Assembly: GCF_000159955.1 (NCBI RefSeq)
Contig: NZ_GG695975.1
Span: 112,895-164,875 of the forward strand
Direction of reading: 5' to 3'
Source: Paenibacillus sp. oral taxon 786 str. D14
GTDB lineage: Bacteria; Bacillota; Bacilli; Paenibacillales; Paenibacillaceae
DNA length: 51,981 nucleotides
Position numbers and translations under genes: made by a program
Part shown: piece by piece, positions 1 to 51,981 of the stretch
How the letters are laid out: every line of letters begins with the position of its first letter
How positions within the stretch are numbered: the stretch's first letter is position 1
Notes under the pieces: generated by a model
Seen by the model: the letters and a program-made list of their open reading frames with translations, nothing else
Databases searched by the model: none
What the model was told of the DNA's origin: nothing

Positions 1-22
1 TTCACTGGCAAGTGAAATGGTG

Positions 23-238
23 TTACTTCTCGATTGTAATTAATTCGGATATGTCATCAATATCTAGCGCGTCGGCGATTTTTTCAAGCGTCCTTAGGTT
101 GATTTGTTCGCGAATATTACGGGACATTTCTGATATGGCAGCCTGCCTAACTCCGCTCAATTCCGCCAATTTTGTTTGGGTCAATCCGCGTTCCTGCATT
201 ACCTCGTTTAATCTAATCGTTATTTTTCTCACGTTCAA
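23..238 (-). CDS. small Cro/CI (XRE) family phage repressor
   Basis: This 71-residue protein is almost entirely a lambda-repressor-like helix-turn-helix domain. The recognisable core is residues 17-50 (GLTQTKLAELSGV, then a helix containing ISEMSRN, then LRTLEKIADALDI). It is transcribed away from the rightward early genes, with a strong sigma-A promoter and a perfect palindrome in between, as in a lysogeny switch. It lacks the C-terminal dimerisation or cleavage domain of larger repressors, so induction may depend on an antirepressor rather than self-cleavage; that is inference. In phage satellites the equivalent master repressor (Stl) sits here. An integrase would be expected to the left, outside the window. 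Confidence 0.8.
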   Translation of the reverse strand: MNVRKITIRLNEVMQERGLTQTKLAELSGVRQAAISEMSRNIREQINLRTLEKIADALDIDDISELITIEK

Positions 239-260
239 ACCTCCCTATAACAATTATAAC

Positions 261-278
261 CGAATATCCGGATATTCG
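261..278. promoter_or_regulatory. perfect 18-bp palindromic operator in the lysogeny switch
   Basis: CGAATATCCGGATATTCG reads identically on both strands. It lies 22 bp upstream of the repressor start and 11 bp upstream of the rightward -35 box. A related shorter palindrome, CGTATATACG, lies at 333-342 just downstream of the -10. This is the expected position for repressor binding sites that control both divergent transcripts. Confidence 0.65.
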
Positions 279-289
279 TAAATTAATAG

Positions 290-318
290 TTGACATTATA
301 CTAAAACCCGTATATACT
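290..318 (+). promoter_or_regulatory. strong sigma-A promoter for the rightward early operon
   Basis: A consensus -35 TTGACA (290-295) is followed after 17 bp by TATACT (313-318). The palindrome CGTATATACG at 333-342 lies in the initially transcribed region. The first gene starts at 368 after the RBS GGGGAGG. This promoter probably drives most of the rightward gene train and would be shut by the neighbouring repressor. Confidence 0.75.
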
Positions 319-367
319 TTGAATCAGATAATCGTATATACGTATAAGAGTATGGGGAGGTTCCGAA

Positions 368-733
368 ATGTCCAAATCTAAAACTTATTTCGACGCGTTA
401 ATTTCTCTCCGCGATGAGGTAAACTCGGCCTTTACGCTTCTAAACCGCAAGCTGTCCGAACTCGACCGCCAGATCAACGCTATCTATCACGAATTAGAGA
501 AGTGCGAACTCGACGCTGATTCTGGTTTCGCAGCCGCTGTCTTGTTACAAGATGTCCTTCGCCGTCGCCGCGTAGTTAAGGACGAGATCGCCCGCATGGA
601 CCCGCTATTCAAGTTTTTGAGCGACCACACCGGCGGGCTAATCGACAATTATCAAAAACGCGTTGAAAAGTCGGAAGAAATCCGTAGAAACCTGAACGTT
701 ACACTCTCGTTAGAGGAGGTTATTACGCTATGA
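368..733 (+). CDS. hypothetical early phage protein, coiled-coil
   Basis: This 121-residue protein is the first gene behind the early promoter, with RBS GGGGAGG. It is largely helical with heptad-like spacing (residues 15-50 and 90-110) and has a basic patch RRRRVV near residue 75. No family was recognised. Its stop overlaps the next start by 4 bp, indicating translational coupling. In phage satellites the first rightward gene often encodes a small regulator or excisionase, but nothing in this sequence shows such a role. Confidence 0.6.
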   Translation: MSKSKTYFDALISLRDEVNSAFTLLNRKLSELDRQINAIYHELEKCELDADSGFAAAVLLQDVLRRRRVVKDEIARMDPLFKFLSDHTGGLIDNYQKRVEKSEEIRRNLNVTLSLEEVITL

Positions 734-1212
734 CCAAAGCAATTATTACCCCAACCGCAACCATCGGATATTACCGCAACGCGCGCACGCAACTTATCGA
801 AGTCACTCTCGGAGTGGGCCGCGCGGCCAAACGCATCACCGTACACCCAACGCTATTTATCGCGATATTTCCGGACGTAGACCGGCGCTGGACCGGCGGC
901 ACGATCGACGCAAACCCTTCGCAACTCTACGCGCTCGGCCTCGGACCTAAGCCGCGCAAAGAGATGACGGTCAAGCTCGCCGACATGCCGTACCAAGTGC
1001 GCTATGTCTACGCGCCGCAGATCGACCGCTATATTGCGCGCCTGCTTGGGACGCGCCAAGAGTTATCGTCTAATCCGCGGCACTTCCGACATGTGACCGG
1101 CGTATCGAATCGCGCGGTTCTCGGATCGATTTCGTTAACGGCGGACCAGGCGCGCGCCCTCGGCTTCATTATCGCGCAAGAGGAGGTGGCGGCAGATGAA
1201 CTATCGGCCTAA
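730..1212 (+). CDS. hypothetical phage protein
   Basis: This 160-residue soluble protein has no recognised family. It is rich in Arg and aromatic residues and probably beta-rich in its first half. It overlaps the previous gene by 4 bp and the next gene by 17 bp, so it belongs to the early operon. The GC-rich codon choice (many GCG and CGC codons) is typical of this element and unlike the AT-rich island near 42 kb. Confidence 0.6.
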   Translation: MTKAIITPTATIGYYRNARTQLIEVTLGVGRAAKRITVHPTLFIAIFPDVDRRWTGGTIDANPSQLYALGLGPKPRKEMTVKLADMPYQVRYVYAPQIDRYIARLLGTRQELSSNPRHFRHVTGVSNRAVLGSISLTADQARALGFIIAQEEVAADELSA

Positions 1213-1426
1213 GTCTGCGACCGAACACCGCTATATCTGCGTTCTCGACCGCGACGGATGGCGGATCACCGTCAACGTATTTACCCCGCGACCAGTCACG
1301 AAAGACGAGTTACGCGGCCTTGCGATTGATCGCGCAATTGACCACTTAGCGATAACTGGTATTGACGCGCAGCCTGACGAGTTCGAGCCGGTCGGATTTC
1401 GGGAGGTGACGCCGTATGTCGACTAA
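1196..1426 (+). CDS. hypothetical phage protein
   Basis: This 76-residue ORF has RBS GAGGAGG located inside the preceding gene. The sequence YICVLDRDGWRITVNVF followed by KDELRGLAIDRAIDHL suggests a short beta hairpin and a helix. No family was recognised. It overlaps both neighbours and is probably co-translated with them. Confidence 0.55.
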   Translation: MNYRPKSATEHRYICVLDRDGWRITVNVFTPRPVTKDELRGLAIDRAIDHLAITGIDAQPDEFEPVGFREVTPYVD

Positions 1427-1607
1427 AACGACCGCCGATCGCATCGCATATTTCACGCGCAAGGCGAATCATTACGGGGCGCGCCGTTATGACTTCCTTC
1501 GAGGGCGTACCGCTAAGAGGCCGCCAGCTGGGCGATTTAACCGCCTGATGGCGTACAAGGCGGCCGTGACTCGGTTGATTCTCGCGGAGAGGGGTGCGCG
1601 GCCTTGA
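1416..1607 (+). CDS. small basic hypothetical phage protein
   Basis: This 63-residue protein is strongly basic (Arg and Lys about one fifth of residues), which suggests nucleic-acid contact. It starts 11 bp before the end of the previous gene, after RBS GGGAGGTG, and its stop overlaps the next TTG start. No family was recognised. Confidence 0.5.
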   Translation: MSTKTTADRIAYFTRKANHYGARRYDFLRGRTAKRPPAGRFNRLMAYKAAVTRLILAERGARP

Positions 1608-2110
1608 CGTTTAGTGAGCTTTACGCGTCATTGTCCGATATCAAGCGCTGGCATCGGCGGTGTGTCGTATCCTCCGGGGCCGGTGACGTTTACGACGCTG
1701 ACGCATCGTTTGATGATGTGGTCCTCCGGCTCGCGGCAAGGGACGATATTACGGACTTTCGGCGGCTGCTATATGTACATCTACGATACAAGCGGATTGA
1801 GCTATGGCGCAAAAATGCCCGCTGGCAAAGTCGCGTCTACTATCCGCAAGAGTACGAGGAGTTCGGCGCGACCGCTGACCGTACCGAACCGGATCGGGCC
1901 GGGTTTATCCGCGAACTCCTCGATCGGAGTAATGAGCCGGTCGCAGCCCTTATTGCAGACCTGGCGCGTCAAACGGACGGTAAGGAGTCAATCAGCGCGC
2001 TTGCCGGACGAGTCGGCCTCCACCAAAAAACCGCGTTTCGGGCCCTCCGGCGACTTCGGCGGTATTACGACGCGGATAAGGACGGGGACTTAGCGGAGTA
2101 TCTCGCATAA
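1604..2110 (+). CDS. sigma-70/ECF-like phage transcription factor
   Basis: This 168-residue protein starts at TTG after GGAGAGG. The segment FRRLLYVHLRYKRIELWRKN (about residues 52-71) resembles sigma region 2. The C-terminal segment SISALAGRVGLHQKTAFRAL (about residues 128-148) is a helix-turn-helix like sigma region 4. The size and layout fit phage-encoded ECF-like or ArpU-like late regulators. It is the last gene before a 0.9-kb non-coding block. I infer a regulatory role; the family assignment is tentative. Confidence 0.45.
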   Translation: MTFSELYASLSDIKRWHRRCVVSSGAGDVYDADASFDDVVLRLAARDDITDFRRLLYVHLRYKRIELWRKNARWQSRVYYPQEYEEFGATADRTEPDRAGFIRELLDRSNEPVAALIADLARQTDGKESISALAGRVGLHQKTAFRALRRLRRYYDADKDGDLAEYLA

Positions 2111-2510
2111 GACGGGCCGCGCCCTCCGATGATGCCGACCGCGCCAACGGTCGATAAGCGGAGGAGACGCGCGTTATATCCCGTACCTGCCGGCCGCCAA
2201 CCGGTGGGATCGCCATGCGGGAGTTTTATCGTCGAGTAGCGCCAAATGCTCGGCGGAAATCCGGTCGGTAACGATCGCGCCAACGTTTCCGTTATCGGCC
2301 GGACAATTAGAGGAGAGGAGCGCGACGGGCGGGCGCTTCTCTATCGCAAAATCCTGCGGCTCGGAGCTGGCAACTCCGGAACGTGAAGCCGCGATTATCG
2401 ATATAGATTGCGCAAGCGGGCGGCCGGTTAAATCCGGTATAGGGCACCGCTCGTTTGCGTTTTATATAGGAATATACGTTCGTATTTTCGTGCGGTTTCA
2501 ATTTTCTTTT
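2111..2510. other. GC-rich gap with no convincing gene
   Basis: Only very short or unsupported reading frames occur here. One example is an 18-codon frame starting near 2216. The base composition matches the flanking coding DNA, so this may be a decayed gene. The last 50 bp turn AT-rich and run into a T-tract at about 2503-2515, where the repeat array begins. Confidence 0.4.
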
Positions 2511-2520
2511 TTTTTCGGAC

Positions 2521-2640
2521 GTCCCAATCTCCGAAATTTCTGTCCGTATGTATTATGAGTGTCCCAAATCAATAGACTTTTGTCCTTATATATATCAGAG
2601 GGATGTCCCAAACTTCTCAGTTTTTGTGCTTATATTAAGT
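2521..2640. repeat. three degenerate 40-44 bp direct repeats with helically phased GTCC
   Basis: Three units begin at 2521, 2561 and 2605 with GTCCCAA. Each carries a second GTCC or GTGC exactly 21 bp later (2542, 2582, 2626), followed by an AT-rich tail such as TTATATA. The spacing (21, 19, 21, 23, 21 bp) puts all six motifs roughly on one face of the helix. This suggests an iteron-like protein-binding array. It sits upstream of the replication-type gene at 3991. Confidence 0.55.
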
Positions 2641-2721
2641 GAGAAGAAAAATGCGTAATTGATGTGCGAGCGGGTGTGCGGATGTTCTATAAAATATTGT
2701 GGGCGAAAAGTCTCCGGAAAG

Positions 2722-2970
2722 TGTACGAAATTAAATCGAGCGTCGTTACTTTAAGTGTGCGAACCTAAAATTTAGCGGCAATAATACGTTGACTGTGCGA
2801 AGTCGTATCGGTCGTCGTTTTTATGAATGTAAAAGTGTGCGAAAGCACATCGGGCTCCGTCGGTATAAGTGATGGCCGCGAAAAAAAAGTTGGCCGCGGG
2901 ATGTGAAAAACAGCGGGTACCGGCAACATTTTAAGTGAAAGGTGACGCCGAAACTGTGCGAAACGGCGTT
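2722..2970. repeat. repeated GTGCGAA motif in small hairpins
   Basis: The motif TGTGCGAA or a close variant recurs at 2722 (TGTACGAA), 2756, 2794, 2836 and 2955, with successive gaps of 34, 38 and 42 bp and then about three times 40 bp. Several copies are framed by inverted repeats: GACT/AGTC around 2791-2804, TGTGC-GAAA-GCACA at 2836-2849, and ACGCCG/CGGCGT around 2945-2969. The pattern suggests an origin or a structured RNA rather than coding DNA. Confidence 0.5.
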
Positions 2971-3033
2971 CATCGGCAACTAAGTAAGTGAAGGCGGAGT
3001 TTCCGCTCACTATAAATTATTCAAAAGGAGACG

Positions 3034-3285
3034 ATGAAAATGTTCAAACAATTTATCGCTAAGGTTCTTGCTAAGAAGGGTTATATGGTACTGCACGAAA
3101 ATACGAAGGCGATTGAAAATGCGAGTATTTTGATCGATTTCAGTACAGAGGATACAGCAGTTATTCTTACGAAAAGAGACGGAACCGAAGTTGCAAAGTT
3201 TGATACCGGCGATTATGAACGTAATTGTTCTCTCGCAGAAGAATTGTGCCAGAAGATGGGCGAGCCTTACGCGTGGGTACTTTAA
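3034..3285 (+). CDS. hypothetical small phage protein
   Basis: This 83-residue protein starts with an ATG after AAAAGGAG, immediately downstream of the repeat block. It has a basic N-terminus and an acidic C-terminal half. No family was recognised. The codon usage is less GC-rich than in the first operon, so it begins a second gene block. Confidence 0.55.
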   Translation: MKMFKQFIAKVLAKKGYMVLHENTKAIENASILIDFSTEDTAVILTKRDGTEVAKFDTGDYERNCSLAEELCQKMGEPYAWVL

Positions 3286-3353
3286 ACGAAATTGAAACGA
3301 GCGCGGTGGTCCCGCCGGCTGCCGCGTATCTCAATATTAAAGGAGACGCGCAA

Positions 3354-3515
3354 ATGAAATACCACAACATTGAGGAAGCAGTCGCAGAAATTCAGCGACT
3401 CCGTAAAGAAATTGCGCGGAAAAATAGCGCATTAAGGCGGATTCAGGCGCTGGCAGGCCCAAATAAAGCGATATATGCCACTGCTGGGATCGCGCTAAAG
3501 GATAAACGCCAATAA
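3354..3515 (+). CDS. small coiled-coil phage protein
   Basis: I place the start at 3354 because the RBS AAAGGAG lies 8 bp upstream; the longer in-frame ORF from 3225 overlaps the previous gene and lacks an RBS. The product is 53 residues, with a helical, charged segment (EEAVAEIQRLRKEIARKNSA) and a short hydrophobic C-terminal stretch. Function is unknown. Confidence 0.55.
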   Translation: MKYHNIEEAVAEIQRLRKEIARKNSALRRIQALAGPNKAIYATAGIALKDKRQ

Positions 3516-3532
3516 AAGGAGGAAGAACAATT

Positions 3533-3994
3533 ATGAACACATTACAAATGCCAGGAGAACGTTTTTTCAGAGAAATGGAGGAGGAAGTGAAGAATCTATA
3601 CTTGAACTGGCTAAAGGGCGGCTATGTTTATTACATCGATTACGCTAAAGAATTAGGACGTACAATTATTTTAAATTGTAAAGATAAGGTGAGTTGGAGG
3701 TATTTATACCAAAAATACATCACACTTGATGAATGGGTAGAAAAGGAGAGGATAGAAGACGAAACTGGTAAAGTAACTTGCGTCAGTTCTATTATCGCAA
3801 AAATTGTCAACGATCACGCGTATCAAGAGATCGTAAGGATTAACAACATTGATGATGAACTAATCGAGTCGGCCAACTTCGATGTTGAGGAGGCGATTGT
3901 ATTAGGATGTCATTGGTGCGAAGAGCAATTATTAAAGAGAATAGAGAGAATGGGTTTATGTTCTTTTGTCTATGAAGAAGAGGTGCGGCCATGA
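3533..3994 (+). CDS. hypothetical phage protein
   Basis: This 153-residue acidic, helical protein has RBS AAAAGGAGG. It contains a lone C-H-W-C cluster (GCHWCEE) near residue 127, which could bind metal but has no partner cysteines close by. Its stop overlaps the start of the winged-helix gene by 4 bp, so the two are co-translated. No family was recognised. Confidence 0.55.
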   Translation: MNTLQMPGERFFREMEEEVKNLYLNWLKGGYVYYIDYAKELGRTIILNCKDKVSWRYLYQKYITLDEWVEKERIEDETGKVTCVSSIIAKIVNDHAYQEIVRINNIDDELIESANFDVEEAIVLGCHWCEEQLLKRIERMGLCSFVYEEEVRP

Positions 3995-4410
3995 GCGAAT
4001 TAAAACACTTGGCGCAAATTGCGATCCAACAGAAAGAAACCGTACTTGAACGAGGTAAGGGCGGATATTCACCGTCCCTTCACGATTTATTCCGCGTCCA
4101 GTTGCCGGAATTAGGCGCGAAATACGAAAAGAGGGCGGCACGCGACGCAATAATTCTCCTTTTATATCTTCACGCGTATGTGAACGGAACCGAGGCGAAC
4201 GAATACTATATGTGGGCGTTTCCGACTGTTGAGCAGATACAAGAAGAAACCGGTATTCACAAAGACCGGATTAAGCCGCTATGCCGGATTCTCGAAACCG
4301 AGGGACTGCTGATTACAAAAATGACTAAGTGGCACGGGAATCAAAAGAAGATGTATCTGCCGCTATTTTACCCGATAAGCGATGTGATTCCCATTAATGG
4401 GGTGGCATAA
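3991..4410 (+). CDS. winged-helix replication-initiator-like protein
   Basis: This 139-residue protein carries a winged-helix pattern. YYMWAFPTVEQIQEETG, then KDRIKPLCRILETEGLL (residues 70-107), then a wing strand KKMYLPLFYP resemble the DnaD-like N-terminal domain of phage and plasmid replication proteins. It is shorter than full initiators, which usually have a second domain; an open frame resumes at 4526 after a 115-bp AT-rich gap. Position between the repeat array and a zinc-finger protein supports a replication role, which is inference. Confidence 0.5.
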   Translation: MSELKHLAQIAIQQKETVLERGKGGYSPSLHDLFRVQLPELGAKYEKRAARDAIILLLYLHAYVNGTEANEYYMWAFPTVEQIQEETGIHKDRIKPLCRILETEGLLITKMTKWHGNQKKMYLPLFYPISDVIPINGVA

Positions 4411-4660
4411 TTCCTGTTTTCAGGAACCGGCTAATTCCCGTTATTAGGATAGTAATAAGAACGAACTTAACAACAACGAATAACAAGAATAAATATACCG
4501 CTTCGGTTAAATTCGCTTACGCTCATTGAACCTCGCGGACCGGATTGAAGATATATTAATAGATTTCTATGCGCGTAAGAGAGTGTATTCGAAGAATAAA
4601 AACGATAGATACGGCCGGTTCCTGTTTGCGGGAATCGCTGACCAGTTAAGGAGGCGTCTT

Positions 4661-5437
4661 ATGATGACAAGAAAAGAGACGTACGAAGCTGTGCAGAAAT
4701 TTTTGATCAAAAATAAGGATGTTCCAACCGCCTGGCGCGCCGAACTTGTCCGCCAATTTACGGACGAGCTATTCGATAAAGGATGCCCGCGGCAGGCGTT
4801 CTGGACGTGGAAGATGACGCATCCGGCGTTAATCCGGAAAGGCGCGCCTCATCAGACGATCGGCGATATTCTCGCGGATTATATTATGAACGTACGCGAG
4901 ATCCCCGAACGAAAAGCGGAGCATCCGGTACACGGTCCGGAGTTTGAATATCGCGGAGCGCTGCGTCGACAGGCGCTAGAATCGCAGCTATTGACGGAGC
5001 GGCCGGACGAGGGCGACCCGGAAGAGCGCGGCATATACGAAGATACGTTTATCACGGACCGGCCCGTCGATTCCGCGCTGTTTGACGAACCGGTGACGAT
5101 GGCGGCCGACCGCCTAATCGGAATGTTATCGCAGATTAAGCGTAACCCGGCGGCGTTCATCCAGAAATACGCGGACGGAAGCGCATGGAACCGGAGTAAC
5201 ACCGTAAAGCGGCGAACACCGGAAAACGTGCGGGCGGCGATCGAAGCGCTGGACATGCGCCGCGTGCGTACGTGTGTCGTGTGTGGGAACGCCTTTTATT
5301 CACACAGTAAGCAGCCAGGACGCGTCAAGTTGTGTGATATTATGGTGCATCCGCAATATAAGAAGAAATATTTTTGCAAAGTAGAGCGCAACCGCGCGCT
5401 GTCCCTTATCGGTAAGCGCAAGAAGGCAGCCGCGTAA
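4661..5437 (+). CDS. phage protein with C-terminal zinc-finger-like motif
   Basis: I chose ATG 4661 because AAGGAGG lies 6 bp upstream, giving 258 residues. The frame is open back to TTG 4526 (303 residues) without a good RBS. The C-terminus (last about 55 residues) has CVVCGNAF and later cysteines in KLCDIM and KYFCKV, consistent with a zinc-binding fold. The middle is charged and proline-poor. It follows the winged-helix gene and may be part of a replication module. The upstream extension looks codon-like, so the true N-terminus is uncertain. Confidence 0.55.
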   Translation: MMTRKETYEAVQKFLIKNKDVPTAWRAELVRQFTDELFDKGCPRQAFWTWKMTHPALIRKGAPHQTIGDILADYIMNVREIPERKAEHPVHGPEFEYRGALRRQALESQLLTERPDEGDPEERGIYEDTFITDRPVDSALFDEPVTMAADRLIGMLSQIKRNPAAFIQKYADGSAWNRSNTVKRRTPENVRAAIEALDMRRVRTCVVCGNAFYSHSKQPGRVKLCDIMVHPQYKKKYFCKVERNRALSLIGKRKKAAA

Positions 5438-5462
5438 TCAAACCAAATCCCAATACTATATA

Positions 5463-5500
5463 GACGGGCAAAACCCGTCGGTACTTGTGATTTTTTATTT
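5463..5500 (+). terminator. hairpin with T-tract after the zinc-finger gene
   Basis: GACGGG and CCCGTC pair around a CAAAA loop at 5463-5479, and a T-rich run follows at 5491-5500, 11 bp after the stem. The distance between stem and T-tract is long for an intrinsic terminator, so partial termination is more likely than a full stop. Confidence 0.35.
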
Positions 5501-5543
5501 GGGGTCAAAGCGAAGATTGTATAAGAAAGGAGAGTAAAACAGA

Positions 5544-5765
5544 ATGAACGGGTTTGCGATCAGAGCGATTAGAATCAGTAAAGGGATGACACAGCCGGAA
5601 TTTGCGAAGACGTTGGGCATTAGTCCTACGTGGTTGTGCGAAATAGAGAAAGAACGTCGGCCGGTGTCTGATAGAGTACGCATCCGCGTCAGTCAACTTT
5701 ACGGCGACGATAACGCAGTTGAGATGATCCGTCGCGCAAAAATGTCCGAACATCTTACGGTTTAA
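5544..5765 (+). CDS. Cro-like XRE family regulator
   Basis: This 73-residue protein has a clear helix-turn-helix of the XRE family (KGMTQPEFAKTLGISPTWLC, residues 13-32, then a recognition-helix continuation). The RBS is AAAGGAGAG. The short hairpin and gap upstream suggest it may have its own expression unit within the early region. It could antagonise the repressor at 23-238 or control the downstream genes. Confidence 0.7.
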   Translation: MNGFAIRAIRISKGMTQPEFAKTLGISPTWLCEIEKERRPVSDRVRIRVSQLYGDDNAVEMIRRAKMSEHLTV

Positions 5766-5846
5766 GTTGAACGCCGTACGGAGCGGGTAACTACGGGAAA
5801 TATGCAGGTAAAAATTCAAAGGCAAAACTGCTAAGCCGCAAAAAGG

Positions 5847-6248
5847 ATGATCAGTATGGCCGTAGTAATTACAGAGGACGAACACATTACCATTATTCAT
5901 TACGCGGAGGGTAAGCGCCCAATAAAGATCGAGCCTTTCGTTGTAACATCCGCAGAGGATGCAGATATCTTACAAGACATCATTAGATTTATCCACGTCG
6001 AGGCAAACTCTCCTCATCATATCGCTAAGATGGAGGATGCGAATTTTTTTGCACTGGTTGAATTACTGGCGACGAAGATTTGCTACGCGTTCTCCCCTAA
6101 AACCGAATACGGCATTAATAAGTCAGAGATTAGGGGCATTGTTTTATTTGTGCTACAAGCCGCAACCGAAGCCGGGGAGTGGTTGGACTCCTATCACTGT
6201 ACTGACCGCACTTTCGTGCAATTCTTGAGGGGTTACCGCGATGAATAA
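5847..6248 (+). CDS. hypothetical phage protein
   Basis: This 133-residue acidic protein has no recognised family. The start ATG follows AAAAGGATG; a second ATG three codons on is an alternative. It overlaps the following Cys-rich gene by 8 bp. Confidence 0.5.
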   Translation: MISMAVVITEDEHITIIHYAEGKRPIKIEPFVVTSAEDADILQDIIRFIHVEANSPHHIAKMEDANFFALVELLATKICYAFSPKTEYGINKSEIRGIVLFVLQAATEAGEWLDSYHCTDRTFVQFLRGYRDE

Positions 6249-6603
6249 CCGAATTAAGACACTCGCGCGTAATCAGTGCGCTAACTTCTGCGGCACTAAC
6301 GGTTGCCAACTCGAACCAAACGGACAACCGCGCTGCAACTTCTTCCGCGAGGACGAGCAAGCCCGACCGTATATCGAATCGGGTTCTTTGCGCTGCCTTT
6401 ATTTTGAGCGCGCCGTATTGCCGACCGATCCCGCGCTATCGGACGCATACTTTTCCGCGGATGCAGGACCGGGCGATAAATGCGCTACGTGCGGATTACC
6501 ATTCGTGCGTCGATCTAATAGGCAGCGGTATTGTCCGACATGTGCGGAGGCCCGGCGTAGGGAGTCGGATCGGGCGCGGAAGGGACGCAAGACCGCCCTA
6601 TAA
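6241..6603 (+). CDS. Cys_rich_VLP-like domain fused to a zinc ribbon
   Basis: The N-terminal half (residues 1-65) has cysteine spacing like the Cys_rich_VLP family: CANFCGTNGC, then RCNFF, then RCLYF, then ERAVLP. That family is known mostly from conjugative and phage-like mobile elements. The C-terminal half (residues 80-105) is a CATCG...YCPTC zinc ribbon followed by a basic tail RRRESDRARKGRK. Twin metal-binding modules plus a basic tail suggest nucleic-acid binding; the function is unknown. It is the first of three adjacent Cys-rich reading frames. Confidence 0.6.
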   Translation: MNNRIKTLARNQCANFCGTNGCQLEPNGQPRCNFFREDEQARPYIESGSLRCLYFERAVLPTDPALSDAYFSADAGPGDKCATCGLPFVRRSNRQRYCPTCAEARRRESDRARKGRKTAL

Positions 6604-6703
6604 TTCCGCATTTAGACGCTTGAAATCCGCGTCAGATGTGGGTTTGTAGACACTAGATTAAGAGATAGGATGAATTACCCTAGCTTAAATCCTAAATGCG
6701 GAA
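6604..6703. repeat. 12-bp perfect inverted repeat with 76-bp spacer
   Basis: TTCCGCATTTAG at 6604-6615 is the exact reverse complement of CTAAATGCGGAA at 6692-6703. The left arm begins just after the stop of the Cys-rich gene and the right arm lies inside a 31-codon ORF. It may fold into a long RNA hairpin that affects translation of the downstream small genes. Confidence 0.45.
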
Positions 6704-6765
6704 ATTGCAGAAAAGGGTACCGAATATGCGCTGATTTCACGGAGGGGAGGTTGACGGATGAATGA
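6670..6765 (+). CDS. 31-residue Cys-rich micro-ORF
   Basis: ATG at 6670 follows GAGATAGG. The product contains KCGNCRKGYRIC, a CxxC plus one further cysteine. It ends with an 8-bp overlap into the start of the next Cys-rich gene, so it could couple translation. It is short and has only a weak RBS, so it may not be a stable protein. Confidence 0.35.
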   Translation: MNYPSLNPKCGNCRKGYRICADFTEGRLTDE

Positions 6766-6931
6766 GAAACAAGACGATGCGAAACGTTACTGTCCTTATT
6801 TTCGCGGCGTTGACGGATGTACTTGCGCGTTGTTGGCGGCGATGAGCAAGTCGGATGTGCGCTGTAAGGTTTGGCGCGGTGCCGATTCGACCCGGTGCCG
6901 CTACTTGGATACACAAATATGCCGGAGGTGA
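6758..6931 (+). CDS. 57-residue Cys-rich mini-protein
   Basis: A strong RBS (GGAGGGGAGG, 6741-6750) lies 7 bp upstream of ATG 6758. The product has six cysteines (YCPYF, CTC, RCKVW, RCRYL, ICRR), resembling the N-terminal Cys-rich module of the 6241 gene. It probably binds zinc. It overlaps the RBS region of the following gene. Confidence 0.55.
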   Translation: MNEKQDDAKRYCPYFRGVDGCTCALLAAMSKSDVRCKVWRGADSTRCRYLDTQICRR

Positions 6932-6937
6932 CGCGGA

Positions 6938-7321
6938 ATGACCGTAACAGTCTATCAGTACGTTTTTGTGGACCGCGATAAGACGCGCGTACACACGACG
7001 CTTGTTAACGACGCCGGCGCGGTACTAAACCGAAATATCGCGAATTATGAGGCGTATCCGCTCAAGCAAATTGCGGACGAGCACGCTAAGTACATGCTCC
7101 GCGTCCTAAAGCGCAGCCTAGCGCCGGATCGCGTTATTTACGACTGTAACGTTCGGGGGCGCGTCGAATATACGGCGACGGAGAGCGGGTTTAGCGGTAA
7201 ATTAACGTATCATCCGCGTCTGGATAAGGCAGATAGCGTGCGCCTGCAATGGGCGGACGATCCGGAAGACTACGAGCAAGATGAGGACGATGACTTCGAG
7301 CAAGAGGAGATGGATGAGTAA
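6938..7321 (+). CDS. hypothetical phage protein with acidic tail
   Basis: This 127-residue protein has a probable alpha/beta body (residues 1-105) and an extremely acidic C-terminus (EDYEQDEDDDFEQEEMDE). Such tails are common on DNA-mimic or nucleic-acid-displacing phage proteins, but no family was recognised. The RBS GGAGG (6924-6928) lies in the end of the preceding mini-gene. Confidence 0.5.
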   Translation: MTVTVYQYVFVDRDKTRVHTTLVNDAGAVLNRNIANYEAYPLKQIADEHAKYMLRVLKRSLAPDRVIYDCNVRGRVEYTATESGFSGKLTYHPRLDKADSVRLQWADDPEDYEQDEDDDFEQEEMDE

Positions 7322-7323
7322 TT

Positions 7324-7653
7324 ATGTTGTATCAACCAGCAAAAACATGGGACGGACTTAACGGTGAGGAGATGGCAGAGGTTTATTCGCGCATCGGCCC
7401 GAGTTTGGGTTATTCACCTAGGAGTGAATTACCTAATAAGTCGAAAGATAAGCGCCTGAGCGGCTATGTCCGACGGTATTATGACGATCGAGGCTTCGGA
7501 TTTATTGGGCGCGAGGATGGTTCAGACGTTCATTTTCATATCAACGCTGTACAAGGGGCGGACAAATTGCGTACCGGAGACCGGGTAACGTTTGAGATTG
7601 GCGAAGATAAGCGCGGCAAGCCAACCGCTAAAAACGTGAGGTTAGCACGATGA
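7324..7653 (+). CDS. cold-shock-domain protein with N-terminal extension
   Basis: Residues 46-108 form a cold-shock (CSD) domain. RNP1-like GFGFIG and RNP2-like DVHFHI are visible, followed by DRVTFEIGEDKRGKPTAKNV. These motifs bind single-stranded RNA or DNA. The 45-residue N-terminal extension is not part of canonical Csp proteins, which are about 67 residues. It starts 2 bp after the previous stop and overlaps the next gene by 4 bp. Confidence 0.65.
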   Translation: MLYQPAKTWDGLNGEEMAEVYSRIGPSLGYSPRSELPNKSKDKRLSGYVRRYYDDRGFGFIGREDGSDVHFHINAVQGADKLRTGDRVTFEIGEDKRGKPTAKNVRLAR

Positions 7654-7955
7654 TTACCGCGCGGGGATTAATCGGCGGGGACACCGGTGTTACGACGCGC
7701 CGGATCACGCCGCAACCAATAGAGCGGCCGAAGCAGATTGTAACGGTGCGCCGCCGAATTAATACGAGCCCGGGCGATCTGTTTGCGACGGTGACGTTTG
7801 AGGCGTTAGACCAGGCGGGAGCCGTAATCCGCGCGGAGTCAATGCGGACCCGGCAACCGGTCATGTTGAGCGCAATTATACCGCGGGAACAGGACTTTGT
7901 TGACGGGTTGGCCGCGGAAGGTTACAAGGTAAAAACTAATTTTAAAGGAGAATGA
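7650..7955 (+). CDS. hypothetical phage protein
   Basis: This 101-residue protein overlaps the cold-shock gene by 4 bp and ends 3 bp before the next start. The central part (QIVTVRRRINTSPGDLFATV) looks like beta strands. No family was recognised. Confidence 0.5.
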   Translation: MITARGLIGGDTGVTTRRITPQPIERPKQIVTVRRRINTSPGDLFATVTFEALDQAGAVIRAESMRTRQPVMLSAIIPREQDFVDGLAAEGYKVKTNFKGE

Positions 7956-7958
7956 TAT

Positions 7959-8831
7959 ATGTCTTATCATAAGGCGAAAGCAAGTTTAGAAAGAGCGCGT
8001 GAGATTGAACAATCTTCAAGTAGCGTGATGCTGGCATTTAAGCGAGATCTTGCCGCGGCACTATCCAAAATTGATTTAGACCGCCGGCTCACGGAGGAGG
8101 GTAAACAGGAGGCCAAAGCCGAAGTCCGTCAGAAACACGCGATCGAGTTTCTGCAGAAGTCGCACACGATGAAGCAGGAGTACGTTGCAAATATCAGGAA
8201 GGCGATCCGCGAGGCCGAAAAGGTGCTTTACGCACCTCCCCGGAAACCGGACGCGACGAAGCTCGGCCGCTTTGAGGACGCCCTTAGATCGCTTAAAACG
8301 GAGCTTATGTTCGCCACATCGCAAAGGTCTGCGCTTGAAAAGTTACGCGGATTTATTGATAAACTTGACGATCCGTATCTTGCCAAGCGGGTACGTGATG
8401 ACTTTGCGGACATCGCGCCGAAATTACTAGCGGCACCAGGCGACGGCACTATCGCAAAGGGTGACATCAAAGTATCTGTGCGCGCCGAGCTCGGTGAGAT
8501 GTACGATAATCTACTCAAACCGTACCAGACGGAGGATTTCCGCGGGGCCGGCGAAGTCCTTGAAATTGCGCAGATGCTCGCCGAGGATTCGCGCATCCAC
8601 CGCAGCCCGATCGTTAATGACGCGGCAAAAGAGGCGTTCGGCGAAGAATATGCGCGGTATATCAATGATACCGAATCATTTTTCGCGGAACATCCGGAGC
8701 ACACGCCGGAGCCGTTTATCGACGAGGAGGGCGAACTCGCTCGCCAAACAGCGGAAGATATCGCTTGGATCTACAAAGACGATGAAAATCCGACGTTGAA
8801 CGTTGGGGCCGGAGGGGGTGACGCGGAATGA
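7959..8831 (+). CDS. helical phage protein, possible capsid-assembly factor
   Basis: This 290-residue protein is helical and highly charged throughout, with long coiled-coil-like segments (residues 1-100), a middle region rich in Asp and Ala, and an acidic C-terminus. The RBS is AAAGGAG. It overlaps by 4 bp a gene whose product resembles the C-terminal part of phage scaffolding proteins, so a role in capsid assembly or size control is inferred from neighbourhood and composition only. Confidence 0.45.
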   Translation: MSYHKAKASLERAREIEQSSSSVMLAFKRDLAAALSKIDLDRRLTEEGKQEAKAEVRQKHAIEFLQKSHTMKQEYVANIRKAIREAEKVLYAPPRKPDATKLGRFEDALRSLKTELMFATSQRSALEKLRGFIDKLDDPYLAKRVRDDFADIAPKLLAAPGDGTIAKGDIKVSVRAELGEMYDNLLKPYQTEDFRGAGEVLEIAQMLAEDSRIHRSPIVNDAAKEAFGEEYARYINDTESFFAEHPEHTPEPFIDEEGELARQTAEDIAWIYKDDENPTLNVGAGGGDAE

Positions 8832-9091
8832 GTGAGGAAGCGCTGGAACTCGCGAATAAACGACTTGTCCGGGCGGAGTTTTTGATTGCGTCGCGGAATG
8901 CCGGCGTTCGACCGGAGGCGCTAGACGCTGCGTATAAACTCGCCGATTTGTCCGGCGTTGCTATCGACGACAACGGTAAAGTGTGGGGCGTAGATGATGC
9001 GATCGAGGAGCTTCGGAACAAGAGCAATTATTTATTTATACCAGTTGAGAAACCGAAGCCCAAAGCGCTTGGCGGTCCGAGCGGAAATTAA
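8828..9091 (+). CDS. phage scaffolding-like small protein
   Basis: This 87-residue protein contains LDAAYKLADLSGVAIDDNG, then KVWGVDDAIEELRNKSNYLF. This pattern matches what I know of the C-terminal half of Gp20-type phage scaffolding proteins (a residue-counting helix, a D-x-D/N-GKV-x-GV turn, and a terminal -YLF). A short stand-alone scaffold is expected if the element remodels a helper capsid. An intrinsic terminator follows 12 bp after the stop. Confidence 0.5.
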   Translation: MSEEALELANKRLVRAEFLIASRNAGVRPEALDAAYKLADLSGVAIDDNGKVWGVDDAIEELRNKSNYLFIPVEKPKPKALGGPSGN

Positions 9092-9103
9092 ATAAGTATC
9101 GAG

Positions 9104-9135
9104 GGGGCTGGCGCTAAACGCGCTGGCTTCTTTTT
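9104..9135 (+). terminator. intrinsic terminator inside the rightward gene train
   Basis: An 11-bp stem (9104-9114 with 9120-9130, including several G-U pairs) with a 5-nt loop is followed by TTTTT at 9131-9135. It separates the scaffold-like genes from the following late-type genes, so the downstream block may need read-through or its own promoter. Confidence 0.55.
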
Positions 9136-9154
9136 AATTTTGAGGGAGGGTGCG

Positions 9155-9580
9155 ATGCAATACCAACCTGACGAAATTACATTCGCGCACATTTTAATTT
9201 TAACAGGCGAAGCGGGCCAGATCGCCGCCGGCGTCGAACTATCCAAGCGCAGAATCGCGGAGGACGGGCGGCCATACTACGATCTCTATCATGTGCTATC
9301 GCTCTATTACACCGGTTCAATTCGCCAACAGATACCGGTGATTGCCGCGGATATATTGCGCTGCGTTGATCCGGAGACAAAGCGGCTTGTTATGCGCTCT
9401 AACGTGCCTCATTTCCGGCAGTGGCGGCATTATGAGCGGTTGATTAACGTGTTTGCTGCGAGTCAGGGTGTTACGGTGAAGATTAACTATGATATACGGG
9501 TTCCGCGCAAGTTCCCGGATACGATAAAGCTCGCGGCCGATGCGGGGCGGCGCTGTGCCTCGCTGGATTGTGCGATATAG
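9155..9580 (+). CDS. hypothetical phage protein
   Basis: I chose ATG 9155 with RBS GAGGGAGGG (9142-9150); a TTG five codons upstream is inside that RBS. The 141-residue product is mostly alpha-helical with no recognised motif. It lies between the terminator and the proteasome-like gene, to which it may be functionally linked. Confidence 0.5.
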   Translation: MQYQPDEITFAHILILTGEAGQIAAGVELSKRRIAEDGRPYYDLYHVLSLYYTGSIRQQIPVIAADILRCVDPETKRLVMRSNVPHFRQWRHYERLINVFAASQGVTVKINYDIRVPRKFPDTIKLAADAGRRCASLDCAI

Positions 9581-9597
9581 GAGGAGGAATTGAATAA

Positions 9598-10983
9598 TTG
9601 AGCAGTGTAATTGCTATTCAGACTTATGACCGCGTATGGATCGGAGCGGACAGCGCGGTATCGACGCAAATCGGGGGTAACACTTATCGGCTACACGAGG
9701 ACGGCAAAAAATTATTTCACGTCGGCGACAAGGTGATTTTCTGCTCCGGGATCATGGAACTGGCAGCCGCGATTATGGCGGAATACGAAGCGGCCGCGGA
9801 CCACTCACTCGCAAAACTGCAGAAGATTGCGCGCCGACAATGCGCGGAATATACCGCCAAACACCCGGAAGTTAAGGAGCGGCGTGGCATGTTCGTCGAG
9901 CTAATGATTGCCTATTACGATAAGGGGCGCGGCAAAACGGTAGTCGCCAGCATCTCGCCGTATCACAACGATTTTGAGATCGTCGAGCGTACGCTTAATA
10001 GTCCGATGGACTTCGCGGTATGGGCGGGCGGCATCCGGACACAGCAGGCGACCGACGCGGCGATGGCGAAATTTCGGGAGACTTTGGACGTTAACTTTAC
10101 CTACAAATACGCATTTCGCGCAATCAGTTACGAGGGGATCGGCGGCAACTTGACGGTGTACGAGATTGATGCGGCCGGTGTGCGGGAGAGCCTGCGGCAT
10201 ACGATACGGGAGAGACCAGGTACTAAGCGGCTGACTCGCGATGTGCTACAAAAGGCGGTTGCCGAGCTCGTAATCGCGGAGAGGATCGTCGGGCAACAAA
10301 TTAACGGCGTCGGCTTATCGATCGGCAGCGGAAACAACATTACGTACATCAATCCGAATGGGATTGCGGCCGGTCATGCGAACTTTAGTAGCGCGCCGTT
10401 TCGGGTTGATATGCAGGGGAACGTTGTCGCACGGAAGATTACGCTGACGGGGACGGTTGAGAACTCGTCAATCAATACGTCAACAATCACAGCCGCGGTT
10501 ATTAACGGTGGCCAAATCAACGGCGCGCAGATTATTGGCGGCAGCATTACGTCTAACACGGACATCGATATTACGCGCGACATTCGGGTAGGTAACAACA
10601 TTTATCTCGGATTGACCGGTCAAACGAATGACCGGCGTATTGAGTTTGTCGATAGCGGGCCTTATCGGTCGTATGTCGGGTTTACTAACGCGACGAAACA
10701 GCTTGAACTCTACGCGGCAAACGATATCCGCATCAATAGCGGCCTTAATGTATCGCTAAATGCGGCTTATGACGTTAACGTTAACGCAAACCGCGTCATA
10801 ATCCCGTTTAATACTTACCTCGGGTCAGCCTCGTCTAGTAATCGCCTGGTCATGCAGGCGGACCTCGGCGGTAAAGCAAACGTAGAGGATGCCGGTTATA
10901 ATCTTACGTTCGATACAAGTACACGCAATCTTAAGATGTACAATCGATATGGCGACTTGATGGCGCAGGTCCATATACCGTAA
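9598..10983 (+). CDS. proteasome-fold (Ntn-hydrolase-like) domain fused to a tail-fibre-like domain
   Basis: The start is TTG 9598 (RBS GGAGGAGGA). After Met removal the mature N-terminus would be Ser-1. In the peptide beginning SSVIAIQTYDRVWIGADSAV, Asp falls at position 17, as in proteasome beta subunits and HslV, and GKKLF supplies lysines at 36-37, near the usual Lys33. Residues 1 to about 225 have the expected core pattern, including a KVIFCSG strand. From about residue 240 the sequence changes to Gly/Asn/Thr-rich strands (INGGQINGAQIIGGSI, then DIDITRDIRVGNNIYL), typical of phage tail fibres or receptor-binding proteins. The fusion suggests a self-processing or peptide-cleaving head on a fibre. 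Family calls are by eye. Confidence 0.6.
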   Translation: MSSVIAIQTYDRVWIGADSAVSTQIGGNTYRLHEDGKKLFHVGDKVIFCSGIMELAAAIMAEYEAAADHSLAKLQKIARRQCAEYTAKHPEVKERRGMFVELMIAYYDKGRGKTVVASISPYHNDFEIVERTLNSPMDFAVWAGGIRTQQATDAAMAKFRETLDVNFTYKYAFRAISYEGIGGNLTVYEIDAAGVRESLRHTIRERPGTKRLTRDVLQKAVAELVIAERIVGQQINGVGLSIGSGNNITYINPNGIAAGHANFSSAPFRVDMQGNVVARKITLTGTVENSSINTSTITAAVINGGQINGAQIIGGSITSNTDIDITRDIRVGNNIYLGLTGQTNDRRIEFVDSGPYRSYVGFTNATKQLELYAANDIRINSGLNVSLNAAYDVNVNANRVIIPFNTYLGSASSSNRLVMQADLGGKANVEDAGYNLTFDTSTRNLKMYNRYGDLMAQVHIP

Positions 10984-10999
10984 TTAATGGAGGGACACG

Positions 11000-11218
11000 A
11001 TGCAAGTACGTAACTTACTTGAGTGTACGGTTGATCTATCGCAGCCGCTGCCGGGGTTGACCACCGTTATCTCCGCGGTACTCTCGGCGCATCCAGACGT
11101 TGATAAGCGCCTAGCCGTGTTACATGCGCTTAGTGACGAGATTACAACGTCGCTGCTTACATTAGAAGACGGGATAGGAGAGGAAGAGTCATATGACAAA
11201 CGACGAAATACGCATTGA
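11000..11218 (+). CDS. hypothetical small phage protein
   Basis: This 72-residue protein has RBS GGAGGGAC and overlaps the next gene by 26 bp. It is acidic toward the C-terminus. Position directly after a fibre-like gene is where phages often carry fibre-associated proteins, but the sequence gives no motif. Confidence 0.45.
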   Translation: MQVRNLLECTVDLSQPLPGLTTVISAVLSAHPDVDKRLAVLHALSDEITTSLLTLEDGIGEEESYDKRRNTH

Positions 11219-11789
11219 CATTGCGGCATTAACGGAGCGTCTGCGACAAATCCGTATTGAACAAGGGCGGCCGGCCGATCCACCAAAACGGAAGAAATGC
11301 GTTGATATTCCGTTATCGCTCGCGTTGGTTGAGCGGTTGCAACCGTTCCGAGCGATTGCAGTAAAGTACGCGTCGATTCTTGCGGCTGGCCAGGTTATGC
11401 GGATTGATACGGATAAGCTTGCGGAATATGGTGAAATGGCGCGCCTCTTGCGTCACTCGGTGGGCTTCTTCTGCGGGCTACATGCGCTCGGAGCTGACGG
11501 AGTGCTTGCGGCCATGCAGCGAATTAATGCGTTGATTGACGCCGGAAGAATTGACGAGATCAACACAAACAAGGAGATGCGCGGCGTCCACTTTTGTATT
11601 GAGTTGATGACAAAAGATGAAGGGCTACGACATGATGCGTTCGATCACCGCGATAAATACGATTTCGACGCACGGAAGGAAGCAGAGCGCTTGTTATCCG
11701 ATCCGGTCGCGCTACAGGCCGCGATTGATAAAGCGTTTAAAGAAATAGAGGAGGACGATATCTATGAGCAGACAACGCAAAGCGCTTGA
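11193..11789 (+). CDS. hypothetical phage protein
   Basis: This 198-residue, mainly helical protein has RBS GGAGAGGAAG and overlaps both neighbours (26 bp on each side). Residues 1-35 are charged and lysine- and arginine-rich (PPKRKK). No family was recognised. The tight overlap with the terminase gene suggests coordinated synthesis. Confidence 0.5.
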   Translation: MTNDEIRIDIAALTERLRQIRIEQGRPADPPKRKKCVDIPLSLALVERLQPFRAIAVKYASILAAGQVMRIDTDKLAEYGEMARLLRHSVGFFCGLHALGADGVLAAMQRINALIDAGRIDEINTNKEMRGVHFCIELMTKDEGLRHDAFDHRDKYDFDARKEAERLLSDPVALQAAIDKAFKEIEEDDIYEQTTQSA

Positions 11790-12228
11790 GGCGCAACTAA
11801 CTGAACAGCAACGGAGAGCCGCGCAGCTTTTAGTCGCGAACGAGTGGGGAGAATTGCTCGGCGAGAACGGCAAAAAGAAGACGATGCAAGAACTGGCGGA
11901 CGAAATCGGGATCGCGCGGAGTACGTTGTTTGAGTGGAAGTCGCAAGAACATTTCGCGGCATACGTGAACTATCTGGCCGAGCGCAACCTTGACGCTATG
12001 CGGTCGGAGGTGTACGTTCAACTTATGCGTGCGATCCGCGGTGGAGCGAACGGGATTCCTTCCGTTAAAGCGCTCGATTTATTCATGCGTCGTTACGGAT
12101 TGCTCACCGATCGAACTGTCGTAGAAGACATGCGAGATACGGTCGAGACGCGACGCAAAACAGACGAGGAGATTCGCGCGGAGATTGACGAATTGAACGC
12201 GATGATTGACGGTACAAAGGCGAGTTAA
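11764..12228 (+). CDS. phBC6A51-type small terminase subunit (TerS)
   Basis: This 154-residue protein has a helix-turn-helix after a helical N-terminus. KKTMQELADEIGIARSTLFE and then WKSQEHFAAYVNYL (residues 38-72) is the homeodomain-like pattern of phBC6A51-family small terminase subunits, which recognise packaging sites. The C-terminal half is helical with an acidic end, as expected for oligomerisation and large-subunit contact. No large terminase follows; the next 700 bp are non-coding and then a chromosomal gene tail begins. A lone TerS at the right end is characteristic of phage-inducible chromosomal islands, where it diverts packaging by the helper phage. Confidence 0.65.
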   Translation: MSRQRKALEAQLTEQQRRAAQLLVANEWGELLGENGKKKTMQELADEIGIARSTLFEWKSQEHFAAYVNYLAERNLDAMRSEVYVQLMRAIRGGANGIPSVKALDLFMRRYGLLTDRTVVEDMRDTVETRRKTDEEIRAEIDELNAMIDGTKAS

Positions 12229-12239
12229 GGCGTAATGAG

Positions 12240-12302
12240 TCCGAAGTGATTGCGCTTGTGATGGCGTGTAACCATGCGGATTACAGGCGCTTTTACTTCG
12301 GA
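12240..12302. repeat. long imperfect hairpin immediately after terS
   Basis: TCCGAAGT (12240-12247) pairs with ACTTCGGA (12295-12302), and an inner 11-bp stem pairs GCGCTTGTGAT (12252-12262) with ATTACAGGCGC (12280-12290, two G-U pairs). A 4-bp ATGG/CCAT stem sits at the top. It begins 12 bp after the terS stop. It may be a transcription-terminating structure or part of a packaging site. Confidence 0.55.
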
Positions 12303-12399
12303 TTCTTTCGGACTTAGCGTAAATAACCTGCAGCGGGCGCGTGGCGTGTGCGCCTCTGCAAACTCGGGGGTTCAGCGGTTATATTTCGCCTGTTCACGC

Positions 12400-12554
12400 T
12401 GCATAAACGATGTATAAACGCCTCAATCCGCGATGAATAATTTACCAGCGGAAATTACGATAATCCGCGCCACTACGCGAAATCTACTGGAAATGTATAT
12501 ACAGTGAATAACGCCTGTTTATGCAAGATCGGCGGAAATGGCGTAGTGGTGCGG
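12400..12554. repeat. nested inverted repeats in the right-end non-coding region
   Basis: TGCATAAAC (12400-12408) is the perfect inverse of GTTTATGCA (12517-12525). CCGCGCCACTACGC (12465-12478) matches the inverse of GCGTAGTGGTGCGG (12541-12554) at 13 of 14 positions. TGTATATACA at 12494-12503 is a perfect palindrome. The whole 12229-12912 segment has no convincing gene. Such clustered dyads next to a terminase gene could form a cos or pac site or integrase arm sites. Confidence 0.45.
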
Positions 12555-12792
12555 GTTCGCGGCGCACGGAATGGATTGCGGATTACACATTATCAACCCC
12601 GCGCGATTGCATACGAATGTATATCGTAACGTGTACGGATAAGGCCGGCCGCTGACCCCCAAGCCACCCCCTCGCCGGCGGCTCATCAGGCCCCCGCACA
12701 ATCGACATAGCAAAATTAACTCGGGTGGTAATTAATGTAAATAATTATGCGCGCCAATCCGGAATTTTACTATAGAAGAAACGCGCCTACTA

Positions 12793-12822
12793 TTGCGAAA
12801 TTTGACCGCACTAGGGTACAAT
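12793..12822 (+). promoter_or_regulatory. possible promoter near the element's right end
   Basis: TTGCGA (12793-12798) and TACAAT (12817-12822) are separated by 18 bp. There is no intact gene downstream except the erpA tail, so function is doubtful. Confidence 0.25.
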
Positions 12823-12912
12823 ACGGTTAACGAGATTATACGCCATAGGGGCGTGTGATTAACGAGTCAATTCGGTGATTAACAATCCCGGCCTGCGCGG
12901 TGAAAACGTTGA

Positions 12913-13047
12913 TCTGACGCGGTTTTAGCCGAGCGCAAGCCATCCGTCAAATTCACCATCCACAACCCGAACGCCATCGCCACCTGCGGATGCGGTCAAT
13001 CGTTCCGCTTTAAGGACGAGGAAGGCGCGCCGCAACCTTGCGATTGA
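12913..13047 (+). pseudogene. erpA: 3' tail of an ErpA/YutM (HesB/IscA) iron-sulfur protein gene
   Basis: The open frame ending at TGA 13045-13047 encodes [19 protein letters not shown] and then [13 protein letters not shown]. The CGCG motif in a T-CGCG-x-SF context is the diagnostic C-terminal cluster-binding motif of A-type Fe-S carriers. Only about 33 family-like codons are present; upstream residues do not look like the family, and there is no start or RBS. The rest of the gene must lie left of the inserted element. In Bacillus yutM lies near yumC, and yumC is 3.2 kb away here, so this is the native locus. Confidence 0.8.
12946..13047. other. putative right attachment site (attR) of the phage-like element
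   Basis: Homology to the ErpA family begins at about 12946-12950 and runs to the stop codon. The crossover core should lie in this conserved 3' stretch, for example around 12952-12990. The matching attL and the rebuilt erpA gene are expected left of the window. The exact core cannot be set from one end. Confidence 0.55.
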
Positions 13048-13062
13048 TTGGAAAATAATAAG

Positions 13063-13092
13063 GGACTCTTCCATCTGGAAGAGTCCTTTTTT
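13063..13092. terminator. bidirectional intrinsic terminator
   Basis: GGACTCTTCC (13063-13072) pairs perfectly with GGAAGAGTCC (13077-13086) around ATCT, followed by TTTTTT. It ends erpA on the plus strand. On the minus strand A residues precede the stem and weaker termination is possible for the converging permease gene. Confidence 0.85.
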
Positions 13093-14285
13093 CATGGTTG
13101 CGTTTCAGCTGGAGGCTCGCGAAGGTCAAGCTGATCAGGGGCAGGCGCATCCGGCTCCTCATACAAATGGGACCGCCGTTCGAACCATTGGAACAGATGG
13201 GTGAAAATTACTTTCAGCACAGCGTAGCCCGGCACGGCGAGAATCACGCCCAGGACGCCAAACAGATTGCCGGCGGTGAGGATCACGAAGATGATCGTGA
13301 TCGGGTGAATGCGCAGCGTCTTGCCCATGATTTGCGGCGAAATGAACTTGCCTTCAACGAGCTGGACAACCGTCCAGACGACGATCAGCTTCAGCAGCAT
13401 GATCGGCGAGGTGACGATGGCCACAATGATCGCCGGAGTAATCGCGATAGCCGGCCCGAGATACGGGACGACGCTCGTGAACGAAGCGATGATCGCCAGC
13501 GTCAGCGAATAATCCAGGCCGATGATCACGAAGCCGACATACATCAGCGCCCCGATGCAGAAGCTGACGATGATTTGCCCGCGGATATAAGAGCTAATTT
13601 GGCTGTTCATCTCGGTCATCACATGGTGCGTTTGTTCACGGAAGCGAACGGGCACGTAACGCAGGATGAACTCCGGCAGCTTCTTGCCGTCCTTTAACAG
13701 ATAAAATAAGATGAACGGCATGGTGATGATCGCCAGGACGACGTTCTTGACGGCTCCAAGGAATCCGCCGATGCCGGACCAGGCGTTGTTCAACAAAGCG
13801 GTCCCTCGCTCCGACAGCGTGTTGGACAGGTCGTCCAGATTAAAGCCGGTCGACTCTTGGACCTGATGGAAGAAGTTGCTGCCGATCAAGCTTTCGAACT
13901 GCCGCTGCACCTCAGACGTATATCTTGGTAAATTTTCGATCAAACTCAGAATCTGTGCCTGAACCAACGGGATAACGGTCATAATGAGCACCGTGAGGAT
14001 CCCCGCGATCAACAAATATAACCCGGTAATCGTGTATACCCGGCGAATGCGCTTCGTTTCCAGCCAATCCACCAGCGGGTTGAGCAGATAATAGATCGCT
14101 CCGGTGAGCAGAATCGGGAGCAAGACGGTTTTGAACAGCACCGTAATGGGTTTGAACACAAACGGAATATGGGCGAACACCAGAATATTCAAGCCAATCA
14201 GCAAGACGACGAGCAAAAACACTACGAAACGGTTATTTAGAAAAAACCTTTTGAATCGGTCCCCCCAAGGTTGCGTACTTCCCAT
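13092..14285 (-). CDS. AI-2E family (PerM/YtvI-type) membrane transporter
   Basis: This 397-residue polytopic membrane protein has the layout of the AI-2E exporter superfamily. There are two N-terminal membrane segments (residues 20-75), a paired segment at 80-110, an amphipathic periplasmic-type helix-rich loop (110-190), and a C-terminal membrane block containing the conserved FYLLKDG (about residue 195), PYLGP (about 272) and [20 protein letters not shown] (about 312). The C-tail is soluble and acidic. Family members include B. subtilis YueF and YtvI; the substrate is unknown, and some members are Na+/H+ antiporters. It converges on the erpA tail. Confidence 0.85.
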
Positions 14286-14384
14286 GCCAATAGAACCTCC
14301 TGTATCTTTCTACTATCCCAAGTAACGATAATTTCTATGTAGTAATACGCAGAAATGGGTTTTGGTTCCCATCTTTTTTATGGA

Positions 14385-14427
14385 AAAAAGCCCGGATGCC
14401 ATCCGCAAGCGATGCTCCGAGCTTTTC
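14385..14427 (-). terminator. intrinsic terminator for the small membrane gene
   Basis: On the minus strand an imperfect stem built on AGCTCGGA and its partner TCCGGGCT encloses ATGC-rich sequence and is followed by TTTTTT. It lies 29 bp beyond the stop of the 14456-14680 gene. Confidence 0.6.
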
Positions 14428-14455
14428 CTGTGCGGTCAGGCACTCCCGACTTGCT

Positions 14456-14680
14456 TTAGAAAAATTGACGATTCACCATCATGACGACCATACAGGCCGC
14501 TGCCAGAGAAAAGACGATACAGCCGATGCCGAGACCCTTACGCGTTGTCCTGGCCATTTTGATGCCCGTGAGGAACAATGCGACGGTAATGCCGGCCAGC
14601 ACCAACGACATGGCGATCATGGCAAACCAATAGAGGACCTCGAACAGAGCTGCCTCAAATGAAGAACCCTCTGTATTCAA
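14456..14680 (-). CDS. small two-helix membrane protein
   Basis: This 74-residue protein has two predicted membrane segments, about residues 13-40 (FEVLYWFAMIAMSLVLAGIT) and 49-70 (GIGCIVFSLAAACMVVMMV), joined by a basic loop KMARTTRKG. The RBS on the minus strand is GGAAGGAGAG. No family was recognised; it is a typical conserved Paenibacillaceae membrane mini-protein. Confidence 0.6.
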   Translation of the reverse strand: MNTEGSSFEAALFEVLYWFAMIAMSLVLAGITVALFLTGIKMARTTRKGLGIGCIVFSLAAACMVVMMVNRQFF

Positions 14681-14841
14681 AGCTTGTGAACTCTCCTTCC
14701 TCTGCTAGTCATAGACTAACGTCTCCCCTTAATATACGCGAAATCCCTCGCTTTGCATAGAAAGAGCCTGCCTGACAGCCTTACCGGAGAAAGGGCTTAA
14801 GCCTTGGACAATCATCCAAGAATACGAATCTACAAATGAGT

Positions 14842-14856
14842 ACTATACCGTATAGT
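14842..14856. promoter_or_regulatory. perfect 7-1-7 palindrome before the ATP-grasp gene
   Basis: ACTATAC-C-GTATAGT lies 21 bp upstream of the start codon and 4 bp upstream of the RBS GGAAGGGG. It is placed where a repressor would block transcription of the following gene. Confidence 0.4.
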
Positions 14857-14876
14857 GAGAGGAAGGGGATGGTGTC

Positions 14877-15539
14877 ATGGCGGGGAGACAATTGGCCAAT
14901 AAGTGGCTCAAGACCGAAGCGCTTCTCAGCAACGCGGTCGTGGCCGCCCACATACCGCAAACCCGATTGTACAGTGCCGATTCGTTAAGGAGCATGCTGC
15001 ATCAGTTCGGCATGGTCGTCATTAAACCCCTCCGCGGCGGCGGAGGTTATGGTGTGATTAAGGTAACTTACGCAGGCGGAGTTTATGCTTATACCTATTT
15101 GTCCCGAACACGCGCGTTTTCCAGCTTTGAGGCGATGTTTCGTTCCTTAAACCGAGTGAAGGTCGGACGTAAGTATATGATCCAGCAAGGTATTCATTTG
15201 GCCCGCATCGCCGGGCGCCCGATCGACTATCGCGTGAAGGTCGTTAAAGAGAACGAAGTTTGGGTCTATCGCTCCATGGTCGGCCGGTTAGCCCGCCCTG
15301 GGCTGTTCGTGACCAACTTGTCCAAGGGAGGGACGATGCTTAGTGCCCGCGCAGGGCTCAGCCGCTCACTGGGCCGCAAAATCGCCGCCAGCAAGCGACG
15401 GGAGATGCGTACGTTAACGAATCTTTGTGTACAGATTCTAGAGGCTCGGTTTCCGGGGATCGGGCAGCTTGGTTTTGATTATGGCGTGGATCGGAACGGG
15501 AAGATCTGGATTTTTGAGGTCAATACGCGGCCACAATAA
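14877..15539 (+). CDS. YheC/YheD-like ATP-grasp protein
   Basis: This 220-residue protein has ATP-grasp features. VVIKPLRGGGGYGVIKV (about residues 47-63) is the nucleotide-binding glycine loop and lysine. QGIHLARIAGRPIDYRVKVV (about 105-124) and the C-terminal GQLGFDYGVDRNGKIWIFEV with NTRPQ carry the metal-binding D, E and N. It matches the ATP-grasp core of the YheC/YheD spore-coat-associated family but is about half the usual length, lacking the N-terminal domain. A function in spore envelope or peptide ligation is known only by family. Confidence 0.7.
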   Translation: MAGRQLANKWLKTEALLSNAVVAAHIPQTRLYSADSLRSMLHQFGMVVIKPLRGGGGYGVIKVTYAGGVYAYTYLSRTRAFSSFEAMFRSLNRVKVGRKYMIQQGIHLARIAGRPIDYRVKVVKENEVWVYRSMVGRLARPGLFVTNLSKGGTMLSARAGLSRSLGRKIAASKRREMRTLTNLCVQILEARFPGIGQLGFDYGVDRNGKIWIFEVNTRPQ

Positions 15540-15594
15540 GCTCGGATTGTCGGAAAATAAAAAAATTTTTGGTGAAAAATGGGAACGGGTGTCC

Positions 15595-15695
15595 TGTGAA
15601 TAACTTTTGTCCACATTATCCCACTAGCTTTTTCAACGGTTTTCGATATTTACTAACACGTTATTCACAGGATTTCCACAAGGGTTTGTGGATAA
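15595..15695. promoter_or_regulatory. cluster of DnaA boxes upstream of sda
   Basis: DnaA-box matches are TGTGAATAA (15595-15603), TTGTCCACA (15607-15615), TTATTCACA (15661-15669) and the perfect TGTGGATAA (15687-15695), plus a weaker ATTTCCACA (15672-15680). Further boxes may lie beyond the gene (TTGTGGACAA near 15908). DnaA control of sda is established in B. subtilis, where it couples replication status to sporulation entry. Confidence 0.8.
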
Positions 15696-15698
15696 CAA

Positions 15699-15733
15699 GA
15701 ACACTTGTTCTACTAAACTTTTCCTGTTATGAT
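15699..15733 (+). promoter_or_regulatory. sda promoter with an overlapping LexA-like box
   Basis: TTGTTC (15705-15710) and TATGAT (15728-15733) are spaced 17 bp. GAACACTTGTTC (15699-15710) overlaps the -35 and matches the Bacillus SOS-box pattern GAAC-N4-GTTC in its outer arms, with one mismatch in the inner consensus. Dual DnaA and LexA control is suggested, not shown. Confidence 0.6.
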
Positions 15734-15763
15734 GGGGAAAATACTAGAAAGGATGTGTTATCA

Positions 15764-15907
15764 ATGGCGCTGTTAACGGATGAGTTGCTCCTCGAATCCT
15801 ATCAGAAAGCAACCGAACTGCAGTTGGATCGGGAGTTTATCGCACTGCTGTTAGCAGAAATTCGCAAACGCGAATTAGAGCTTACCGCGCCGTCCGTTTT
15901 GCACTAA
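15764..15907 (+). CDS. sda: Sda, sporulation checkpoint inhibitor of histidine kinases
   Basis: The true start is ATG 15764 (RBS AGAAAGGA), not the longer in-frame frame from 15569, which runs through the DnaA-box promoter. The 47-residue product begins MALLTDELLLESYQKATEL and continues QLDREFIALLLAEIRKREL. This aligns residue for residue with the helical hairpin of B. subtilis Sda (46 residues), including DELLxESYxKAxEL and the xFIxLLxxEIxxR second helix. Sda binds the dimerisation domain of sporulation kinases such as KinA and blocks the phosphorelay when replication is active or stalled. The promoter with DnaA boxes supports the assignment. Confidence 0.9.
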   Translation: MALLTDELLLESYQKATELQLDREFIALLLAEIRKRELELTAPSVLH

Positions 15908-15959
15908 TTGTGGACAACCTGGCTTACTTCAATAAGAAGGATATAGTTATCCCCAACCA

Positions 15960-16208
15960 TCAAGGCGCCTGCCAGGCGTTGACATGATAAATATAAGCTT
16001 CATGACAATGCGGACACTGAACGACATGTTCGCAGCCCGAAGGAATACGCGCGGAGATGGCTGAGGTATACTGATCAGCGGATCCGTAGGGGCTGTAAGG
16101 CCCGGCGTAATCTTCTTTTTTTCCAGCATTCTCTAGAATGTGTCCGCAATCGGGGCAGGCGGCGTTTAATGAAGCCAAACCGTTGCATAACGGGCATATA
16201 TATGGCAA
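15960..16208 (-). CDS. zinc-ribbon protein
   Basis: This 82-residue protein has CPLC and CPDCG near the N-terminus and CPHCHEAY near the C-terminus, forming one or two zinc ribbons around a Gly/Ser/Tyr-rich linker. It starts at TTG 16208 with RBS AAAGGAG, which lies inside a long hairpin at 16208-16259. It is downstream of yumC in the same orientation. No specific function was recognised. Confidence 0.65.
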   Translation of the reverse strand: MPYICPLCNGLASLNAACPDCGHILENAGKKEDYAGPYSPYGSADQYTSAISARIPSGCEHVVQCPHCHEAYIYHVNAWQAP

Positions 16209-16259
16209 AGGGTATCTCTCCTTTACGATATGATCTTCCGTAAAGGTAAGATACCCTTT
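16208..16259. terminator. long hairpin between yumC and the zinc-ribbon gene
   Basis: AAGGGTATCT (from 16208) and AGATACCCTT (to 16258) form the base, and CTTTACG/CGTAAAG form an upper stem. On the plus strand T-rich sequence follows. On the minus strand the upper stem contains the AAAGGAG RBS of the zinc-ribbon gene, so the same fold may attenuate its translation. Confidence 0.6.
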
Positions 16260-16300
16260 TGTTTGCTAGAACATGTAAGAACGTGAATAAGCTGCTTAAA

Positions 16301-17299
16301 TTACAGCTTCAAATTACTGCTGTGACCTGGGGACAACTTCGCTTCCGGATCGATATAGACCTTAGCGTTGTTGACCGCTGTCGGTGCTTCGCCGAATCCG
16401 ACCGCAATCAGGTCCAATTTGCCGGGATATGTCGTAATGTCACCGGCCGCAAAAATGCCTGGAATCGAGCTTTCCATCCGGGAATCGACGACAATAGCGT
16501 TGCCTTCAATCTCAAGGCCCCATTCTGCGATCGGTCCGAGCGACGAGACAAATCCGAAGTTGACGATCACGTCGTCCACAACGATCTCTTGAGTCTCCTT
16601 CGTCTTAACGTGCGCCAGCGTGACGCGTTCGATGCGATCGTCACCGTGAAGCTCTGCGATTTCCGTTGGGGTAATGACTTGGACGCGGGAAGCCATCAGC
16701 TTCTCAACGCTGTGCTCATGCGCCCGGAATTTATCGCGGCGGTGAATCAGCGTCACTTGCTCAGCGATCGGCTCAAGCATCAATGCCCAGTCCACAGCGG
16801 AGTCGCCGCCGCCACTAATCAGCACTTTCTTGCCGTGGAAGCGGTTCATGTCGCTAACGAAATAATGCAGGTTCGTTTTCTCGAAACGGGCGGCGTTCTC
16901 CAGATCCAGACGACGAGGCTCAAAGGCGCCGACTCCTGCGGTAATGATGATGGCGCGCGCATAGTGAACACCTTTATCGGTGGTCACCACAAAATGGCGC
17001 TCTTCTTTCTTCTCAATTTGCAGCACCCGTTCCTCCAGACGCACGTCCGGCTCGAAAAGCTTTAATTGTTCATGCAGGTTGTTGATCAGCTCTTGGCCGG
17101 TCACTTTAGGAAAGCCAGCCACGTCGTAAATATATTTCTCAGGGTAAAGGGCAGCAACTTGCCCCCCAAGCTGAGGCATACTTTCAATCAGTTTGACGGA
17201 AGCTTTTCTCATTCCGCCGTAAAATGCAGCAAACATGCCCGCCGGTCCACCACCGACAATCAGAAGATCCGTGAATTCGGCGTTATTTTGGGTTGACAC
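16301..17299 (-). CDS. yumC: ferredoxin--NADP+ reductase, thioredoxin-reductase-like type (YumC)
   Basis: This 332-residue flavoprotein has an N-terminal FAD-binding [14 protein letters not shown] (residues 16-29), then [10 protein letters not shown], a central NADPH-binding [11 protein letters not shown] (about residues 164-174) and a C-terminal FAAGDI. It lacks the CxxC redox pair of thioredoxin reductases, as expected for type II ferredoxin/flavodoxin-NADP reductases. It supplies or uses reduced ferredoxin in the cytosol. The GTG start follows GGAGG. In B. subtilis yumC neighbours yutM (erpA), which agrees with the erpA tail 3.2 kb away. Confidence 0.9.
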
Positions 17300-17740
17300 G
17301 TGTCAAACACCTCCAGATGGTTTCTTTTTCTTTCTGCAACTATAATGTCAATTCTACTTTATTATAATCGTCGTATCCCTAGTTTGGAAAGGCAAGATGA
17401 AAACTGTCGAAAATCTGGAATATAATCCGTTGAAAGTCCTATAATTACGGGTAAAATAAGACTTGATCTTTTAGGCAAAAGCCGATATCATTCAAATGTA
17501 TGCATTCATATTTGTGACGAAAAAAGTACATTTATGATTATACGACAGAAGACTTTTGCTCATCCTACAAATAAGGTTTAAACTAATACTAAAATGTGAC
17601 AAATGTCTCTGGATTGACCTAATGGGATGACTGAAACGGTTTGAGTTGGTATAGACTGGGTTTTTATGTGTTAATTTTCACATTGCGTTTTTGGCTTTAA
17701 TCAAATATAGAGTGCGTAATATTGGAAGGAGAACAATTAC
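17300..17740. other. 441-bp divergent intergenic region
   Basis: No gene is visible. It must hold the promoters for yumC (leftward) and the NADH dehydrogenase (rightward). A palindromic ATGTG-N8-CACAT at 17666-17683 lies 57 bp upstream of the latter. Confidence 0.5.
17666..17683. promoter_or_regulatory. possible Rex-type operator upstream of NADH dehydrogenase
   Basis: ATGTG-TTAATTTT-CACAT is a dyad that resembles a Rex site (TTGTG-N8/9-CACAA). Rex senses NADH/NAD+ and represses ndh in B. subtilis. The outer bases deviate from consensus, so this is a weak call. Confidence 0.3.
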
Positions 17741-18934
17741 ATGAGTACCATACCCAAAATAGTGATTCTTGGTGCGGGTTATGGCGGCATTCTTACCGCG
17801 CAGCGGCTGCAGAAAGAGTTGAATTACAATGAAGCAGACGTTACTCTGGTGAATCGGCACGACTATCACTACTTCACGACGCATCTGCATATGCCGGCTG
17901 CCGGGACGGATTCCATTGAACATACCCGAGTGGCAATATCCAAATTAATTGACGAATTTAAAATCGACCTTGTGAAATCGAATGTACAGGAGATTCGTCT
18001 GGCCGACAAGAAGGTCGTGCTGCAGGACGGAACCCTTTCTTATGATTATCTGGTGATCGCGCTGGGCGGCGAACCGGAATCCTTTGGCATCCCGGGCCTG
18101 ACGGAATATGCGATGACGATCCGCAGTATCAATTCCGTTCGCTTAATTCGCCAGCATATCGAATATCAATTCGCGCTTTACAAAATGGACGAAAGCCGGA
18201 CCGACCGATTGAACTTCGTCGTTGGCGGCGCGGGCTTCAGCGGCATTGAATTCGTTGCCGAGCTGGCTGATCGGATCCCGCAGCTGTGCAAGGAATACGA
18301 CGTTGATCCGAACTTTGTTAACGTGTACAACGTTGAAGCTGCACCAACGGTTCTGCCAGGCTTCGATCCGGAGCTGGTCGAATACGCGATGGACGTGCTG
18401 AAGAAGAAGGGCGTACAGTTCAAGATTGGCGTAGCGATCAAGGAATGCACGCCGGATGGTGTTATCTTGGCCACCGGAGAGGAAATTAAGTCGCAAACCG
18501 TCATTTGGACAGGCGGCATCCGTGGCAACCGTCTTATCGAAGCGGCAGGCTTCGAGACAGCGCGCGGTCGCGTGAAGGTCGACGATTATTTGCGGGCACC
18601 TGGCCATGATAACGTCTTTATCATCGGGGACAATTCGCTGATGTTTAATCCGGAAGGGCGTCCATACCCACCTACGGCGCAAATTGCCATGCAGCAAGGG
18701 GTGACCTGTGCGCAAAACGTGGTGGCGGCCATTCGCGGCAAAGAGCTCAAGAAATTTGTGTTCAGCAATAAAGGAACCGTGGCTTCGCTGGGCAAAGGGG
18801 AAGCCATCGCCAGCGCGTTTGGCAAGAAATATAAAGGTTGGGTTGCTGCCCAATTAAAGAAGCTGGTGGATATGCGTTACCTGTTCATTATCGGTGGGAT
18901 TCCGCTGGTGTTGAAGAAAGGAAGATTCTTCTAA
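17741..18934 (+). CDS. type II NADH dehydrogenase (NDH-2)
   Basis: This 397-residue flavoprotein has the FAD-binding ILGAGYGGILTAQRL at residues 8-22 and a second Rossmann motif NFVVGGAGFSGIEFVAELA at about 153-171 for NADH. A TGGIRGN segment and a C-terminal FIIGDNSL follow, the last binding FAD. The C-terminal basic helices (FLIIGGIPLVLKKGRFF-like end) attach such enzymes to the membrane. It transfers electrons from NADH to menaquinone without proton pumping. It corresponds to the YumB/Ndh group that neighbours yumC in Bacillus. RBS is AAGGAGA; the downstream gene begins 1 bp after its stop. Confidence 0.88.
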   Translation: MSTIPKIVILGAGYGGILTAQRLQKELNYNEADVTLVNRHDYHYFTTHLHMPAAGTDSIEHTRVAISKLIDEFKIDLVKSNVQEIRLADKKVVLQDGTLSYDYLVIALGGEPESFGIPGLTEYAMTIRSINSVRLIRQHIEYQFALYKMDESRTDRLNFVVGGAGFSGIEFVAELADRIPQLCKEYDVDPNFVNVYNVEAAPTVLPGFDPELVEYAMDVLKKKGVQFKIGVAIKECTPDGVILATGEEIKSQTVIWTGGIRGNRLIEAAGFETARGRVKVDDYLRAPGHDNVFIIGDNSLMFNPEGRPYPPTAQIAMQQGVTCAQNVVAAIRGKELKKFVFSNKGTVASLGKGEAIASAFGKKYKGWVAAQLKKLVDMRYLFIIGGIPLVLKKGRFF

Positions 18935-18935
18935 G

Positions 18936-19187
18936 ATGCGTCACTGCAGCGTACAGGTTCGGGGGCTGTTGACGCGGGACGAGCTGGATCGCTATAACGC
19001 CTTGATGGAAGTGGGATCTTACCTGGAATCGCAGCAGCGTTACGATTTGGCTTATACGGTGCAGAAGGAAGTGGACCTTCTGATCCAGCCGGCCATCGAA
19101 CGGCTGAAGGAGAAGAGCCGCGAACGCGACCGGGCGACCGCGGAGTTCCTGAAGTCGCTGGAGGCAGAGGCCGAAAGGGAAGATTAA
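18936..19187 (+). CDS. hypothetical protein co-transcribed with NDH-2
   Basis: This 83-residue protein starts 1 bp after the NADH dehydrogenase stop, so translation is probably coupled. It is highly charged and helical, with a long Glu/Arg/Lys coiled-coil-like C-terminal half (EKSRERDRATAEFLKSLEAE). No family was recognised. A strong terminator follows. Confidence 0.6.
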   Translation: MRHCSVQVRGLLTRDELDRYNALMEVGSYLESQQRYDLAYTVQKEVDLLIQPAIERLKEKSRERDRATAEFLKSLEAEAERED

Positions 19188-19195
19188 ACGAACAA

Positions 19196-19233
19196 AAGGG
19201 TGTGCCGCCCGAGGCTGGCACACCCTTCTTTTT
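19196..19233 (+). terminator. intrinsic terminator of the NDH-2 operon
   Basis: AAGGGTGTGCC and GGCACACCCTT pair around a GCCCGAGGCT-like loop and are followed by a T-rich run. The structure begins 9 bp beyond the stop of the 18936 gene. Confidence 0.85.
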
Positions 19234-19357
19234 TAAGATATCAGAAAGTATAAACTTCGGAGCTTCCGCTTCCTGATATCACAAGAAAAACTACCGCTAA
19301 CCGCGGTCTGTCTTCCTAGAATATACGTCGATAGACGTTTTTCTTATCTATATGGAA

Positions 19358-20104
19358 TTACACTTTCAACATCTCGTCCAAACGCTCTGCATTCAGCAGA
19401 TTGCCGACGTAAAAGGCACCAAACTCGCCAAAACGTGCGCTGACCTCGTCAAACCGCATTTCATAGACCAGCTTCTTGAATTGCAAGGCATCGTCGGCGA
19501 ACAGGGTAACGCCCCATTCCCAATCGTCGAGGCCTACGGAACCAGTGATGATCTGCTTCACTTTACCTGCATAGCTGCGGCCGATCAGGCCATGGCTGCG
19601 CATCATTTCGCGGCGCTCTTCCATCGTCAGCATGTACCAGTTGTCGGTGAGATCGCGCTTTTTGTTCATTGGATAGAAGCAGATATGGTTGGTCTTCGGC
19701 AGGATCGGCTGCAAACGGGCCATCACTTCCGGATTCGCCTTCGGGTCACCGCCGCCGGATGCGAGATAATTGCTAAGTTCTACGACGCTGACGTAGGAGT
19801 ATGCTTTGGTTGTATATTCAGCAAAGGTTGTTTTGTTGAAGGCCGTCTCCAGGGCGTTCAGCTCTTCCAGGCTTTCGCGCAGGTGCATGAACACGAGATC
19901 GGCTTTCTGTCCGACGATCGAATACACCGCGGTGCTGCCGGTTTTGGATTCCTCCATCAATTCCCATTCTTTCAGGAACGTATGCAGCTCCTCCAGGGCT
20001 CCGGCGCGTTCTTCGTCATCCGCCGCTTTCCAGGCGGTCCAATCGATGGTGCGGAAATCGTGAAGCGCATACCAACCTTCTAAGGTTAGGGTAGCTTCGT
20101 TCAT
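19358..20104 (-). CDS. hemQ: coproheme decarboxylase HemQ
   Basis: This 248-residue protein is of the chlorite-dismutase-like fold used by Gram-positive bacteria for the last step of coproporphyrin-dependent haem synthesis. Family landmarks visible are [10 protein letters not shown] at the N-terminus, [13 protein letters not shown] with the catalytic-type tyrosine (about residue 147), [20 protein letters not shown], and [14 protein letters not shown] with the proximal histidine (about residue 172). The length is normal. RBS on the minus strand is AGGAGTG. It is monocistronic. Confidence 0.92.
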
Positions 20105-20318
20105 GTATAATCACTCCTAGATTCAATCTGATCCTCATTTACGAATTGCCAATACGTATCTTATTGTATCGCAAGGAGCCTAGACGGGGCAAATCGATTC
20201 ACTCCATTTTCATGTAAAGTTCATTGCTTCGTTACATAATATCTAGTAAACTAACTACTAGCTTGATTTAGTGTGATGAATGTTATAGTTACCTCTAAGA
20301 AGGGTGGGGGAGCGATCG

Positions 20319-20612
20319 ATGGGCTGGCTCATCGTACTGGTGCTGATGGTTCTCTTCTTCGTGATGATGTTCGGCATCGGTTTCATTTTGAATATGTTAA
20401 TGAAAACAACCTGGTTTCCGGCATACGTCTTTATCATCGTGATTTTGCCCATTGTGGTCTATACGCTGTGGGACCATGAACAGAGCTTTGGGACCTATCT
20501 CGCATCGTTCCGGCTGGTCGATTATTTGACGGCGTTCGCCGGGCTGTGCGGGGCGATCCTAAGCGGATGGACGATCCGAAAACTGCGGTTGGGCGGGTAC
20601 AAAATGTTTTAA
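20319..20612 (+). CDS. yuiB: YuiB-like membrane protein
   Basis: I chose ATG 20319 with the purine-rich RBS GTGGGGGAG; the in-frame GTG 20304 lies inside it. The 97-residue product has three hydrophobic segments (residues 3-28 with FFVMMFGIGFILNML, 33-52, and 68-85) and a conserved GIGFILNMLMKTTWFP motif of the YuiB family. In B. subtilis yuiB lies near yumB/yumC, so synteny supports the call. The function is unknown. Confidence 0.75.
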   Translation: MGWLIVLVLMVLFFVMMFGIGFILNMLMKTTWFPAYVFIIVILPIVVYTLWDHEQSFGTYLASFRLVDYLTAFAGLCGAILSGWTIRKLRLGGYKMF

Positions 20613-20661
20613 AAAAAGCGCGAGTACCGTCGGGGGATAACCCTGAGGTCTCGCGCTTTTT
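20613..20661. terminator. bidirectional terminator between yuiB and sinR
   Basis: AAAAAGCGCGAG and CTCGCGCTTTTT form a 12-bp perfect outer stem with A- and T-rich flanks on both sides. It serves yuiB (rightward) and sinR (leftward). Confidence 0.85.
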
Positions 20662-20688
20662 CTGTGTGTACTTTTTCTCTGTGTACCG

Positions 20689-21024
20689 TTATTCCTGCTG
20701 GCCTCGCTTCCATTTCTGATATTCAAGGAATTCCTTAAATTCCTTCTTGCTGACGCCCGAAGTCATAGCTTCCTGCACCAACTCCGACCATTCCGGATCA
20801 AGTAATTCCGGTGCGGGGCGGTCGCCATACAATAGCAGGTTGATCGAGACGTTAAGAGCGTCGGCTATCTTCTCAATGAAGGAAATAGAGGGATTCGATT
20901 GAATATTGCGCTCAACGTTGCTGAGATAGGATTTTGCCACATCTGCCTTCTCCGCCAGCTCGGACAAGGAGTACCCTCGGTCCTGCCGAAGTTTCTGAAT
21001 ACGCTCGCCAATATGTTCTGCCAT
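20689..21024 (-). CDS. sinR: SinR, master repressor of biofilm matrix genes
   Basis: This protein has 111 residues, the same length as B. subtilis SinR. The N-terminal HTH (GERIQKLRQDRGYSLSELAE, then KADVAKSYLSNVERNIQSNP, then SISFIEKIADALNVS) and the C-terminal SinI/SinR interaction domain (DPEWSELVQEAMTSGVSKKE, then FKEFLEYQKWKRGQQ) both match SinR closely. SinR binds GTTCTYT-type operators and represses the tapA-sipW-tasA genes. Here it follows a TasA gene in the same direction but has its own promoter. Its antagonist SinI is not adjacent as in Bacillus; a SinI-type gene lies 3.3 kb away at 24305. Confidence 0.93.
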   Translation of the reverse strand: MAEHIGERIQKLRQDRGYSLSELAEKADVAKSYLSNVERNIQSNPSISFIEKIADALNVSINLLLYGDRPAPELLDPEWSELVQEAMTSGVSKKEFKEFLEYQKWKRGQQE

Positions 21025-21061
21025 GTAGCCGTCGCCCTTCTATCAGAAATAATTTGATGTC

Positions 21062-21090
21062 ATTATATCAGAATAACCGGGATCGGACAA
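21062..21090 (-). promoter_or_regulatory. sinR sigma-A promoter
   Basis: On the minus strand TTGTCC (21090-21085) and TATAAT (21067-21062) are separated by 17 bp, 38 bp upstream of the sinR start codon. It makes sinR independent of the upstream tasA transcript, which ends at its own terminator. Confidence 0.75.
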
Positions 21091-21120
21091 AGGTGTTAAG
21101 TCGGAAATTCAACCAAACAA

Positions 21121-21156
21121 AGAACACCTTAGTCCCAGATCGGGGTAAGGTGTTCT
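21121..21156 (-). terminator. terminator after tasA
   Basis: AGAACACCTT (21121-21130) pairs perfectly with AAGGTGTTCT (21147-21156), with GTCCC/GGGG extension inside. TTTGTTT follows on the minus strand. It lies 17 bp past the tasA stop. Confidence 0.8.
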
Positions 21157-21172
21157 GCTTAAATTTCTCAAA

Positions 21173-21760
21173 TTATCTAATTTGACCGTCGCCTTGTTTC
21201 GCTTCAAACGTCCAAGTCAGGTTCAGCGTGTCGCCTTGGAATTGGTTTTGGTCTTGACCGTTGTCCACGAATTCAAAAGCAACGGCCAACGTGTCGGTAG
21301 TGCCGGCTCTTAAGCCGCTGCGCTCGCCGAGGAAGAAGCCTCTTTCAACGGCGTCCGGTGTTTGATTTTGCAGGTCATAGAGCGTAGTTTCCCAAATGAC
21401 GTCATTCAGCTTGTCGATATTGTTCAGGAATTTTACCTTAATATGTTTACCAAAATCGTCCGTGTTGTCTGGAGCGTCGGCTTTATTCGTCACCGTGTAG
21501 CTCGTTTTCAACAGAACTTCTTTAATGTCAAGCGTTCCGTCATTTTTGAGCTTGAACGTACGAGGAATCGTGTCACCTGGTTTCAAGTTGTTAAGATTTA
21601 CAATCGCTGTTGGATCAGCGTTGATATCCAATGTACCTGCGGCGAACGTCCCAGTCGTTTCGACCGTATCGCTAAAGTAAGCGAACGTTCCTCCGCCGAT
21701 CAATGTCAAACCGAGTGCTGCAGTTGCTACCCCAAAACCTAATGTCTTTTTGATACCCAT
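21173..21760 (-). CDS. tasA: TasA/CalY (camelysin) family matrix fibre protein
   Basis: This 195-residue secreted protein has a basic start (MGIKKTLG), a hydrophobic core (residues 8-28) and the SipW-type cleavage context GTFAYFSDTVETTGTFAAGT, which is diagnostic of the TasA/CalY family. A beta-sandwich follows with NLKPGDTIPRTFKLKNDGTL, the conserved camelysin motif. TasA forms amyloid-like matrix fibres outside the cell. It is shorter than B. subtilis TasA (261 residues) and closer to CalY. It lies after sipW with a 113-bp gap containing a 20-bp palindrome, and ends in its own terminator. Confidence 0.9.
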   Translation of the reverse strand: MGIKKTLGFGVATAALGLTLIGGGTFAYFSDTVETTGTFAAGTLDINADPTAIVNLNNLKPGDTIPRTFKLKNDGTLDIKEVLLKTSYTVTNKADAPDNTDDFGKHIKVKFLNNIDKLNDVIWETTLYDLQNQTPDAVERGFFLGERSGLRAGTTDTLAVAFEFVDNGQDQNQFQGDTLNLTWTFEAKQGDGQIR

Positions 21761-21805
21761 TCCTGAATTCCTCCCTGATCTTAAATAAATTTTTTATATA
21801 TAGCA

Positions 21806-21825
21806 TCCTTATGTATACATAAGGA
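21806..21825. promoter_or_regulatory. perfect 20-bp palindrome between sipW and tasA
   Basis: TCCTTATGTATACATAAGGA is fully self-complementary. It lies 46 bp upstream of the tasA start and has no T-tract on the minus strand, so it is more likely an operator or an mRNA-processing/stability hairpin that sets tasA expression apart from sipW. Confidence 0.45.
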
Positions 21826-21873
21826 GAACAACCAAATCATTAGTGCTGAGCTTAGGATGATGCGTCAATGACG

Positions 21874-22467
21874 TCAGGGTGCTTGGTGTCCGATTGCGAT
21901 TGATTCGCTTTCCGGTTTTTTTTCTTCCAGACTGGCGATGGCTTTCCACAGCGTAACCACCGCGTACAGGAACAAGAGGATCCCTGGGATGATCAACAGG
22001 GTGACATTCCCCGTCTTCGTTCCAGCGAAGCTTAAGAAATAGCCCACGTACGGAACGTTAAATCCGGTATAGACGCCGGTCACATTCGCGGGGTGCACCA
22101 ATTCCGAATCGGCGGCATCGTTATTATCGCCTTTCGTCCGGTACAGCACCTGGCCGTTTTGTTCGTCCTGTGTCACCTCGATGATGCGGTGGGTAATCAG
22201 CTTGTTATCGCCTGACCGGAAGGTGATGACGTCGCCGACGTTGAAACGGGTCATATCGCCGCCCGGCTTAATGGCCGCAACGGAACCGGTAGGGATGGAA
22301 GGCTCCATCGAGCCGGACAAGACCGTTTTCAACTGATAGCCGTAGAAGTTCGGTTCGCTGCCGGAAATCTTTGAGAGGACCACCGAGCCTGCCACGGTAA
22401 AAAAGGCAACCGCCATCAGGAACGTCAGCGCGTTTCCTAACCATTTACGAATACGCATGTTATTCAC
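21874..22467 (-). CDS. sipW: SipW, ER-type signal peptidase I
   Basis: This 197-residue membrane protease has an N-terminal membrane helix (residues 13-33), then LKTVLSGSMEPSIPTGSVAA carrying the nucleophile Ser in SGSMEP, then GDVITFRSGDNKLITHRIIE with the catalytic His of ER-type (archaeal/eukaryal-like) signal peptidases, and RTKGDNNDAADSELV with conserved Asp. A C-terminal membrane helix follows (about residues 155-178). SipW processes TasA and TapA precursors. It overlaps the upstream TapA-like gene by 8 bp. Confidence 0.92.
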   Translation of the reverse strand: MNNMRIRKWLGNALTFLMAVAFFTVAGSVVLSKISGSEPNFYGYQLKTVLSGSMEPSIPTGSVAAIKPGGDMTRFNVGDVITFRSGDNKLITHRIIEVTQDEQNGQVLYRTKGDNNDAADSELVHPANVTGVYTGFNVPYVGYFLSFAGTKTGNVTLLIIPGILLFLYAVVTLWKAIASLEEKKPESESIAIGHQAP

Positions 22468-23719
22468 CTACTTCTGAAGGAATCGCGTCCTCATTCTCGT
22501 CATCGTCATCCTCTTCATCCCCGTCGTCGTTCAAATCGATGGGCAGTTCATCCTCCGGTTTCGTCAGGATAAGACTGTCCAATGGATTTGGCTGCTCGGG
22601 GGGCAGCAGAGGTTCTAGCCCCGGTGTGCCGCTGCTAGCCGGCGCATCCGGCGGAAGGGTTGCAGATTCATCCTCTGCAACACCATCTTCTTCTGCAGGA
22701 GGTTGGACTGCTCCATCACCGGAATCGCCCACCGTCGGAGGGGGTTCTTCCTCCAACTGCTTTAATCGTTCCAGCTCCGCCAGCCGCTGTGCTTCCGCTT
22801 CTGCCAACAGTTGAGCCCGCTGCGCTTCGAGACTGGAAATCTCGGCAGTTAAGCCTGCGATTGCCGATTCCAGAGAAGCATGTACGCTCTCAAAGTACGT
22901 GCGCTCTTCGCCGGCGACCGGATTGCTGAAGGCACTTAAATCATCGGCCGACCGGGACGAAAACGGGCTGGCAAAAGCGATAGCAACAAAGCCGTTGGTC
23001 GAGAGGCTAAACTCAGATTGATGGACGGAGCGCAGGTAGCTTAAGATCTCCTGTAACGTCCCGCGAAGCGGGCCGGATAGCAAACCGCTGCCCTTCAGGA
23101 GATCCGCAATCCGGTCAAGCACCGTAGTTTGCGTGAGCTCGGCACAATTCGGCTCCAGGCCGTTTAATGAAGTCAGTAGCCCTTGAATCACGGCGGTCGC
23201 TGCCGTGATTTCCTGCACCAGCTCTTGCCAAGTGGACTGATTCAGCGCCAGTTGCTGCTGCAGCTGCTGGATTGTGGCGTTCAGCTCGCTAATCCGTGCC
23301 GATAAGCCTTCGGCTGCGTCCAGCTGCAGGCTTGCGGAGAAATCTGCGGAACCTTCCGAGCTGACCGGTCCGTCGCCGCTGGAGTACACCGCATCGGTTG
23401 AAGACGGGGGCAGCGGAAGACTGGTGGCCGGATCACTCGCATTCGGAAGAGCCGGAGACGAGATCGGAGTTGTTGTATCTATCGAAGCGCGGATTAGGCT
23501 TGCTCCGATAAGTCTTCCTTTTAAGGAAGCAGCCCGATCCAGATGCTCGGCCAAAAGCGCAAGCTGGCTTTCGATCTGGCTCGGAAATACTCGGCACGCA
23601 TTGATTTCCGTGTTATCTTCGCGTGTGCTGGTGAATTCGCCGAAGGTTGTGCCAACCTGCTGAGAAGTCCACAAGAGCAGAGTTGAGAGAATTAATCCGG
23701 ACTGCAGCGATTTGACCAT
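22460..23719 (-). CDS. TapA-like secreted matrix-assembly protein
   Basis: This 419-residue protein (from ATG 23719) has a short hydrophobic leader and a SipW-type cleavage region VGTTFGEFTSTREDNTEINA followed by CRVFPSQI. It occupies the tapA position, overlapping sipW. The rest is unusual: a Ser/Pro-rich linker, coiled-coil segments (RISELNATIQQLQQQLALNQ near residue 140, and a Glu/Ala-rich helix near residue 310), a Pro/Glu-rich stretch and an extremely acidic tail (DGDEEDDDDENED). B. subtilis TapA (253 residues) also ends in an acidic tail, but homology in the body is not visible. A better RBS, GAAAGGAG, points to a non-ATG start 21 codons upstream (ATT 23782 or CTG 23779), which would add the basic n-region RKLRKKRKKQN. 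Confidence 0.65.
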   Translation of the reverse strand: MVKSLQSGLILSTLLLWTSQQVGTTFGEFTSTREDNTEINACRVFPSQIESQLALLAEHLDRAASLKGRLIGASLIRASIDTTTPISSPALPNASDPATSLPLPPSSTDAVYSSGDGPVSSEGSADFSASLQLDAAEGLSARISELNATIQQLQQQLALNQSTWQELVQEITAATAVIQGLLTSLNGLEPNCAELTQTTVLDRIADLLKGSGLLSGPLRGTLQEILSYLRSVHQSEFSLSTNGFVAIAFASPFSSRSADDLSAFSNPVAGEERTYFESVHASLESAIAGLTAEISSLEAQRAQLLAEAEAQRLAELERLKQLEEEPPPTVGDSGDGAVQPPAEEDGVAEDESATLPPDAPASSGTPGLEPLLPPEQPNPLDSLILTKPEDELPIDLNDDGDEEDDDDENEDAIPSEVGE

Positions 23720-23823
23720 GTTTTGCTTCTTCCGTTTTTTGCGTAGTTTACGTATTACTTCAGCTCGGGATCTTCGCAGAATAGTCGCTCCTTTCTAGGT
23801 ATGGTCCGTTCTGTTCGTTAATA

Positions 23824-23841
23824 TGTTCGTTATTAAGAACA
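23824..23841. promoter_or_regulatory. SinR-type operator A
   Basis: TGTTC-GTTATTAA-GAACA is an inverted repeat of the SinR core GTTC. It lies about 105 bp upstream of the ATG of the TapA-like gene. Confidence 0.55.
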
Positions 23842-23903
23842 AACACCGTGATTTGAATATACCTGAAATGGTTAACGTTAGGAAAGGCGTAAATCCAGTG
23901 ATT

Positions 23904-23921
23904 TGTTCTTAATAAAGAACA
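23904..23921. promoter_or_regulatory. SinR-type operator B
   Basis: TGTTCTT-AATA-AAGAACA is a perfect 7-4-7 dyad. Its minus-strand half GTTCTTT matches the published SinR consensus GTTCTYT exactly. Confidence 0.7.
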
Positions 23922-23974
23922 TTTATCTATTGTTTTCTTTAAAAATCTGACTAATTCACGGGATTTCACGATTT

Positions 23975-23996
23975 ATTGTTCTCTATAAGAAACAAT
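23975..23996. promoter_or_regulatory. SinR-type operator C
   Basis: ATTGTTCTCTATAAGAAACA and following AT form a dyad with GTTCTCT (23978-23984), an exact GTTCTYT match. Together with A and B it forms an array between the divergent TapA-like operon and the riboswitch-sinI unit. Confidence 0.65.
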
Positions 23997-24126
23997 TCCT
24001 AGTACTTGACAAGCGGTGGTTCAATATGACAAGAACATTAGGGATTAAACAAAAAAAGCTAACCTTTTCGATGAAAACGGTATGCCGAACTTACGTGGAA
24101 TGACATACTTTTCAAATTTGAGACGT

Positions 24127-24132
24127 TATAAT
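24127..24132 (+). promoter_or_regulatory. -10 element of the riboswitch-sinI transcript
   Basis: TATAAT lies 48 bp upstream of the aptamer. No good -35 is visible at 17 bp; ATGACA (24100-24105) is 21 bp away, so an activator may be needed. Confidence 0.45.
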
Positions 24133-24179
24133 AAGTACCAAGATGCATACTGACTAAGGAGATCCATTGGCATCAGAAG

Positions 24180-24300
24180 CACCAGATAAGGGTAAACCTG
24201 TTGAAAAGCAGGGGCACAAAGTCTCAGATCTAAGGTAGGAATACTAAGATGGCTGGACTGCCTGGGGACAAAACCAAAAAAATGATCTTAGGAGGAGATT
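24180..24300 (+). ncRNA. c-di-GMP-I (GEMM-I) riboswitch in front of a sinI-type gene
   Basis: The aptamer core is recognisable: AAGGGTAAACC, a GAAA-capped P2 (CCTGTTGAAAAGCAGG), the tetraloop-receptor-like GGGGCACAAAGTC, and the 3' P3/P1 part CTAAGATGGCTGGACTGCC. The same elements occur in order in the second riboswitch at 49410. The middle G of AGGGTAAACC is the position that contacts c-di-GMP (G20 in Vc2), so c-di-GMP rather than cGAMP is expected. CTAAGAT inside P3 (24244-24250) can pair with ATCTTAG (24285-24291), which abuts the RBS AGGAGGAG. This suggests translational control; the sign (on or off) cannot be told from sequence alone. Confidence 0.82.
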
Positions 24301-24304
24301 GTTG

Positions 24305-24478
24305 TTGAAGAAGTCCGCCCAGGTTATTTCTTATGATCGGTTCCCCGGAAACGTTGACCCGGAATGGGTGATTTTGCTCGCCATGGCAAAGGAGGAGGGG
24401 GTCTCCATTGATGAGGTTCGGCGTTTTTTAGCCGGAGATCGCCCTTATTTAAAAGAGTGGTATTTACATAACAAATAG
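24305..24478 (+). CDS. sinI: SinI-type antirepressor
   Basis: This 57-residue protein starts at one of three tandem TTG codons (24299, 24302, 24305) after AGGAGGAGA; 24305 gives the usual spacing. The core NVDPEWVILLAMAKEEGVSI, then DEVRRFLAG, matches the SinI helical hook (D-EWV-L--AKE--IS-EEIR--L in B. subtilis). SinI binds SinR through this segment and releases matrix operons. It sits on the far side of the SinR operators from the TapA-like operon and directly under a c-di-GMP riboswitch, which is not the Bacillus arrangement. A terminator follows. Confidence 0.85.
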   Translation: MKKSAQVISYDRFPGNVDPEWVILLAMAKEEGVSIDEVRRFLAGDRPYLKEWYLHNK

Positions 24479-24501
24479 ATGATAAAGAAGAGGGAGTAAA
24501 G

Positions 24502-24530
24502 GGCCGCCCCATCAGGGGGACGGTTCTTTT
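24502..24530 (+). terminator. terminator of the sinI transcript
   Basis: GCCGCCCC and GGGGGACGGT pair around ATCA (24502-24523) with one mismatch, followed by TTCTTTTTT. Confidence 0.75.
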
Positions 24531-24680
24531 TTGTGCTTATTCCGGCGTAAAACATTGTCCCGGCGAGGCTCAGGAAGAAAAAGGGAGATTTTTGTAAGCT
24601 GGGGGCGATTCAGGACGGCGTCTTTTATGCTAAAATAGAGGAAGTCTATTTGTACGTGATAGGGAAGGAGCGATGAAGCC

Positions 24681-26231
24681 GTGCGCATGAACAACATGCT
24701 GCATTTTACCGAAAATCACCGTTATTGCGTATACCGTGACTTCGGACTCAGTCCCGTCGATGGCAAAATGCTAGGTTTGATCTATCAACCGATGGTCGGG
24801 GCGTTCGCGATTTCGCTGTACCGGCTGCTGGTAGAGCATGTTCCCCAGGAGCAGGTTGGATATTCGGACGTCGAGCAGCAGCGGAAGCTGTTCCTGACTC
24901 TTGGCCTCGATCCAAGCGAGAAAGGGCGGAAGTTTCTCATCGAGCAGACTTCCCGGTTGGAGGCGGTGGGGCTGCTTCAGACGAACCGGCTCTATGTTCC
25001 GGACAGCGACGATTATATCTACGAATATGAGCTTCAGGCACCGCTGGCGCCGGCGGAATTTTTCCGGACTCAGCACCTGACTTTGCTGCTACGAGACAAG
25101 ATCGGGAAATTCGCGGTCCTGTCTCTGCGGGAGCAGTTGTTCCGCGGAGAACCGGAGGCGTGGTCAGGGGTTGGCCTGAATAAGGAAAATATTACGGTTC
25201 CGTTCTATGAGATCTTTGAGCTGAACACCCATTCCATTGATTACGAGCTGGAGCAGGCGATTGCCGAGACGTCGATCGCCAGGCAGCCGGGGCTCAAGCT
25301 GGCTTTGGAAGAGGATGCGATCAACTATGCGGACATCATCCTGCGTTTTCCGCGTGAGTCCCAGAATCGCTCCTTCGTTGAGGCGCTTCGCTTTGACCCG
25401 GAAGGGATGGGCGTGGTGAATTATGTTGCCCGCAAGTACGATTTAAGCGTCCAGGATATTTGCCGGCTGCTGGATGAAGACGGCGTCTTTGATCCGGGCG
25501 GCGGGATTCTGCTGGATGCACTCCAGCACAAGGCCAACCTGCAGTTCCGCCAAGGCAAGCGCCGTCAGGAGGAACGCGAGGTAGCTTACGGCAAAATCGT
25601 CGCGTTGCGCGGCGAGGATCCGAAAGCGGCGGCCGCTTCCGCTCAAGCGGGGAACGTGGCCGAGGAGGTTGCGGTACAGATGGAGTATTACGTTGACGTA
25701 CCGCCGCAATTCCAAAGCAAATGCGATATTCACCAATATAATATGATGCTTCGCAATGAGCCGTATACCCGGTTACTGAAGACGTTCTTTCCGGGATCGA
25801 TTCCGGACAACCTGCTGGACATTTTTGAGAAAATCGATTTGAACTACAAGCTGCCCGGCGAAGTAATCAACGTACTGATCCATTATTTGATGTCTTTGCT
25901 CACTTCTGGCGGGGAGCAGCGGATCAATCGCAATTTCATCGATGCGATCGCAGCCAACATGCTGCTTAAGCAGATCAACACGTATGAGCAGGCCGTACAA
26001 TATATCCGCGACCAATCGAAGGTGAAGGAGAAGGTCAAGGAGAAGGCGGGCGGCGCCGCCTCCGGTGGAGGACGGGCGCGAACCTACGGCAGCCGGGGAG
26101 CGAAGCCGAAGCCGGAAATCCCGATTGTGGAACGGACTGGCCAGGAGACCGCCGTATCGGAAGAAGAATTTGCTGAGCTGATTAAGATGGCGGAACGCAT
26201 GCAATCCGGAAAGCATAAAAAAGAAGTCTGA
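24681..26231 (+). CDS. dnaB: replication initiation/primosomal protein DnaB
   Basis: This 516-residue protein is the Gram-positive DnaB (helicase-loading co-factor, not the hexameric helicase). The N-terminal winged-helix region (residues 15-110, FGLSPVDGKMLGLIYQPMVG, then AFAISLYRLL) and the C-terminal DnaD-like segment (GSIPDNLLDIFEKIDLNYKL, then PGEVINVLIHYLMS) are recognisable. The C-terminus is basic and Gly-rich. The GTG start 24681 has RBS AAGGAG at a suitable distance; ATG 24687 is the alternative. It acts with DnaD and DnaI to load the helicase at oriC and restart sites. It forms an operon with dnaI, as in Bacillus. Confidence 0.9.
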   Translation: MRMNNMLHFTENHRYCVYRDFGLSPVDGKMLGLIYQPMVGAFAISLYRLLVEHVPQEQVGYSDVEQQRKLFLTLGLDPSEKGRKFLIEQTSRLEAVGLLQTNRLYVPDSDDYIYEYELQAPLAPAEFFRTQHLTLLLRDKIGKFAVLSLREQLFRGEPEAWSGVGLNKENITVPFYEIFELNTHSIDYELEQAIAETSIARQPGLKLALEEDAINYADIILRFPRESQNRSFVEALRFDPEGMGVVNYVARKYDLSVQDICRLLDEDGVFDPGGGILLDALQHKANLQFRQGKRRQEEREVAYGKIVALRGEDPKAAAASAQAGNVAEEVAVQMEYYVDVPPQFQSKCDIHQYNMMLRNEPYTRLLKTFFPGSIPDNLLDIFEKIDLNYKLPGEVINVLIHYLMSLLTSGGEQRINRNFIDAIAANMLLKQINTYEQAVQYIRDQSKVKEKVKEKAGGAASGGGRARTYGSRGAKPKPEIPIVERTGQETAVSEEEFAELIKMAERMQSGKHKKEV

Positions 26232-26268
26232 ATCCGTTTAGGCTTGGGGAAGGAAGGTGACACAACCA

Positions 26269-27222
26269 ATGGAATCACTTGGGGAACTGCTTACGCAGAT
26301 GAAAAGCACGCAATTCAAACAACGCTCCGAGGAGCTGACCGCACGTCTGATGAATGACCCGCTGGTAAGGGAACTCCGGGACCAACATCCGGAGCTGGAA
26401 CAGGAGCAGCTGACGCGCGGGATGGCCAAGCTGTATCAATACATCAACGACAGCAAGCACTGCGCCAACTGCCCGGGCTTGGAGCAATGTCCCAACGATT
26501 TCCCCGGCCATTTCACGAAGCTGACGGTCGAGCAGGTGGGCGGGAGCCCGCAGCTTGTAGATCGTCAGGTGCCATGCCCCAAGCAACTGCAATATGAGCG
26601 CGAATTGTCCGTCAAGAAACGGATTCATAGCTTTTATGTGGATGAGCGGGCGCTGGAAGCCGGTTATGACGAAGTGGAAATCATGACGAAGGATGCCATG
26701 CGTGCGCCGGCGGTAGGGCAAGTGTTCCGCTATATTAATGAAACGAAGGAATCCGGCCTGCAAACGAAAGGGCTGTATCTGGAAGGTCCGTTTGGCACCG
26801 GCAAAACGTTCTTGATGTGCTATTTGCTGCACGAACTGGCCAAGGAAGGTTACTCCGGCGCCATCGTTTATATGCCGGAATTCGTGGAAGAGCTGAAGAG
26901 CATGCTGCAGGACAGCGACAAGCTGCGCGAAACGGTGGAAATGATGAAGCAGGTGGATCTGCTGATCTTTGACGATATCGGTGCAGAGAACCTGAATCCG
27001 TGGGTGCGCGACCATGTCATGGGCGCGATTTTGAATTATCGGATGAACCGGAAGCCCACGTTCTACACGTCAAACTATTCCTTGAGTGCGTTGGAGAAGC
27101 ATTTGAGCTTTACGAGCAAGGACGGGGAAGAGCGGCATAAGGGCCAACGGTTAATGGATCGGATTGCCCCGTTCGTGAACGTTGTTCAGGTGAATGGGAC
27201 GAATAAGCGCGGCCAAGCCTAA
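26269..27222 (+). CDS. dnaI: primosomal protein DnaI, helicase loader ATPase
   Basis: I chose ATG 26269, which aligns with known DnaI starts (MExLGxxL); GTG 26257 is an alternative. The product is 317 residues. The N-terminal zinc-binding domain contains CANCPGLEQCPNDF and a later conserved Cys in VPCPKQL. The AAA+ domain has Walker A GPFGTGKTFL (about residue 174), Walker B LLIFDDIGAE (about residue 229) and sensor-1-like TFYTSNYSL. It loads the replicative helicase with DnaB and DnaD. Confidence 0.92.
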   Translation: MESLGELLTQMKSTQFKQRSEELTARLMNDPLVRELRDQHPELEQEQLTRGMAKLYQYINDSKHCANCPGLEQCPNDFPGHFTKLTVEQVGGSPQLVDRQVPCPKQLQYERELSVKKRIHSFYVDERALEAGYDEVEIMTKDAMRAPAVGQVFRYINETKESGLQTKGLYLEGPFGTGKTFLMCYLLHELAKEGYSGAIVYMPEFVEELKSMLQDSDKLRETVEMMKQVDLLIFDDIGAENLNPWVRDHVMGAILNYRMNRKPTFYTSNYSLSALEKHLSFTSKDGEERHKGQRLMDRIAPFVNVVQVNGTNKRGQA

Positions 27223-27249
27223 TAACGGAATACTGCGGACAAAGATAAA

Positions 27250-27294
27250 GAGCCGAGCACATCCCTTATCGGGGGATCGCCTGGCTCTTTCGTT
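27250..27294 (+). terminator. terminator after dnaI
   Basis: AAAGAGCC and GGCTCTTT form the base of a hairpin with GATCCCCC/GGGGGATC-like pairing above. A T-containing tail follows. It also lies downstream of the converging small gene at 27316. Confidence 0.65.
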
Positions 27295-27315
27295 AATTCG
27301 AGGTCTGGTTACCGC

Positions 27316-27471
27316 CTAGCTGGCGATAAATTTAATGATGACCATGCCGAAGAAAATCACGATCATAAACGTCAACATGCCAAAAAAGCCGTTCATCAAA
27401 TCAAACAGATCGTTGCGGGGTTCTTCGTTGATATGCTGCCGCGGATCGTTCGCATGCGTGTTAGCATCCAT
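27316..27471 (-). CDS. YqzM-like single-helix membrane mini-protein
   Basis: This 51-residue protein has a polar N-terminal half and one membrane helix (residues 27-49, GFFGMLTFMIVIFFGMVIIK) ending FIAS. The RBS on the minus strand is GAGGAGG. Length and C-terminal GFF...FMIVxxxxxxIKFI pattern resemble YqzM of Bacillus. The function is unknown. Confidence 0.6.
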   Translation of the reverse strand: MDANTHANDPRQHINEEPRNDLFDLMNGFFGMLTFMIVIFFGMVIIKFIAS

Positions 27472-27616
27472 GGCGACGGGCCTCCTCAGGAAATTATCGT
27501 CTCGTCAATGAAATATGTCATAGACAATCCGTTTTCAGGTTATTCTTAGTATAACCAAACTTTTTTCGTTTTGTAAAGAAGGCGTTACCATACACTTTCT
27601 TTTTTTCAGTGTAGTG

Positions 27617-27625
27617 TGGTATAAT
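27617..27625 (+). promoter_or_regulatory. extended -10 promoter of trxA
   Basis: TGGTATAAT carries the TGn extension and a perfect -10, about 120 bp upstream of the trxA start. The intervening leader contains T-rich tracts but no clear riboswitch. Confidence 0.55.
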
Positions 27626-27743
27626 GAGTTCGGCAACAGCTTTTTGGGCTGACTGCTCCAATTTTTTTGTCTAACTATCCAGTTGTTCGCGCTTGTGTCA
27701 CTAAAGTGCCAGGCCGGGCAACCCAAATAAGGAGGAAATTATC

Positions 27744-28061
27744 ATGGCTATCGTGAACGTATCCGATCAGTCCTTCAATGCTGAAATCGAAGGACAAGGT
27801 CCGGTTCTTGTTGATTTTTGGGCTCCATGGTGCGGCCCTTGCAAAATGATCGCTCCGATTCTGGAGGAGCTGGATGCAGAAGTAGGTGACTCCGTGAAGA
27901 TCGCCAAGCTGAACGTGGATGATAACCCGGAAACAGCTTCCCGTTTCGGCGTGATGAGCATTCCTACACTGATCCTGTTCAAAGACGGTCAACCGGTCGA
28001 TAAAATCGTCGGATTGAACTCGAAGGATACGCTGAAGAACCTGATCGCTAAACATCAATAA
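27744..28061 (+). CDS. trxA: thioredoxin TrxA
   Basis: This 105-residue protein has the catalytic WCGPCK motif at residues 28-33, preceded by VLVDFWAP and followed by the cis-proline segment SIPTLILFKDG. It reduces disulfides in the cytosol with thioredoxin reductase. RBS is AAGGAGGAAA. The length is standard. Confidence 0.96.
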   Translation: MAIVNVSDQSFNAEIEGQGPVLVDFWAPWCGPCKMIAPILEELDAEVGDSVKIAKLNVDDNPETASRFGVMSIPTLILFKDGQPVDKIVGLNSKDTLKNLIAKHQ

Positions 28062-28098
28062 TCCAGACGATCAGGCGCGTCGCTTGACGCCTTGGATG

Positions 28099-28128
28099 AC
28101 GCCTCCGGTTTGGGCCGGAGGCGTTTTC
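28099..28128 (+). terminator. trxA terminator
   Basis: ACGCCTCCGG (28099-28108) pairs perfectly with CCGGAGGCGT (28115-28124) around TTTGGG, followed by TTTTC. Confidence 0.85.
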
Positions 28129-28163
28129 TGCGTTAACTTGGCGTGGAGAAAGGAGGAGGAAGC

Positions 28164-30023
28164 TTGGACACATCGGCCAATGAAACGTTAAGTTACGAGA
28201 AAGCGATGGAGCGAATCCAACATAAACTGGCGCTGCTGCCCGATTCCCCGGGTTGTTACTTAATGAAGAACAAAGACGGTAAGATCATTTACGTCGGCAA
28301 AGCCAAGGTGCTGAAGAACCGGGTCCGTTCCTATTTTACAGGCAGCCATAACGGGAAAACCCAGCTGCTCGTATCCGAGATCCGCGACTTCGAATACATC
28401 GTGACCGCGAGCAATATGGAAGCACTGATCCTGGAATGTAACCTGATTAAAGAACATCATCCGCGTTACAATATCCTCCTGAAGGATGACAAGACTTTCC
28501 CCTATATCAAAATTACGAATGAACCGCATCCCCGGCTGGAAGTGACCCGGCGGGTGCTTAAAGATAAAGCAAAATATTTTGGTCCGTATCCGAACGCCTA
28601 CGCGGCTCAGCAAACGAAGAAGCTGCTCGACCGCATGTATCCGCTGCGCAAATGCAATGTGATGCCGAAGGAAGTGTGCTTGTATTATCACATCGGCCAG
28701 TGCTTGGCGCCTTGCGTGCATGAGGTGGAGAAGGAAACGTACGAGAAGATGACTCAAGAAATTGTTTCGTTCCTTAGCGGCGGGCATGAGGAGATCAAGA
28801 AAGAGCTGGAGCGCAAAATGCACGAGGCGGCCGAAGCCTTGCAATTCGAGCGGGCCAAGGAACTGCGCGACCAAATCATCAACATCGATGCGCTGATGGA
28901 GAAGCAGAAGATTACGGTGACCGATGCGAAGGACCGCGACGTGTTTGGGTATGCCGTAGACAAGGGCTGGATGTGCGTACAGATTCTGTACATGCGTCAG
29001 GGAAAAATGATCGAACGGCATGCGTCGGTCTTTCCGTTTTACGGCGACGCCTACGGCGATTTTATGTCCTACGTGACGCAGTATTACAGCGATAACCCGG
29101 CTTTGCCGCAGGAGATTCTGCTGCCGGAGAAGCCGGAGGATCAAGAGGAGGCCGGCGCGCTCGATGCTCCAACCGCCTTGCAGGAATGGCTGGGGGTGAA
29201 GACGCTGGTGCCGCAACGCGGCTTAAAGCGGCAAATGACCAAAATGGCCGAGGAGAACGCGCGCGTGACGCTGGACGAGAAGTTCCGCCTGATCGAACGG
29301 GATGAGGAACGCACCTCGAAGGCGGCCGAGAACCTCGGCAAAGCGATTGGCCTGGAGTCGGTGTCGCGGATCGAAGCGTTTGATAACTCCAACATCCAAG
29401 GGTCGAACCCGGTCTCAGCCATGGTGGTGTTCATTGACGGCAAGCCGGCCAAGAAGGAATACCGCAAATATAAAGTAAAAACCGTGAAGGGCCCGGACGA
29501 TTACGAGACGATGCGCGAGGTCATCCGCCGTCGCTATGAGCGGGTGCTGAAGGAGAATTTACCGCGGCCTGACCTAATCGTGGTCGACGGAGGCAAGGGG
29601 CAGATCTCTGCGGCTACCGATGTGCTGGAGAACGAGCTGGGCCTACACATCCCGGTATGCGGCCTCGTGAAGGACGCCAAGCATAAAACCGCACAGCTGA
29701 TGGCGTTTGATCCGCCGGAGCCGGTTTATCTGCCGCGCGACAGCCAGGAGTTCTACCTGCTGCAGCGGATTCAGGACGAGGTGCACCGCTTCGCCATTTC
29801 GTTCCATCGCGAACAGCGGGCCAAGTCGATGGTCGCCTCACGGCTGGACTCGATCCCCGGCATCGGGGAGAAACGCCGGAAGGCGCTGCTTAAGCACTTT
29901 GGATCGCTGAAAAAAATTAAAGAGGCCTCCGTCGAAGACTTTCGGCCTCTTTCTATCGGGGATAAATTAGCCCGTCAAATCCTTAATGCCCTTCGGGACG
30001 AAGATCCGCCAGAGGAGTCATAA
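28164..30023 (+). CDS. uvrC: excinuclease ABC subunit C
   Basis: I chose TTG 28164 (RBS AAGGAGGAGG), giving 619 residues; GTG 28143 lies before the RBS. The N-terminal GIY-YIG nuclease ([15 protein letters not shown], then [15 protein letters not shown]) makes the 3' incision. The UVR helical hairpin ([20 protein letters not shown], then [10 protein letters not shown]) binds UvrB. The RNase-H-like domain ([20 protein letters not shown] and VVDGGKGQ) makes the 5' incision. The C-terminus has a helix-hairpin-helix ([17 protein letters not shown]). The 3' end overlaps the converging protease gene by 41 bp. Confidence 0.95.
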
Positions 30024-31731
30024 CATACGGCTCCTCTTTTTGTTGCGGCGTCGGGGTCTTCCGCTCCTTGCTTGGCGGGTTAAACAAGTAAATCACATAC
30101 GCAACGATCGCCGGCAAGGCGATGTAGAACAACCCGGCGACGATGTTCAGCGCTCCGCCCATAAACATCAGGCTCAGCGACATCAGGATGCTGTCGAAGA
30201 TGACGTGCGAGAAGACAACGGTCGCGAAGCCGTAGCGCAGGAACACGAAGCTGAACAGCAGTCCGATAAAGGTTAATTCGATCGGGCGCGAAATGACCGG
30301 ATAAATCGGATACAACGTGTGGCCAAACGCCCAGATTAAGGTCGACAGCAGGCAGGCGACAAAGGTGCTGCGGAACATTTTCTTCAGCATTGGGATCCCG
30401 AACAAGCGATACACCGCTTCTTCTCCGATCCCTGCCACCCAAGCCAGCAGCGGAAACAATAGCGGGTACACCATGTTGTAAGGCGATTGCGTCGCATCGG
30501 TCGTGGACCAGGTATGAATCGTTTGCTCTAAAATGAAGAAAACAACGGATTGAACGCCTAACAGGATCAATGCCCAGGCATACCCGTCAGCCACGGAGGT
30601 CAGGATGGAACGGCCGTACCCTTCTTCCCGTGATCGCGCCCACAAGTTGATGCCGTTCTTCCGCCACAGTCCATCGCCGCCCACCAGCGAGAAGTACACG
30701 GAAGCGGCGAGGAACAACGTCACCAGACCTTGGAAGAAGAGGCCAAAGATGAGCACGCCGGATTCAAGACCGTCTTTTTGGAACACGGGGATCATGTTGA
30801 TCGTTCCAATCGTGGATAGCACGAAGTAAGCCGAAGCCAGGAAAATACCCCGCTTAAACGAGGTATGGGCCCGCGTCAGCGCGCTGTAGACGATCGCCAG
30901 AATCGCCAGCACGAACGTCAACAGGGCGTATCCGGCATAGGTGAGCCAGCTGGCGATTTTCGTCTGTCCGGCGACGTAGTCCTGATGAGCCTGCGGTACG
31001 GTAAAATAGCTCTCCAACGAGGAAACCTTGCCGTATTCGAAGCTGAGCTTGATTTCCGCTTGCGATTCGCCTAACGTGTAGCCATTGATATGGTAGAGGA
31101 GGCCCACATCCCCTTCACCGGAGGCCAGCTCCAGATCGCTTGGTTTAAATCCAAAGGCGTTCAGGTAAGGCTGTGCCAGCTCTTCTTTCTCCGCTAACGT
31201 TAAATCCCCCTCCCATGCCTTCATGGAATCGGTGGTTTCCGATCCTACATTAAGCATCATCTGCTTGGTGGCGTTGCTGGAGGAACTGATCTCCTCGAAG
31301 CCGACGACTTGACCGGTGGTCATATGGACATCCACGGTCACGGCGCTTAACGATTCGGTGGGGTCCGTGTAACGGACGCGAAATACGTCATATGGAAATT
31401 GCTTGTCATACGTTTTTAAGTATGGGGCGAGCAGATCGGCTTTGGTTAAGTAACCAAACAGATCGGAACGCGTTTCGTATGTAATCAATGCTTTATCCTT
31501 CGTGGGATTCGGCAGGTCGATCCCAAGTACGGATTGGACAAATTCACTTGCATGGGCAGCTGCTTCCGGTTTGCTGATCACCTCATTTGCTTGCTGCAGC
31601 TGCAAGGACTCCGAATCGGTGGTCGGAAACAGTTGAACGGCGACGAACACAATGAATCCTAGGGCGGCCAGCAGCCACAGATTTTTGGTCTTCATCCTGC
31701 GGCGGCCATTTGACGTCAAAGGGGAACTCAC
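29983..31731 (-). CDS. CPBP family intramembrane metalloprotease
   Basis: I chose GTG 31731 (RBS AAGGAG 8 bp upstream), giving 582 residues; TTG 31737 is too close to the RBS. After a membrane anchor (residues 17-33) comes a large extracytoplasmic domain (about 40-255), then a polytopic C-terminal domain with the CPBP (Abi) motifs: EEAVYR (motif 1, EExxxR), FGHTLYP (motif 2) and FSHVIFD (motif 3, HxxxD). This family includes CAAX-type proteases and bacteriocin-immunity proteins. The large N-terminal sensor-like domain is uncommon in minimal members. Its 3' end overlaps uvrC. Confidence 0.85.
30011..30041 (+). terminator. uvrC terminator inside the converging gene
   Basis: AGAGGAG (30011-30017) pairs with CTCCTCT (30031-30037), followed by TTTT. 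It overlaps the uvrC stop and lies inside the 3' end of the protease gene. Confidence 0.7.
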
Positions 31732-31986
31732 TCGCAAAACTCCTTTGTTATTAAGTTGAATGAAATCGGGAACACGTACTCTTCTTATATTATGAGGTAT
31801 GTTTTTCCCTCAAGTACGTCAAAGTAAAGATAACACAGCTATCCCCCCTGCGCCAGACGGAGGGCAAAATTGACGAGAAACGGCAAAAACTTCGGCAAGT
31901 CTACGCATCATTTAGATTGGGGGCGAACTTAATCTGCACAATCCCTGATTTCGTCCTTTTCTGGTCTTTTTCTTGAAAATAGAGCT

Positions 31987-32015
31987 TTGTGGCGGGACGG
32001 AATAAGGGATATAAT
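31987..32015 (+). promoter_or_regulatory. promoter of the ktrB riboswitch transcript
   Basis: TTGTGG (31987-31992) and TATAAT (32010-32015) are separated by 17 bp. Transcription would start about 25-30 bp before the c-di-AMP aptamer. Confidence 0.7.
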
Positions 32016-32050
32016 CCATTTGACGAAAAATGATTGAAAACAATTGAAAA

Positions 32051-32246
32051 GATTGGCCGAATTTCGCAATGAAAACGGGGGAACCGTATATTTTGGGGTG
32101 AATTTCACGGAGCTTCAACTCCCAGCAAGGGGATATGTTCCGCGAATAGGGCAACTGGGCATGTCCGAATCCGTCAGCTAACCTCGTAGGCCTGTGCATC
32201 AGGAACCAAACACCGAAAGGCATTGGATTTCCAGTGCTTTTTTTCT
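32051..32246 (+). ncRNA. c-di-AMP (ydaO/yuaA-type) riboswitch with intrinsic terminator
   Basis: The conserved ydaO blocks appear in order: GGGGGAACC, TTGGGGTGAATTT, ATAGGGCAACT, and TCCGAATCCGTCAGCTAACC followed by TCGTAGGC. After the aptamer, GCATTGGA and TCCAGTGC form a stem followed by TTTTTTTC (about 32221-32246), a classic expression-platform terminator. In Bacillus this class shuts off KtrAB K+ uptake when c-di-AMP is high. The ktrB gene lies 38 bp downstream. Confidence 0.92.
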
Positions 32247-32283
32247 TTTGTGTTTTTTTCAGAACGATGATGAGGTGAACGCG

Positions 32284-33618
32284 TTGCATACCAAGAAAAT
32301 TAACCTTTCTCCGCCGCAGATATTGGTGACTGGGTTTGCGATCATTATTTTGCTGGGTGCGCTACTGCTCATGCTGCCGATTTCCAGTACGACCGGGGAA
32401 ACACTCCCGTTCGTCGACGCACTGTTCACGGCTACTTCAGCAACCTGTGTTACGGGGTTGGTCGTGGTTGATACCGGGACCTATTTTTCAACCTTTGGAC
32501 AAGTCGTGATCGTCCTGCTGATCCAGATTGGGGGGCTTGGGTTTATGACCATGGCCACTTTGTTCTCCCTTGTCCTGAAACGAAAAATATCGCTAAAAGA
32601 CCGTCTCATCCTCCAAGAAGCGATGAACCAAAACTCTGTGGAAGGAATCGTACGGTTAATCCGCAAAGTTCTGTTGTATTCGCTCGTTATTGAATCCAGT
32701 GCGGCGCTGATGTTTGCGATTCGATGGTCATTCGATATGCCGATTGGTAGGGCGCTGTATTTCGGAGTTTGGCACGCGGTCTCGATGTTCAATAATGCAG
32801 GGTTTGACCTGTTTGGTGAATATCAAAGCTTCACGAAGTACGTTGCTGATCCGATCGTGAACTTCGTTGCGATGTTTCTGATCGTCTCGGGCGGGATCGG
32901 ATTTATCGTACTGTCCGACGTATTCGAGTTTCGGAAGCGGCGGAAGCTGTCGTTGCATTCGAAGGTGGTATTGTCGATGACGTCGGTGCTGATCGTGATC
33001 GGGGCGTTAGTCATTTTCATCTTTGAGTTCACGAACTCGCGTACGCTTGCTCAGCTCAGTTGGAGCGGCAAGATCTGGGGTTCGTTTTTCCAATCGGTGA
33101 CGCCGCGTACGGCGGGAGCCAACACGCTGGATATTGGGTCATTACGGCAGGCAACGCAATTCTTCATGATCATCCTGATGTTTATCGGGGCCTCCCCAGG
33201 CTCTACGGGGGGCGGAATTAAGACGACCACATTTACGATTCTGGTCGGCTCGGTTGGTTCGATGATTCGCGGAAGGACTGACCTAGTCCTGTTCAGGTAC
33301 CGGATGGCCGGGGAACGGGTCTTTAAGGCGCTTACGATCACGATGCTTGCCTTATTCCTGGTCTTAGCAGTGGCAATGGTATTGTCTACCACGGAGGACG
33401 CGAGCTTTTTATCGATTTTGTTTGAAACCACTTCGGCTTTCGGCACGGTCGGACTTACGATGGGGTTGACGGGGAAACTAACGGTTATCGGTAAAATTAT
33501 CATCAGCTTCACCATGTTCGCCGGTCGGCTCGGGCCGCTGACGCTTGCTTATGCGCTCGGTCCGAAGAAAGGAAAAGAGCTGTACCGCCATCCAGAAGGC
33601 AAAATCATTATTGGATAA
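32284..33618 (+). CDS. ktrB: KtrB, potassium uptake transmembrane subunit
   Basis: I chose TTG 32284 rather than the upstream in-frame ATG 32194, which lies in the riboswitch. The 444-residue product is a TrkH/KtrB-type four-repeat MPM protein. Selectivity-loop motifs are visible, such as TSATCVTGLVVVDTG (about residue 53), FNNAGFDLFG, TPRTAGANTLD and TSAFGTVGLTMGLTG. It forms a dimer with an octameric KtrA ring for Na+-dependent K+ uptake. The next gene, ktrA, starts 17 bp after its stop. Confidence 0.92.
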   Translation: MHTKKINLSPPQILVTGFAIIILLGALLLMLPISSTTGETLPFVDALFTATSATCVTGLVVVDTGTYFSTFGQVVIVLLIQIGGLGFMTMATLFSLVLKRKISLKDRLILQEAMNQNSVEGIVRLIRKVLLYSLVIESSAALMFAIRWSFDMPIGRALYFGVWHAVSMFNNAGFDLFGEYQSFTKYVADPIVNFVAMFLIVSGGIGFIVLSDVFEFRKRRKLSLHSKVVLSMTSVLIVIGALVIFIFEFTNSRTLAQLSWSGKIWGSFFQSVTPRTAGANTLDIGSLRQATQFFMIILMFIGASPGSTGGGIKTTTFTILVGSVGSMIRGRTDLVLFRYRMAGERVFKALTITMLALFLVLAVAMVLSTTEDASFLSILFETTSAFGTVGLTMGLTGKLTVIGKIIISFTMFAGRLGPLTLAYALGPKKGKELYRHPEGKIIIG

Positions 33619-33635
33619 GGGGAAAACGGGCAAAA

Positions 33636-34298
33636 ATGAAAAAGCAGCAGTTTGTGATCATCGGCTTGGGGCGCTTCGGCTCGAGTCTGGCCTTGGAATT
33701 GATGGAGTTAGGATATGAGGTTCTGGGCATCGACCGGAATGAAGAGATCGTGGAAGAACTTAGCGATCGGCTCACGCATACGGTTGTCGCCGATGCTACA
33801 GAAGAAGAGGTGCTGAAGTCGCTGGGGGTTCGTAATTTCGATTGCGGGATCGTAGCGATTGGCACCGACATTCAAATGAGCATCCTGGCAGCTATTCTCC
33901 TCAAAGATCTTGGCATTAAAACGGTAGTTGCCAAAGCGATCTCGCTTCTGCACGGCCGAGCTCTGGAGAAGCTGGGGGTGGATCGGGTGATTTATCCAGA
34001 ACGCGACATGGGGGTTCGTGTGGCCCATCAGCTGGTTACTCCAAATTTGCTGGATTATATTGAACTGTCGAAGGAATACAGCATCGTAGAAATGAAAGTT
34101 CCCACTTGCTTGAACCATAAAAGCATAGGTGACCTCAATATGCGGGCACGCTTTGGCTGCAGCATCGTGGCGATTCACCGCAATGGCGGTATTTTGGTTG
34201 CTCCCACTGCGATGGATCAGTTAAATGAAGGCGACATTATGGTTATTATAGGAGCAAAGAAAAATATCGAGCAATTTGAATCAATCATCAATCCTTAA
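33636..34298 (+). CDS. ktrA: KtrA, RCK regulatory subunit of K+ uptake
   Basis: This 220-residue cytosolic protein has an N-terminal RCK Rossmann fold (VIIGLGRFGSSLALEL, then YEVLGIDRNEE) that binds ATP/ADP/NAD and a C-terminal RCK_C domain (about residues 135-218, IVEMKVP through GDIMVIIGA). The C-terminal domain is a known c-di-AMP receptor in related KtrA proteins, so c-di-AMP probably acts at both RNA and protein level. It is co-transcribed with ktrB. Confidence 0.92.
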   Translation: MKKQQFVIIGLGRFGSSLALELMELGYEVLGIDRNEEIVEELSDRLTHTVVADATEEEVLKSLGVRNFDCGIVAIGTDIQMSILAAILLKDLGIKTVVAKAISLLHGRALEKLGVDRVIYPERDMGVRVAHQLVTPNLLDYIELSKEYSIVEMKVPTCLNHKSIGDLNMRARFGCSIVAIHRNGGILVAPTAMDQLNEGDIMVIIGAKKNIEQFESIINP

Positions 34299-34340
34299 TA
34301 AGATGGTAAGATGGCTTACTAGCATGGAACGGAGAGAAGT

Positions 34341-35621
34341 ATGGAACAACAGGCCATTTGGGCTTTAATCATTTTTTTGCTGACCTACGCACTCATTATA
34401 TCTGAGAAAATTCACCGAACGGTGCTGGCTATGGCTGGTGCGGCGTTCATGATAATCTTTGGCATCCTTGATCAGGAGAGCGCAGTGCATCATATTGATT
34501 TTAATACGCTGGGACTCTTGATCGGGATGATGATCATCGTGAATACGACAGCCAAGACCGGTTTATTCACGTACATCGGCATATGGACGGCCAAGCTGGC
34601 CAAAGGCAATCCGATCACTCTGCTGTGGTTGCTGGCGCTGATCACCGCGATAGGTTCGGCATTCCTGGATAACGTAACGACCATTATTTTGATGGTCCCG
34701 GTGGCATTTAGCATTACGCGGAGGTTGAGGGTTCAGGCGTTCCCTTACCTCTTTTCTATGATTCTTGCCACGAATATCGGCGGGACGGCGACTTTAATCG
34801 GAGACCCTCCCAACATTATGATTGGCAGCGCCGTGAAGGAACTGACCTTCGTAGCCTTCATGCAAAATTTGACGCCAGTCGTGTTGATCATTTTGGCAGT
34901 GATTCTGCCGCTTGTGATCGTGATCTTCCGCAAAGAGTTGAAAAAGGCTTATGCTCATCAACAGAGCTTGATGGAGATCAGTCTGGAGGGCTTGATTACG
35001 GAGAAAAAGCTGCTCACCCAATGCCTGATCGCCTTGGGGTTGACCTTGTTGGGCTTTTTCCTTCATCAATACATACATCTGGAAACGGCTACTATTGCGC
35101 TGGCTGGCGCCTTCTTGCTGCTGCTCATGACCGGCGAGCACGTGATGGAACAAGCCTTCCGTTCGGTGGAATGGCCCACCATCTTCTTTTTCGTGGGTTT
35201 GTTCGTATTGGTCGGAGGGTTGGTTGAAACGGGAATCATTACGAGAGTGGCCGAAGAGGTGATGCGCCTGACTGGAGGCGATCCGCTAACCACCTCGATG
35301 CTGATCCTCTGGCTGAGTGCTTTGGCGTCGGCGTTTATCGACAATATTCCGCTGGTGGCGACGATGATTCCGATGATCCAAGACATGGGCGGAATGGGGA
35401 TTCAGCACCTGGAGCCGCTATGGTGGAGCCTATCGCTTGGCGCTTGTCTCGGTGGAAACGGAACATTAATCGGAGCCAGCGCCAATTTGATCGCTGCTGG
35501 GATGTCCGCCAAGGAAGGGGAACCGATCAGCTTCCTAAAATATTTGAAATACGGGCTGCCGCTGATGATCGTCACCATTTTGATCTCCAGCCTCTACGTT
35601 TATTTGCGATACTTCATTTAA
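34341..35621 (+). CDS. ArsB/NhaD-type ion permease
   Basis: This 426-residue protein has about eleven membrane segments in two repeats of the ion-transporter superfamily. Each repeat has a conserved hairpin: SAFLDNVTTIILMVPVAF with NIGGTATLIGDPPNIMIG in the first half, and SAFIDNIPLVATMIPMI with GGNGTLIGASANLIAAG in the second half. The family includes ArsB, NhaD and P-protein; the substrate is not determinable. It starts 42 bp after ktrA with RBS ACGGAGAGA. Co-expression with Ktr suggests Na+/H+ or ion homeostasis, which is inference. Confidence 0.85.
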   Translation: MEQQAIWALIIFLLTYALIISEKIHRTVLAMAGAAFMIIFGILDQESAVHHIDFNTLGLLIGMMIIVNTTAKTGLFTYIGIWTAKLAKGNPITLLWLLALITAIGSAFLDNVTTIILMVPVAFSITRRLRVQAFPYLFSMILATNIGGTATLIGDPPNIMIGSAVKELTFVAFMQNLTPVVLIILAVILPLVIVIFRKELKKAYAHQQSLMEISLEGLITEKKLLTQCLIALGLTLLGFFLHQYIHLETATIALAGAFLLLLMTGEHVMEQAFRSVEWPTIFFFVGLFVLVGGLVETGIITRVAEEVMRLTGGDPLTTSMLILWLSALASAFIDNIPLVATMIPMIQDMGGMGIQHLEPLWWSLSLGACLGGNGTLIGASANLIAAGMSAKEGEPISFLKYLKYGLPLMIVTILISSLYVYLRYFI

Positions 35622-35629
35622 AATAGACA

Positions 35630-35676
35630 AGCTGCCGCTAATCCAGGTTTTAGCCTGAAGGAGCGGCAGCTTTTTT
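35630..35676 (+). terminator. terminator of the ktr operon
   Basis: AGCTGCCGCT (35630-35639) pairs perfectly with AGCGGCAGCT (35662-35671), followed by TTTTTT. Confidence 0.9.
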
Positions 35677-35720
35677 GGTGTAACGAATAGCTGTTTAGGT
35701 TCGGGTGGATCATGGTGGCG

Positions 35721-36632
35721 TTAGAGCGGCAATTCTTTCACGAGGGTTTCGCGGATTTGCGTGATCCATTCCTTCGTTTCGCTCGTCAGCTCCGATTTGT
35801 CGCCATATACGAGACAGGTTTCGCGCCGTGTCTGGGCCAGTTCTGGAATCGGCACGGTCAGCAGGCCGTTATCCCGCAGCAGCGGCATACGCAGGTACGA
35901 TTTGGGCAATAGCGCGGCTGCTTTACAGATCGGCAGCAGGCGGACGATCGCTTCAAACGAATCGATTTCCATGCGAATATCGGGCACGATGCTGTAGCGT
36001 CCAAACAGGTCGTCGATCAGCCGGCGATACCAAGTTCCCTTGGAAAATACGATCATCGGCCGACCGTTCAGATCGTCCATGATCAGACGGCGCTTCTGCC
36101 CGGCGGCGGCTAGCTCATGCCCTTTGGGAACGACCAACTCGAGGTGGTCTTTGAACAGCGGCAAGCATTTCAAGCCCGTCTCATTTACCAGGGAGGCCAC
36201 GACGCCGAAGTCCACTCTCTTCTCGCGGACATAAGAGACGATTTCATGGGTTTTGCCGGTAACGAGCTTCAATTCGATATCTGGAAACTTCTCCATTAAT
36301 GAGGTCACGAGCGGCGGCAGGGTGGTTTGGATCGTCGTCAGGCTGGCGCCTAACGTGACGATACGGCGCTCCGCTGCCTTGATTCGGGACACGGTCTGCA
36401 GGAAGTTCTGGTGGCGTTGCCGCTGTTCCAGCGCATATTGGTAAGCTTCCTGCCCGACGCGGGTCAGCTCGAGTCTTTTCCCTTTGCGGTGAAACAGGGA
36501 GACCCCCCACTCCTCTTCTAATTTTGCAATTTTGCGCGAAAGGGCAGGCTGGGACAGGTTTAACAGCTTGGATGCTTTGTTCAAACTGGATTGCTCCACG
36601 ACGGTGGTGAACACCAGCAACTCTTCCAGCAT
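35721..36632 (-). CDS. LysR-family transcriptional regulator
   Basis: This 303-residue regulator has an N-terminal LysR helix-turn-helix (SSLNKASKLLNLSQPALSRK, then IAKLEEEWGVSLFHRKGKRL) and a C-terminal periplasmic-binding-like effector domain (about residues 90-295). It is divergent from sdhCAB with a 283-bp gap, which suggests control of that operon, as CcpC controls TCA genes in Bacillus. The effector is unknown. Confidence 0.85.
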   Translation of the reverse strand: MLEELLVFTTVVEQSSLNKASKLLNLSQPALSRKIAKLEEEWGVSLFHRKGKRLELTRVGQEAYQYALEQRQRHQNFLQTVSRIKAAERRIVTLGASLTTIQTTLPPLVTSLMEKFPDIELKLVTGKTHEIVSYVREKRVDFGVVASLVNETGLKCLPLFKDHLELVVPKGHELAAAGQKRRLIMDDLNGRPMIVFSKGTWYRRLIDDLFGRYSIVPDIRMEIDSFEAIVRLLPICKAAALLPKSYLRMPLLRDNGLLTVPIPELAQTRRETCLVYGDKSELTSETKEWITQIRETLVKELPL

Positions 36633-36690
36633 GGGTTACCTCCTTTTTCTGGGTGAAGGACAAGATTCGACAGGTTAGCTTATGCGAATT

Positions 36691-36699
36691 TGTTATAAT
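36691..36699 (+). promoter_or_regulatory. extended -10 promoter ahead of sdhC
   Basis: TGTTATAAT has the TGn extension and a consensus -10. It lies between the LysR gene and a small leader ORF, directed toward sdhC. Confidence 0.45.
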
Positions 36700-36746
36700 G
36701 ATTAATAAATATATTGCAATTCCATTATAAGATAAAAAGGAGTAAC

Positions 36747-36860
36747 ATGAAAAGTGACACAAGTTGTTCACAAGTAACTGGAGGTACAAAGGGGTTTTAC
36801 CGACTGCGGTGTGGTATTTATCATATTCAACCTCCGCGCCCCCGTAAGGTCGAATCTTGA
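36747..36860 (+). CDS. 37-residue leader ORF upstream of sdhC
   Basis: ATG 36747 follows a strong RBS (AAAAAGGAG, 5-6 bp spacing). The product begins MKSDTSCSQVTGG and is basic toward its end (RPRKVES). It ends 56 bp before sdhC. It could be a leader peptide or a real mini-protein; only the RBS supports it. Confidence 0.35.
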   Translation: MKSDTSCSQVTGGTKGFYRLRCGIYHIQPPRPRKVES

Positions 36861-36915
36861 GTGAAATTGCGCAAGTTGAAACGGATGATGGAATGAGAAA
36901 GGGGTATACGCATTT

Positions 36916-37587
36916 ATGAAAGGGTTTTATTCCAGAAAACTGCACTCGCTGCTGGGCGTCATTCCGCTGGGATTTTTCCTGCTGGAGCACATGATCACCA
37001 ACTTTTCGGCGGTGGAAGGCGGGAGCGAAGGCTTTAGGGAAGCTGTCGCGTTCCTGAACAGCCTGCCGCTCGTCTTGGTTTTGGAGATTTTTGGGATCTG
37101 GCTGCCGCTCTTGTATCACGGGGTTTACGGGCTTTATATTGCGTTTCAGGCGAAGCCGAACAATCGGCGGTTCCCAACCGAGCGCAACCTGCGTTATTTG
37201 TTGCAGCGGATTACCGGCGTTATCGCGTTTGTGTTCGTGATCTGGCACGTGGTGGAGACCCGTGTACAGGTAGCGCTGGGCAATGTGGAGCATGAGGAAT
37301 TGGGCGGCTTGATGCATGAGATCGTCAGCAACCCGCTTCTCTTCACGTTGTATATCATTGGGGTCGTGTCGGCGGCCTTCCACTTTACGAATGGATTGTG
37401 GTCGTTCCTCGTCAGCTGGGGCGTGACAGTCGGCCCGCGGTCGCAACGTGTGTCCTCCTATATTTGCATGGGCTTGTTCGCGATCGTTGCTATCATGTTC
37501 GTGTGGTCGCTGATCGCATTCCGCGGCTCGGAATTCCAAGCCGAAGGCACTGCCTTGCTGGAGACGGCAAAGGCTTGGATGGCTTAG
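36916..37587 (+). CDS. sdhC: succinate dehydrogenase cytochrome b558 subunit
   Basis: This 223-residue protein has five membrane helices with the haem-ligand histidines expected in the B. subtilis-type SdhC: HSLLG near the start, LLEHMITNF in helix 1, YHGVYGLYI, WHVVETRV and FHFTNGLWSFLVSWG. It anchors SdhAB and carries two b haems for menaquinone reduction. It starts the sdhCAB operon. Confidence 0.92.
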   Translation: MKGFYSRKLHSLLGVIPLGFFLLEHMITNFSAVEGGSEGFREAVAFLNSLPLVLVLEIFGIWLPLLYHGVYGLYIAFQAKPNNRRFPTERNLRYLLQRITGVIAFVFVIWHVVETRVQVALGNVEHEELGGLMHEIVSNPLLFTLYIIGVVSAAFHFTNGLWSFLVSWGVTVGPRSQRVSSYICMGLFAIVAIMFVWSLIAFRGSEFQAEGTALLETAKAWMA

Positions 37588-37609
37588 GCTTTGTTCGTAG
37601 ATGACTCGT

Positions 37610-37695
37610 TTGAAGTAACGCTCACAAAACTAAGCGAATGCTTCCGGTGCAAGTTTTGTACGAAGCATTTCCGTTGAAGTATCGCTCACAAAACT
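37610..37695. repeat. pair of 22-bp direct repeats between sdhC and sdhA
   Basis: TTGAAGTAACGCTCACAAAA and CT (37610-37631) recurs at 37674-37695 with one mismatch. Between them AATGCTT and AAGCATT form an inverted pair. The second copy abuts the sdhA RBS. It may set the relative level of sdhC and sdhA mRNA. Confidence 0.5.
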
Positions 37696-37713
37696 TTTAG
37701 GAGTTGAAAGCAA

Positions 37714-39459
37714 ATGGCTAAACAAAGCTTAATCGTCGTTGGCGGCGGCTTGGCCGGCTTGATGGCTACGATCAAATCAGCCGAAGCAGGCGTGCCGGTA
37801 CAGCTGTTTTCCCTTGTGCCGGTAAAACGTTCCCACTCGGTGTGCGCGCAAGGCGGCATTAACGGGGCCGTGAATACGAAAGGCGAAGGCGACTCGCCTT
37901 GGGAGCATTTTGACGATACCGTATACGGCGGGGATTTCCTGGCCAACCAACCGCCGGTGAAGGCGATGTGCGAAGCTGCACCTGGCATCATTCACTTGAT
38001 GGACCGGATGGGCGTCATGTTCAACCGCACGCCGGAGGGGCTGCTTGATTTCCGCCGGTTCGGCGGGACGAAGCATCACCGCACGGCGTTTGCCGGAGCA
38101 ACGACCGGACAACAGCTGCTGTACGCGCTGGATGAGCAGGTACGCCGTCATGAAGCGGCCGGCCTGGTCACGAAATATGAAAACTGGGAGTTCCTGTCTG
38201 TTGTTTTGGACGATGAAGGCGTCTGCCGCGGCATTACCGCACAAAACCTTCGCTCGATGGAAATCACCACGTTCCCTTCCGATGCGGTCATTTTGGCGAC
38301 AGGTGGCCCAGGGATTATCTTTGGTAAAACGACGAACTCGGTCATCAACACGGGGACCGCGGCCAGTGCCGTGTATCAGCAAGGCGTCACGTACGCTAAC
38401 GGTGAGTTCATTCAAATTCACCCAACGGCGATTCCGGGCGATGACAAGCTGCGTCTGATGTCGGAATCTGCACGCGGCGAAGGCGGACGGATCTGGACGT
38501 ATAAGGACGGCAAACCGTGGTACTTCCTGGAGGAGAAATATCCGGCTTACGGTAACCTTGTACCGCGGGATATTGCGACACGGGAAATTTTCCATGTGTG
38601 CGTGGACCTGAAGCTGGGCATTAACGGCGAGAACATGGTGTATCTCGACCTGTCCCACAAAGATCCGAAAGAGCTGGACGTGAAACTCGGCGGGATTATT
38701 GAGATTTATGAGAAGTTCATGGGTGATGACCCGCGCAAGATTCCGATGAAAATTTTCCCGGCAGTCCATTACTCCATGGGCGGCATGTGGGTCGACTATA
38801 ACCAAATGACCAACATTCCTGGCCTGTTTGCGGCTGGCGAATGCGAATACCAATATCACGGGGCGAACCGTCTTGGCGCCAACTCGCTGGTGTCGGCGAT
38901 TTACGGCGGCATGGTGGCCGGACCGAAAGCGGTGGAATATCTTCGCGGCCTGAAGAAATCGGCAGAGGATTTGAGCCCAAGCATTTTCGAAAGTTACCGC
39001 AAGGCCCAAGAAGAGAAATACGAAGGGATCCTGGCGATGGATGGCACGGAAAATGCCTATGTCATCCACAAAGAACTGGGCGAATGGATGACCGCGAACA
39101 TGACCGTCGTTCGTCACAACGATCGCTTGGAAGCAACCATAGGCAAAATCAAAGAACTCAAAGAACGTTACAAAAAGATCAACATCAACGATACGTCCCG
39201 CTGGAACAATACGGGAGCGGCGTTCACCCGTCAGCTGTGGAATATGCTGGAGCTGGCCGAAGCCATGACGAAGGGTGCGCTGCTGCGTAACGAAAGCCGG
39301 GGCGCGCATTACAAACCGGAGTTCCCGAACCGGAACGACGAGGAATTCTTGAAGACGACAATGGCGAAGTGGACGCCGGACGGCCCGGAAATTTCGTACG
39401 AACCGGTCGACGTCTCCTTGATCCCACCGCGGATTCGCGACTACTCGAAGGACAAATAG
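37714..39459 (+). CDS. sdhA: succinate dehydrogenase flavoprotein subunit
   Basis: This 581-residue protein has the FAD-binding VVGGGLAGLMATIKSAEAG (residues 8-26), the substrate and covalent-FAD region SHSVCAQGGINGAV with the FAD-linking His, HRTAFAGATTGQQLL, HYSMGGMWVD and GANRLGANSLVSAIYGG. It oxidises succinate to fumarate on the cytoplasmic face of the membrane. The length is standard. Confidence 0.95.
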   Translation: MAKQSLIVVGGGLAGLMATIKSAEAGVPVQLFSLVPVKRSHSVCAQGGINGAVNTKGEGDSPWEHFDDTVYGGDFLANQPPVKAMCEAAPGIIHLMDRMGVMFNRTPEGLLDFRRFGGTKHHRTAFAGATTGQQLLYALDEQVRRHEAAGLVTKYENWEFLSVVLDDEGVCRGITAQNLRSMEITTFPSDAVILATGGPGIIFGKTTNSVINTGTAASAVYQQGVTYANGEFIQIHPTAIPGDDKLRLMSESARGEGGRIWTYKDGKPWYFLEEKYPAYGNLVPRDIATREIFHVCVDLKLGINGENMVYLDLSHKDPKELDVKLGGIIEIYEKFMGDDPRKIPMKIFPAVHYSMGGMWVDYNQMTNIPGLFAAGECEYQYHGANRLGANSLVSAIYGGMVAGPKAVEYLRGLKKSAEDLSPSIFESYRKAQEEKYEGILAMDGTENAYVIHKELGEWMTANMTVVRHNDRLEATIGKIKELKERYKKININDTSRWNNTGAAFTRQLWNMLELAEAMTKGALLRNESRGAHYKPEFPNRNDEEFLKTTMAKWTPDGPEISYEPVDVSLIPPRIRDYSKDK

Positions 39460-39471
39460 GAGGGGATACCC

Positions 39472-40257
39472 ATGGCAATGGCGGAAACGGATGTATCGGC
39501 CAAACAACAAACGGCCAAAAAAGTTAAATTCATCATTACACGCCAGGATGATCCGAACTCGAAGCCTTATACGGAAGAATTCGAGCTGGATTACCGCCCT
39601 GGCATGAACGTGATCAGCGCCTTGATGGAAATCCAGCGGAACCCGGTGAACCGGAAGGGCGAGCATACCTCGCCGGTTTGCTGGGAGTCCAACTGTCTGG
39701 AGGAAGTGTGCGGCGCCTGCTCGATGGTGATCAACGGCAAACCGCGCCAGGCTTGTGCGGCACTCATCGACAATTTGGAACAGCCGATTCGCATTGAACC
39801 GATGCGGACGTTCCCGGTCGTGCGTGACCTGGTGATCGACCGCAGCCGGATGTTTAATGCGCTCAAGCGGGTGAAAGCATGGATCCCGATCGACGGCACG
39901 TACGATCTGGGACCCGGGCCGCGGATGCCGGAGAAGAAGCGCCAATGGGCGTATGAACTGTCCAAGTGCATGACCTGCGGCGTCTGCCTGGAGGCTTGTC
40001 CAAACGTCAATGAGAAGACGGACTTCATCGGTCCGGCAGCCATTTCCCAAGTGCGCTTATTCAACGCGCATCCAACAGGCGAGATGAACGCCGAAGAGCG
40101 TCTGGAGGCCCTGATGGAACCCGGCGGCATCGAAGGCTGCGGCAACTCGCAAAACTGCGTCCGCGCCTGCCCGAAAGGCATCCCGCTGACCACCTCCATC
40201 GCCGAAATGAACAAGGCGACCACGAAGCATATGTTTAAAATGTGGTTTATGCAGTAA
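39472..40257 (+). CDS. sdhB: succinate dehydrogenase iron-sulfur subunit
   Basis: This 261-residue protein has three Fe-S clusters in order: the plant-type [2Fe-2S] (CWESNCLEEVCGACSMVING, then RQAC), the [4Fe-4S] (CMTCGVCLEACP) and the [3Fe-4S] (CGNSQNCVRACPKGIP). It passes electrons from SdhA to the SdhC haems. It starts 13 bp after sdhA with RBS AGGAGGGG. Confidence 0.95.
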   Translation: MAMAETDVSAKQQTAKKVKFIITRQDDPNSKPYTEEFELDYRPGMNVISALMEIQRNPVNRKGEHTSPVCWESNCLEEVCGACSMVINGKPRQACAALIDNLEQPIRIEPMRTFPVVRDLVIDRSRMFNALKRVKAWIPIDGTYDLGPGPRMPEKKRQWAYELSKCMTCGVCLEACPNVNEKTDFIGPAAISQVRLFNAHPTGEMNAEERLEALMEPGGIEGCGNSQNCVRACPKGIPLTTSIAEMNKATTKHMFKMWFMQ

Positions 40258-40311
40258 TAGAATCTAATGGATTCATACCGATAAAGTAACGCCATTCATC
40301 CGAAAGAATCG

Positions 40312-40345
40312 GAGACAGACCCCGGGAGGGGCTGTCTCTTTTTTT
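40312..40345 (+). terminator. sdh operon terminator
   Basis: GAGACAG and CTGTCTC pair, with CCCC/GGGG inside around GGGA, followed by TTTTTTT. It marks the end of the core sdh operon; AT-rich accessory DNA begins beyond the next gene. Confidence 0.9.
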
Positions 40346-40377
40346 CGAGCTAGACAGAATAATGGAGGGGATCAGGG

Positions 40378-41520
40378 ATGTACATTCATATTCATCGGAT
40401 CGAACATGATCAGGTTTCCGTGAAATTGGAGGATTTCTCGAAAGAGGATGTAGGTAAGCTGCGTGCGGTTGGGGGAGGGAAGTGGGATCCTAATGGGAAG
40501 TTCTGGCGTTTTCCTTGCACAGAGGAGAAAATCAGGCAATTCGCAGAGTGCTTTCCGGAAGCGGAGATTCGAATGGACGGGTTAGCCGTGTCGTCAAAGC
40601 TATCCAGTAATGAAAAACTCATTCAGGCCCTGGATCAAAAGCTGCTCACCACGCTCAAGCTGAAGGGATACAGCCTCAAAACCAGCAAGGCCTACAGGGG
40701 GCATGTCCGGCGATATTTACAGAACTTGGCTGATCATTTGAAGATGAAAAGCCCAGGAACCCTCAAGGATGAGAAAATGACGTCCGCGATCATCGACTCG
40801 TCCCGTACACAACAGTATGCTTTGCAGCTCCTTGAGCAAGGGCACTCTCCTGCTTATGTGAACCAAGCCATCAGTGCTTTGCGTTTCCTGGCCGTCGAGG
40901 TATTCAAGCAACCTTCCGAACAGATGAAATATATCCGACCCCAAAAAGAGAAAAAACTGCCCTATGTCCTATCGGAGCAGGAAGTACTCCGCGTTATCCA
41001 AGCGCCGACGAATCTGAAGCACCGCACGATGTTGTATCTGGCTTACGCCTCAGGGCTGCGCGTGAGCGAGGTCGTCCGGCTGAAAGTCACGGATATCGAC
41101 CCAGAACGCGGCATCCTTCGAGTCCGGCAAGGAAAAGGCAAAAAGGACAGGCATACCTTACTATCGCAAACGGCTTGGGACATGATCCAAAAATACGTAG
41201 AAGCGGAGCGACTCTCCAACTCGATGTGGTTGTTTCCGGGGCAGCATTCGGGGAGCCACTTGCATGAACGTTCATTGCAAAAGGTATTTCAGGAAGCCCT
41301 GCAAACCTCCGGCATCCGGAAACAGGTAGGCATTCACGTCCTTCGGCACTCTTTCGCCACCCATTTGCTTGAGAACGGCACCGACCTCCGCTATATCCAG
41401 GAACTGCTGGGCCACGCCAATCCCTCCACCACCGAACGCTACACTCACGTCAGCACCAAGAATCTGAAACGGATTAAGAGTCCGCTTGATCGGATTTTAC
41501 GTGATCGAAGGGGGGAATAG
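40378..41520 (+). CDS. tyrosine recombinase with HARP-like N-terminal domain, associated with the cassette array
   Basis: This 380-residue protein has an unusual N-terminal domain (residues 1-75; LRAVGGGKWDPNGKFWRFPC resembles a HARP/HepA-related module). A SAM-like core-binding domain follows (about 80-180), then a catalytic domain with R in ASGLRVSEVVRL, K in GKGKKDR, HVLRHSFATHLL, GHANPSTTERY with the nucleophile Tyr, and a C-terminal KSPLDRI. The C-terminal half resembles Xer and integron integrases, including the SPLD end, but it lacks the about 20-residue extra helix insertion that defines IntI. It lies upstream of, and reads toward, the cassette-like genes, unlike most intI genes, which are divergent. 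RBS is GGAGGGG. Confidence 0.85.
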   Translation: MYIHIHRIEHDQVSVKLEDFSKEDVGKLRAVGGGKWDPNGKFWRFPCTEEKIRQFAECFPEAEIRMDGLAVSSKLSSNEKLIQALDQKLLTTLKLKGYSLKTSKAYRGHVRRYLQNLADHLKMKSPGTLKDEKMTSAIIDSSRTQQYALQLLEQGHSPAYVNQAISALRFLAVEVFKQPSEQMKYIRPQKEKKLPYVLSEQEVLRVIQAPTNLKHRTMLYLAYASGLRVSEVVRLKVTDIDPERGILRVRQGKGKKDRHTLLSQTAWDMIQKYVEAERLSNSMWLFPGQHSGSHLHERSLQKVFQEALQTSGIRKQVGIHVLRHSFATHLLENGTDLRYIQELLGHANPSTTERYTHVSTKNLKRIKSPLDRILRDRRGE

Positions 41521-41548
41521 CAGACTCCGGGAGGAGGATAAATTACAA

Positions 41549-41577
41549 CTTACAGAATTAAGGAATGGAGGTATAAT
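41549..41577 (+). promoter_or_regulatory. cassette-array promoter (Pc-like)
   Basis: CTTACA (41549-41554) and a perfect TATAAT (41572-41577) are separated by 17 bp. It lies between the recombinase and the attI-like core, reading into the cassettes. None of the downstream cassette genes has an equally good promoter immediately before it. Confidence 0.6.
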
Positions 41578-41646
41578 TAAGGAGATGTAATCGATTACGC
41601 AAATCCCCAGGTCAAGATGGTATTTGTGACGTGCAGAGATAAGGGA

Positions 41647-41654
41647 GTTATGTG
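41647..41654. other. attI-like core at the first cassette boundary
   Basis: GTTATGTG followed by AAAT matches the GTTATGCG core that ends each downstream inverted-repeat element, where GTTATGCG is followed by TAAT or AAAT. It is not preceded by a hairpin partner, as expected for a primary attachment site rather than a cassette-borne one. Confidence 0.5.
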
Positions 41655-41691
41655 AAATCAGCATAAATAAAAAATTGAAAGAGTGGTATGA

Positions 41692-42192
41692 ATGACTGGA
41701 TGCAGATATTTATTCATTTCTTCTAATGGAGATAAGATTATAAAGATCTCTCAACCCAAAAATCACAAATATAAGTCTGTACCTCAATTAGCAAATCAGA
41801 ATGTACTTGAGGTCATTTTATTTTACAAAAATAAAGACAGGAAGCCACATCAATTGCTTACGGTCGAATTTGACCGATTCCGATTAGATTCCAATGGTAA
41901 TTATGAAGAAACAGAAGTAGATAGGAAAAGAGCTTTTCATAATTTCTTTGCTTTTGGAATGCCGAGTTTACTCGAAGAAGTAGAAGTAGATGATAAACCA
42001 TTACCTATACCTGTTGCTCCAATAGTTCCAACCGATAGTGAGAAAAGATCATTATACAGTTACATAAATGAGAAGTTACCTAACTTAGCAGCTGCTGCCC
42101 CGTATGTTGTTGAGAGTAAAATTAAAGCATCGAGAGAGAAATACGAAGAGTTTAAAACCATCGCAAAGAAATCAAAGAACCGACTTAAGTAG
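41692..42192 (+). CDS. cassette 1: hypothetical protein
   Basis: This 166-residue soluble protein is AT-rich in codon use. The N-terminal half looks beta-rich (MTGCRYLFISSNGDKIIKIS) and the C-terminal half helical and charged. No family was recognised. It starts about 45 bp after the attI-like core and stops 20 bp before the first repeat element, the compact layout of an integron cassette. The RBS is weak (AAAGAGTGG). Confidence 0.6.
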   Translation: MTGCRYLFISSNGDKIIKISQPKNHKYKSVPQLANQNVLEVILFYKNKDRKPHQLLTVEFDRFRLDSNGNYEETEVDRKRAFHNFFAFGMPSLLEEVEVDDKPLPIPVAPIVPTDSEKRSLYSYINEKLPNLAAAAPYVVESKIKASREKYEEFKTIAKKSKNRLK

Positions 42193-42212
42193 TTCGAAGA
42201 AGATGCTGACAT

Positions 42213-42338
42213 CACATAACATTATATTCACGCATCGGGCATACGCCCTCGGTCCGGCAGAGGGATTTCGTGGAAGTAGAAGCAGAGCCGGACACACCCA
42301 GCATTCGCTGGGCGTCGTGAATACGGGAACGTTATGCG
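42213..42338. repeat. attC-like cassette recombination site 1
   Basis: Outer arms are CACATAAC (42213-42220) with GTTATGCG (42331-42338), and ATTCACG (42226-42232) with CGTGAAT (42316-42322). The arm spacers are asymmetric, 5 bp on the left and 8 bp on the right. Inside are three hairpins: GGGC/GCCC (42237-42248), GTCCGGC/GCCGGAC (42252-42293) with loop motif ATTTCGTGGAAGTAGA, and CCCAGC/GCTGGG (42297-42312). The result is a cloverleaf-like fold on a single strand. Confidence 0.75.
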
Positions 42339-42370
42339 TAATTATTGGAAGATCAAAGAATATAAAGTAG

Positions 42371-43033
42371 GTGTCAACTGTGGGATTTTTTCAAACAATA
42401 CTAGCTTTGCTACTTTTAATGCTTGTAATATTTATTTTTAATAAACTGGAACGCTTTCTTTCTGCTAGGGCCTTGATTTTTACTCCTATTCTACTTCCAT
42501 TATTAATTTATTTTGCTAACTTAGTTAGTTTCGGTTCAGTTATCGATATATTTGCGGGTAATATAAATCAAACCATTTTTTGTGTGTTAATTTTTAGTTT
42601 CATAATTACTGGGTTCTATATTCTATATATATTTGAAAGAATTGCTCAGTCATCTATTGATGATAATGTAACAAAAGCACTATTTAGAATTGGGTATGCC
42701 GCTGCATCTTCGTGCATATATTTTGCTTTAATTTATACAATCGTATATAGAGTTTCAGGAAATACTGCTTTTCAAGGTAATGTAGGAGAAGGAATGTTAA
42801 GTCAGCTCATTTCGTTTTTATATTTCAGTACTATTATATTTACTGTTGGTTTTAGTGATATAAGCCCAGTAGGAAGCCTTCCAAGGTTATTGGTTTTACT
42901 GGAAGTTGTGCTCGGATTTATCACAGTAATTTATGCTATATCTTCTTTTGCATACTTTAAAGATAAATTTAAAACGAAATCACCATTCTTAATTACTAAC
43001 AAAAGTAGACAGATAAAAAACAAAGAAGAGTAA
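42371..43033 (+). CDS. cassette 2: two-pore-helix potassium-channel-like membrane protein
   Basis: This 220-residue protein starts at GTG 42371, 33 bp after the repeat-element core. Hydrophobic segments lie at about residues 3-22, 30-55, 65-90 and 108-130. The C-terminal part (about 150-200) is a channel pore: YFSTIIFTVGFSDISPVGSL, in which TVGFSD corresponds to the K+ selectivity filter TVGYGD, followed by an inner helix and a basic tail. K+ channel-type function is inferred. It is AT-rich and unlike the flanking core genes. Confidence 0.65.
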   Translation: MSTVGFFQTILALLLLMLVIFIFNKLERFLSARALIFTPILLPLLIYFANLVSFGSVIDIFAGNINQTIFCVLIFSFIITGFYILYIFERIAQSSIDDNVTKALFRIGYAAASSCIYFALIYTIVYRVSGNTAFQGNVGEGMLSQLISFLYFSTIIFTVGFSDISPVGSLPRLLVLLEVVLGFITVIYAISSFAYFKDKFKTKSPFLITNKSRQIKNKEE

Positions 43034-43068
43034 GGAAACGGGGGAATATTCGAAGAGGCCAATAACTA

Positions 43069-43232
43069 CGCATAACACAGTATTCACGCTTCGGGCCTTA
43101 CAGCCCTTGGTCTGCAAGGGGCATTTCGAGGAAGTGGATTCTGCAGACAACCCTGTGAGGCTAAGTGGCGGAGCCACCCGGTCCTAGCGGACCTTAAGCC
43201 TCTCGGGTTCGTGAATACAACAACGTTATGCG
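43069..43232. repeat. attC-like cassette recombination site 2
   Basis: The same geometry as site 1 is present: CGCATAAC (43069-43076) with GTTATGCG (43225-43232), ATTCACG (43082-43088) with CGTGAAT (43210-43216), and spacers of 5 and 8 bp. Internal hairpins are GGGC/GCCC (43093-43106), GTCTGCA/TGCAGAC (43110-43148, compensatory changes relative to site 1) with loop motif ATTTCGAGGAAGTGGA, and a longer third arm with GTGGC/GCCAC and GGTCC/GGACC sub-hairpins. Confidence 0.78.
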
Positions 43233-43264
43233 AAATTCCTGAGAGAAAAGAAAAATGAAATTAG

Positions 43265-43726
43265 GTGAAATCCAAATCAATGATTAATCTAAAAGATTAC
43301 AATGATCGAAAGGAAATCATAAATTTATTAGCTGAATGCATGTTCTCAGAGGAAGAACGAGTAGTTCAGGAATATGAACAATATAAGAATGATCAATCTA
43401 GAATATTACTAGGAAGAATTGAGAACCAAAAATTAGTTGGGTTACTCGGAATCGTTTTTCAATCAGATAACGAAGTTGAATTAAAACATATAGCAATAAA
43501 ATCTAGTAATAGAAGACAAGGATTAGGCACTAAATTAATAATGGAATTTTTGAAAGAGAATCATATAAGAAGAATAGAAGCCGAAACCGATAAGGATGCA
43601 GTAGATTTTTATAGAAAGATTGGCTTTTACATTACGACTTTGGGAGAGAAATATCCTGGAGTAGAACGATATAAATGCATATTAATAAATTCGAAGTTTA
43701 TTCAAGAGGTCAGGAACTTCACATAA
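43265..43726 (+). CDS. cassette 3: GNAT-family N-acetyltransferase
   Basis: This 153-residue protein has the GNAT acetyl-CoA-binding motif: ELKHIAIKSSNRRQGLGTKL (about residues 79-98), then a beta4-alpha3 region and DAVDFYRKIGFYITTLG. The stop codon TAA (43724-43726) lies inside the left arm of the third repeat element, as often seen in integron cassettes. The substrate is unknown. It starts 33 bp after the previous element's core. Confidence 0.8.
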   Translation: MKSKSMINLKDYNDRKEIINLLAECMFSEEERVVQEYEQYKNDQSRILLGRIENQKLVGLLGIVFQSDNEVELKHIAIKSSNRRQGLGTKLIMEFLKENHIRRIEAETDKDAVDFYRKIGFYITTLGEKYPGVERYKCILINSKFIQEVRNFT

Positions 43727-43740
43727 CACCGTATTATACG
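43720..43740. repeat. attC-like site 3, left half only
   Basis: CACATAAC (43720-43727), a 5-bp spacer and ATTATACG (43733-43740) match the left arms of sites 1 and 2. No matching right arm was found downstream, so the array appears truncated here. Another CGCATAAC at 43831-43838 may be a further remnant. Confidence 0.6.
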
Positions 43741-43838
43741 AGCCATTTTCCGGCCCTTCAGAAATACTTGTAACCCTTATCACATAAGGCTTTTCACTAA
43801 TTCCCCACTTCGCTTTTGTCGCTTTGTCTTCGCATAAC

Positions 43839-44017
43839 TTGAATTTTTTCAGCCAAGATATACGAATCAGGTTCTTGAAGGTAATACGCGGAAAAAGATA
43901 TGTGCACCTGATTTTCACAAGATATACGAGGCTGCTGAAAGGATCATAGCTCCTATTGAATCAACAGTCAAGCGCATGAATTATGACGGAATTAATGTAA
44001 GATTAAAAGTATCCTAA
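43839..44017 (+). pseudogene. C-terminal remnant of an unidentified gene
   Basis: An open frame without start or RBS, ending at TAA 44015-44017, encodes a protein-like sequence (VLEGNTRKKICAPDFHKIYE, then AAERIIAPIES). It begins right after the CGCATAAC remnant at 43831. It looks like the tail of a truncated cassette or island gene. The surrounding 43741-44169 holds no intact gene. TTGAC-ATTC-GTCAA (44072-44085) is a dyad ahead of the next gene. Confidence 0.4.
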
Positions 44018-44169
44018 CGTAATTAACGTATAGCGTAATAAAATTGAAAATTCTAAAAGTAAAAAGTATTTTTGACATTCGTCAATTTTAAGTCCTCTTC
44101 CACAGGTTTTTATTCATTTACATAGAACTATTAATTTGAGGTAAATACTTAAAAGGGGAGGGGGAGCTT

Positions 44170-45858
44170 GTGTTAGAAATAGATGAGACAAAGCTCGTAA
44201 CTCTAGAAAAATATTCTGCGGCTAATCCAGAAGGTGAAGTGGTACTAGGTGAAATAGCAAAACGTATTTACCATGCTAAATCTCCTAGTGTATCTTGGTC
44301 AGATGAATTAAAGAGCAATGAGATAATTTATGCTATTCAAGAAGGTATCCTTGTAAAGACATCTGATGATGCTATATCGTTTACGGACTCTCAATATTTT
44401 TTGTATTTTTGGGCAAAATCTTTGATCTTATCACGTCTTGAGGTAGTATGGGTGTATAAAGAAGAGTTCTGGGATGAAATTGATTCTTTACAATTAGAAT
44501 ACGTGTCGTTCGAACAGCTGCAGTATATAGAAGTGATGCTGTTGATACTATTGCAGCGTCATTATGGAAAAGATATTTTGGAGTCACTTGTCTTAATTCT
44601 AAAGACTGATACGGAAAGAGACCATTGGTTGCTATTGCAAACCGTATCTAATGTGCTGCCTTACCTACACTTGAAACCAGAGCGTATTATAAACTTTTTG
44701 GAAGATCTGCACGATACTCAAATTCCCTATATAAAGGTCCTTGCTAAAGGTGTGGAAATACTAGCTACAAATTATCCTGATATTGGTCGAGAGTTATGGG
44801 AAACTTGGTCGACATTTCCTGACTTTAAGTCCGTTTGGCTCATTACAGCAGTTGCTGTTGGTCTTGCTCGAAGTGAAGGAATTCAAAGTGTGTTTAGCAA
44901 AACATTGAATCTTGTGGACTCTCATCAGGAATCGTTAGTCGATGCTGGCGTGCGCATATTAGGACTCCTTCCTTACAGCGAAACTAATGACGATCAAATA
45001 AATAACACGTTAGTGAAGTTTGATAAACTACTTAAAGACGAACCAAATATTCAAGTGCGTCAAGCCTTGGCATATGCGTATGGGCAACTTGTCCCCTTGT
45101 CGGAACGTGCACAGCTTGCCATACAAATATTATCTACAGAGTCTTTGCCAGAGGTTCAGGCCCAAGTAGCTCTTATTTTGTTTAATTATAATAAAGATCA
45201 ATTGGATAAAACGTGGTTTCAGGAAACATTACTACAGTTGACAAAAGTGAAGGTGGAACAAAAAGATATTATTAATAACTTAGATTTTATCCTAACTCGC
45301 CTAGCTTCAAGTAATTTAGATTGCGTAAAAAAATTACTAGAGAACTGGATATTAGAGCACGAGGCTCCGAAACGAGAAGAATCTCTTGCTAAGCTCTTTG
45401 ACATGTTACTTCTATCACTAGTAAAAGAGAACAAGCCATGGTTTGAGAAATTGCTATCGTCTTGGTTTATTGCGGATGACAAGCGATTCCATCTGCATAT
45501 TCAAGAAATGCTTCATCATTTAACTGTGCACGGTGTGACTTTACATTTGGATCCAGAAATCATCAGCGAATGGACTTTTAAAGACACCAAGTATGTGCTA
45601 ATGAAAATTTTGGGGTTCGTCGCAGATAATAAAAATTTATGCCATCTCACATTCTCTGTGTTACAAAGAACACCTGAGGATGAAACGATCAATATGTTGG
45701 TAAGAGCCGCGTTCAGGGATTATATAGCATATAATTATCCGGGGGCTACTCGTGAGATTCTTACTGATAAAACAGAAAATGGCACGGATACACGGATACG
45801 GAAAGAAAAGTTGCAAGTGTCATCCTTAGCGACCTGGACAGCTATCTGCAGGATTTGA
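44170..45858 (+). CDS. large helical-repeat protein, possibly the C-terminal half of a STAND/NACHT-type defence protein
   Basis: This 562-residue ORF starts at GTG 44170 with RBS GGGGAGGGGG. The first 85 residues (IIYAIQEGILVKTSDDAISF, then TDSQYFLYFWA) resemble the winged-helix region that follows the NTPase in STAND/NACHT proteins. The rest is alpha-helical repeats of HEAT type. No Walker motif is present, so the NTPase part may have been lost at the array junction. Near 45800 (GAAAGAAAAG) the frame is probably broken: the minus-one frame continues as VILSDLDSYLQDLSGLPKIK into the next ORF. It could be a pseudogene, a programmed shift or a sequencing error. Confidence 0.5.
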   Translation: MLEIDETKLVTLEKYSAANPEGEVVLGEIAKRIYHAKSPSVSWSDELKSNEIIYAIQEGILVKTSDDAISFTDSQYFLYFWAKSLILSRLEVVWVYKEEFWDEIDSLQLEYVSFEQLQYIEVMLLILLQRHYGKDILESLVLILKTDTERDHWLLLQTVSNVLPYLHLKPERIINFLEDLHDTQIPYIKVLAKGVEILATNYPDIGRELWETWSTFPDFKSVWLITAVAVGLARSEGIQSVFSKTLNLVDSHQESLVDAGVRILGLLPYSETNDDQINNTLVKFDKLLKDEPNIQVRQALAYAYGQLVPLSERAQLAIQILSTESLPEVQAQVALILFNYNKDQLDKTWFQETLLQLTKVKVEQKDIINNLDFILTRLASSNLDCVKKLLENWILEHEAPKREESLAKLFDMLLLSLVKENKPWFEKLLSSWFIADDKRFHLHIQEMLHHLTVHGVTLHLDPEIISEWTFKDTKYVLMKILGFVADNKNLCHLTFSVLQRTPEDETINMLVRAAFRDYIAYNYPGATREILTDKTENGTDTRIRKEKLQVSSLATWTAICRI

Positions 45859-46178
45859 GTGGTCTCCCGAAAATAAAAGAGTTCTTCCCGCCAGAAGGGA
45901 GGGCGAAAAAATTCGAGAAAATGCAATCAAAACAAATGAGCCGTCAGATCGAAGAAGGCACCAATAAGAATTCAATTTTATTACAGCTTGTCCATCGTGT
46001 AGTTTTGAAGGGTGGAAGGTCCTCATTCTCTAGAGTACAGGGGAAACTGACAAATAAAACAGGGCTTTCTGAGTTCTCGGTGGCTATAGAATTTCCTAAA
46101 GGTGAATATTTGGACCCAATAGGTCAAGTCATGACTAGAGCGGATTGGCGGCTTTGCAGAAGGGAGGATATAGAATGA
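45855..46178 (+). pseudogene. frameshifted C-terminal continuation of the 44170 gene
   Basis: This 107-residue frame lacks its own RBS. It is open upstream of 45855 into the region where the 44170 gene loses protein-like character, so the two are most simply one broken gene of about 665 codons. Its C-terminus (SEFSVAIEFPKGEYLDPIGQ, then VMTRADWRLCRREDIE) overlaps the start of the following gene by 4 bp (ATGA), as partners in a two-gene system do. Confidence 0.5.
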
Positions 46179-47839
46179 GACTTATAGTCCGTGAATACTT
46201 GTCTATGCTAAGAGAGTCAAACGAATTGGACAATCTCCTTCCCGATCTTCTGCTCTCAATGGATATTCAGCCTATTTTCAAACCCCAACGCGGAGTTCGG
46301 CAATATGGAGTCGATCAATCCGCAATTGGTATTGATCCTGAGGATCAGCGAGAGAAGCTATTTCTTTTTGTCATAAAACAAAAGGATATTGATCGCAATA
46401 ATTGGGATACCGGTCCCCAGGCTGTTCGGCCCACACTGAACGAAATTTTTGATGTCTACATGCGGAGCATGCTGGATGACCGATTCCGAGATCTCCCCAA
46501 AAAAATTGTCATATGTACAAATGGAGATATGAAACAGGATGTGGCTATCAATTGGATTAATTACATCAACGATCATAGCGTTGTAGGCAAGATAGAATTC
46601 GATTTTTGGGGTGGTGATGTACTATCTTCCTTAGTTGTTCGTTACTTGCTAAATGAGTTTGTAATACCGGAATCGCTTCAAAAGCAGATGCGGAAAACGT
46701 TAGCCTTTCTTGATTTGGTGGAGTACGATTTGTCTCACTTTTATGAAATGGTCGAGGAAATTTTATTCAACGATACGTTGCAATCTCAAAATAAACCATT
46801 AAAGATTCTTCGCAGCCTCCATTTATGTTTAAACCTTGTATATCACTGGAGTCGGGAAGCTAGAAATCTTAAGCATGCTGTCTTTGCTGCTGAGCGGGTA
46901 ATATTGCGTATGTGGGAATGGATACACCAAGAAGGCTTGAAAGATAACAAAAAGCTCTGGGAAATTTTTTTTGCGATCGATGAGACCCGCCGTCAAATCA
47001 ATAATGAGTATCTGGATAAGATCCTCCCACATTGCTTAGTTCGCGATGGGCTTAGCGGGTACGGATCGGAGCGGATTGAATATCCATTGTTAGTATTTGA
47101 ACAAATTGGAATCATTGCGTCAATCGGATTAGATTTTGTATATGCAGAAGATTCACTTGGACAGGATGAGCCGAATGACCATTTTCAAGAAGTAGCTCAA
47201 AAAGCTGCGTATGTCTTGCAAAAACTTATACAGAATAATAATATCAGTCGGTTCCCGGTATACGATTCCCACGTCAATGAAATTTCAACCGCACTTATCC
47301 TACTTTACAGGACAAATCAATTAGGTGCAACGAAGACGTGGATTAATCAATTGTTCGTGCATATTGGTCGTGGATATCAACTACTTGGAAGGTTCCCACT
47401 ACTAAGCGATTCTTACGATGACTTAATAGAAGTTGAGTTGGGACTGCAGAGTGCGGAGCCGTCCTCGTCCACTTTATTACCGATATTGCTAGAATGGACA
47501 GTCGTACTTGATGTGCCAGAACAATATGTTCAAGCACGTGACATGATTCATCAGATTTTTAAAAACGTAGATCTTCAAATATGGTTTCCAGATGAGCTTT
47601 CAGAGAAGCACATGTTTAAATCGAATGCTCTATTCGACTCTGGGGCAATGCTGACGACGATTAAATTGCCCGAGAGTTTTGAACAGTACCGAGCCATGGT
47701 TTGTGAAGAGATGAAAGAGATTATGGAGAAGGTGGAATTTTCTTTTTTTGAAGAATCTTTCCCGATTATGGGTATTCTGTCTTTTCGGCATTTTCGCACT
47801 CCTGTTTTTCCTATTTACTGGAGAAACTTAATTAAGTAG
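46175..47839 (+). CDS. nuclease-like protein partner (PD-(D/E)xK-type fold suspected)
   Basis: I chose ATG 46175 (RBS GGGAGGA), giving 554 residues. Residues 35-95 contain RGVRQYGVDQSAIGI and then LFLFVIKQKDIDRNNW, a G-V-D...x-(Q)xK arrangement like Mrr-type restriction endonuclease folds. A helical-repeat region (about 180-540) follows. Overlap with the upstream helical-repeat gene indicates a two-gene operon, possibly an anti-phage system. I could not match it to a named defence system. Confidence 0.5.
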   Translation: MRLIVREYLSMLRESNELDNLLPDLLLSMDIQPIFKPQRGVRQYGVDQSAIGIDPEDQREKLFLFVIKQKDIDRNNWDTGPQAVRPTLNEIFDVYMRSMLDDRFRDLPKKIVICTNGDMKQDVAINWINYINDHSVVGKIEFDFWGGDVLSSLVVRYLLNEFVIPESLQKQMRKTLAFLDLVEYDLSHFYEMVEEILFNDTLQSQNKPLKILRSLHLCLNLVYHWSREARNLKHAVFAAERVILRMWEWIHQEGLKDNKKLWEIFFAIDETRRQINNEYLDKILPHCLVRDGLSGYGSERIEYPLLVFEQIGIIASIGLDFVYAEDSLGQDEPNDHFQEVAQKAAYVLQKLIQNNNISRFPVYDSHVNEISTALILLYRTNQLGATKTWINQLFVHIGRGYQLLGRFPLLSDSYDDLIEVELGLQSAEPSSSTLLPILLEWTVVLDVPEQYVQARDMIHQIFKNVDLQIWFPDELSEKHMFKSNALFDSGAMLTTIKLPESFEQYRAMVCEEMKEIMEKVEFSFFEESFPIMGILSFRHFRTPVFPIYWRNLIK

Positions 47840-47966
47840 AGAATTTAGAAGTAACTAAATCGAGGTAGTGAGGGGCTATAAAACGCTAGGGCATAATTTG
47901 GGAGAAGTAAGCGATCAATTTGAAGAAGGCAACAATTCTGATAAAAGAACAGCAGGTACTAAGGGA

Positions 47967-48050
47967 GTAGATGTGGCGGAATGGCAGACGCGCTCGACTC
48001 AAAATCGAGTGGGGAGACCCGTGGAGGTTCGAGTCCTCTCACCGGTACCA
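47967..48050 (+). tRNA. tRNA-Leu (CAA anticodon) with mispaired acceptor stem
   Basis: A class II tRNA layout is clear: TGGCGGAATGGCAGACGC (D arm), CTCGA-CTCAAAA-TCGAG (anticodon CAA), GGG-GAGA-CCC variable arm, GGAGG-TTCGAGT-CCTCT (T arm) and an encoded CCA at 48048-48050. The 3' acceptor strand CACCGGT does not pair with the 5' strand GTAGATG at two positions, and only G-U pairs hold two others. The 5' end has probably been replaced, so this is likely a tRNA 3' copy at an island attachment site rather than a working gene. Confidence 0.7.
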
Positions 48051-48061
48051 TATACTTAAAA

Positions 48062-48104
48062 CAAAAACCCTGATCGTTGAAAAATTCAATGATCAGGGTT
48101 TTCT
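48062..48104 (+). terminator. strong terminator after the tRNA
   Basis: AACCCTGATCGTTGAA and TTCAATGATCAGGGTT form a 16-bp stem with one G-T pair around an AAA loop, followed by TTTC. Confidence 0.85.
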
Positions 48105-48259
48105 TCGCATTTAAAGTAAATAATAAGCAGGGAGTACAACGCTTGTTCGCATATACCTAAGGAGCCGAAACTTATTCATTAAGACCCGATTTCTTGAAGC
48201 GATACAACCTTTACAGGTTTTATGCGGCACGGTTGCTTTCTCTATTTTTGGAATAATGA

Positions 48260-48535
48260 TCATGTTGTTTTGCTGTCGTTACGGGAGCGGAGATTGGTGT
48301 TATTTCATTGGTCTCTGAGCGGATGGGGATTGGGACAAAAGTGATCGAGTGGTTAAAAAATTATACCCAAAACAAAGGTTTTGACCGAATTTGTATCGAA
48401 AATGCCAACACGGATGCGAGTATTGGATTGGCAAGGAAATTGGGCTTCACTAATGTCCCTAATAGTCCAATTATTCAAGAGGTTCTTAAAACAGAGGAGT
48501 CGCCTGACTATCATTTACTGATAGTAAGATCATAA
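48260..48535 (+). pseudogene. truncated GNAT acetyltransferase
   Basis: The open frame from about 48260 to 48535 encodes AEIGVISLVSERMGIGTKVI, then EWLKNYTQNKGFDRI and ASIGLARKLGFTNVP, the C-terminal half of a GNAT domain. The first half of the fold is missing and a stop codon precedes it. TTG 48308 could start a 75-residue fragment. It is gene debris next to the island edge. Confidence 0.6.
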
Positions 48536-48567
48536 GTTCCTTTTAGTTAGTCCAGACTCAAAAAGTA

Positions 48568-48591
48568 CCCCCAACTTCTCGAAGTTGGGGG
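48568..48591. terminator. 11-bp perfect hairpin
   Basis: CCCCCAACTTC pairs with GAAGTTGGGGG around TC. There is no T-tract on the plus strand. Similar hairpins occur at IS200/IS605-type ends, but no transposase is present. Confidence 0.5.
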
Positions 48592-49281
48592 CTCTAGTGC
48601 TTACTTTGATTATTTTTGTAATCTTCCGATCTTTTAAACATCCTCAGCCTAAATATTGCGATACGCAATTCTTTCTTCAGTAAACTTGTAACTGTAGGCC
48701 AACTCAGAACTTGATTCCGGTCGATCTCTCCCGTTTGAGTTGTTTTACAACATTATTCTATGGTTAGATACCTAGTCCGTATCCGGCGAATGCCTATAGT
48801 CAAACGCCCTTTTTATGATTTATTTGATACATAATTCAGATTCGCTGACGCCTACAGGTCGGCGAATCAACCCAAGATATTGGGACTATTCGAAACTTGC
48901 GTACGGATGGCCTGTTACAGAAAAAACAAAGAGCCCCAAGCCAAAAGGGCGAGGGGTTAAAAAGCAGGTGACGTTCTTTGCTTCTAATTTATGTATGAAC
49001 GTTTGCACATGTTACAAAAAACTAAAAGACACTGCTGTTCGATACCTATATTTCCAATTCGAATGAATGTGACCCAAAATGAAAATAAATAAGGAAAGTT
49101 TTAGCAACTATATTCTCGCAAAAGCTGGAATCTTCTAGTATAATATGTCTATAAAGCGAGGATTAGACAGGAATTTGGACCATATTTTTCGGCTCGGTTA
49201 TTAGGACAAAGGTCCGTTTTTCGGTCGAAACTGTGCTTCTAGTACTTTTCTATAGAAAGACTGAAAAAGAGGAGGGATCTG
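48592..49281. other. 690-bp region without a convincing gene
   Basis: The only sizeable plus-strand ORF (48815-49066, 83 codons) has no RBS and no protein-like composition. A TATAAT at 49139-49144 is a plausible -10 for the downstream riboswitch transcript. The rest looks like decayed mobile DNA. Confidence 0.4.
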
Positions 49282-49302
49282 ATGTCAAATCTATGTAGGT
49301 AG
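49282..49302 (+). promoter_or_regulatory. possible 6-codon leader ORF before the riboswitch
   Basis: ATG 49282 follows GAGGAGGG with 5-6 bp spacing and encodes MSNLCR before TAG. It lies about 110 bp upstream of the c-di-GMP aptamer in what is probably the same transcript. Confidence 0.25.
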
Positions 49303-49409
49303 TACCTGGTGGCTGTTAAATGACATTATGAGGTCAGGTGAGGGATTCGAACATCGCCATGGACGAATGGGTTATGAACTATTCTCCTATTGGTTGTCCA
49401 AATAAATAT

Positions 49410-49550
49410 GAGCTGAAGGAAAAATGGCAAACCCGCTCGAAAGACGGGGACGCAAAGCCACGGGTCTGCGGCCGTAAGGCTATGATCGCCGGGTTACCCT
49501 AAAAGGCTGGCTTCCGGAGAAAAGGCACGTTTAGGGTACGTGTCTTTTTT
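49410..49550 (+). ncRNA. c-di-GMP-I (GEMM-I) riboswitch with terminator/antiterminator
   Basis: The canonical aptamer order is TGGCAAACC, a CGAAAG-capped P2, GGGGACGCAAAGCCACGGGT, then GCTATGATCGCCGGGTTACC. Downstream, GGCACGT (49524-49530) and ACGTGTC (49538-49544) form a terminator with TTTTTT. ACCCTAAA at the aptamer end (49496-49503) can pair with TTTAGGGT (49530-49537) in the terminator loop region, giving an alternative fold. It controls the histidine kinase gene 58 bp downstream. Confidence 0.92.
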
Positions 49551-49607
49551 GTCGTCTATGTCCGATTCCGAATAAGCCGAGGAACCTCATCGAGGGAGGG
49601 AACTGAA

Positions 49608-51143
49608 GTGGTGCTTGTACTGTCATTATTGCTGATGACCGCCATTCTGCTATTCGCCCATCCGACAAGAGAGCCAAATCGTTGGGCCGGTTCAGTCGCT
49701 TTTTTCTCTGTACTCGGAGAGTTGACTATCGCCATAGATGAGAAGATAATTCCCGTAATTGTCCCCTTGGCAAACGGTCCAATTATAGCCGGATTAGAGT
49801 GGGTAAAAGGTTTTTTTTACTTCTTAGCCTTATACTTGCCTCCCTATTCATTATTGATGTTCAGCTTGAGCTATGCGGGGTGGTTTCAACGGCGAAAGAG
49901 TTGGAAGCGCTCCATAATCGTCGGGGCACTGATACCGGTTCTGATCATGTTTCTTCTACCTTCAGAGGCTTCACGTGATACACGACCGATACCGTTCTGG
50001 GCAATGATTTATTACGCTACCGCAGCAGTGCCATGCTTGAGGTTGGCATACCGTGAAGTTGATAAGAGGATCAGGCAGCAACACCGTGTGGTCTGTTGGA
50101 TTGTTGTACCGTCGATCGGTTTTGTACTGCTTTTCGATTATATTCTGCCTTTGCTCCAATTCCACCCGCCCTTTGATACCAAACGTGCTGGTTTAGCAGC
50201 CGTGTGCATTTTCTTTTTTGTATTTGTTGTACGTTACGGTGTATTGGGCGTCCGAATCCGATTGGAGAAGTATTCCACATCCCCAGAGCCATATGGGGAG
50301 ACTCCGCTTACATTTCAATTCTATCATGCTTTAAAAAGTGAACTTGGAAAAATACAGATTGCAGCCAGACGTATATTTTATCTTGCCCAACGGACCAAGC
50401 AACAGGAATTGTATCGGGATACATCTCATTTGATCGATGCTACCGAGCGGATTATGGCAATAGCTTTCCGTTTTCGTAATTCATCACAACAGTTGGTATT
50501 GTACGAGCAGTCATGCATTATAAATGAACTCGTTGAGCAACTATTGAATAGCTTGACGGGAGAATTTTGCAGCAAGAATCTTATCGTCCGAAAAAAATTG
50601 GATGAATCGATTGTTTTGTGTTGTGATTCTGTTCACGTGCAGCAAGTCATGAAGAACCTCTTCTATAATGCCATTGAAGCGATGTCCGAAGGAGGGTGTC
50701 TGACAATAACGTCGAGTCTGTCGCAAGAAACGCTGGATATCTCTGTTCGTGATTCCGGTTGCGGCATCGCTCCGGAAGCAATGCCGTATATTTTTGAACC
50801 TCATTTTACAACCAAGTCGAACGAAGAGAACGATGGATTGGGTTTATTCTACAGTCATGAAGTCATGCGTCACCATCAAGGATCCATCGAGGTACAAAGT
50901 CTAATCGGAATCGGTACGACATTTACGCTTCATTTTCCCATCCAAAGAGTCATTCGTCATTCACCGCCATTGAACCGATGGGAGGGAGACCATGAGCAAG
51001 ATCAAAGTATTATTGGTGGAAGACGATCCGGTGTGGAACGAATATATATCCGAAACGGTGAATCGAGAACCGGATTTGTTTTTGGTCGGAACGGCTCGGA
51101 CGAAAGTCAATGCAATTCGCATTGTCAGTATGTTAGACATTGA
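49608..51143 (+). CDS. membrane sensor histidine kinase under c-di-GMP riboswitch control
   Basis: This 511-residue protein starts at GTG 49608 (RBS GAGGGAGGGA). About seven membrane segments fill residues 1-210. The phosphoacceptor helix has FYHALKSELGKIQIA (His about residue 240). The ATPase domain has N-box NLFYNAIEAM, G1 DSGCGIAPE, F-box FEPHFTTK and G2 GLGLFYSHEV. The ORF does not stop after the HATPase end (FTLHFPI) but continues about 65 residues, overlapping the response-regulator gene by 152 bp in another frame. The ligand is unknown. Confidence 0.88.
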   Translation: MVLVLSLLLMTAILLFAHPTREPNRWAGSVAFFSVLGELTIAIDEKIIPVIVPLANGPIIAGLEWVKGFFYFLALYLPPYSLLMFSLSYAGWFQRRKSWKRSIIVGALIPVLIMFLLPSEASRDTRPIPFWAMIYYATAAVPCLRLAYREVDKRIRQQHRVVCWIVVPSIGFVLLFDYILPLLQFHPPFDTKRAGLAAVCIFFFVFVVRYGVLGVRIRLEKYSTSPEPYGETPLTFQFYHALKSELGKIQIAARRIFYLAQRTKQQELYRDTSHLIDATERIMAIAFRFRNSSQQLVLYEQSCIINELVEQLLNSLTGEFCSKNLIVRKKLDESIVLCCDSVHVQQVMKNLFYNAIEAMSEGGCLTITSSLSQETLDISVRDSGCGIAPEAMPYIFEPHFTTKSNEENDGLGLFYSHEVMRHHQGSIEVQSLIGIGTTFTLHFPIQRVIRHSPPLNRWEGDHEQDQSIIGGRRSGVERIYIRNGESRTGFVFGRNGSDESQCNSHCQYVRH

Positions 51144-51627
51144 TGTGGTACTATTGGATGTGGTGTTGGATGGGAAAAAAGCAGACGGGCTTGACGCAGC
51201 GCTCGAAATTGTCTGCATGAGTAAGGCGAAAGTCATCATGCTTACGGTATTAGACCAGGCAGAGATCGTTTCCGAGGCGTTCGGCAACGGTGCTTTCAAT
51301 TATATTGTCAAAACGGCGCTCGAAGATATTCCGGAGGCTATTCGAGCTGCACATTCGGGACTATCCTCCATTCATGCTTCGGCTGCAGGCGTGCTTCGAT
51401 CCGAATTTGTTCGAATGAAGCAACAAGAAATGCGCCAAAATTTGACGCGAACCGAAGTTGAAATCCTCCGTTTTATTCATAATGGTCATACCCGTTCCGC
51501 AATTGGGGAACATTTGCATATAACGGAAAGTACGGCCAAAAAGCATGTAAACCGAGTGATTCGAAAATTAAAGGTTCATACCGGTAGAGAAGCTGCCAAA
51601 AAAGCAAAATTGAAAGGAATATTATAA
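50992..51627 (+). CDS. NarL/FixJ-type response regulator
   Basis: This 211-residue regulator has a receiver domain (residues 3-120) with acidic VEDDPVW, the phosphoacceptor Asp in VVLLDVVLDG and Lys in NYIVKTA. A C-terminal LuxR-type helix-turn-helix follows (NLTRTEVEILRFIHNGHTRS, then AIGEHLHITESTAKKHVNRV). RBS is GGGAGG. It is the partner of the overlapping kinase. A terminator follows. Confidence 0.9.
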   Translation: MSKIKVLLVEDDPVWNEYISETVNREPDLFLVGTARTKVNAIRIVSMLDIDVVLLDVVLDGKKADGLDAALEIVCMSKAKVIMLTVLDQAEIVSEAFGNGAFNYIVKTALEDIPEAIRAAHSGLSSIHASAAGVLRSEFVRMKQQEMRQNLTRTEVEILRFIHNGHTRSAIGEHLHITESTAKKHVNRVIRKLKVHTGREAAKKAKLKGIL

Positions 51628-51656
51628 AGTCCATGTGTATTGATATAGAAAACCGG

Positions 51657-51699
51657 GAATAGCACCTTTAGCCAATACAGGGTAGATGCTATTCTTTTT
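51657..51699 (+). terminator. terminator of the two-component operon
   Basis: GAATAGCA (51657-51664) pairs perfectly with TGCTATTC (51687-51694), followed by TTTTTG. The remaining 280 bp to the window end hold no supported gene. Confidence 0.8.
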
Positions 51700-51981
51700 G
51701 TTTGTTAGTCAAACAACCAGTCAGGAATGCGTAACCAGCCGTCGACTGAAATCTGACGACTGGCTACCTATCCCTGCCTCACAATCAAGGGTATTTAAAC
51801 TTTTAAGCTTTAGTATCTATGTTTTGTCCGCGATATTGATCTTGCTTCTCTGGTTTGTGCTGCTGATGCACTGTTTCAGTATGTTGGTGATCTAACGATG
51901 TTTTCCTAGTCCCTCCGTGCATATTTCCCATCCCGCAATTCTTTGGCATTGCTGAATTCGATATACCGCTTACTGCCATAG

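Follow-up and report, generated by a model that had tools for sequence, protein, structure and literature searches.

Integrons are known as collectors of antibiotic-resistance genes. In Firmicutes, the IntegronFinder 2.0 survey reports one complete integron (Limnochorda pilosa) and a few CALIN elements (PMC9024848), and Escudero et al. (2016; PMC4792948) see a chicken-and-egg paradox in how the IntI insertion and attC sites arose. According to Smyshlyaev et al. (2021; PMC8138268), conservation of the insertion is incomplete in an integron-like subgroup, although it is essential for integron function; enzymes of the kind discussed below may therefore have been grouped earlier while their arrays went unnoticed. 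Here we analyzed a stretch of 51,981 nt from Paenibacillus sp. oral taxon 786 str. D14, called the window, in which a HARP-type tyrosine recombinase is followed by an attI-like site and three cassettes. With a probability of roughly 0.85, we consider this locus an integron-like gene-capture array whose enzyme likely moves circular cassettes at G^TT by way of the folded bottom strand.

Layout of the array and its recombinase

An earlier note on this DNA had proposed that a recombinase, a promoter, an attI-like core and three genes lie in a row. This order was borne out between 40378 and 43735 (Table 1), the promoter being a promoter-like sequence, and the second and third genes are channel-like and GNAT as the note had said (PF07885 and PF00583). 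Profile searches found no family for the 166-aa product of cassette 1. The ORFs preceding the recombinase are, we presume, sdhA and sdhB, and no LexA-like box (GAAC-4-GTT) was found in the 300 nt that precede the recombinase gene. The core GTTATGTG of the attI-like site, at 41647 in the window sequence, also serves as cassette 1's start, and site 1's left arm pairs with it.

Table 1. Features of the array, in window coordinates
Feature	Position	Strand	Details
Tyrosine recombinase, 380 aa, HARP-type	40378..41520	+	PF00589, E 1.2e-42; reads toward the array
HARP-like N-terminal domain of the recombinase (residues 1-72)	40378..40593	+	Profile and Pfam comparisons
Predicted cassette promoter, TTACAG-16-TATAAT	41550..41577	+	GTATAATTAAGG identical in 7 aligned genomes
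attI-like site, predicted crossover 41647/41648	41600..41651	+	GCAGAGAT..GGAGTTA block kept in 7 genomes
Cassette 1	41648..42331	+	ORF 41692-42192, 166 aa; start pairs with arm 42204-42220
Cassette site 1	42204..42347 (finder span 42214-42337)	+	Left arm 42204-42220; L boxes 42225-42232, 42316-42323; right arm from 42331
Cassette 2	42332..43225	+	ORF 42371-43033, 220 aa; ion channel domain PF07885, E 1.3e-05
Cassette site 2	43060..43241 (finder span 43070-43231)	+	Left arm 43060-43076; L boxes 43080-43087, 43211-43218; right arm from 43225
Cassette 3, ends inside its own site	43226..43735	+	ORF 43265-43726, 153 aa; GNAT, PF00583, E 3.8e-13
Cassette site 3, left part only	43711..43735	+	Left arm 43711-43727

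Each gene had been said to be followed by a related inverted-repeat element. This holds for sites 1 and 2, whose 8-nt L arms are perfect, whereas the third element consists of its left part only: it keeps to the pattern until 43735 (GTATT) and departs there, the right half being missing. The third stop codon (TAA, 43724-43726) does sit within the TAAC of this left arm. Spacers of 5 and 8 bp had also been proposed; we measured 3-4 and 6-7 nt, according to the placement of the L box, with a 3-nt difference that is kept in 205 of 241 Paenibacillaceae sites and in 21 of 45 others. These 286 sites were located with a box-anchored finder, and in all of them the 8-nt L arms pair without a bulge and with at most one mismatch, a property that the finder demands, such that bulged sites would escape it. 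The predicted folds consist of an R stem, an asymmetric loop, an L stem and branched hairpins, and predicted stability is higher for the bottom strand in 186 of the 241 Paenibacillaceae sites and for the top strand in 53. RNAalifold applied to 38 sites gave 13 pairs, which make up the L stem and two hairpins and include no R stem; within an array, the two R arms of a site come from different cassettes. The site as a known RNA family was rejected, as Rfam returned no match at E<=1 within 38000-46500.

In the window, a strict version of the finder returned sites 1 and 2 plus two weaker ones at 37941-38094 and 39793-39858 (one mismatch in R, one in L), and ten shuffles of the window gave 0 to 7 hits. 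The site pattern by itself is therefore not rare. What goes beyond chance is the tandem pair with perfect L arms, together with the pairing of the arms with their own cassette starts.

The recombinase lacks the IntI-specific insertion (I2) in its catalytic domain, as the earlier note had held: about 40 residues are skipped in the alignment with IntI4, the KDR-HxLRH gap is 55-61 (50 measured among the best 80 of 570 relatives) versus 99-101 in three IntI rows, and the score against TIGR02249 is 190.6 bits, with a cut-off of 265. The enzyme is 89% identical to that of Paenibacillus sp. MBLB2552 and 82% to that of P. phocaensis. IntI4 was the top Foldseek match of the recombinase model (E 2.3e-16), and in a quick tree IntI forms the sister clade of the HARP-type recombinase while nine Xer rows branch apart (support 97), a grouping with XerC/XerD not being recovered.

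A profile built from 44 N domains had as its top PDB match the HARP domain of SMARCAL1 (4o66, E 0.0036), and Pfam HARP (PF07443) matches six of 10 homologues at E<=5, the best at 1.5e-05 and 24.9 bits against a cut-off of 25. The HARP-like domain that had been claimed is thus supported for the family, while the window protein itself has no Pfam HARP match at E<=0.1; 4o66 was not among the matches listed in structure searches with the N domain. The SMARCAL1 HARP domain binds branched DNA, and the HARP-like domain may act in place of the IntI insertion. A distinct lineage had been suspected from these two traits; it is not confined to Bacillota.

Cassette boundaries and exchange among genomes

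In integrons the circle is opened at G^TT, and the left arm should therefore match the start of its own cassette and not that of the next one. In the window, the start at 41647 and the arm that ends at 42220 pair at 15 of 17 bases; the counts are 16 for the start at 42331 with the arm up to 43076, and 15 for the start at 43225 with the arm up to 43727. We extended the comparison to neighbour pairs in other arrays, requiring a match at all three variable bases and excluding three loci that repeat a genome. Among the 192 Paenibacillaceae pairs, 156 arms match their own start and 19 that of the next cassette (permutations: mean 11.3, maximum 22); for distant taxa the corresponding counts are 12 of 19 and 2, with permutations reaching at most 6. 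In the 167 pairs that match at the three variable bases, pairing is high through base 17, drops to 0.57 at base 18 and is at background thereafter. Base 11 is a conserved A.C mispair, with A in the start in 153 of 157 and C in the arm in 151 of 157 (distant taxa, 11 of 12 and 10 of 12). Own-start pairing also occurs in six class 1 cassettes used as a control, where the runs are 8 to 13 bases long, and is therefore a trait common to integrons. Base 11 was paired in four of these six and the run was already over in the other two; the mispair was not seen in this small control.

Relatives are 85-98% identical to the window through the recombinase, and in five of them (L023, L024, L025, L026 and L028/L043, the last being one genome) the homology stops at 41651-41658; L027, where the contig ends at attI, was not counted. 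The same three genes are not found in fixed order in these relatives, as the sequence past attI, and the genes it carries, differ across all five whose contig continues. An attI site that adjoins the recombinase gene, with content changing at that point, is thus present when relatives are compared.

We verified 162 of 211 neighbour pairs as cassettes, with a median of 742 nt, and the longest ORF is on the + strand in 130 of 161. Five of 10 cassette proteins match Pfam (GNAT, HepT-like, a methyltransferase, Mrr_cat and Hypoth_Ymh). Five cassettes, with base-exact ends and in different arrays, are common to different genomes at 84-99% identity. For three of these the whole cassette matches and nothing does in the 500 nt on either side; for the other two, homology covers 142 and 197 nt of upstream flank and runs to the boundary, and we read this flanking match as the neighbouring site. 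Downstream homology within 500 nt was seen in none of the five. One pair of loci (L023 and L032) has a cassette in common at 98.7%, although the identity of their recombinases to the window's is 97% and 49%. Shared cassettes between unrelated flanks support the earlier suggestion that cassettes are mobile, as far as genome comparison can indicate.

In the mechanism we propose, the HARP-type recombinase would insert and remove circular cassettes at the G^TT crossover, with the folded bottom strand of the cassette sites as its predicted substrate, and the cassettes would be transcribed from the promoter-like sequence. Most speculatively, the HARP-like domain would take the part of the IntI insertion at extra-helical bases, perhaps involving the A.C mispair 11 nt into the arm. 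We infer both that the window recombinase itself recombines the sites and that HARP has this role.

Linkage of sites to the recombinase and alternative readings

For a scan of named loci, the best 80 of 570 confirmed relatives were kept, of which 73 have at least 150 nt past the recombinase, the other seven being dropped. These 73 loci contain 168 core-anchored sites in 306.7 kb downstream and 0 in 490.6 kb upstream, with an average of 0.6 sites in shuffles and 8 on the other strand. At least one site is present in 49 of the 73. Where at least 1500 nt are available downstream, still among the best 80 of 570, a site was found in 23/23 Paenibacillaceae loci and 20/23 others, with two or more in 12 of the latter 23; three loci (L084, L112 and L119) had none despite this length. 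Dispersed repeats were rejected on the absence of core-anchored sites upstream, and chance occurrence was rejected by shuffles of the window and the named loci. A few single hits (L074, and one in L083) look like chance palindromes. In 34 of the best 80 of 570 loci the contig ends less than 1500 nt past the recombinase, as repeats would cause, a count that has no control.

Bacterial loci with sites in this set, drawn from the best 80 of 570, include those of Clostridium, Alkaliphilus, a Thermotogae MAG, Bacteroidota, Nitrospirota and Gemmatimonadota, and archaeal MAGs with sites include Micrarchaeota (1 site) and Altarchaeum (3 sites), with the proviso that MAG contigs can be misplaced. Such sites adjoin such recombinases in many bacterial phyla and a few archaeal MAGs. 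Neither finder returned a convincing site in two Chryseobacterium plasmids (L161 and L162); L161 has one own-start pair (10/13), and an equal-scoring pair lay upstream. Two pairs picked out by eye in these plasmids are only a lead. No site or pair was found in a Pontibacter plasmid (L171).

A sample of 299 genomes from across the phylum contained 26 with a recombinase match at E<=1e-80, whether HARP was present or not. A second sample of 20 stretches was taken from this set; the hits passed over include three full-length ones close to contig ends. Sites lie beside 9/11 HARP recombinases versus 2/8 without HARP (one-sided p 0.022); the former comprise 10 full HARP recombinases, eight of them with sites, and one with HARP in another frame (L216), which also has sites. 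One stretch with sites, in which the recombinase is cut by the contig (L217), was set aside. Among 59 relatives, 24 carry the recombinase (E<=4.3e-88), and the half-site pattern gave 539 matches versus 62 for the reversed pattern, with a median of 12.5 in the 24 genomes with recombinase and of 2 in the 35 that lack a hit (p 6e-05). Repeats without a linked recombinase, a finding that had been named as counting against the proposal, do occur, with at least five half-site matches in 12 of those 35; set against this is the strictly downstream placement of sites in the 73 loci. Known integrons also show site clusters without integrase (CALIN).

These clusters in 12 of 35 relatives, together with the CALIN elements reported from Firmicutes (PMC9024848), favor the view that a canonical IntI elsewhere moves the cassettes, and that the adjoining recombinase is an ordinary, uninvolved Xer-type enzyme. 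We hold this to be very improbable, given that sites follow the recombinase in 49/73 loci from the best 80 of 570, and downstream only, that an IntI above the TIGR02249 cut-off was found in 0 of 11 genomes searched, and that the site geometry is unlike that of class 1 attC (0/6 found by our finder). Repeats can recombine by RecA, and the enzyme is of the Xer/IntI kind, so that XerC/XerD-dif modules, or homologous recombination from repeat to repeat, might instead account for the movement of the genes, with no folded site. Exchange of whole repeats would not leave each start paired with its own arm, however, and the array sites have only their boxes in common, with no long identity; with the Xer rows branching apart in the quick tree, we regard this possibility as very improbable. 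Least credible of all, and hardly to be expected, is that the palindromes are terminators, structured RNAs or dispersed repeats between the genes of an island that the recombinase merely integrated. They do come after genes and fold into branched hairpins, but such elements would explain neither the pairing with the preceding gene's start nor the base-exact bounds of shared segments, and the Rfam search and the empty upstream regions of the 73 loci (best 80 of 570) also speak against them.

Comparison with described integrons

A literature search, with preprints and most subscription papers outside its coverage, found no description of such an array, and the earlier note likewise knew of none. 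We lean slightly toward a broader proposal, namely that HARP-integrons are a second great integron family in bacteria and archaea, sister to IntI, in which the HARP domain reads folded single-strand sites instead of the IntI insertion, that their common ancestor captured genes before the insertion arose, and that current integron tools overlook the family. Firmicutes are regarded as very poor in integrons (PMC9024848); here, 24/59 relatives carry the recombinase and 26/299 genomes have a match. A sister lineage with attC-like sites but no insertion makes the question of the origin of insertion and attC testable, and would give access to gene capture in soil Bacillota and uncultured phyla by a system whose cargo is largely unknown.

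The best NCBIfam match of the window recombinase is the archaeal XerA / NF040815 family ('site-specific tyrosine recombinase/integron integrase'), but its score of 204.8 bits is under the cut-off of 220 and the family name is silent on HARP and linked cassettes. Archaeal integrons (Ghaly et al., 2022; PMC9668308) likewise form cassette arrays in archaeal MAGs, although the IntIs described there are reported to have the IntI-specific additional domain that is absent here. The reverse integron of Treponema resembles the locus in that its recombinase is transcribed in the direction of the cassettes; compared by description, it differs in that PMC3607928 and PMC4909258 class its enzyme as IntI. 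With IntI-type integrons, both class 1 and the sedentary chromosomal ones of Vibrio, the array shares an attI that adjoins the recombinase, palindromic end sites with R and L boxes, a crossover at G^TT (predicted here), mostly uniform gene orientation and an arm that pairs with its own start. In contrast, the window recombinase has a HARP-like N domain and no IntI insertion and is transcribed toward the array, and the L arms pair without an extra base, whereas in attC an extra L'' base gives extra-helical bases. The array sites also show the 3-nt spacer difference and the conserved A.C mispair at base 11, and Paenibacillaceae sites are longer (61-217 nt, median 148) than the 57-142 nt given for attC in PMC2727003. 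The system works like an integron and, by the tests of insertion and extra base, is not an IntI integron.

The right flank of the array

The right flank of the window (48293-51981) has a counterpart of 87% identity in G001, a comparison genome with its own integron, and this counterpart lies about 180 kb away from that integron, whereas 43745-48292 gives short matches only in that genome. We read the sequence next to the array as a rearrangement or island, which may have caused the truncation of site 3, the third cassette site. Two genes that follow the truncated array and precede a tRNA-Leu are predicted, from their PADLOC matches, to form an Olokun-type defence pair.

Features downstream of the array in the window
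Feature	Position	E-value
OloA match (PADLOC)	44170-45858	1.9e-41
OloB match (PADLOC)	46145-47839	1.2e-156
tRNA-Leu	47967-48050	

Repeated and other cassettes at related loci

Near-identical cassettes (98-99%) occur within the same array in L032 (3686-4260 and 11169-11456) and in L033 (9937-10555 and 15033-15653), with one of the repeated cassettes present three times in its array. Such repeats are what recent re-insertion would be expected to produce. At another locus, L026, the cassette starting at 3885 encodes a 305-aa protein that we read as a small, tyrosine-recombinase-like protein; Pfam gives nothing for it at E<=0.001.

Plasmid-borne and interrupted recombinases

Full-length HARP-type recombinases were also found on Bacteroidota plasmids, at L161 (Chryseobacterium plasmid NZ_CP041688.1, 10017-12408) and L162, and are possibly plasmid-borne relatives of the array system. 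The finders called no sites at either; the L161 recombinase is followed by small genes on the same strand and by two candidate start/arm pairs picked out by eye. Several array-linked recombinases (L026, L029, L039, L057 and others) are interrupted by stops or frameshifts, a state resembling that of intI genes, about a third of which are reported as broken in PMC2426708.
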